This document shows positions 1 through 25,006 of a stretch of DNA of 25,006 nt, in pieces (positions within the stretch are counted from its first letter, which is position 1; each line of letters starts with the position of its first letter). The stretch comes from a virus. The notes under the pieces are model-generated. The model saw only the letters and a list, made by a program, of their open reading frames with translations. It had not been told where the DNA came from and made no database searches. The stretch spans positions 1 through 25,006 of IMG/VR virus record IMGVR_UViG_3300045912_000374; one strand, given 5' to 3'. The position numbers were made by a program, and so were the translations under genes.

Positions 1-469
1 CCGGTGTGCCACCATGGCCCACCGGTGGTCGCCGCAAGAACGCGCGTTGCACATCGGCTGACGACTGCGTCTGACCGACCCCGCTCTCCCCCGAGCGGGC
101 CTCGCCGCCGACCGACTGCGTCTGTTCGGCGAGACGCCTCACGCGGTCCCAATTGACCCAGTACACGCTAGCGGCATTGCGAGTCGATGCGACCTCGACA
201 AGCTGCCACGGCTCACGTCGTGCGATCGCCAGCCAGCGCGCGATCGTGCGCCGCGAGACTGCCGCCTTCGCCGCCAGGATGTCGCGCGCCACGCGGCAGC
301 CGTCAGCTGTCGTCGAAAGCTCGATCGCCCACAGCAGATCGACGAGCGCCGCCAGGAGCGGCTGCGGGCCCGCTGCGAATTTGGCCGACAGCAGACGATC
401 GAGCAGCGCGCGTTTTTCGTCGCGGCTGAAAAGCAAGCACCCCTGCGTGTGCGCCTCCGTGCGAGCCAT
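1..469 (-). CDS. Helix-turn-helix protein, cut by window edge
   Basis: This reading frame opens with ATG at 467-469 and stays open to the window edge, giving about 156 residues with no stop. Residues ~15-55 look helical and are rich in Leu and Ala. Residues ~70-90 (VSRRTIARWLAIARRE) fit a helix-turn-helix, followed by a short beta-like stretch (VYWVNWDRVRRL) as in a winged helix. It is the last visible gene of the leftward run and begins 27 nt after the CsrA-like gene, with only a weak ribosome site. A DNA-binding or replication-initiation role is plausible from its place in an early phage operon, but the C-terminus is not visible and I cannot name the family. Confidence 0.68.
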   Translation of the reverse strand, partial: MARTEAHTQGCLLFSRDEKRALLDRLLSAKFAAGPQPLLAALVDLLWAIELSTTADGCRVARDILAAKAAVSRRTIARWLAIARREPWQLVEVASTRNAASVYWVNWDRVRRLAEQTQSVGGEARSGESGVGQTQSSADVQRAFLRRPPVGHGGTP

Positions 470-495
470 GGTGCGAGCCTGTGGCGCTGACTGCT

Positions 496-714
496 TCAGC
501 GCTCCAGTTTAGTCGACGACCTGGCTGCGAGCCGCTGTTCCAGGGCCTCGAACCGGTCGGCCTCGTCTAGGATTTCTGACCGAACGATCTCTACACCATG
601 AAACCCATGGAACGCCAGTCGCACCCCTCCCTGACCGATTCTGACCAATTCGATGCGGCCGAACCCCACGAGCTCGACAGACTCCCCAGCTTGCCGTGCC
701 AATACCAATGCCAT
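496..714 (-). CDS. csrA: CsrA-like RNA-binding regulator
   Basis: The 72-residue product matches the carbon storage regulator CsrA along residues 1-52: an LVLxRxxGESV opening, IxLVRIxxGxVRLAF in the middle, and VEIVRSEILD at the end of the beta core. Arg45 sits where the RNA-contacting Arg44 of E. coli CsrA lies, and the conserved N-terminal Leu is present. About 20 charged residues follow the core. CsrA dimers bind GGA motifs in mRNA leaders and usually block translation. The ATG follows the stop of the polymerase-like gene by one base and has GAGGAG about 5 nt upstream, so the two are translationally linked. A phage copy could retune host translation or time the phage's own early genes. The family call is firm; the target is unknown. 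Confidence 0.85.
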   Translation of the reverse strand: MALVLARQAGESVELVGFGRIELVRIGQGGVRLAFHGFHGVEIVRSEILDEADRFEALEQRLAARSSTKLER

Positions 715-715
715 G

Positions 716-1345
716 TCACTCCTCGCCCAAATTCGGCGATCGGCCCGCCGCGGCCTCGCGAAGGTGGTCGCGCAAACGCCGCGCGCTTCGCTCGCACGGC
801 GCCCAGAACGGTACTCCCAGTGTCGCGAAAAATTCGCTTTCTTCGGGAGTCTCGATCCGCCGGCCGCCACGCCAGAGGCAGCCGTGGTGCTGCGCTAGGT
901 CGTCTGGCAGCGCGCCGCCTCGCCTGCGCTTTGTTACCAGCACCTGGCTGTATTCGGCCGGCCCCGTGCGAATCGCGTGGATCGCACCCCAGCACGCCGG
1001 CGGTAGGACGACGAACAGATCGACCTTCACCCTCCGTCGCCACCAGAGACGCTTGTAGCGCGTGCCATTAGCCGGCCGCGCATGGAACCGCAGTGGGGCG
1101 GTCGGCTCCGTGTCGTTGGCCAGCGCCTCGATCAGCCGATCGAGCGCGGAAATCTCGGCATCTGCGATCAGCCGATGCATGTCGGTGACCAGGCGCGGCA
1201 CGGCGACCAGCTCGATGTCCCTGACGCGAGGCACCAGGCGGCGTACTGATCCGGCGATTTCGATGCGGTCGCAGGCCGGCGCCAGCAGCGTCATCAATTC
1301 CTCAGCCATGGCGCGGGCCTCGGACAGCGGGATCAATTGGTTCAT
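716..1345 (-). CDS. PolX-type nucleotidyltransferase (palm-thumb only)
   Basis: The 209-residue product resembles the catalytic half of family X DNA polymerases. Residues 32-36 read GSVRR, the nucleotide-binding turn; D43 and E45 (RDIELV) and D109 (KVDLFVV) fit the three metal-binding acidic positions. Residues ~120-185 follow the thumb pattern: AIRTGPAEYSQVL, then ETPEESEFFATLGVPF. The N-terminal helix-hairpin-helix domain and the PHP exonuclease of bacterial PolX are absent, so this is a minimal enzyme. It may add nucleotides to DNA ends or fill gaps. The second acidic residue is Glu, where Asp is commonest. A frame upstream of this ATG is open but looks non-coding. The start overlaps the previous stop as ATGA, which supports 1345. 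Confidence 0.8.
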   Translation of the reverse strand: MNQLIPLSEARAMAEELMTLLAPACDRIEIAGSVRRLVPRVRDIELVAVPRLVTDMHRLIADAEISALDRLIEALANDTEPTAPLRFHARPANGTRYKRLWWRRRVKVDLFVVLPPACWGAIHAIRTGPAEYSQVLVTKRRRGGALPDDLAQHHGCLWRGGRRIETPEESEFFATLGVPFWAPCERSARRLRDHLREAAAGRSPNLGEE

Positions 1346-1707
1346 GGCCCGGCCCCCGCGGCCGCGACTTGCCGGAACCGGTAGGGGCGCATCACGATCG
1401 ACGGGTTGTCGGGCGACCGAAAGCGCGGCCCGGAAACGTAGATCGTGTACCAGCGTCGATCGCCCACGCTCATGACGTCGGCGTAGATGCGCCGGCGGCA
1501 CTTGGGGGGCCGCCACAGCCTGACGACGCGATACACGCCCCGCAGCCCGAGCGGCTGCGTAGAGCGGGCTCCCACATAGATCGGTCCGCCGCCAACGAGG
1601 CGCAGGACGGCCCCCGCGCCGATGGCCGGCGCTCGGGCCGGCCAGCCGGCCGGCCGGAATTCAGCCACGTCGCGCCGTTGCCGGGCGGACCGCGTGAAAG
1701 GTTTCAT
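1342..1707 (-). CDS. Hypothetical basic beta-rich phage protein
   Basis: The 121-residue product has a basic N-terminus (MKPFTRSARQRRD) and a central stretch rich in beta-forming residues (AVLRLVGGGPIYV, YRVVRLW, RRWYTIYVSGPRF), suggesting a small barrel. I do not recognise the family. It overlaps both neighbours by ATGA junctions (1342-1345 and 1704-1707), which indicates coupled translation and supports both starts. GGAG lies about 8 nt upstream of the ATG. Its place beside the PolX-like gene suggests nucleic-acid work, but that is inference from context only. Confidence 0.7.
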   Translation of the reverse strand: MKPFTRSARQRRDVAEFRPAGWPARAPAIGAGAVLRLVGGGPIYVGARSTQPLGLRGVYRVVRLWRPPKCRRRIYADVMSVGDRRWYTIYVSGPRFRSPDNPSIVMRPYRFRQVAAAGAGP

Positions 1708-1970
1708 GGGCCGGGCTCCGTGGGCTGGGGCTGGGTCGCGGGTTGGGCCGGCCGACGTGGCCGGCCCAGAATTGTTTCAACGGCCTCGATCGCCGCCTCG
1801 CAGGCCTGCTGGTGGGCCTCGGTCGCATAGCCGCGGCCGTGATGCCAGGCCCGGTACACGGGACCGCGCAGTCGGCGCGGCACCAGCCGCCAGTGCGTGG
1901 CGCACATCAGCCGCGCCCAAACGACCTCGACCTGGCAATCGGCAATCGGGCATTTGTGGGTGGTGGTCAT
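1704..1970 (-). CDS. Small Cys/His protein, possible zinc ribbon
   Basis: The 88-residue product starts MTTTHKCPIADCQ and continues with CATHW, giving a C-x4-C ... C-x2-H arrangement that could bind zinc. The middle (residues ~30-65) is helical and the C-terminus is a Pro/Gln-rich tail. A much longer upstream frame exists, but it is low-complexity and would overlap the next gene; the ATG at 1970 has GAGAAG upstream. Small zinc proteins are common in early phage operons, often as transcription or host-takeover factors. I cannot assign a specific function. Confidence 0.68.
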   Translation of the reverse strand: MTTTHKCPIADCQVEVVWARLMCATHWRLVPRRLRGPVYRAWHHGRGYATEAHQQACEAAIEAVETILGRPRRPAQPATQPQPTEPGP

Positions 1971-1981
1971 GGGTGTTCTTC

Positions 1982-2233
1982 TCACGTGGCCCTGCCCGGA
2001 CGGCGCACCGCCGTCACGCGGCCGACGGGTTCGAGCCGTATCACGCGCTCTTCTCGCGCCGCGATCCGCCGCGCAATGAGATCGACTGCGGCGAGGACGA
2101 CCTTGCCGATCGCCTCTATGCAGGCACTGCACAGACGATCCGCAGCCATGCGGCACCCGGCGCCATTGGTGCAACCGCAGAGCTTGCAGCGCGGCCCCGC
2201 GGTGCTCCCGCCGCCTTTCCTTTTTCGGGTCAT
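1982..2233 (-). CDS. Small cysteine-rich (zinc ribbon-like) protein
   Basis: The 83-residue product begins MTRKRKGGG and carries CKLCGC, then a further Cys (GAGC) and CSAC, giving two CxxC pairs within about 25 residues. That is typical of a treble-clef or zinc-ribbon knuckle. A helical, basic C-terminus follows. GAGGA lies 8 nt before the ATG. The frame is open further upstream to 2629, but that extension overlaps the genes at 2236-2382 and 2404-2760 and reads as non-coding in this frame. Function is unknown; a nucleic-acid or protein-interaction role fits the family shape. Confidence 0.7.
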   Translation of the reverse strand: MTRKRKGGGSTAGPRCKLCGCTNGAGCRMAADRLCSACIEAIGKVVLAAVDLIARRIAAREERVIRLEPVGRVTAVRRPGRAT

Positions 2234-2235
2234 GG

Positions 2236-2382
2236 CTAATTCCTCGAGCCGAAAAGCTCCGCTATTAACTCGCGCCGCGCTTCGCACTTGATCTGCGGCC
2301 GGTGCTGTTCGAGCGCCTGCATGATGTCGCCGACATCCTTTTCGATCGTCTTCTGCCCCTGACCGTCGCAGCCCACCGGCAC
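2236..2382 (-). CDS. Small hypothetical protein, GTG start
   Basis: This 48-residue frame ends with a convincing coding stretch (EKDVGDIMQALEQH, CEARRELIAELFGSRN) and stops 2 nt before the zinc-ribbon gene's ATG. The frame is closed upstream by the stop of the preceding gene (2404-2406), so the only reasonable starts are GTG codons near 2382 and 2376. No clear ribosome site is visible, so reinitiation after the preceding gene is likely. The sequence is predicted helical with one early cysteine. I do not recognise it. Confidence 0.5.
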   Translation of the reverse strand: MPVGCDGQGQKTIEKDVGDIMQALEQHRPQIKCEARRELIAELFGSRN

Positions 2383-2403
2383 GCAATCGACGGGCGCCGA
2401 CGA

Positions 2404-2760
2404 TCACCGACCTGGCCGGCCGCGCGGCGCAAATCGTATCGACAATCGCCAAATCGAGCCGAACAGCGGCAGACCGCGACAGCGGATCGTGCGCACTCTC
2501 TGCCCGAGCGGTTGGCCATTGACCAGCGCCGTGCCCGTGGCCACGACGATCGGCTCCGGACGCTGCCAGCGATCGAGCCAGCGCCGCATGACCGTCAGCC
2601 AGCCCCAGCGGCACCGCGTGGGCCGCCATTCGATCGATTCGATCTGCACGTGCAGCTCGATTTTGACCGGCTGATCGAACGGCGCCGCGTGAAATGAACT
2701 GCTGACGGCCTCGCCGGCCGCGGCCTCGATCGACTTGTCGCGCTGACTGTCACTCATCAT
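2404..2760 (-). CDS. Hypothetical early phage protein
   Basis: The 118-residue product starts MMSDSQRDKSIEAAAGEAVSS and continues with a beta-rich segment (PVKIELHVQIESIEW) and a Trp/Arg-rich second half (WGWLTVMRRWLDRWQR). GAGGTG lies just upstream of the tandem ATG ATG, a good ribosome site, so this looks like the first gene of the leftward run that continues to the window edge. No signal peptide or known motif is seen, and I do not recognise the family. Confidence 0.65.
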   Translation of the reverse strand: MMSDSQRDKSIEAAAGEAVSSSFHAAPFDQPVKIELHVQIESIEWRPTRCRWGWLTVMRRWLDRWQRPEPIVVATGTALVNGQPLGQRVRTIRCRGLPLFGSIWRLSIRFAPRGRPGR

Positions 2761-3258
2761 TCACCTCACGGCTGAAGGCGGAAGGCGGAAGGCGGAAGGC
2801 CGCCGGATCGAGCGTGCAGGAGTGATCCGGCCAGGATGACCCGGCGGCCAAGCGAAAAACCGCCGGCCGGCCCCGCTCGCTCTGAGCGCTGAGCGGGGTT
2901 GCGCTCCCTCCCGGCCGGCGGCTGGAATCGGCAATGAATGCGCGCGATCGGGATGTGCCGCCACCCGATCGCGCGCCGGCGGCGACCATCGCCGCTCTTT
3001 GCGACAACGCGCAGGCGGGCCAGCGAGACGCTGCGCGGGGCGGCGAGGACGCAGCCGCCACGAAAGATGAAACCAGGCCCGCCGCCGGCAATGCGCCGGC
3101 CAACCGGCCGACGGACCAGACGCGAGGTCCGACGGGCCTGGCAAGTCTGGCCGCCATCGCCCCGGCCGGCCGCGGCACGACGCTCGTGGTGCGCGAGCGC
3201 GAACCGAGTGTGACCGCCAGCCGGCCGGGGGCCGCCGTTAGAAGGCAGACCTTGGTGC
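2761..3258. other. Intergenic stretch without a supported gene
   Basis: About 500 bases lie between the early operon and the integrase stop. Open frames exist on both strands, but they are the long frames expected at this GC content. They are rich in Arg, Ala and Pro, lack ribosome sites and run antisense to or through the integrase. The stretch holds a short tandem repeat at its left end and many GGCCGG motifs, and nothing else that I can identify. Confidence 0.5.
2774..2801. repeat. Tandem 7-bp repeat (GAAGGCG), about 4 copies
   Basis: The heptamer GAAGGCG occurs at 2774, 2781 and 2788, with a fourth copy at 2795 that differs in its last base. It sits immediately upstream of the early operon's first ribosome site. 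The same theme, in the opposite orientation and degenerate, appears near 21911-21936. Short repeats of this type are scattered through intergenic DNA of some planctomycete genomes. Confidence 0.7.
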
Positions 3259-4293
3259 CTAAAACAGCGTCAACTGCCGCTCGGCCGGCTCCGCCGGCTC
3301 CGCCTCGAAGACTGCCAGGAATGCGGCCGGCTGCGGCAACTTGGCCACCGCCTCGGCCACCATGCGCGAAGGATTCAGATAATGCCGCTCGGTCACACCC
3401 CGCTCGCTGTGGGCCAGGATCCAGCGGCCGACTCCCGGCGCAATCTCTTCGTAGGCCGTGCAGCACGTCTCGCGCAGATCGCGGCACTCGAGCGGCGCTG
3501 ACATCTCGGCCGCTGCATTGATTTTGGCCCACTCGCGGTAGAACTGGTGTCGCGATTTCGTGGGGTGAAACACGTGCGGCCGGTCGTCGCCAGACGCCGG
3601 CACGATCGCCGCCAGGTGCGCGCGGGAGACTCGGTTGAGCGGCATCCCCTGGAGTTTCGACGTCTTGAGCGCACTGAAGCGGAACAGTCCGCGATCGAAA
3701 TCGATGTCCTTCCACCACAGTCCCCACAGATCCCTGGTGCGCAGGCCGTAGTTGTAGGCGAGCACGATGAAGCACCGCCACAACGCGGCCGCCGGCTGGC
3801 CCGACCTGGCTGGCGGCCAGCCGGCGGCCGAGCAGGCCACGTAGAGCCGATCGAGCTCCGCGTGCGTCGCCACGCGCGGTAACTTGGGTCGCAGGCGCGG
3901 CATCTTGACACACGGCACCCGCTGCAAAATGCCTTCGCCCTGCGGATTTCCAAGCGCCTGTGGCGACAACCGCCGCAAAATGGCCCGCAAGTGCGACCAG
4001 GTCTTCCGCACGGTCGCCGGCGCATACCGAGAGCCCAGAAGCCCATCCCGTAACGCCAGCACGTGGGCATTCGCGATCGCGGCAATCGGCGGGTCCCCCG
4101 TCAATCGCTCCCAGTGGTTCAGGGCCGTGCCATATTCGCGCCGCGTGGCGTAGGCCGCATCGAACAGATCGGGCTCGAGCCAACGCTCGTAGGCTTGGCG
4201 TAGCGTTAGGGCCCGCGGATCGACCGGCAGGTCGGTCGCGAAGAGTCGCAGCGCCGCGTTCGTCTGCGGCAGTGGGGGCTGGTGGTGATGCAT
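3259..4293 (-). CDS. int: Tyrosine recombinase / phage integrase
   Basis: The 344-residue product has a core-binding domain at ~28-110 and a catalytic domain at ~140-310. Catalytic positions are visible: R185 (NYGLRTRDL), K210 in the beta hairpin (ALKTSK), R274 (RDLRET), H295 (LAHS) and Y305 (TERHYL). The first position of the usual HxxR motif is Arg271 instead of His or Lys, an uncommon change. The enzyme would cut and rejoin DNA at attachment sites; a matching tRNA-derived core lies about 1.4 kb away at 5705-5746. GAGGG about 9 nt before the ATG supports the start. A second minus-strand frame covers the whole gene but reads as non-coding apart from its first ~50 residues. Confidence 0.93.
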   Translation of the reverse strand: MHHHQPPLPQTNAALRLFATDLPVDPRALTLRQAYERWLEPDLFDAAYATRREYGTALNHWERLTGDPPIAAIANAHVLALRDGLLGSRYAPATVRKTWSHLRAILRRLSPQALGNPQGEGILQRVPCVKMPRLRPKLPRVATHAELDRLYVACSAAGWPPARSGQPAAALWRCFIVLAYNYGLRTRDLWGLWWKDIDFDRGLFRFSALKTSKLQGMPLNRVSRAHLAAIVPASGDDRPHVFHPTKSRHQFYREWAKINAAAEMSAPLECRDLRETCCTAYEEIAPGVGRWILAHSERGVTERHYLNPSRMVAEAVAKLPQPAAFLAVFEAEPAEPAERQLTLF

Positions 4294-4833
4294 CGCGCGC
4301 GCCCTCGTCGGGGATCGCAGCCGTGCGGTGTTGTTCCGTCGCTGCCTGTCGGGGCCAGTACTCCCACTCTTGCCGCGCGACAGCGGCCCGTGCGCTGGCG
4401 ATCATGCGCCACGCCGACGAAACCAGCCCCAAAAACGAAAATCCCTCCACCATGGGCGTCCTTCCCGGAAATCCTTGCGCGCGCACGCAAACCCGCGCAT
4501 TCCCCGCGAATCGCTGAACCGTGCGCTGCCGAGCCACGCGCGCGCAGCATCGCCCCGAAGGAGTGACCCCTAGGGGACGATTCGAAGTGCGCTTCGAGAC
4601 CCGAGGCGCATGAAAAAAGCCTCGCTACACTTGCCGATCACACCCACTAGGCAGGGCTGAACGGTCGACCAACTTCCAGAGGGCCGCCGCTCACGACAAG
4701 GCGCGAAGCCTGGTTCAATGAGAGTTGACGCTACGCGCGTCTGCGGCCGAGTGATGTGATGGCCGCAAGTGTACCGACCGACAGCGCCGTGTCAAGCGCC
4801 GCCCGATTTTTTCTGGGGAGCCAGCGGTCGCCG
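4294..4833 (-). other. Integrase leader / intergenic region
   Basis: No gene is clearly supported here. On the minus strand a promoter-like sequence at 4768-4795 would give a leader of roughly 300-450 nt with several hairpins. These are CCCCTAGGGG at 4566-4575, a CGAAG-tgcg-CTTCG stem near 4579-4592, and a CGAGGC ... GCCTCG stem around a run of A near 4599-4624. A short frame starting at 4453 (MVEGFSFLGLVSSAWRM) has AAGGA 6 nt upstream and could encode a small leader peptide, but it does not stop before running into the integrase in another frame. Confidence 0.45.
4768..4795 (-). promoter_or_regulatory. Sigma70-like promoter for integrase transcription
   Basis: On the minus strand TTGACA (4795-4790) is followed after 16 bases by TACACT (4773-4768). 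The -35 is a perfect consensus and the -10 matches four of six positions. It points at the integrase and lies just beyond the 3' end of the coiled-coil membrane protein gene. No other promoter this good was noticed in the junction. Confidence 0.5.
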
Positions 4834-5358
4834 TCAGGCTGCCCCAGGCGTTGTCCAGGCGTCGATCAGGACGGCGGCCTCGTTCTTTCGGCCGAATGCA
4901 CAGATTTTCATGCCGTTGCGCAGCGCCGCCGCCTTGCTCTTGACGCCGTCAACCGTAATCCGCGTATCGGCATCGATTTCCAACATCTGCAGCTCGCCGG
5001 TGCCTTCGAGCGCGATCCATAGCGACTCGCCGTCAATCCGCTGGATCGTCCCGCGCTGCTCGAGGTACGCCGTCGATGCCTTATAGCTCGTCAGCCACGG
5101 GCCGCCGGGAATCGCCCGCAGCGCCTCGCGGATGCGCTCCATGTCCCCCTGAATCTGCACGCTCCGCTCGCGCAGCACGGCGAGATCGCCGTGCATCGTG
5201 AAAAACGTCGTCGCCGCGCCCAGCAGCGCGGTCAGCGCGATCCCCATCGACCATTGCCCCACGGCAGCGCCTCCTTTCAGGAATGCCCGATGCTCCTCCA
5301 GACTGCGTACGCGCTCCTCGATTTTATCGACGCCCGTCGCTCCAGCAGAATGCGTCAT
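4834..5358 (-). CDS. Coiled-coil membrane protein with small beta C-terminal domain
   Basis: The product (174 residues from the ATG at 5358) starts with a charged coiled coil (DKIEERVRSLEEHRAFL). A membrane segment follows (MGIALTALLGAATTFFTM), then a second coiled coil (LAVLRERSVQIQGDMERIREAL). The C-terminal ~65 residues (GTIQRIDGESLWIAL, DADTRITVDG, MKICAFGRKNEAAVLIDAW) look like the small beta barrel of DUF5666-type domains. The coiled coil plus membrane helix resembles XhlA-type phage membrane proteins. An alternative ATG at 5373 exists; 5358 is preferred because GGGAG lies 8 nt upstream. Its place beside the attachment region suggests a lysogeny-associated or cargo gene. Function is unproven. 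Confidence 0.7.
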   Translation of the reverse strand: MTHSAGATGVDKIEERVRSLEEHRAFLKGGAAVGQWSMGIALTALLGAATTFFTMHGDLAVLRERSVQIQGDMERIREALRAIPGGPWLTSYKASTAYLEQRGTIQRIDGESLWIALEGTGELQMLEIDADTRITVDGVKSKAAALRNGMKICAFGRKNEAAVLIDAWTTPGAA

Positions 5359-5426
5359 TCCCGAAACTCCCATCCCGATTTATTCTGACCCCGGAATCGG
5401 CACACTCCACTGACCGTGCCGCCTTT

Positions 5427-5506
5427 CGAGGGGTATCGGCCACACTCGGCGGGCGCCTGTGGCGCCGCTAGGGACCCCATCCAGCCTCGCGGCTGGCGGA
5501 CTCTCG
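5427..5506. repeat. 80-bp direct repeat, copy 1
   Basis: This copy matches 5533-5612 at 78 of 80 positions (differences at 5431 and 5467). Inside it are two strong hairpins: GGCGCC-tgt-GGCGCC at 5452-5466 and CCAGCC-tcgc-GGCTGG at 5481-5496. It lies in the gene-free junction between the leftward and rightward genes. Confidence 0.9.
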
Positions 5507-5510
5507 CAAC

Positions 5511-5634
5511 CCTGGTGCCCGTTTGATCCAGTCGAGAGGTATCGGCCACACTCGGCGGGCGCCTGTGGCGCCACTAGGGACCCCATCCAGCCTCGCGGCT
5601 GGCGGACTCTCGACTGGATCAAACGGGCACCAGG
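5511..5634. repeat. Element with 26-bp perfect terminal inverted repeats
   Basis: Bases 5511-5536 and 5609-5634 are exact reverse complements. They bracket the second 80-bp repeat, giving a 124-bp unit with no coding content. The right arm runs into another perfect hairpin (CACCAGGAC at 5628-5636 with GTCCTGGTG at 5642-5650). It could be a small palindromic dispersed element of host type, or a cis-acting replication or recombination site beside the attachment core. Confidence 0.8.
5533..5612. repeat. 80-bp direct repeat, copy 2
   Basis: Second copy of the 80-bp unit at a spacing of 106 bp. It carries the same two internal hairpins. Unlike copy 1, it lies between the arms of a perfect 26-bp inverted repeat, so it can fold into a cruciform with branches. 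Confidence 0.9.
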
Positions 5635-5642
5635 ACCACCAG

Positions 5643-5739
5643 TCCTGGTGTCGCCCCCATCCGCCGGCGACACCCGGAAAAATGGCCCAAAACACGAGCC
5701 CCAATGGACAGGGCCGGAATCGAACCGGCGACACCAGGA
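5643..5739. repeat. Inverted and direct repeats around the tRNA core
   Basis: The 13-mer TCCTGGTGTCGCC at 5643-5655 recurs as its reverse complement at 5727-5739, inside the tRNA fragment. CCGGCGACACC occurs at 5664-5674 and again at 5725-5735 in direct orientation. Repeats flanking an integration core are typical of integrase arm sites, or they may record an earlier duplication of part of the core. Confidence 0.6.
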
Positions 5740-5746
5740 TTTTCAG
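5705..5746 (-). other. tRNA-Phe 3' fragment, phage attachment core
   Basis: On the minus strand this reads as the 3' half of a tRNA. It has the anticodon loop CTGAAAA (anticodon GAA, Phe), the 3' anticodon strand, a 5-base variable loop, a perfect 5-bp T stem around TTCGATT, then CCTGTCC and discriminator A. The 5' half is missing: the bases before the loop do not pair with the 3' anticodon strand, and no matching 5' acceptor strand is found. A tRNA 3' half lacking its 5' half, near an integrase gene, is the usual signature of an attP or attR core. Because the break faces higher coordinates, DNA on that side must be element DNA; the left side is either element (attP) or host (attR). Confidence 0.8.
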
Positions 5747-5851
5747 TGCTCGTATCGATAAGTCCATTGATTCGCAATGGTTTGCGCGGCAGGATCGCAG
5801 TGCACGGAGGCCAAATACTGCCAGTCGTCTGCTGACTCAGAGAGGTGCTCC

Positions 5852-6715
5852 ATGCTGCTGCTCCACGTCCTGACGATTCCGCTGGTGTTTTCTGACGCCA
5901 ATGAAATCGATTGGGAGGCCCCGACTCTAGGGTTTGTTCGCAGCGTGCCAGCCGCGAACGTCTCAAAGCTCTCAAAGCGACAATACGTTGCGCCCAAGGG
6001 AAACGGTCCGATTCTGGTTGACATCGAGCCGCACTCGCCGGCGGCGGTCGCCGGAATTCGCGCCCTCGACCAGGTCGACCGGTTCAATGGCGAACGCATC
6101 GAAACCCCGGAAGAACTGCAAGCGCGGATCGCAAGGCTCAAGGATGGCGAAGAGGTGGCGCTTGAAATCGTCCGCCCGAACGTGGTTAAAGGGAAGCTGA
6201 CGTGGAACCAGAAAAAGAAGGGAACCTTAAAGTCAACGACCGAGCGAAACTCCGCGATGAGCGCGGTGCGCGAAATGCGCGACAAGGTCGAAGACATAAC
6301 ATGGGTTTACCACAAGGACTCACCGAGCCCGGGCTCGGAAAGCGACTGCGAGCTCTACTTCGCCATCAAAGACGGCAAACCGGGTCCGCTGCGACTCCGG
6401 GTCTACTTTCGCGGCAAAAGCTGGGTATTCATGCGGCGCTTCGTTGTTCGCGCCGACGGGGTGCGCTTCGAGATTCCCGCTGATCCGTTTCCTGCTCAGG
6501 ACATCCTGCGCGACGGAATCCTAGAAAAGTCGGATCTTCCGGTTTCCGCGAAGGACTTCGAGGCCCTCACGGCCGTTGGCGCTGCTCAGGACGTAGTCTG
6601 GCGCTACGAAGGTCCCGAACGGCAGGCCGATCGTAACCTTGAGTCGCCCGACCGCGCCAGAATTCGACAGATGATTCGCGCCTATCGAGCGTTCGGCGGA
6701 AAGCCGCCCGAATGA
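5852..6715 (+). CDS. PDZ-domain protein, probably exported
   Basis: The 287-residue product has a short hydrophobic start (MLLLHVLTIPLVFSDA), which may be a signal peptide. A PDZ domain follows at ~52-112: GPILVDIEPHSPAAVAGI, then DQVDRFNGERIETPEEL and EEVALEIVRP. The remaining ~170 residues (YFRGKSWVFMRRFVVRADG) are not recognised and contain no protease catalytic domain. AGAGGTG sits 6 nt before this ATG; an earlier in-frame ATG at 5777 adds 25 unlikely residues. Codon use is less GC-biased than in neighbouring phage genes. It lies directly beside the attachment core, where phages often carry cargo genes, so it is best read as captured cargo, or a host gene if the junction is a prophage end. 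Confidence 0.75.
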   Translation: MLLLHVLTIPLVFSDANEIDWEAPTLGFVRSVPAANVSKLSKRQYVAPKGNGPILVDIEPHSPAAVAGIRALDQVDRFNGERIETPEELQARIARLKDGEEVALEIVRPNVVKGKLTWNQKKKGTLKSTTERNSAMSAVREMRDKVEDITWVYHKDSPSPGSESDCELYFAIKDGKPGPLRLRVYFRGKSWVFMRRFVVRADGVRFEIPADPFPAQDILRDGILEKSDLPVSAKDFEALTAVGAAQDVVWRYEGPERQADRNLESPDRARIRQMIRAYRAFGGKPPE

Positions 6716-6760
6716 ATCCGAACGGCGCCTTGGGCTTTGCGTGCCGGCCGCTAACTGCTA

Positions 6761-6781
6761 CGCCCCTGTCTGTCAGGGGCG
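6761..6781 (+). terminator. Stem-loop after PDZ gene
   Basis: CGCCCCTG (6761-6768) and CAGGGGCG (6774-6781) form a perfect 8-bp stem with a 5-base loop, 45 nt after the PDZ stop and 13 nt before the next ATG. No T run follows, so it may be a weak terminator or may affect translation of the following gene. Confidence 0.4.
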
Positions 6782-6793
6782 CCGAGTACTTAC

Positions 6794-7036
6794 ATGGTCC
6801 GACGCGGCCGTCACACTCTCTCTGGTGATCCACCTGAGACGCCGGAACCTGGTCCGCCAGGTCCGCCCGCGGTCAATGTGCGCTGCACCTTGGCGCGCCC
6901 GCATCACCGACAGCTTTGCCGGGCGGCCGCTGAACGCAATGTTCCAGTTGCGGAGTATCTGCGGCTCTTGATCGTCGAGGCGCTGGCTGCCGAAGCCGAC
7001 GGCGTCGATCCCTTCGACGCGCTCACCCGCGGATGA
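6794..7036 (+). CDS. Ribbon-helix-helix-type protein
   Basis: The 80-residue product has a Pro-rich N-terminus. Residues ~27-66 fit a ribbon-helix-helix DNA-binding fold: a strand (VNVRCTLA), a first helix (HHRQLCRAAAERN) and a second helix (VAEYLRLLIVEALAAE). Small proteins of this fold act as repressors or antitoxins, binding operators as dimers. The ribosome site is weak. Its 3' end overlaps by 14 nt the 3' end of another ribbon-helix-helix-like gene on the opposite strand. Target and role are unknown. Confidence 0.65.
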   Translation: MVRRGRHTLSGDPPETPEPGPPGPPAVNVRCTLARPHHRQLCRAAAERNVPVAEYLRLLIVEALAAEADGVDPFDALTRG

Positions 7037-7244
7037 CAAGTGACTCTGCGTCACTCGACGCCCGGCCGTCTGCGTCGAGTACTCGATCTTCGGGCGCCAG
7101 CGGCAGCTTGTCGATGTGCGGCCCCAGCCATTCGAGCAAAAGATCCTGCACCGTGCATCGGCGCCGCGTGGCGGCCCAATGCACGGCCCGGTGCACGCGC
7201 AGCGGTACTTTGACGGCCAGAGAGCGATGTAGTGCCATTGACAT
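7023..7244 (-). CDS. Second small ribbon-helix-helix-type protein
   Basis: The 73-residue product contains LAVKVPLRVHRAVHWAA followed by CTVQDLLLEWLGPHIDKL, again the strand-helix-helix pattern of small repressors. An Asp/Glu-rich tail follows. It converges on and overlaps the plus-strand gene by 14 nt. Starts at 7244 and 7238 are both possible and neither has a clear ribosome site. It is one of only three leftward frames within the otherwise rightward half of the window, so it may be expressed at a different time, as a repressor would be. Confidence 0.6.
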   Translation of the reverse strand: MSMALHRSLAVKVPLRVHRAVHWAATRRRCTVQDLLLEWLGPHIDKLPLAPEDRVLDADGRASSDAESLVIRG

Positions 7245-7432
7245 GCGGCGGAAAATGTGGGCAATTCACCTGTGCCAAGGATGGTCGCCCGGACGCCGCA
7301 TGGAAGCGCGTCCGGGCATTCTACACCCGCGCGAAAGACCGCCGAAACCCCAATGCCCCGAAATTCTTCCGGTGTTGGCGTCGCGAATCCACCTACACCT
7401 CCATCCGGCCCGGCGATCTCCTCGCTCGATGA
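7232..7432 (+). CDS. Possible small cysteine-rich protein, GTG start
   Basis: From a GTG at 7232 the frame encodes 66 residues beginning PLTCGGKCGQFTCAKDG and continuing with a basic helical stretch (AAWKRVRAFYTRAKDRR). Three closely spaced cysteines and a later one could bind a metal. The competing frame over 7257-7352 looks non-coding. Against it, there is no strong ribosome site, the start overlaps the start of the opposite-strand gene, and the last 80 nt overlap the Gam-like gene. Confidence 0.4.
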   Translation: MPLTCGGKCGQFTCAKDGRPDAAWKRVRAFYTRAKDRRNPNAPKFFRCWRRESTYTSIRPGDLLAR

Positions 7433-8000
7433 GGCCGATCGCACGCTCGCCGAGCTCGGGCGCCTCGACGCGCTGGAGGCCAAGGCCTCTGCCGACTGCG
7501 ATCGCCTGATCGCCCAAGCCAAGGAGCGCTGCGCCGCGGCGCTCGTCGTCGAGGTGGACGGCGTCGAAGTGGCGATCGCCACGCGACGCGACCAATTGCG
7601 GGACGGGCTGCGTGTGTGGGCCGATGCCAATCGCGCCGATCTGCTAGAGGACGGTAAGAAGTCGCGAAAGCTCAACCACGGCGAAATTGGCTGGCGGATG
7701 CAGCGGGACAAGCTGGGCGCCGTCCCCGGCGGCACGATCGCCGGCAACGCGACGGTGCTCGACCAGGTCATCGCGCACCTGCAACGCGCGTGTGACCGCT
7801 TCAAGCTGTTCGCGGCCGGCACCCTGCGCTTCATCAAGATCCAGGTGAGCTTCGATCGCACGGCGTTGTTGAGCGCGCACGCCAGGGGCGAGGTAAGCGC
7901 GAAGGAACTGAAGGCGGCCGGCTACGAGCTTGTGGCCGGCGACGACGAGTTCTACGCCACGCCTGCCAAGGTCGACCTGGCCAGCCAGCCCACCTCTTAG
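7353..8000 (+). CDS. Mu Gam-like DNA-end protection protein
   Basis: From the ATG at 7353 the product is about 215 residues. The core follows the bacteriophage Mu Gam family: a long coiled coil (EADRTLAELGRLDALEAKASADCDRLIAQA), then DGKKSRKLNHGEIGWRM, the most characteristic Gam motif, and a helical C-terminus ending in an acidic loop (GYELVAGDDEFYATP). Gam dimers encircle double-stranded DNA ends and block exonucleases such as RecBCD; they are bacterial relatives of Ku. The frame is open further upstream to 7257, but that part is low-complexity. No ribosome site is obvious at 7353, so the start is approximate. No recombinase or exonuclease partner was recognised in the window. Confidence 0.82.
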   Translation: MPRNSSGVGVANPPTPPSGPAISSLDEADRTLAELGRLDALEAKASADCDRLIAQAKERCAAALVVEVDGVEVAIATRRDQLRDGLRVWADANRADLLEDGKKSRKLNHGEIGWRMQRDKLGAVPGGTIAGNATVLDQVIAHLQRACDRFKLFAAGTLRFIKIQVSFDRTALLSAHARGEVSAKELKAAGYELVAGDDEFYATPAKVDLASQPTS

Positions 8001-8127
8001 GCCATCCCACCCCCCCGGCTCTGGGTCCTTCCCGGCCAAAACGGCCGGACCACCAGCGGGAACAGCCGGTTTTGGGGACACACTTTCTTTTGGTTTTTGG
8101 GGTCGCGGCCGCCTCGGAGAGAATCGC

Positions 8128-9255
8128 ATGAAGGTCGAGCTGCGGAAACTGGCGGACCTCCGGCCGTACGAGCAGAATCCGCGGCTCAACGCCGACGCCG
8201 TTGCGGCCGTGGCCAGATCGATTAAGGAGTTCGGGTTTCGGCAGCCGATCGTGGTCGACGTCGAGGGCGTGATCATCTGCGGGCACACGCGCTTCAAGGC
8301 GGCCGAGTCGCTGGGCCTCTTGAAAGTGCCGGTGCACGTGGCGCGCGATCTTTCGGCCGCGCAAATCAAGGCCTACCGGATTGCCGACAACCAGACGGCG
8401 ACGCTGGCTGAGTGGGACCCCGCGCTTCTGCCGATCGAGCTGGCTGACCTGCGCGGGGCGGCTTTACCCGGAAAAACAGCGATTTCCGGAGCGCCAATCA
8501 AGGCCGGGAATGGTGAATCGGCCGGCGAGGAAAGTCTTTCGATGTCAGAGGAAAGACTTCCGGGGCCACAGGAAAGTCAGGCCGAGGCGGCCATGGAGTT
8601 CGATTTGGGCGCGCTGGGGTTCGGCGACGATGAACTCGCGCGACTTCTGTCGGGCTCATTGGCCGGTGGTCTGGTCGATCCCCAGGTAGGGGACCTGGAT
8701 GCCGTGTTTGTAGGGTCCGATCCGCAGGCCATCATTCACCAGGGCGCTCGTCGGTGCGATCGTTTCGATTTCAATCCCGAAGGTCAGCTCGTTCGCGTTC
8801 ATGGTTGTCCTTTCGTGGGGTCACTCAAAAAACGGGGGCCGCCCCCGCGGGCGGCCCGTACGTGGCCAGGTGGTCGTGGGAGGTCATCCGTCGGCAAGTG
8901 CGAATCGTCCGCGTTCGGTTCGGCGGAACCGGGCCGCCTTGCCCTTCGTGCGCATCTCGCGCTGGATGGCGCTCGACAGCGTGGCGTGCGGCGTCTTCCC
9001 GGCCGGGCTTTTCCACAGGCCCTTAGCCGCCATGGCCTCGATCAGCTCCCGCGTCGTGAGGGCCTGGCCTCGTGCTTGGCCCAGGACTCTGGCCGCGGCG
9101 TCGATCACGCTCAGACGATCGGCGGCCTTCGCGGGCTTCTTGGCGGGTTTCCTCTGCCTTGCGCTCATTCGTGTTTCTCCTTCGGTGGTTGTGGTTTACG
9201 TCACCCAGCGAGCACACAGTTACCGATGCGGGTATCACACATCAAGGTGTATTGA
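8128..9255 (+). CDS. ParB/sulfiredoxin-like domain protein, probably 3'-truncated
   Basis: GGAGAG lies 6 nt before this ATG. Residues 1-~110 are a ParB-type nuclease or CTPase domain: KLADLRPYEQNPRLN, FGFRQPIVVD, IICGHTRFKAAESLGL, then AYRIADNQTATLAEWD. Phage proteins of this type often carry a DNA methylase domain after the sequence LLGFDDDELARLL...GL.DP. Here that linker appears at residues ~168-188 (LGFGDDELARLL ... GGLVDP) and homology then stops at about base 8690. The rest of the frame runs antisense to an amidoligase remnant and to the HARE-HTH gene and is unlikely to be a real domain. The stop at 9253-9255 is given because it is the first in frame. The natural C-terminus seems to have been lost by deletion. 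Confidence 0.72.
   Translation: MKVELRKLADLRPYEQNPRLNADAVAAVARSIKEFGFRQPIVVDVEGVIICGHTRFKAAESLGLLKVPVHVARDLSAAQIKAYRIADNQTATLAEWDPALLPIELADLRGAALPGKTAISGAPIKAGNGESAGEESLSMSEERLPGPQESQAEAAMEFDLGALGFGDDELARLLSGSLAGGLVDPQVGDLDAVFVGSDPQAIIHQGARRCDRFDFNPEGQLVRVHGCPFVGSLKKRGPPPRAARTWPGGRGRSSVGKCESSAFGSAEPGRLALRAHLALDGARQRGVRRLPGRAFPQALSRHGLDQLPRREGLASCLAQDSGRGVDHAQTIGGLRGLLGGFPLPCAHSCFSFGGCGLRHPASTQLPMRVSHIKVY
8656..8802 (-). pseudogene. Amidoligase N-terminal remnant
   Basis: The 48-residue frame starts with an excellent ribosome site (AAGGAC, 5 nt spacing). It reads NANELTFGIEIETIAPTS, then YKHGIQVPYL before a short unrelated tail and a stop. The FGIEIE motif and the GIQVPYL segment match the start of putative amidoligases (ATP-grasp-like COOH-NH2 ligases), which normally run to 300 residues or more. 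Homology ends near base 8693, the same point at which the opposing ParB gene loses homology. It is best read as a gene cut by a deletion that still has its start signals. Confidence 0.65.
8827..8858 (-). terminator. Intrinsic terminator of the HARE-HTH gene
   Basis: On the minus strand GGGCCGCCC and GGGCGGCCC form a perfect 9-bp GC stem with a 4-base loop (8836-8857), followed downstream by a run of six T (8832-8827). It lies about 26 nt beyond the HARE-HTH stop, in the right orientation to end that transcript. Confidence 0.8.
8884..9168 (-). CDS. HARE-HTH (HB1/ASXL-type) winged-helix protein
   Basis: The 94-residue product has a Lys/Arg-rich N-terminus (RQRKPAKKPAKA). A HARE-HTH domain at ~20-90 follows: SVIDAAARVLGQARGQALTT, RELIEAMAAKGLWKSPAGKTP, TLSSAIQREMR, RFRRTERGRFAL. 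This fold is found in bacterial RNA polymerase delta subunits, restriction enzymes and eukaryotic ASXL proteins and binds DNA or chromatin-like targets. AAGGAGA lies about 9 nt before the ATG. The gene diverges from the basic protein at 9290, with a perfect palindrome between them, and is followed by its own terminator. It could control that intergenic region. Confidence 0.85.
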   Translation of the reverse strand: MSARQRKPAKKPAKAADRLSVIDAAARVLGQARGQALTTRELIEAMAAKGLWKSPAGKTPHATLSSAIQREMRTKGKAARFRRTERGRFALADG

Positions 9256-9259
9256 TGTG
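9238..9259. promoter_or_regulatory. Operator-like palindrome between divergent genes
   Basis: CACATCAA (9238-9245) and TTGATGTG (9252-9259) are perfect inverted half-sites separated by 6 bp. They lie between the leftward HARE-HTH gene and the rightward gene at 9290. This size and symmetry fit a dimeric repressor site. No consensus promoter was confidently found beside it. Confidence 0.55.
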
Positions 9260-9289
9260 AATTCCATCCGGAATTCCGAGGTTCTTTGG

Positions 9290-9634
9290 GTGGCCAAGAA
9301 GGCAGTCAAAACGCGAGAAAAACGGCGGACTGTGCGCTGCCGGCGGCCGGCCAAGGCGCGCCGGCGGTCGGTGGTACGCCGCGTTCGCCGAACCGGCCAG
9401 AGCAAACGAAAGGCACGGGCCAAGCCGGCCGCTGCCGATCAATCGCTCAAACCAACGGCGCTGTCGCGCGCCCAGGCCGCGCGACTTTTGTCGGCCGCGG
9501 CTGGGCCTGGGGGGAAGGTGATCACCGAGGCGGCGATCGCGGCCGACATTGAGGCGGGCGCGCCGACTAATCCAGATGGCACGATCAACGTCGTGCACTA
9601 CACGGCCTGGCTCGCCAGGGAGGCGAGCGCCTAG
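9290..9634 (+). CDS. Basic DNA-binding protein before terminase (possible TerS)
   Basis: From a GTG with GAGGT 8 nt upstream the product is 114 residues. The first ~50 are extremely basic (AKKAVKTREKRRTVRC and more), typical of nucleic-acid binding. The last ~55 form a small domain: ALSRAQAARLLSAA, ITEAAIAADIEAGAPTN, INVVHYTAWLA. The same pattern is seen in the N-terminus of the terminase just downstream (residues 28-78). Its position just before the large terminase makes a small terminase subunit or packaging-site binder the best guess. The frame is open upstream to 8801, but that part lies antisense to the HARE-HTH gene and is not coding. Confidence 0.7.
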   Translation: MAKKAVKTREKRRTVRCRRPAKARRRSVVRRVRRTGQSKRKARAKPAAADQSLKPTALSRAQAARLLSAAAGPGGKVITEAAIAADIEAGAPTNPDGTINVVHYTAWLAREASA

Positions 9635-9656
9635 AAGGCCGCGCGGAAAAGCGGCA

Positions 9657-9680
9657 GCCCCGATGTTGGACCATCGGGGC
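9657..9680. terminator. Stem-loop between 9634 gene and terminase
   Basis: GCCCCGATG and CATCGGGGC form a perfect 9-bp stem with a 6-base loop, 23 nt after the preceding stop. No T run follows, so termination may be partial. It could also be an RNA or DNA structural element near a packaging site. Confidence 0.4.
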
Positions 9681-9777
9681 CGCCTGACCAGTCACACCGG
9701 ATAGAGCGGCATGACGGCTGAGAATTTGCATCGACCAGCGCCCCCACCGCGCTTGAACACGGTACCCGCGCCTCGGC

Positions 9778-12150
9778 ATGGCTGCTAAGCGCGATCTCCT
9801 GGAGCGCGCGGCGGCGGCGCTTCAGGAGGCATGGTCGGAGGTGATCGACCCACGCAAGCTGCGCCCCGCGGAGCTCGTGAGGCTCCTCAACTCGGGTCCC
9901 CTTGGTCCCGTCCTCGATGCCAGGCGCGTGGCCAGGCACCGCGGCCTGGCGGGATTTCGGATCGGCGATGAACGAACGATCGACTTATTCCGGTATGCGG
10001 GCTGGTTGGCGGAAGTCCGCCACGCCGCGCCGCGCGCGGCAGGCACGGCCGCCACAGACGGCAGCGCCGGCTACGAGGCTCAGCGCGAGGCGGCCCGCGA
10101 ACGGGGCGCGGCGCAGTCGCGGGCGGGCCGCGACATCGGTGAAATCCCCGCGCCGCGGCGGCCGCGCGTGCGGTCCCGGGCCGAACGCGACCTGGCGTTC
10201 TTTTGCCGCGCCTATCTCGGAGCGACGTTCTATTTGCCCTTCTCGCCCGACCAGCGCCGGGCGATCGAAGCCATCCAGCACACAGTCCTCAATGGCGGCC
10301 TGCTGGCGTTCGCAATGCCGCGCGGCACTGGAAAGACCGCGCTGTGCGAGGCGGCCTGCCTGTGGGCGCTGTTGTCGGGCCACCGCCGGTTCGTGGCGCT
10401 CATCGGTCCCGACGAGGCACATGCCATGGACCGCGTGAAAAACCTGCGCGTCGAGCTCGAACGCAACCACCGGTTGCTGGCCGATTGGCCCGAGTGCTGC
10501 CACCCGATCCATGCACTCGAAGGCATCACGCAACGGCGGCTTCTCTTCCGCGGCGAGCCCGTGCGGATGGAGTTCACGGCCAAACGGCTGATGCTCCCCA
10601 GCATTCCCGGCAGCCGATCGGCCGGCGCTGTGGTTGCCACGGCCGGCCTCACGGGCCAACTGCGCGGCATGTCGCACAAACGCCACGACGGCATCACGCT
10701 GCGACCTGAGCTGGTGCTGCTGGACGATCCGCAGACCGACGAATCGGCGCGCAGCCTGTCGCAGTGCGCCGAGCGCGAGCGGATTATCACGGGCGGCGTC
10801 CTGGGCCTGGCCGGCCCGGGCCAGAAGCTGGCGGCGCTGATGCCCTGCACGGTGATCCGCGCGGGCGACCTGGCCGACGTCTACCTCGACCGTGGCCGTC
10901 ACCCCGAGTGGAACGGCTGGCGCACGAAGCTGGTCTACCAATGGCCCACGGGCGCGGCGGAGAAGTTATGGGCCGAATACGCCGACATCCGCGCCGACTC
11001 GCTGCGCCGCGACGACCACGGCCGCGCGGCCACCGAGTTCTACCGCGCGCACCGCGCGGCGATGGACGAGGGGGCGCTCGTGGCCTGGCCCGAGCGCCAC
11101 GAGCCCGACGAACTCTCCGCCCTCCAGCACGCCGTCAATCTGCGCTTGCGCGACCCGATCGCTTTCGCGGCCGAATACCAGAACGAGCCGATCCGCGAGG
11201 ACAGCTACGCGCACGACCTGCTGACGGCCGACCAGGTGGCGGAAAAACTCTCGCGCCACGCGCGGGGCGTGGCGCCGATCGCCGCCACCAGGCTGTCGGC
11301 GTTCATCGACGTGCAGCAGCGCGTGCTGTTCTGGTGCGTGTGCGCGTGGGATGAGCGCTTCGGCGGCGCGGTCATCGACTACGGCACCTACCCCGAGCAG
11401 CCGGCCGGCATGCACTTCACGGCCCGCGACGCGCCGCGCGATCTGGCCCACGCGCATCCCGGCACCGGTTTCGAGGGCGCGCTCTTCGCGGGACTGGGGG
11501 CCCTGACCGCCAAGATCCTGGGCCGCGAATGGCAGCGCGATGGCGGCGCTGTGCTGCGCGTGGGCTTGTGTTTGATCGATGCCGGCTGGGGCCAGTCGAC
11601 GGCGACGGTGTATCAGTTCTGCCGGCAGTCGGAATTCGGCCCCATCACGTATCCCAGCTACGGCCGTTACGTGGGCGCCGCCAGCCGACCGTTCAGCGAT
11701 TACCGGCCGAAGCCCGGCGAGCGCGTGGGGCTCAATTGGCGCATGCCGCACGGCGGCGGCCGGCGTGCGCAGCGCTACGTGCTGTTCGATTCCAACTTTT
11801 GGAAGACCTTCATCGCCGCGCGGCTCTTGTCGGCCGCGGGCGACGTGGGCAGCCTGTCCCTGTTCGGCGATCGGCCAGCCACGCACCGGCTGTTTGCCGA
11901 GCACGTCACGGCCGAGTACCGCGTGCAGGCCCAGGTCGGCGAGCGGCGCGTGGAGGAGTGGAAGATCCGGCCGCACCAGACCGAGAACCACTGGCTCGAT
12001 TGCCTGGTCGGGTGTGCGGTGGGCGCGTCGGTCCTGGGCTGCGAGCTTGTTCCCAGCACAGCCGGCCGGCATGCACTTCACGGCCCGCGCACCCGCGTCT
12101 TACAACCCGCGCCACCAGGGCGCGGCAGCTTCTTCATCACGGCCCGTTAA
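9778..12150 (+). CDS. terL: Terminase large subunit with N-terminal DNA-binding-like domain
   Basis: The 790-residue product is the packaging motor. Walker A is at 181-187 (PRGTGKT) and Walker B at 312-317 (LVLLDD). The nuclease domain shows acidic residues at D511 (AFIDVQ), D601 (LIDAGWGQS) and D741 (NHWLDCL). Residues ~1-80 precede the ATPase and carry a small domain (LRPAELVRLL ... RTIDLFRYAGWLAE) like that of the preceding gene, so a DNA-recognition module appears fused to the motor. Residues 80-135 are a linker. The family resembles the lambda gpA and planctomycete phage terminases, longer than the usual 450-650 residues. The ATG has a weak ribosome site. The last ~30 residues may be frame-altered, because a 31-bp copy of internal sequence lies there in another frame. 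Confidence 0.92.
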   Translation: MAAKRDLLERAAAALQEAWSEVIDPRKLRPAELVRLLNSGPLGPVLDARRVARHRGLAGFRIGDERTIDLFRYAGWLAEVRHAAPRAAGTAATDGSAGYEAQREAARERGAAQSRAGRDIGEIPAPRRPRVRSRAERDLAFFCRAYLGATFYLPFSPDQRRAIEAIQHTVLNGGLLAFAMPRGTGKTALCEAACLWALLSGHRRFVALIGPDEAHAMDRVKNLRVELERNHRLLADWPECCHPIHALEGITQRRLLFRGEPVRMEFTAKRLMLPSIPGSRSAGAVVATAGLTGQLRGMSHKRHDGITLRPELVLLDDPQTDESARSLSQCAERERIITGGVLGLAGPGQKLAALMPCTVIRAGDLADVYLDRGRHPEWNGWRTKLVYQWPTGAAEKLWAEYADIRADSLRRDDHGRAATEFYRAHRAAMDEGALVAWPERHEPDELSALQHAVNLRLRDPIAFAAEYQNEPIREDSYAHDLLTADQVAEKLSRHARGVAPIAATRLSAFIDVQQRVLFWCVCAWDERFGGAVIDYGTYPEQPAGMHFTARDAPRDLAHAHPGTGFEGALFAGLGALTAKILGREWQRDGGAVLRVGLCLIDAGWGQSTATVYQFCRQSEFGPITYPSYGRYVGAASRPFSDYRPKPGERVGLNWRMPHGGGRRAQRYVLFDSNFWKTFIAARLLSAAGDVGSLSLFGDRPATHRLFAEHVTAEYRVQAQVGERRVEEWKIRPHQTENHWLDCLVGCAVGASVLGCELVPSTAGRHALHGPRTRVLQPAPPGRGSFFITAR
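11398..11428 (+). repeat. 31-bp direct repeat within terminase, copy 1
   Basis: This stretch encodes QPAGMHFTAR in the terminase frame. It recurs exactly at 12059-12089, 661 bp downstream. Confidence 0.9.
12059..12089 (+). repeat. 31-bp direct repeat within terminase, copy 2
   Basis: Exact copy of 11398-11428. The 661-bp spacing is not a multiple of three, so the terminase frame reads it as TAGRHALHGP, while the +1 frame reproduces the peptide of copy 1. It lies in the last 90 bp of the gene. Confidence 0.9.
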
Positions 12151-12185
12151 TCCACCCAGCCACCCAGTATCAGGAGACGATTCGC

Positions 12186-12521
12186 ATGGCTCGTAAATCC
12201 CCAGCTTCGGCCTCGATCGGCGGCATTCGCGTGACGCTGCCGATCGGCGGCGATCTGACACAGTCCGCCGGCGCCGGCGCCGGCTACGAGGCGCAGCACG
12301 CGGCGGTCGGCGGCGTGCAGCTCGTCGCCCCGTCGCACACACACGTCAACGTGCAGCTTGGGCCGAAGGCGGCCCGGGCGCTGTTGCGCATCCGCGAGGG
12401 CCTGCGGGCGACCGGGGCCACGCTGCCTGACGGCCGTCCCGTGTTCACCACGGCCGACGCATTGCGGTTCTTACTCGAAACTTGCGCCGACGCGGCGGCC
12501 GAGTCGGCGCGCGATTCCTAG
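12186..12521 (+). CDS. Small phage protein, ribbon-helix-helix-like C-terminus
   Basis: The 111-residue product starts at an ATG with CAGGAGACG 6-8 nt upstream. The first half is Gly/Ala-rich (GGIRVTLPIGGDLTQSAGAG). The second half reads THVNVQLGPKAARALLRIREGLRA, then TTADALRFLLETCADAA. This suggests a strand plus two helices with an insertion, a pattern seen in ribbon-helix-helix proteins. It lies between terminase and connector genes in the late operon. Function is unknown; a virion or packaging accessory is possible. Confidence 0.7.
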   Translation: MARKSPASASIGGIRVTLPIGGDLTQSAGAGAGYEAQHAAVGGVQLVAPSHTHVNVQLGPKAARALLRIREGLRATGATLPDGRPVFTTADALRFLLETCADAAAESARDS

Positions 12522-12628
12522 CGCCTGGTCTCGTCGCGCTAAGTTTCTACCAGCCCTACCACGACTACCAACAATTCCACGCGTACCATCGCGACCGCTG
12601 GGAGCGCCTGCGGCCGCGCGCTGCGATA

Positions 12629-12928
12629 ATGCGCCCGATGTCCGCCCTCTCCAGTGCGAGCACCGACCAGCAGGTCTGGAACGCTTTCGATGACAACGCC
12701 TCGTTCGAGGAGGACGCGTCACCCACCAAGGCGGCCGCCTTCGTCACGGCCTGCCTGATTCTCTTGCGCCGCCGGCCCCAGTCGATGGGCGGCGACGGCC
12801 ACACGGTGGCCTTCGAGCCCGGCGCCATCCGCGGCGAACTCGATCGCGCCCGCCGCTGGCTGGCCACACACCGCGCGGGCGCCGCCTCCGGCGTCCGCTA
12901 CCTCGATTGCGCGGACCTGCGGACCTAG
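12629..12928 (+). CDS. Small protein before portal, possible connector (gpW-like position)
   Basis: The 99-residue product (ATG at 12629; a second at 12638 is equally possible) is mostly helical. It includes FVTACLILLRRRPQSM, then FEPGAIRGELDRARRWLATHRA and ends YLDCADLRT. It stops 4 nt before the portal ATG. In lambda-like phages a small gpW-type head-tail joining protein occupies this place; the length fits, but I do not see enough to call the family. No ribosome site is obvious at either start, so coupling to upstream translation is possible. Confidence 0.62.
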   Translation: MRPMSALSSASTDQQVWNAFDDNASFEEDASPTKAAAFVTACLILLRRRPQSMGGDGHTVAFEPGAIRGELDRARRWLATHRAGAASGVRYLDCADLRT

Positions 12929-12932
12929 GCCC

Positions 12933-14576
12933 ATGACACAGCGCGCGAAGCCCACGCCCAGCCTGGCCCGCATCTTCGGCCATCTCCGCGCCGATTTTCG
13001 CGCCGGCAAGGACTCGCGGTTTGTGTCGCGACTGCGCGGCGTCAGCCCGGCCGGCAGCGGGGCCGACTACCACCTGCGCAGTGAATCGCAATGGCTGCAC
13101 ATGATCGAGCGGGCGCGCCACTACCAACGCGACGACCAGGTCGTGGGGCAGGGCGTGCGCCGCGTGGTGGCGAACATCGTGCAGGATGGCTTCCGACTCG
13201 ACGTGAACACGGGCGACGCTGGCATAGACGCCGACCTCAAGGCCCGCTGGGCCGACTGGTCGAGCGACGCCGACCAGTGCCATTCCGAGGGCGAGCTCAC
13301 GTTTGCCGAAATCGAGGCACTGGCGCTGTCGAGCGTGATCGTCGACGGCGACATGTTCCTGCTGCCCTTACGCGACGGCTCGCTGCAAGCGGTTGAGGCC
13401 CACCGCTGTCGGACACCTCGCAACACCCGGCAGAACGTCGTGCATGGCGTGCGCCTGGACGATCAGGCCCGCCGCACCGAGTACTGGTTCACGCGCGAAG
13501 ATCTGAGTCCGACGCAAAGCCTTAACCGCGTGGCCGACATCAAAGCCTACGCGGCCCGCGACACCGACGGCCACCGGCAGGTCCTGCACCTCTACATGCC
13601 CTACCGGTTTTCGCAGCGGCGCGGCATCACCGCGCTGGCACCCGTGTGCGACACGGTTGGCATGCACGACGATGTGCAGTTCGCGACGCTGGTGAAATCG
13701 CAAATGGCCGCGCTCATCGCGCTCTTCCATGAACGCGATGCACAGTGGAGTCCGCTCGGAAACCAGCAGAAGGGGCCGCAGACCGAAGAAACGGCCGGCG
13801 GCTTCACGCGCACGATCGAAGGCATCCAGGCCGGCCTCGAGGTCTTCGGTGATCCCGGCGAAAAGCTGCAGGGCTTTTCGCCGAACATCCCGTCACCTGA
13901 GTTTTTCTCGCACTCGATGCTGCTGCTCACGTTCATCGCCATCAACCTGGACATCCCCGTGCACGTGCTCTTGCTCGACCCGAGCCGCACGAATTTCAGC
14001 GGCTGGCGTGGGGCCATCGACCAGGCGCGGCTGCGGTTCAAGCAGATTCAGGCATGGCTCATCGCGCGCTTACACGACCCCGTCTACCGCTGGTGGCTGA
14101 GGCGTGCGATTGCAACCGATCCCGCGCTGGCCAGGGCCGCCGATCGCGACACGATCGCGATCGGCGCGCACCGCTGGAATCCACCAACATTCCCGTACAT
14201 CGAGCCGTTGACCGACGCGTCGGCCGATCTCCTGCAACAGCGCAACGGCCTCAATAGCCCGCGCAGAATTCAAGCGGCGCGCGGGCGCGACTGGGAGGAA
14301 GTCGCCGGCGAGATCATCGCCGACAACCAGCTGGCCATTGTGCGCGCGATCGAAGCGGCCGAGGAAATCAACGCCGCGCATCCCGCCGCCAGCGTGCATT
14401 GGCGCGAGCTGATTTCGCTGCCGACACCCGACGGCATTCAGATCGCGTTGCCGGCAGCCGGCGGCCGATCCCAAAACAGCGGCCGGGCGCCCGACAAACC
14501 GGCCGACGACGGCCCGCCCAACTCGCAGGCCTTCGGCGGCCGGCTGGGGTTGCGCTTGAATGGAGTGGGGCAATAA
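12933..14576 (+). CDS. Portal protein, lambda family
   Basis: The 547-residue product matches lambda-type portals. It shows HMIERARHYQRDDQVVGQGVRRVVANIVQ near 55-85, then a long mixed domain with YMPYRFSQRRGITALAPV. A core follows with FSPNIPSPEFFSHSMLL, DIPVHVLLLDPSRTNFSGWRGAIDQARLRFK, and a Pro/Gly-rich C-terminal tail. Portals form the dodecameric ring at one capsid vertex through which DNA is packaged and to which the tail attaches. The stop overlaps the ATG of the protease gene by one base (14576), so the pair is translated together. Length fits the family (500-550). Confidence 0.92.
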   Translation: MTQRAKPTPSLARIFGHLRADFRAGKDSRFVSRLRGVSPAGSGADYHLRSESQWLHMIERARHYQRDDQVVGQGVRRVVANIVQDGFRLDVNTGDAGIDADLKARWADWSSDADQCHSEGELTFAEIEALALSSVIVDGDMFLLPLRDGSLQAVEAHRCRTPRNTRQNVVHGVRLDDQARRTEYWFTREDLSPTQSLNRVADIKAYAARDTDGHRQVLHLYMPYRFSQRRGITALAPVCDTVGMHDDVQFATLVKSQMAALIALFHERDAQWSPLGNQQKGPQTEETAGGFTRTIEGIQAGLEVFGDPGEKLQGFSPNIPSPEFFSHSMLLLTFIAINLDIPVHVLLLDPSRTNFSGWRGAIDQARLRFKQIQAWLIARLHDPVYRWWLRRAIATDPALARAADRDTIAIGAHRWNPPTFPYIEPLTDASADLLQQRNGLNSPRRIQAARGRDWEEVAGEIIADNQLAIVRAIEAAEEINAAHPAASVHWRELISLPTPDGIQIALPAAGGRSQNSGRAPDKPADDGPPNSQAFGGRLGLRLNGVGQ

Positions 14577-15889
14577 TGGCAGACACCGCCCCCGCCCCCG
14601 CGCTCCAGGCCCCGCGGGCCGAACTGGTGATCAATCCCAGCGGCTGGCGCACGGCCCCCTTTGCCGATCAGTGGCTGGGCGTGTGGGCCATGCGCGAGCA
14701 GGAATTCTTGGGCCTCGCCGAAACACTCGGCCGGCTGTCGCTCTCTGTGCACCTGGCCGGCGACGCGCCGCAGGCCGCGCGGGAATCGGCGGCTGCCGGC
14801 GCGAACGACGTACCGATCCGCGACGGCGTGGCCGTCGTCGAGTTGCGCGGCCGGATGACGAAGCAGCAGGCCTCGCTCGGGAGCAGTGCCTCGACAGTGG
14901 TGGCCCGCCGGCAAATCCGGGCCGCCACCAACGATCCCGACGCGCAGGCCATCCTGATGGTGATCGATTCGCCTGGCGGAACCGTCGCCGGCACGCAAGA
15001 CCTGGCCGACGACCTGGCGGCTGCCGCGGCCAAGAAACCCGTCGTCACGTATATCGAGGACCTGGGCGCCTCGGCCGCCTACTGGGTGGCCGCGCAAGGC
15101 TCGCTGGTTCTCGCCAATGCCACGGCCATCGTGGGATCGATCGGCACGTACGGCGTCGTCCACGACCTTTCGGCGCAAGCCGCGCGCGAGGGCGTCAAAG
15201 TGCACGTCGTCCGCGCGGGCGCCATGAAAGGCGCCGGCACACCCGGGACTGAAATCACCGGCGACCAGCTCGCCGACTTCCAGCGCGAGATCAACGCGCT
15301 GAACGAGATGTTTCTGCGCGGCGTGGCCGGCGGCCGGCGGCTGGCCATCGAGCGCGTGCGCGAATTGGCGGACGGCCGCGTGTGGATCGGCGATCAGGCC
15401 CAGGCCCTGGGCCTGATCGACGGCGTCGCCACGTATGACCGCGCCTTGGCCACGGCCAGGGCGCTAGCCCAACAGAAAGGATCGAAGAAGATGCCCGCCC
15501 CCGCCGCCACGTACCAGGAAATCGTGGCCGCTTGTTCCGGCGCCACGCCTGAATTTATCTGCGAGCAGCTCAAGGCGGGCGCCTCGATCGAGCAATCGAT
15601 CAAGGATTGGATGGCCCACCAGCAGCTCGCCCTCGAAATTGCCCGCAAAGAACTGGCCGCCGCCCAACCGAAGCCCGCCACGGGCGCGAAACCCGCCGGC
15701 GTCGATCCGCTGGCTATGCGTCCGTCAAGCACGCCGGCTGCCGGCGACGGTGCGGCCCGCGAACAGTTCATGGCGCACGTCGAGCGCCTCGTCGCTGCCG
15801 GCGTCGCGCGGATGCGCGCCGTCTCGATGGTCGCCGCGCAGCACCCCGACCTCCACCAGGCCTTCCTGGCCGAAGCCAACGCCAAGTAG
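14576..15889 (+). CDS. S49 capsid maturation protease fused to scaffold
   Basis: The 437-residue product has an S49 (SppA/ClpP-like) peptidase domain at ~75-290. It shows VIDSPGGTVAGTQDLADDL, then LGASAAYWVA with Ser166 as likely nucleophile, GSIGTYGVVHD, and AGAMKGAGTPG with Lys218 as likely general base. The last ~130 residues are a helical, Ala/Lys/Glu-rich scaffold-like domain. This is the layout of the lambda C protein, whose C-terminal part is also made separately as scaffold Nu3. The start overlaps the portal stop (TAATG). The enzyme would cleave capsid precursors and remove scaffold during head assembly. Confidence 0.92.
   Translation: MADTAPAPALQAPRAELVINPSGWRTAPFADQWLGVWAMREQEFLGLAETLGRLSLSVHLAGDAPQAARESAAAGANDVPIRDGVAVVELRGRMTKQQASLGSSASTVVARRQIRAATNDPDAQAILMVIDSPGGTVAGTQDLADDLAAAAAKKPVVTYIEDLGASAAYWVAAQGSLVLANATAIVGSIGTYGVVHDLSAQAAREGVKVHVVRAGAMKGAGTPGTEITGDQLADFQREINALNEMFLRGVAGGRRLAIERVRELADGRVWIGDQAQALGLIDGVATYDRALATARALAQQKGSKKMPAPAATYQEIVAACSGATPEFICEQLKAGASIEQSIKDWMAHQQLALEIARKELAAAQPKPATGAKPAGVDPLAMRPSSTPAAGDGAAREQFMAHVERLVAAGVARMRAVSMVAAQHPDLHQAFLAEANAK
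15491..15889 (+). CDS. Nested scaffold protein (Nu3-like), internal start
   Basis: An in-frame ATG at 15491 (Met306 of the protease fusion) is preceded by AAAGGA about 9 nt upstream, a ribosome site that has no reason to exist inside a gene unless it is used. It would yield a 132-residue protein consisting only of the helical scaffold part: MPAPAATYQEIVAACS through to EANAK. Lambda makes Nu3 scaffold from gene C in the same way. Internal initiation would give more scaffold than protease, as head assembly needs. Confidence 0.65.
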   Translation: MPAPAATYQEIVAACSGATPEFICEQLKAGASIEQSIKDWMAHQQLALEIARKELAAAQPKPATGAKPAGVDPLAMRPSSTPAAGDGAAREQFMAHVERLVAAGVARMRAVSMVAAQHPDLHQAFLAEANAK

Positions 15890-15934
15890 CGCGCGGCAGC
15901 CCGCCGCCTCGTCCGTCGTAACAGCCCGCCACAG

Positions 15935-15950
15935 GCCCGCCGCGGCGGGC
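15935..15950. terminator. Perfect 16-bp GC palindrome
   Basis: GCCCGCCGCGGCGGGC is a complete palindrome located 46 nt after the protease/scaffold stop and 28 nt before the cement gene. Without a T run it is more likely a pause, an RNA-processing or mRNA-stability element than a full terminator, since the capsid genes that follow must be highly expressed. Confidence 0.4.
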
Positions 15951-15957
15951 TCGCCTC

Positions 15958-15980
15958 AAGCCTCAATCGGAGCCCCCATG
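15958..15980 (+). promoter_or_regulatory. Shared translation-initiation box, copy 1
   Basis: The 23 bases ending in the cement gene's ATG are identical to those ending in the major capsid gene's ATG (16698-16720). They contain CGGAG 6 nt before the ATG. Identical leaders would give matched translation of the two most abundant capsid proteins. Confidence 0.75.
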
Positions 15981-16667
15981 AGTCAATATGTTGAAACCGC
16001 CCTGCGGGCCTTCACGGCCGGCGCGGCGATCGCCAAGTACCTGCGCGTCAAGCTCTCCTCCGGCAAGCTGGCAGTGGCAGGCGCGACCGATGTCGGTCTG
16101 GGCACGCTCGAAGACGCCTCGTTCGCCGACGGCGACGTGCGGGCCGTCCGCCTGCGCAGCGCGCAGGGCACCGTCAAAATGGTCGCGGCCGGCGCCATCT
16201 CGGCCGGCGCCGACGTGTGGGCCGCGGCCTCGGGCAAGGTCAACGACGTCGGCGGCGCGGTCTACGAGGGCGTGGCCCTCGACGCGGCCGCCGCCGACGG
16301 CGACGTGATCGAGGTGCTGCGCGTCCCCGAGCCAGGCGGCGCGATCACGCACCATACGGCCAGCGTCACGCTGACCCGGGCACAGCGAAATAGCGTCCAC
16401 ACCAATCTCGGCGCCAGCGCAGCGGTGACGCTGACACTACCGCAGGACGCCATCGCCGGCGACCGGTTCTTCTTCAACGCCATGACCGCGCAGGAGCTGC
16501 GCGTCGATCCCGGCGCGGCGGGCGCGGTGTATATCAACGGCGCCAAGCAGGCCGACGACAAATACGTCTCGTTCGACGACGAGGGTGAGCACGTCACGCT
16601 CACCGCCGACGGCAACGGCGACTGGATCGCCGGCCCCAGCAACGGCACGTTCACCGTCGAGGCGTAA
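15978..16667 (+). CDS. Capsid cement/decoration protein (DUF2190-like) with extra domain
   Basis: The 229-residue product has an N-terminal ~110-residue domain typical of DUF2190 capsid cement proteins: ALRAFTAGAAIAKYLRVKLSSGKL, ADVGLGTLEDA-like turns, GTVKMVAAGAISAGADVWAA, and GKVNDVGG. These proteins trimerise on the capsid surface and stabilise it. The second half (SVTLTRAQRNSVHTNLGASAAVTLTL ... GNGDWIAGPSNGTFTVEA) is an added beta domain of the sort found on virion surfaces, roughly doubling the usual ~110-residue length. It lies directly before the major capsid gene and shares its translation leader. Confidence 0.82.
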   Translation: MSQYVETALRAFTAGAAIAKYLRVKLSSGKLAVAGATDVGLGTLEDASFADGDVRAVRLRSAQGTVKMVAAGAISAGADVWAAASGKVNDVGGAVYEGVALDAAAADGDVIEVLRVPEPGGAITHHTASVTLTRAQRNSVHTNLGASAAVTLTLPQDAIAGDRFFFNAMTAQELRVDPGAAGAVYINGAKQADDKYVSFDDEGEHVTLTADGNGDWIAGPSNGTFTVEA

Positions 16668-16697
16668 GCCCCGCCACCGCACAAACAGCCTCACCTG

Positions 16698-16720
16698 AAG
16701 CCTCAATCGGAGCCCCCATG
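16698..16720 (+). promoter_or_regulatory. Shared translation-initiation box, copy 2
   Basis: Exact 23-base copy of 15958-15980, ending in the major capsid protein ATG. The bases just upstream are also similar (CCTCA ... AAG), so the duplicated block may be slightly larger and diverged. Confidence 0.75.
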
Positions 16721-17698
16721 CCCTCCCCGTCAACCAGTCTCGCCACGCTGCGACCCGATCTGGCCGCCAGCTTCCAACAGTTCGACATCGAGGCCAACCT
16801 GCGCGGCATGATCGCCGGCCAGGCGCTGCCGGTGATCGAGGTCATGGTGGCCTCCGGGAAGTTTGGCAAAATCCCGATTTCGCAGCTCCTGCAAAATCGG
16901 GAAACGTCCCGCGCGCCGGGCGCCGGCTACAGCCGCGGCAAGTTCACGTTCACCGACGACTCGTTCAGCTGCGACGAGCACGGCGCAGAAGAGCCCGTCG
17001 ACGATCGCGAAGCCAAGCTCTACGCCAATTACTTCGACGCCGAGCTGGTGGCCGCCCAGCGGGCGCTGTCGGCGGTGCTGGTGAACATGGAGAAGCGGGT
17101 CGCTGACCTGCTCTTCAACGCGACCACCTGGACGGGTGCGGCGCTCACTACGGCCATCGTCAATGAGTGGGACGATTTCACGAATGCCACGCCGATCGAC
17201 GATGTTGAGGCGGCCGTGAAAAAGGTGTACGACGGCTCCGGCCTGTGGCCGAATGCGCTGATCATCAACCGCAAGGTCTTCCGCAACCTGCGGCAGTGCA
17301 CGCAGGTCATCAACCGCATCGCCTCGAGCGGTGCCGGCTCCGCTACGAAAGCCGCCGACATCACGCCCGCGCTCCTGGCGCAGGTCTTCGATTTGCCCAA
17401 GATCCTGGTGGCCGGCGGCTCGCGCAATAGCGCCAGCGAAGGCGCGGCCGCCACGCCCGCCCAAATCTGGAGCGGTGAATATGCCATGGTGGCCCGTGTC
17501 GCCGAGACCAACGACATCCGTGAGCCGTGCGTCGGCCGGATTTTCCACTGGGGTGAGGACGGCTCCTCGATCGGCGGCACGGTCGAAACCTACCGCTGCG
17601 AGGAAATCCGCTCCGACGTCGTGCGCTGCCGCAACGATGTCGACGAGAAGGTGATGTTCGTCGAAGCCGCGCACCTATTGAGCAACGTCACCACGTAA
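16718..17698 (+). CDS. Major capsid protein
   Basis: The 326-residue product matches major capsid proteins of the HK97 fold. It has an early stretch (FDIEANLRGMIAGQALPVIEV), a flexible E-loop-like region (FTFTDDSFSCDEHGAEEPVDDREA), a long spine helix (FDAELVAAQRALSAVLVNMEKRVADLLF), and a P-domain with TPIDDVEAAVKKVYDGSGLWPNALIINRKVFRNL. The terminal region has WHWGEDG-like and CRNDVDEKVMFVEAAHLL sequences. It assembles the icosahedral shell after scaffold removal. Position after terminase, portal, protease and cement genes is canonical. It has CGGAG 6 nt upstream. Confidence 0.92.
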   Translation: MPSPSTSLATLRPDLAASFQQFDIEANLRGMIAGQALPVIEVMVASGKFGKIPISQLLQNRETSRAPGAGYSRGKFTFTDDSFSCDEHGAEEPVDDREAKLYANYFDAELVAAQRALSAVLVNMEKRVADLLFNATTWTGAALTTAIVNEWDDFTNATPIDDVEAAVKKVYDGSGLWPNALIINRKVFRNLRQCTQVINRIASSGAGSATKAADITPALLAQVFDLPKILVAGGSRNSASEGAAATPAQIWSGEYAMVARVAETNDIREPCVGRIFHWGEDGSSIGGTVETYRCEEIRSDVVRCRNDVDEKVMFVEAAHLLSNVTT

Positions 17699-17704
17699 TC
17701 CGTT

Positions 17705-17725
17705 GAGCGGCCGGCGTCAGCCGGC
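17705..17725. repeat. GCCGGC stem-loop repeat, copy 1
   Basis: A 21-base unit containing GCCGGC-gtca-GCCGGC follows the major capsid stop by 6 nt. It is identical, in inverted orientation, to 21878-21898 and differs by one base from 21339-21359. All three follow stop codons, so they may act as transcript-end or stability hairpins. Confidence 0.7.
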
Positions 17726-17752
17726 GGTTTGCGGCCCGAGGCCTAAATCTGT

Positions 17753-17757
17753 GGAGG
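17753..17757 (+). promoter_or_regulatory. Ribosome site that defines the ATC start
   Basis: GGAGG at 17753-17757 is a full consensus ribosome-binding site. The codon placed 7 bases after it is ATC at 17765-17767. No ATG, GTG or TTG lies in the correct frame between the upstream stop (17744-17746) and base 17879. Confidence 0.7.
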
Positions 17758-17764
17758 TACGCCC

Positions 17765-18133
17765 ATCGCCAACATCTTTGAAGCGGCCGCCGGCTGGCAC
17801 AATGCGGCGCTGGCCGGCAACGCGGGGGTCTCGATCACGTACCGCCGCGGCAGCCAGTCGGCGGCGCTCACGGCATGCGTGGGGAGGACCGAGCTTTTGC
17901 GCCAGGCGGGCGACGGCGTGATCACCCACGCACAGGAGCGCGACTACTTGATTGCGGCCGACGACCTGGTGCTGGGCGGCGCGGCCACGCTGCCCGAACG
18001 CGGGGACCAGATCGACGAAACGATAGACGGCGCCACGGTCACGTTTGAAGTGTTGCCGCTGGCCGGCGAAGCCCACTGGCGCTACAGCGACCCGTTCCGC
18101 ACGCTCTTGCGAGTCCACACACGACAGAACTAA
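17765..18133 (+). CDS. Head-completion/connector protein with apparent ATC start
   Basis: The 122-residue product reads ANIFEAAAGWHNAALAGNAG, then VSITYRRGSQSAALTACVGRTE, DYLIAADDLVL, LPERGDQIDE and ends HWRYSDPFRTLLRVHT. The pattern resembles phage head-tail joining proteins such as lambda gpFII. The first standard start in frame (GTG at 17879) would delete 38 residues of clearly coding sequence. GGAGG is perfectly spaced for ATC at 17765. Initiation at ATC is known but rare (infC and pcnB use ATT). A single base change or sequencing error from ATG is the simple alternative. Confidence 0.8.
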   Translation: MANIFEAAAGWHNAALAGNAGVSITYRRGSQSAALTACVGRTELLRQAGDGVITHAQERDYLIAADDLVLGGAATLPERGDQIDETIDGATVTFEVLPLAGEAHWRYSDPFRTLLRVHTRQN

Positions 18134-18149
18134 CAGCTCGCCGACCACC

Positions 18150-18593
18150 GTGCCCTCCAACGCCCACCTGCTGCGAGTCGCCGACGCCGTCGTGGACGCG
18201 CTCAACCGTGCCACGCTCTCGCGGCCGCACGTGGCGGAGCGCGTCTACCTGCCGGTCTTGAAGCGCGACGACCTCGACGCCTTGCGGCTCCAGGTCATCC
18301 CCGTGTCCTGGGACACCAAGCTCCTCACGCGCAACCACGTCGAACGCACGGCCACGATCCACGTGGGAATCGTGGAGCGGCTCACGGCCGAGACCAACGC
18401 GGCCATTGATCCGCTGGTCGCGTTCCTGGCCGAGATTGAAGAGTACTTTGAAACGCACCGCCGCCCCGATGACAACCTGAACGCGGTGTACATCGAAAGC
18501 GAAACGCTGGCCGCGCCGCTGGATTTCACGGAGCTCGAAAACAACCGACTCTTCCAGGGTGTCCTGGCGCTCAAGTTCCGGATGTTGCCATGA
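18150..18593 (+). CDS. Head-tail or tail-completion protein, GTG start
   Basis: From a GTG at 18150 the product is 147 residues, helical first (LLRVADAVVDALNRATL) and then mixed: DDLDALRLQVIPVSWDT, ATIHVGIVERLT, DPLVAFLAEIEEYFETHRR, ending FQGVLALKFRMLP. Its size and position between the connector and gp10-like genes fit a tail-terminator or neck protein. I cannot name the family from sequence alone. The ribosome site is weak and the stop overlaps the next start as ATGA, so it is part of a coupled block. Confidence 0.72.
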   Translation: MPSNAHLLRVADAVVDALNRATLSRPHVAERVYLPVLKRDDLDALRLQVIPVSWDTKLLTRNHVERTATIHVGIVERLTAETNAAIDPLVAFLAEIEEYFETHRRPDDNLNAVYIESETLAAPLDFTELENNRLFQGVLALKFRMLP

Positions 18594-19141
18594 TCGGATT
18601 CTCTGTCAATTCCGCCCGCGGCCTCTTCTTCGATCGGCCCGCCGTCATGGCGGCCGTCAGCGCCGCGCGCCTGCGCGTGCTCAGACACGCCGGCGGCCTC
18701 CTGCGGAAGCTCGCCCGCAATAGCATCCGCAAACGCAAGAAGGCCAGCGCGCCCGGATCGCCGCCCTCCAGCCACTCCGGCATCCTCAAGCGCTTCATCT
18801 ATTTCGCCTGGGACTCGTCGAGCCGCAGCCTGATCGTGGGCCCCGCCCGCACCAACCAGGTCTTTTTCGACGGCGACGGCCGGCCCGTCACGGGCACCGT
18901 CCCGGAGGTCCTGGAATTCGGCGGCCAGATCGGCGTCCTCGAAGCCCGCAATCCCTTCAGCGGGAAATGGGGCCGCGCCGACCTGCGCTACCGCCGCACG
19001 AACAACGGCGGCCAGGCCACCTGGGAGCGCCGGCGCCGCACGATCACGATTCCCGCCCGGCCCTACATGGGTCCCGCGCTCTTGAAGGTGACTCCCCAGT
19101 TTCCGGCGCTGTGGCAGAACGCCGTGCGGAGGGCCGCATGA
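18590..19141 (+). CDS. HK97 gp10-like tail/neck protein
   Basis: The 183-residue product opens with FSVNSARGLFFDRPAVMAAV and contains helices rich in Arg/Lys (AGGLLRKLARNSIRKRKK). It ends VPEVLEFGGQIG ... RPYMGPALLKVTPQFPALW. That final pattern (an [EF]FGG segment, then a PYMGPAL segment) is characteristic of HK97 gp10-like or lambda gpZ-like head-tail and tail-completion proteins. It overlaps both neighbours by ATGA. The role would be to stabilise the head-tail junction. Confidence 0.75.
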   Translation: MIGFSVNSARGLFFDRPAVMAAVSAARLRVLRHAGGLLRKLARNSIRKRKKASAPGSPPSSHSGILKRFIYFAWDSSSRSLIVGPARTNQVFFDGDGRPVTGTVPEVLEFGGQIGVLEARNPFSGKWGRADLRYRRTNNGGQATWERRRRTITIPARPYMGPALLKVTPQFPALWQNAVRRAA

Positions 19142-19845
19142 GTTGCCCTGATGGATTCCCGCGCATCTACTTGGCGCCGCCACGCGAGCCCGACCCGGAG
19201 GGGCAGGACTCGTGGCGCTCGGCACCCAAACCGCGATACGACTGGCGCGCCGGCGACGTCCTGCTGTTCTGGGGCCGGTCTTGGAAAAGCCGAATCATCG
19301 AGCTGGTGACCTGTGGCCCGTCGCACGTCGGCCTCATCGCCGACGCGCCTGACGGCAGCCGGCTCCTGCTGTGGGAGTCAACCACCCTGTGTGACCTGCC
19401 TGACTGCATTGACCGGCAGCACCGCCAGGGCGTCCAGGCGCAGGACCCCGACCAGCGCGTCGCGACCTATGACGGCCGCGTGGCCAGAATGCGGCTCGCG
19501 CCGTTGTGGCACCTCGACTCACTCGAGCGCGACCTGCTGCGGCGCATGACGGGCCACCTGCATGGCGAAGACTATGACCTGGCCGGCGCCTTATTGGCCG
19601 GCACGCGCGTCTTCAAGTGGACGCGCTGCATGCCCTATCCCGACTTAGGGTCGCTCTTCTGCTCGGAAATGGTGGCCGCGCTGCTGATGCGCTTGGGCCG
19701 GCTGCCGCTCGGCCACCCCGGCCGCTACAGCCCCGCGTCGCTCGCGCGGCACCTGCGCACCTGCGGCACCTACGAGGCCCTGACGCCGATCGCCCCCGCC
19801 GCCGCCCGCGCCCCAGCCCCAGCCGCCCACGGGAGGCCCGCATGA
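19138..19845 (+). CDS. Permuted NlpC/P60 (YiiX-like) cysteine peptidase
   Basis: The 235-residue product has GDVLLFWGRSWKSRIIELVT, then GPSHVGLIAD with His63, LLLWEST with Glu80, and LFCSEMVAALLMRLG with Cys175. This His-first, Cys-last order is the circularly permuted NlpC/P60 (YaeF/YiiX-like) papain fold, whose members act on peptidoglycan or lipid-linked amides. There is no signal peptide. It lies right after the neck genes, where a tail-tip murein hydrolase or a lysis enzyme is possible. It overlaps both neighbours by ATGA. The C-terminus is an Ala/Pro tail. Confidence 0.8.
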   Translation: MSCPDGFPRIYLAPPREPDPEGQDSWRSAPKPRYDWRAGDVLLFWGRSWKSRIIELVTCGPSHVGLIADAPDGSRLLLWESTTLCDLPDCIDRQHRQGVQAQDPDQRVATYDGRVARMRLAPLWHLDSLERDLLRRMTGHLHGEDYDLAGALLAGTRVFKWTRCMPYPDLGSLFCSEMVAALLMRLGRLPLGHPGRYSPASLARHLRTCGTYEALTPIAPAAARAPAPAAHGRPA

Positions 19846-20588
19846 TTGCCCGCCTGTGCCTGATGCTCGCACTCTCCGGCGGCTTGGCGTCGCTGCCCAG
19901 CCTGGCCGACATAGCCAGCGTGACCGACCACGGCCGCCACGCCCGCGCGCCGCGCAAGACGCCGTTCGTCGCGCCCCACGCCCAGCCGCAACCGCCGCCG
20001 CGCCGATCGGCGGCTGGCGAACCACAGGTCGATATCCCGCACGGCTGGCGGCGCCGCAACTGGGCCCCCTACGGCGAAGGCTCTTGCGTGCATGCCAGCC
20101 TGGTGATGCTGCTCCACTGGCAGGGCCAGCACGACATGGCCGACTGGTGGCAGGATAACCACCACTCGGGGCAGAACGCCGAGGGCCTGGCCCGCCAGAT
20201 GGAAGGCGCCGGGATCAGGTTCGCTGAAACCCGCTCAGGCGACGTGGCGTTCCTCGAGTGGGCCCTGCGCACCCGCCGCGGCGCGGCCGTCTCGATCAGC
20301 CCCGGCCACATGCTGCTGGTGGTCCACCTCGACGACCAGCGCGCCGGCCTGCTCGACAACAACGACCCCACGCACATCCGCTGGATCAGCCGCGCGGAAT
20401 TTCTCATGCGCTGGCAGATCAGCCTCCATCGCTGGGCCGTCACGCCCGTCTACGTCCCGCCGCCGCCGCCGCCATGGCGCCGCGCCGCAGCGGCGCGAAG
20501 CGTCACGCGTCCGTCCGTCTCTCTGTGCCTCTGTGCCTCTGTGTTTCAAACCGTCCCGCCTCGCGCCCCCGCCCCGAGCGTCACATGA
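19842..20588 (+). CDS. Exported papain-like (C39-type) cysteine peptidase
   Basis: The 248-residue product starts with a likely signal peptide (ARLCLMLALSGGLASLPSLA). A Pro-rich linker follows, then a papain-like domain: WAPYGEGSCVHASLVMLLHW with Cys82, PGHMLLVVHLDD with His156, and GLLDNNDP with Asn174. This gives a plausible Cys-His-Asn triad of the C39-like group. A second peptidase of different fold order lies just upstream. GGGAGG is 5 nt before the ATG. The last ~40 residues (PPPPPPWRR ... SLCLCASVF) are encoded partly by a dispersed repeat, so the true domain ends near residue 205. Confidence 0.8.
   Translation: MIARLCLMLALSGGLASLPSLADIASVTDHGRHARAPRKTPFVAPHAQPQPPPRRSAAGEPQVDIPHGWRRRNWAPYGEGSCVHASLVMLLHWQGQHDMADWWQDNHHSGQNAEGLARQMEGAGIRFAETRSGDVAFLEWALRTRRGAAVSISPGHMLLVVHLDDQRAGLLDNNDPTHIRWISRAEFLMRWQISLHRWAVTPVYVPPPPPPWRRAAAARSVTRPSVSLCLCASVFQTVPPRAPAPSVT
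20536..20556. repeat. 21-bp inverted repeat, left copy
   Basis: Exact reverse complement of 21389-21409. It overlaps the 3' end of the C39-like peptidase gene and is preceded by a CTCTGTGC tandem (20521-20540). Repeats with this CACAGAG theme are scattered in intergenic DNA of many bacteria, including planctomycetes. Confidence 0.85.
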
Positions 20589-21325
20589 AAAAACGTCTCA
20601 TCCCCATCGCCACCAGCGCCGCGATCGCCGGCGCGATCCTGATCCTCACCGCCGCCAGCTACAGCACGCATCGTCGCGCCGAGGCGGCCGCCGGCCTGGC
20701 CGGCCGCCTCGACGGCCTGACGCAGGCCACGATCATGCTCTTCGGTTTCGCCGATCACCTGGCCCAGCGCACGCTCGAGGAACGGATCATCGCGCTGCCC
20801 GAGGATGGGGAGGTCTGGCACACCACGCTGGTGGTGCACGCCGACTGGCAGGAGCGTTCGGCCGATCGCCGGCTGGTCGCGGCGTTCGTCACCGAGCCGC
20901 GCCTGGCCAGTCTCAAGACCCAGACGAAATACCACCTGCTCACGGCCGACAGCCCGCTCTATCGCGAGAAGTTTTCCGGCGCGATCCCGCTGCTGCCGGC
21001 GGTGCTCGTCCAGCGTGGCAACGGCGAGGTGATTTTCAAAGCCTCCGGTCCGACCGTCGCATCCGACGAACACGATCTCGGCCACCGGATCAAGGACGCC
21101 ATCAAGCGGCGCTGTCCCGATCGGCAGTGTCCGCCCGTGATGCCCAAACCCGAACCGGCCCCCGCGCCGGCGCCGGCGCCCGCGCCGGCAATACCCGATG
21201 ACGAGAAACAAGAGCCGGCGCCACCGGCCGACAACAAGAGCCCATTCGTCCTGGCCGCCGTCCTCGGCCTCTTGTCGCTGGCCGGCGGCGTGGCCTTCGC
21301 CTGGCGCCACGAAGCGTCCGGCTGA
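20585..21325 (+). CDS. Membrane protein anchored at both ends, Pro-rich linker
   Basis: The 246-residue product has an N-terminal membrane segment (LIPIATSAAIAGAILILTAASY). A soluble domain at ~35-165 follows: LEERIIALPEDGEVWHTTLVVH, LVAAFVTEPRLASLKTQTKYHLL, PAVLVQRGNGEVIFKASGP; this last part recalls the end of a thioredoxin-like fold but lacks a CxxC pair. A (PA)n linker comes next (~187-200), then a second membrane segment (SPFVLAAVLGLLSLAGGVAFAW). Two anchors joined by a flexible spacer suggest a spanin-like or envelope-bridging role. It overlaps the previous stop by ATGA and lies between the 21-bp inverted repeats. I do not recognise the family. Confidence 0.7.
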   Translation: MKKRLIPIATSAAIAGAILILTAASYSTHRRAEAAAGLAGRLDGLTQATIMLFGFADHLAQRTLEERIIALPEDGEVWHTTLVVHADWQERSADRRLVAAFVTEPRLASLKTQTKYHLLTADSPLYREKFSGAIPLLPAVLVQRGNGEVIFKASGPTVASDEHDLGHRIKDAIKRRCPDRQCPPVMPKPEPAPAPAPAPAPAIPDDEKQEPAPPADNKSPFVLAAVLGLLSLAGGVAFAWRHEASG

Positions 21326-21338
21326 CCAGGCACGAGGC

Positions 21339-21359
21339 GAGCGGCCGGCGTCCGCCGGC
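21339..21359. repeat. GCCGGC stem-loop repeat, copy 2
   Basis: One-base variant of the 17705-17725 unit, 13 nt after the stop of the double-anchored membrane protein. A short related tandem (CTGTTCACC) follows at 21359-21387. Confidence 0.65.
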
Positions 21360-21388
21360 TGTTCACCTGGACGGTCGGCTGTTCACCA

Positions 21389-21409
21389 GGACGGTTTGAA
21401 ACACAGAGG
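21389..21409. repeat. 21-bp inverted repeat, right copy
   Basis: Exact reverse complement of 20536-20556. The two copies bracket the gene at 20585-21325, about 830 bp apart. Confidence 0.85.
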
Positions 21410-21435
21410 AACAGCCCCCCCCAAGGAGTTCAAAA

Positions 21436-21861
21436 ATGTCCACCGAACAAATCATCATGATCGTCAGCGTGTGCGTGGCCGCGGCCGCGCTCGGCGTGGC
21501 GCTTTTCCGCGTCGACACCAAGATCGAAAACCGCCGCCGCGCGGCGATGAAACTCGCACAGATTCTGCGCGACTGGGGGCTCAAGCGCGTCCCCGCGTTC
21601 CTCGAGGACTACGCCGTGGGCGACTACTCGGGCATGCTCTCGAAAATCCGCGACACGGTCGAACTGATGAGCGACCCGAAGGCCGTCATGCTCGAGCTAG
21701 AGCCCGTCTTCGAAACGGTCCTGGAACAGAAGCTCAAAGACCCCGCCCAGCGCGGCCCCACGCTCCAGCGGATCGAAGAGTTGAAGAAACTCACCGCCGC
21801 CGCGCCGGCGCCGAGTACTCCGGCCGTCCCCGCGCCAAGTCCCGCTGCCGCCACACCCTGA
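21436..21861 (+). CDS. Small membrane protein, possible holin
   Basis: AAGGAG lies 8 nt before the ATG. The 141-residue product starts with one membrane segment (IIMIVSVCVAAAALGVALF), followed by a charged helical cytoplasmic domain (TKIENRRRAAMKLAQILRDW, VELMSDPKAVMLELEPVFETVLEQ) and an Ala/Pro tail. One-helix membrane proteins beside peptidases often belong to lysis cassettes, but no holin family is recognised here. Confidence 0.68.
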   Translation: MSTEQIIMIVSVCVAAAALGVALFRVDTKIENRRRAAMKLAQILRDWGLKRVPAFLEDYAVGDYSGMLSKIRDTVELMSDPKAVMLELEPVFETVLEQKLKDPAQRGPTLQRIEELKKLTAAAPAPSTPAVPAPSPAAATP

Positions 21862-21877
21862 CGTTTTGCAGGCAACA

Positions 21878-21898
21878 GCCGGCTGACGCCGGCCGCTC
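21878..21898. repeat. GCCGGC stem-loop repeat, copy 3 (inverted)
   Basis: Exact reverse complement of 17705-17725, 17 nt after the stop of the small membrane protein. Confidence 0.7.
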
Positions 21899-21948
21899 GC
21901 CTCACACTTTTCCGCCTTCATCCTCCCGCCTTCCGACATGCCTCCTCG

Positions 21949-22018
21949 CATCCGGCCGCGTGGCACCGCTTCCCAGAAGCGGCCCTCCTGACGACCCGCG
22001 GCCGGATGTTTTGACACT
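21949..22018 (+). terminator. Branched hairpin with T-rich tail
   Basis: CATCCGGCCGCG (21949-21960) and CGCGGCCGGATG (21997-22008) form a perfect 12-bp stem. Inside it a second hairpin (CCGCTTC-cca-GAAGCGG, 21966-21982) forms. TTTT and a second T run follow. This is a good candidate terminator within the late operon. The gene-free stretch just upstream (21899-21948) holds a CCGCCTTC-type degenerate repeat. Confidence 0.6.
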
Positions 22019-22042
22019 TTTGCCCAGTCCCCGCGCCCCACG

Positions 22043-22333
22043 ATGCCCGCACCGCACGCCACCAGCGATCGAGCGCCCGCCACGGTGGCCATGTCCGCGC
22101 CCGCCGCACCCGCGCGGATCGTGCGCGAGCGCACGCGCCTGGCCGCCGCCGACTGGCTGGCCGCGGCTGGCCTGGCCCTCGTCGTCCTGGGCGGCGCATG
22201 GCAATTTTCGCTGAGCGTCAGCAACGAGCTGGCCGCGTTGCGCGCGACCCTGGCCGCAATGAACGGCCGGCTCGACCAGGTGAACGCCAGGCTCGATCGG
22301 ATCGAGGACGGGCCGAGGACCAGCCGCCGATGA
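22043..22333 (+). CDS. Membrane protein with coiled coil (XhlA-like layout)
   Basis: The 96-residue product has an Ala/Pro N-terminus, one membrane segment (WLAAAGLALVVLGGAWQFSL), and a C-terminal coiled coil (ELAALRATLAAMNGRLDQVNARLDRIED). A second in-frame ATG at 22091 may be the true start. Small proteins with a membrane helix and a coiled coil are common in phage lysis and tail-assembly regions. The stop overlaps the next gene's ATG (ATGA). Confidence 0.65.
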   Translation: MPAPHATSDRAPATVAMSAPAAPARIVRERTRLAAADWLAAAGLALVVLGGAWQFSLSVSNELAALRATLAAMNGRLDQVNARLDRIEDGPRTSRR

Positions 22334-22599
22334 CAGTCACTCCAACCCTCGCCTCAGCCACCGCCCCAATCGCAGCCATCGCCAACGGCGTCCCGGCCCG
22401 CTGCGCCGAACCCGACTGCGGCTGCGTCACGACCGACCACTATCCCTATTACGAGCCGGGCCCCGGCTGGCGCGCCCGCCAGCTCCGCCGCGGCAGCGTC
22501 CACCAGCCCGCTCCCCGGCGCTGCCACAAGTGCCACGAACGCTTCATCCGCCGCGAAGCGGCCCGCACGCACACCGACCCACCGCTCGATCGACCCTGA
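22330..22599 (+). CDS. Small cysteine-rich phage protein
   Basis: The 89-residue product contains CAEPDCGC and, later, RRCHKCHERF with a run of His and Cys. It could form a zinc knuckle (C-x4-C-x-C ... C-x2-C). N- and C-termini are low-complexity. It overlaps the preceding gene by ATGA, so it is co-translated. Function is unknown. Confidence 0.62.
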   Translation: MTVTPTLASATAPIAAIANGVPARCAEPDCGCVTTDHYPYYEPGPGWRARQLRRGSVHQPAPRRCHKCHERFIRREAARTHTDPPLDRP

Positions 22600-22633
22600 C
22601 ACATCGCGGATTCGCAGTCCCTAGGAGCAATCA

Positions 22634-22921
22634 ATGGCTGTTTCCTGCACGATCATCGATGTGGTGACCGACCCCAGCACGGGTCACATCTTCGTCAAGT
22701 TCGACGACAGCTCGGCGCTCGAATTCAACGACCTCGCGCACCTGCAATCGCACGGTGTCGATTTCGACGTCGGCGAGAAGGGGAAGGAGAACGTGCAGCT
22801 CTTCGCCATCCGTCACTGGCTCAATAAAGACCCGAACGCCCTCGATCCGGGCAAGCACATCAAGGGCAAGTCGGTCACGCTCGATCTGAAGCGCGCCTCG
22901 TCGGTCAACATCACGGTGTAA
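22634..22921 (+). CDS. Conserved-looking small phage protein
   Basis: The 95-residue product reads AVSCTIIDVVTDPSTGHIFVKFDD, then ALEFNDLAHLQSHGVDF, VQLFAIRHWLNKDPNALDPG, and ends KSVTLDLKRASSVNITV. It is a compact alpha/beta protein without signal peptide or membrane segment. AGGAG lies 7 nt before the ATG. Its place beside fibre-like genes suggests a virion or tail-assembly role. I do not recognise the family. Confidence 0.72.
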   Translation: MAVSCTIIDVVTDPSTGHIFVKFDDSSALEFNDLAHLQSHGVDFDVGEKGKENVQLFAIRHWLNKDPNALDPGKHIKGKSVTLDLKRASSVNITV

Positions 22922-22922
22922 A

Positions 22923-23990
22923 ATGTCCGACGCCCTGGGCGCGTATCTTGGCGTGGCAGCCTGCCCGTCGCTGGCGGCGACCGGGCCGTCGATCAACGCC
23001 ATCACGCTCGACGCCTCGACAGAAAAGCAGGCCTGGATTTTCCAGGCCGAGGACACGGCCGCGCTCACGCATGGCGGGTTTCGCTACGGCACGCGCACAG
23101 GCACGCCGCCTACCTACCGCCTGAGCTTGCAGGGTGTGGACGCCAGCGGGAATCCTGATGGGACCGTCCTGGGTGGTGGCTCGCCGGCGAGCGCGACGTT
23201 CACCCCGCCCGCGTCGGCGGCCTGGAATTCGACCTGGCAATGGATCGCGTTGGCGAATGCCTACACGCCGACGCTGGGCGAGCGTTTGGCCCTGGTAATC
23301 GACTATTCCAGCGGCACGATCGACGGCACCAACAATAGCAGTTTCGGTCGGCACATCACGGGCTTCGGCGCGCAGGTCGGATTCCCCTACGGCGTGACCG
23401 ATACGACCGGTGCCTGGGTGAAACAAACCAACCTGGCGCTGTATGGCGTCAAGTCGGCCAGCGGCGTTCACGGCCTGCCGGTGGAAAATCTCTACACGAC
23501 GAGCGATGCCGTCTCCGGGCATCGGATCGCGGCGCGCATCTTGCTGCCGGCCGGCTGGGGCAGCACCTTCAAACTGGCCGCGATCGATGTCCACGCCACG
23601 CTGAACATTGCCGGCACAACGTACAAGATCGGCATCTGGCAGAAAGACGGAACGGAACTCGAAACGATCGCGCTGGACGGCGACCATGCGGCAGCGACGG
23701 CCAACTGGCATTCCTTCCATCTGCATTGGGACGCGACGCCCGAATTGACTTACGGCACGCCCTACTACGTCGGCTTCGAAGCCGGTGGCGGGACTGGTCT
23801 GGCCGTCCTGGGTCTCACGGCCGACACGGCCGCGGAAGTCGCCGCGTTTCCGGGTGGCGACGGCTTCTACCTGGCGACGTTCAACGGCACCTCCTGGAGC
23901 GAGGACAGGACCACCAGGCCGCTGATGAACTTCACGTTCAAGGACATCACGCCCGGCGGGGGCGGCCGCTCTTACATCCTCGGAGCCTGA
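22923..23990 (+). CDS. Virion surface protein, two similar beta-sandwich halves
   Basis: The 355-residue product is rich in Gly, Thr, Ser and aromatic residues, as in tail or surface proteins. Two segments share a pattern. The first is TYRLSLQGVDASGNPDGTVL ... WQWIALANAYTPTLGERLALVIDY. The second is TYKIGIWQKDGTELETIAL ... WHSFHLHWDATPELTYGTPYYVGFEA. This suggests a duplicated jelly-roll or carbohydrate-binding-like domain (~60-145 and ~210-290). It starts 1 nt after the preceding stop. A receptor-binding or decoration role is likely but unproven. Confidence 0.72.
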   Translation: MSDALGAYLGVAACPSLAATGPSINAITLDASTEKQAWIFQAEDTAALTHGGFRYGTRTGTPPTYRLSLQGVDASGNPDGTVLGGGSPASATFTPPASAAWNSTWQWIALANAYTPTLGERLALVIDYSSGTIDGTNNSSFGRHITGFGAQVGFPYGVTDTTGAWVKQTNLALYGVKSASGVHGLPVENLYTTSDAVSGHRIAARILLPAGWGSTFKLAAIDVHATLNIAGTTYKIGIWQKDGTELETIALDGDHAAATANWHSFHLHWDATPELTYGTPYYVGFEAGGGTGLAVLGLTADTAAEVAAFPGGDGFYLATFNGTSWSEDRTTRPLMNFTFKDITPGGGGRSYILGA

Positions 23991-23993
23991 CCG

Positions 23994-25006
23994 ATGGCCG
24001 ACCACGTCGAGAGCAATCCCGCTTCCGGCGGCGCCAAGTGGGCGACCGACGAAGTCACGATCGGCAGCGCCGTCGTGCACGCCCCGCGCACCAAAATCGG
24101 CTGGGGCCAGGACGGCACATATAACGACGTTGACCTGGCGGCGGGCAAGCCACTGCCGGTGCAGCTTCGCGGGTCGTCTGGCACCGAACTGGCGACGGCC
24201 GTAGCGCCGCTGCGGACCGACCCGACGGGGACGACGACGCAACCAGTCTCGCACGCCGCCGCCAGCCAGGCTGACGGCCACAGCGCCACGCTGGGCGCCA
24301 CGACCGACGCCGCGGCCCCAGCCGACACCAGTAACGTCGGCCTGGTCGCGCTGTTCAAGCGCCTGTTGCAGCGCCTTACGACGCTGATGGGCCAACTTCC
24401 CAGCGCGCTCTCCAACGGCAACCTCAAGGTGTCGCTCCAGGAGTCGGGCGTCACGCAGACTGTCTCCGGCTCGGTGAGCGTCTCCGGCCTGCCGGCGACC
24501 ACCAATGCCGGCGCGCCGGCTAGGACCAGCGACTACGACACCGGCGCCGGCACGGACACCGTGACGATGTGGGGCATTGCGCTGCCGGCCTCGGGCGGCG
24601 CCGTCGCCGGCGGCACATCGAGCAATCCTCTGCGCACCGACCCCACGGGGACGACGACGCAACCCGTGAGTGGCAGCGTCTCGATCTCGAGCTCGGTCAC
24701 ACCTGGAACGGCCGCCACCAACCTCGGTAAGGCCGAGGACGCCGCGCACGCCGACGGCGATGTGGGCGTCATGGCACTGGCCGTGCGCAAAGACTCGGCG
24801 GCCGCCCTGGCCGGCGCCGATGCGGACTACATCCCGCTGATCGTCGATGGCAGCGGCCGGCTCTGGACCAATCCGTCAGGCGTCACGCAACCCGTGAAAT
24901 CCGAGGTGCAGCTGGACTATGACACTGGCGGCGGAACGCAGAGCCTCTCGATCGTCGGCCTCGGCCTGCCGGCCTCGGGCGGCGCCGTCGCGGCGCCGGG
25001 CGACAG
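23994..25006 (+). CDS. Repetitive virion/fibre-like protein, cut by window edge
   Basis: The frame runs from ATG 23994 (4 nt after the previous stop) to the end of the window, 337 complete codons without a stop. It begins ADHVESNPASGGAKWATDEV and KIGWGQDGTYNDVDLAAGKPLPV, an opening often seen in phage structural proteins. Repeated modules follow: LRTDPTGTTTQPVS occurs at two places (bases ~24209-24250 and ~24630-24672), and LPASGGAVA occurs twice (near 24583 and 24967). The composition is Ala/Gly/Thr/Ser-rich with short beta strands. A tail fibre or capsid appendage is the best reading. Confidence 0.75.
   Translation, partial: MADHVESNPASGGAKWATDEVTIGSAVVHAPRTKIGWGQDGTYNDVDLAAGKPLPVQLRGSSGTELATAVAPLRTDPTGTTTQPVSHAAASQADGHSATLGATTDAAAPADTSNVGLVALFKRLLQRLTTLMGQLPSALSNGNLKVSLQESGVTQTVSGSVSVSGLPATTNAGAPARTSDYDTGAGTDTVTMWGIALPASGGAVAGGTSSNPLRTDPTGTTTQPVSGSVSISSSVTPGTAATNLGKAEDAAHADGDVGVMALAVRKDSAAALAGADADYIPLIVDGSGRLWTNPSGVTQPVKSEVQLDYDTGGGTQSLSIVGLGLPASGGAVAAPGD

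Follow-up and report, generated by a model that had tools for sequence, protein, structure and literature searches.

The textbook case of an AUH start is that of E. coli infC, the gene of IF3, whose natural AUU is conserved and linked to autoregulation. Hecht et al. reportedly examined all 64 codons for initiation in 2017. AUU, AUC and AUA count among the bacterial start triplets, AUC being discriminated against by IF3 (PMC4611024), and AUH starts are given for 4 of 3844 less-expressed genes of M. tuberculosis in a survey table (PMC11052298). As initiation at AUC is thus already known in bacteria, its use in a phage would not be a new mechanism; a literature search for a natural ATC start in a phage found nothing relevant. 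In phage lambda, the stopper gpFII forms a single hexameric ring, six copies per virion, and its N-terminal helix (residues 4-24) builds the ring where the adaptor rests (PMC10721106).

We describe here a gpFII-like phage gene with a putative ATC start. It lies in a 25,006-nt stretch of viral DNA (IMG/VR record IMGVR_UViG_3300045912_000374), the whole of which is called the window below. Like infC, the gene has a start supported by homology at which an AUH triplet stands, together with a Shine-Dalgarno (SD) sequence, and low initiation and sensitivity to IF3 would be expected of it. Unlike infC, with its conserved, autoregulatory AUU, the triplet is ATC, stands in a phage structural gene, is shared by 0/26 relatives, and its use is only putative.

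A gpFII-like stopper gene 3' of the capsid gene

Two genes of the structural module are at issue:

16718-17698, + strand: major capsid protein gene, ATG start (phrog_1005 major head protein, E 3.5e-46)
17765-18133, + strand: head-tail joining (stopper) protein gene, 122 aa, PF25138 (Pfam, AlphaFold2 and gpFII structure match)

The stopper gene stands directly 3' of the capsid gene, in a module of portal, S49 protease, scaffold-like and capsid genes. Its product matches PF25138 (Phage_H_T_join_3) with 121.7 bits (cut-off 27; E 2.4e-35), residues 3-121 falling on positions 2-120 of the 125 of the profile, and its AlphaFold2 model (pLDDT 90.3) has a helix at residues 4-20 followed by a beta-sandwich. 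The top Foldseek matches of this model are lambda gpFII chains, 8k37_M (E 1.4e-4) and 8xow_f (E 2.0e-4). In a second structure comparison, lambda gpFII scored Z 11.5 and the neck of phage Chi Z 12.1, with many other neck proteins after them. With gpFII, 103 residues align at an rmsd of 2.6-2.7; the order of N-terminal helix and beta-sandwich is the same, the model helix 4-20 corresponding to the adaptor-contacting helix 4-24 of gpFII, whereas the sequences are only ~20% identical. A profile score above the curated cut-off, the helix and beta-sandwich fold and the capsid and portal neighbourhood place the protein in the PF25138/gpFII-like group. Judged by profile and predicted fold, the gene encodes a phage neck stopper ring protein of the lambda gpFII type, which bears out its initial identification, from the bare sequence, as a head-completion gene; by analogy with gpFII, the product would form a hexameric ring in the neck.

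Reading frame and Shine-Dalgarno sequence

The following features surround the start of the gene:

17705-17730, + strand: GC-rich hairpin GCCGGC GTCA GCCGGC, in the capsid-stopper intergenic region
17744-17746, + strand: in-frame TAA, upstream closure of the stopper frame (direct reading)
17753-17757, + strand: SD core GGAGG, 7 nt 5' of the ATC at 17765
17765-17767, + strand: ATC at the homology-defined start position, where 26/26 relatives have ATG (22) or GTG (4)
17879-17881, + strand: GTG, first canonical start codon in frame, rejected as start (residue 39, no SD)

By direct reading, the earliest ATG, GTG or TTG of the frame 17747-18133 is the GTG at 17879. The in-frame codons after the TAA are ATC TGT GGA GGT ACG CCC ATC(17765) GCC AAC ATC TTT GAA, and the frame stays open through to the TAA at 18131-18133. 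Between the GGAGG and the ATC at 17765 lies a spacer of 7 nt, TACGCCC (17758-17764). The sequence-only reading had placed the TAA, the GTG and the GGAGG exactly so. In the window, a GGAGG 5-9 nt before an ATC is found at 2 of the 430 ATC triplets of the + strand and 2 of the 367 of the - strand, a rarity (~0.5%) that makes its chance placement exactly at the homology-defined start unlikely. GGAG or GGAGG also stands 5-8 nt before the ATG of several other genes in the window, so that SD-led initiation is normal for this phage. Two more ATC triplets were rejected as starts, that at 17747 for lying upstream of the SD and that at 17774 for its 16-nt spacer, both being mismatched to the aligned N-termini.

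The stability of the hairpin at 17705-17730 is not significantly above that of shuffles (fold z -0.5 to -1.1). A pattern scan gave 0 terminator-like sites around the stopper start, the hairpin not being scored as one, and no known RNA element was found there. Avoidance of CCATGG, the site that an ATG would create, was also rejected as a reason for the ATC (10 observed in the window versus 8.7 expected). Thus, no special RNA structure, terminator or restriction-site avoidance was found that would account for the codon.

The start position among relatives

Relatives were gathered via the stopper protein itself, the capsid gene, the downstream gene and the portal gene. The family HMM covers 24 relative loci, with ATG at model position 1 in 21 and GTG in 3; one of them (L043) came via its capsid gene and was outside the training set of the first model. 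Two further loci, fetched via the downstream gene (L107 and L108), have ATG and GTG, respectively, at the same aligned position. Model position 1, with which the ATC at 17765 aligns, is therefore canonical in 26/26 loci (ATG 22, GTG 4, ATC 0), three of which (L043, L107, L108) were found via a neighbouring gene and not the stopper gene, and among which there are near-duplicates (L004-L006, L010/L011, L097/L098). No relative is above 49% identical in protein sequence, and the N-termini align ungapped from codon 17765 to the conserved RR at residues 27-28 (comparison with L002, L003 and L092-L103). Stopper homologs were not found in annotated phage records, and no relatives of the protein were confirmed in bacterial genomes.

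The canonical codon of all 26 relatives at the aligned position is the strongest evidence, of a positional kind, for 17765 as the start site, and the alignment makes it very probable that translation starts there. The sequence-only reading had both claimed this start and proposed the comparison of start codons across related phages, none of which was found to start at 17879. In the alignment, the ATC is a private departure from the ATG or GTG of the PF25138 relatives, one base from the former and two from the latter. A start conserved as ATC in the family was thus rejected and, no relative having it, the codon is not a conserved regulatory start. An SD at proper spacing and the lack of any canonical start that would preserve the conserved N-terminus, as looked for in an AUH start, are both found here; the third such sign, conservation of the codon among relatives, is not.

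Genuine start, consensus error or disabling mutation

One gene from elsewhere in the window enters into the weighing of the alternatives:

3262-4293, - strand: tyrosine integrase gene (PF00589, phrog_1)

Translation beginning downstream at the GTG 17879 would make use of the earliest canonical codon of the frame, but this codon has no upstream SD and no relative begins at its position. Lying inside the strand 31-47, it would also drop 38 residues, with the helix 4-20, the strand 21-28 and the conserved R28 and A37, the lost helix being the adaptor-contacting part in gpFII. We find such a start scarcely credible, and here too the sequence-only reading, which began the gene upstream of this GTG, holds. 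We likewise give next to no weight to frameshifting from an overlapping frame that carries a GTG at 17751 and a TTG at 17703: an open frame (17703-17921) does overlap the start of the stopper gene, but the shifted start would coincide with the SD itself, and the homologous proteins start exactly at 17765, without extra N-terminal residues.

We favour a real ATC start yielding some protein, with a probability of about 0.58, which, like our weights for the two readings that follow, is a judgement and not a computed posterior. The C would then be truly present in the phage, and AUC would be used in vivo. The intact frame, the open nearby genes, the intact SD and the reports of AUC in bacteria all count for this reading, and the strong discrimination of IF3 against AUC counts against it, as does the presumably essential nature of the joining protein; with 0/26 ATC among the relatives, conservation lends no support to ATC as a functional choice. 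A base-calling or assembly error, with a canonical start at 17765 and a wrong C at 17767 in the consensus, is possible, though less likely. It would agree with the ATG or GTG of 26/26 relatives and with the ATG of the capsid genes, found at the aligned start of all 82 relatives of the gene at 16718-17698 and in 85/85 related capsid genes (82 + 3) of the same kind of contigs. Moreover, one substitution is enough to turn ATG into ATC, and the base is known from one unreplicated metagenomic contig, exact-pattern scans of viral contigs having found no second copy of the locus. However, no other sign of error is seen in the structural module, where the frames for terminase, portal, protease, scaffold-like protein, capsid and stopper are each open. 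Substitution errors are rare in assembled contigs, and true ATC starts are likewise rare. A genuine mutation largely disabling the gene, such that a prophage in decay or a minority variant was recorded and the stopper is not usefully made, seems very unlikely to us. AUC is a poor initiator, and the integrase gene points to a probably temperate element, possibly a provirus in decay, but the structural genes examined are all open and family-typical, and the strong SD is still intact.

Proposed initiation and dosage of the stopper

For a real ATC start, we propose that a one-base change from ATG, the codon of most relatives, would have left ATC in this phage. The GGAGG would hold the 30S subunit at the stopper start, where fMet-tRNA would pair with the first two bases of AUC but be mismatched at the third, and IF3 would reject most of the AUC complexes, leading to a low yield of stopper. 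The low yield may be tolerable, the stopper being present in some six copies per virion as against capsid subunits in their hundreds. The product would start with fMet, to be removed before Ala. The predicted N-terminal peptide from 17765 is ANIFEAAAGWHNAALAGNAGVSITYR, and its processed form starts at Ala. As a rule, an initiator Met is cleaved off when Ala follows it (PMC5576327), and for this reason the N-terminus to be expected in mass spectrometry, initially given as MANIFE..., is corrected to ANIFE....

The initial premise of a need for high expression of the gene is doubtful, its structural counterpart gpFII forming one hexameric ring (PMC10721106). As gpFII is needed in six copies, weak initiation together with a strong SD could suffice. 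The low copy need undercuts the premise of high expression; that the phage profits from the ATC does not follow. One might speculate that a rare AUC and a strong SD deliberately keep the six-copy stopper low, 3' of the abundant capsid gene, as a setting of stoichiometry possibly sensitive to the IF3 of the host, but we consider this unlikely.

Gene callers limited to ATG, GTG and TTG would drop the gene or truncate it to the GTG at 17879, with the loss of a third of the protein; a non-canonical start can in this way hide a conserved structural gene. If confirmed, this would be a naturally occurring AUC start in a phage gene that appears essential, and would offer an uncomplicated natural system in which to ask whether the neck-to-capsid protein ratio is tuned by start-codon strength.

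Host and neighbouring genes

Within the bacterial genome collection, relatives of the capsid gene occur only in Planctomycetaceae/Pirellulales MAGs (L105 and L106, 65-68% identity), and the host, judged by the capsid gene alone, is probably a planctomycete. PF25138 was not found in these two MAGs.

Among 80 phages (L012-L091) with capsid proteins 61-69% identical, the HMM recognised a PF25138-type stopper in the same place only in L043. Most of 16 other loci of this set, read by eye, have a different small protein 3' of the capsid gene, with the pattern M..F...F...G.P.LL.QFGE..Y, in which the spacing from the Met to the conserved Tyr is often the same. From these comparisons, the neck gene across the set appears to be very divergent or a swapped module.

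The ORF 8128-9255 has a ParB-like/methyltransferase match confined to the ParB N-terminal part (residues 1-111 on positions 33-146 of the 633 of phrog_498) and, being without the methylase part, may have arisen by truncation or re-joining. The protein of 19138-19842 has a weak match to phrog_1128, which carries a moron / auxiliary metabolic name, yet it is encoded within the structural gene block, and this name may be wrong for it.
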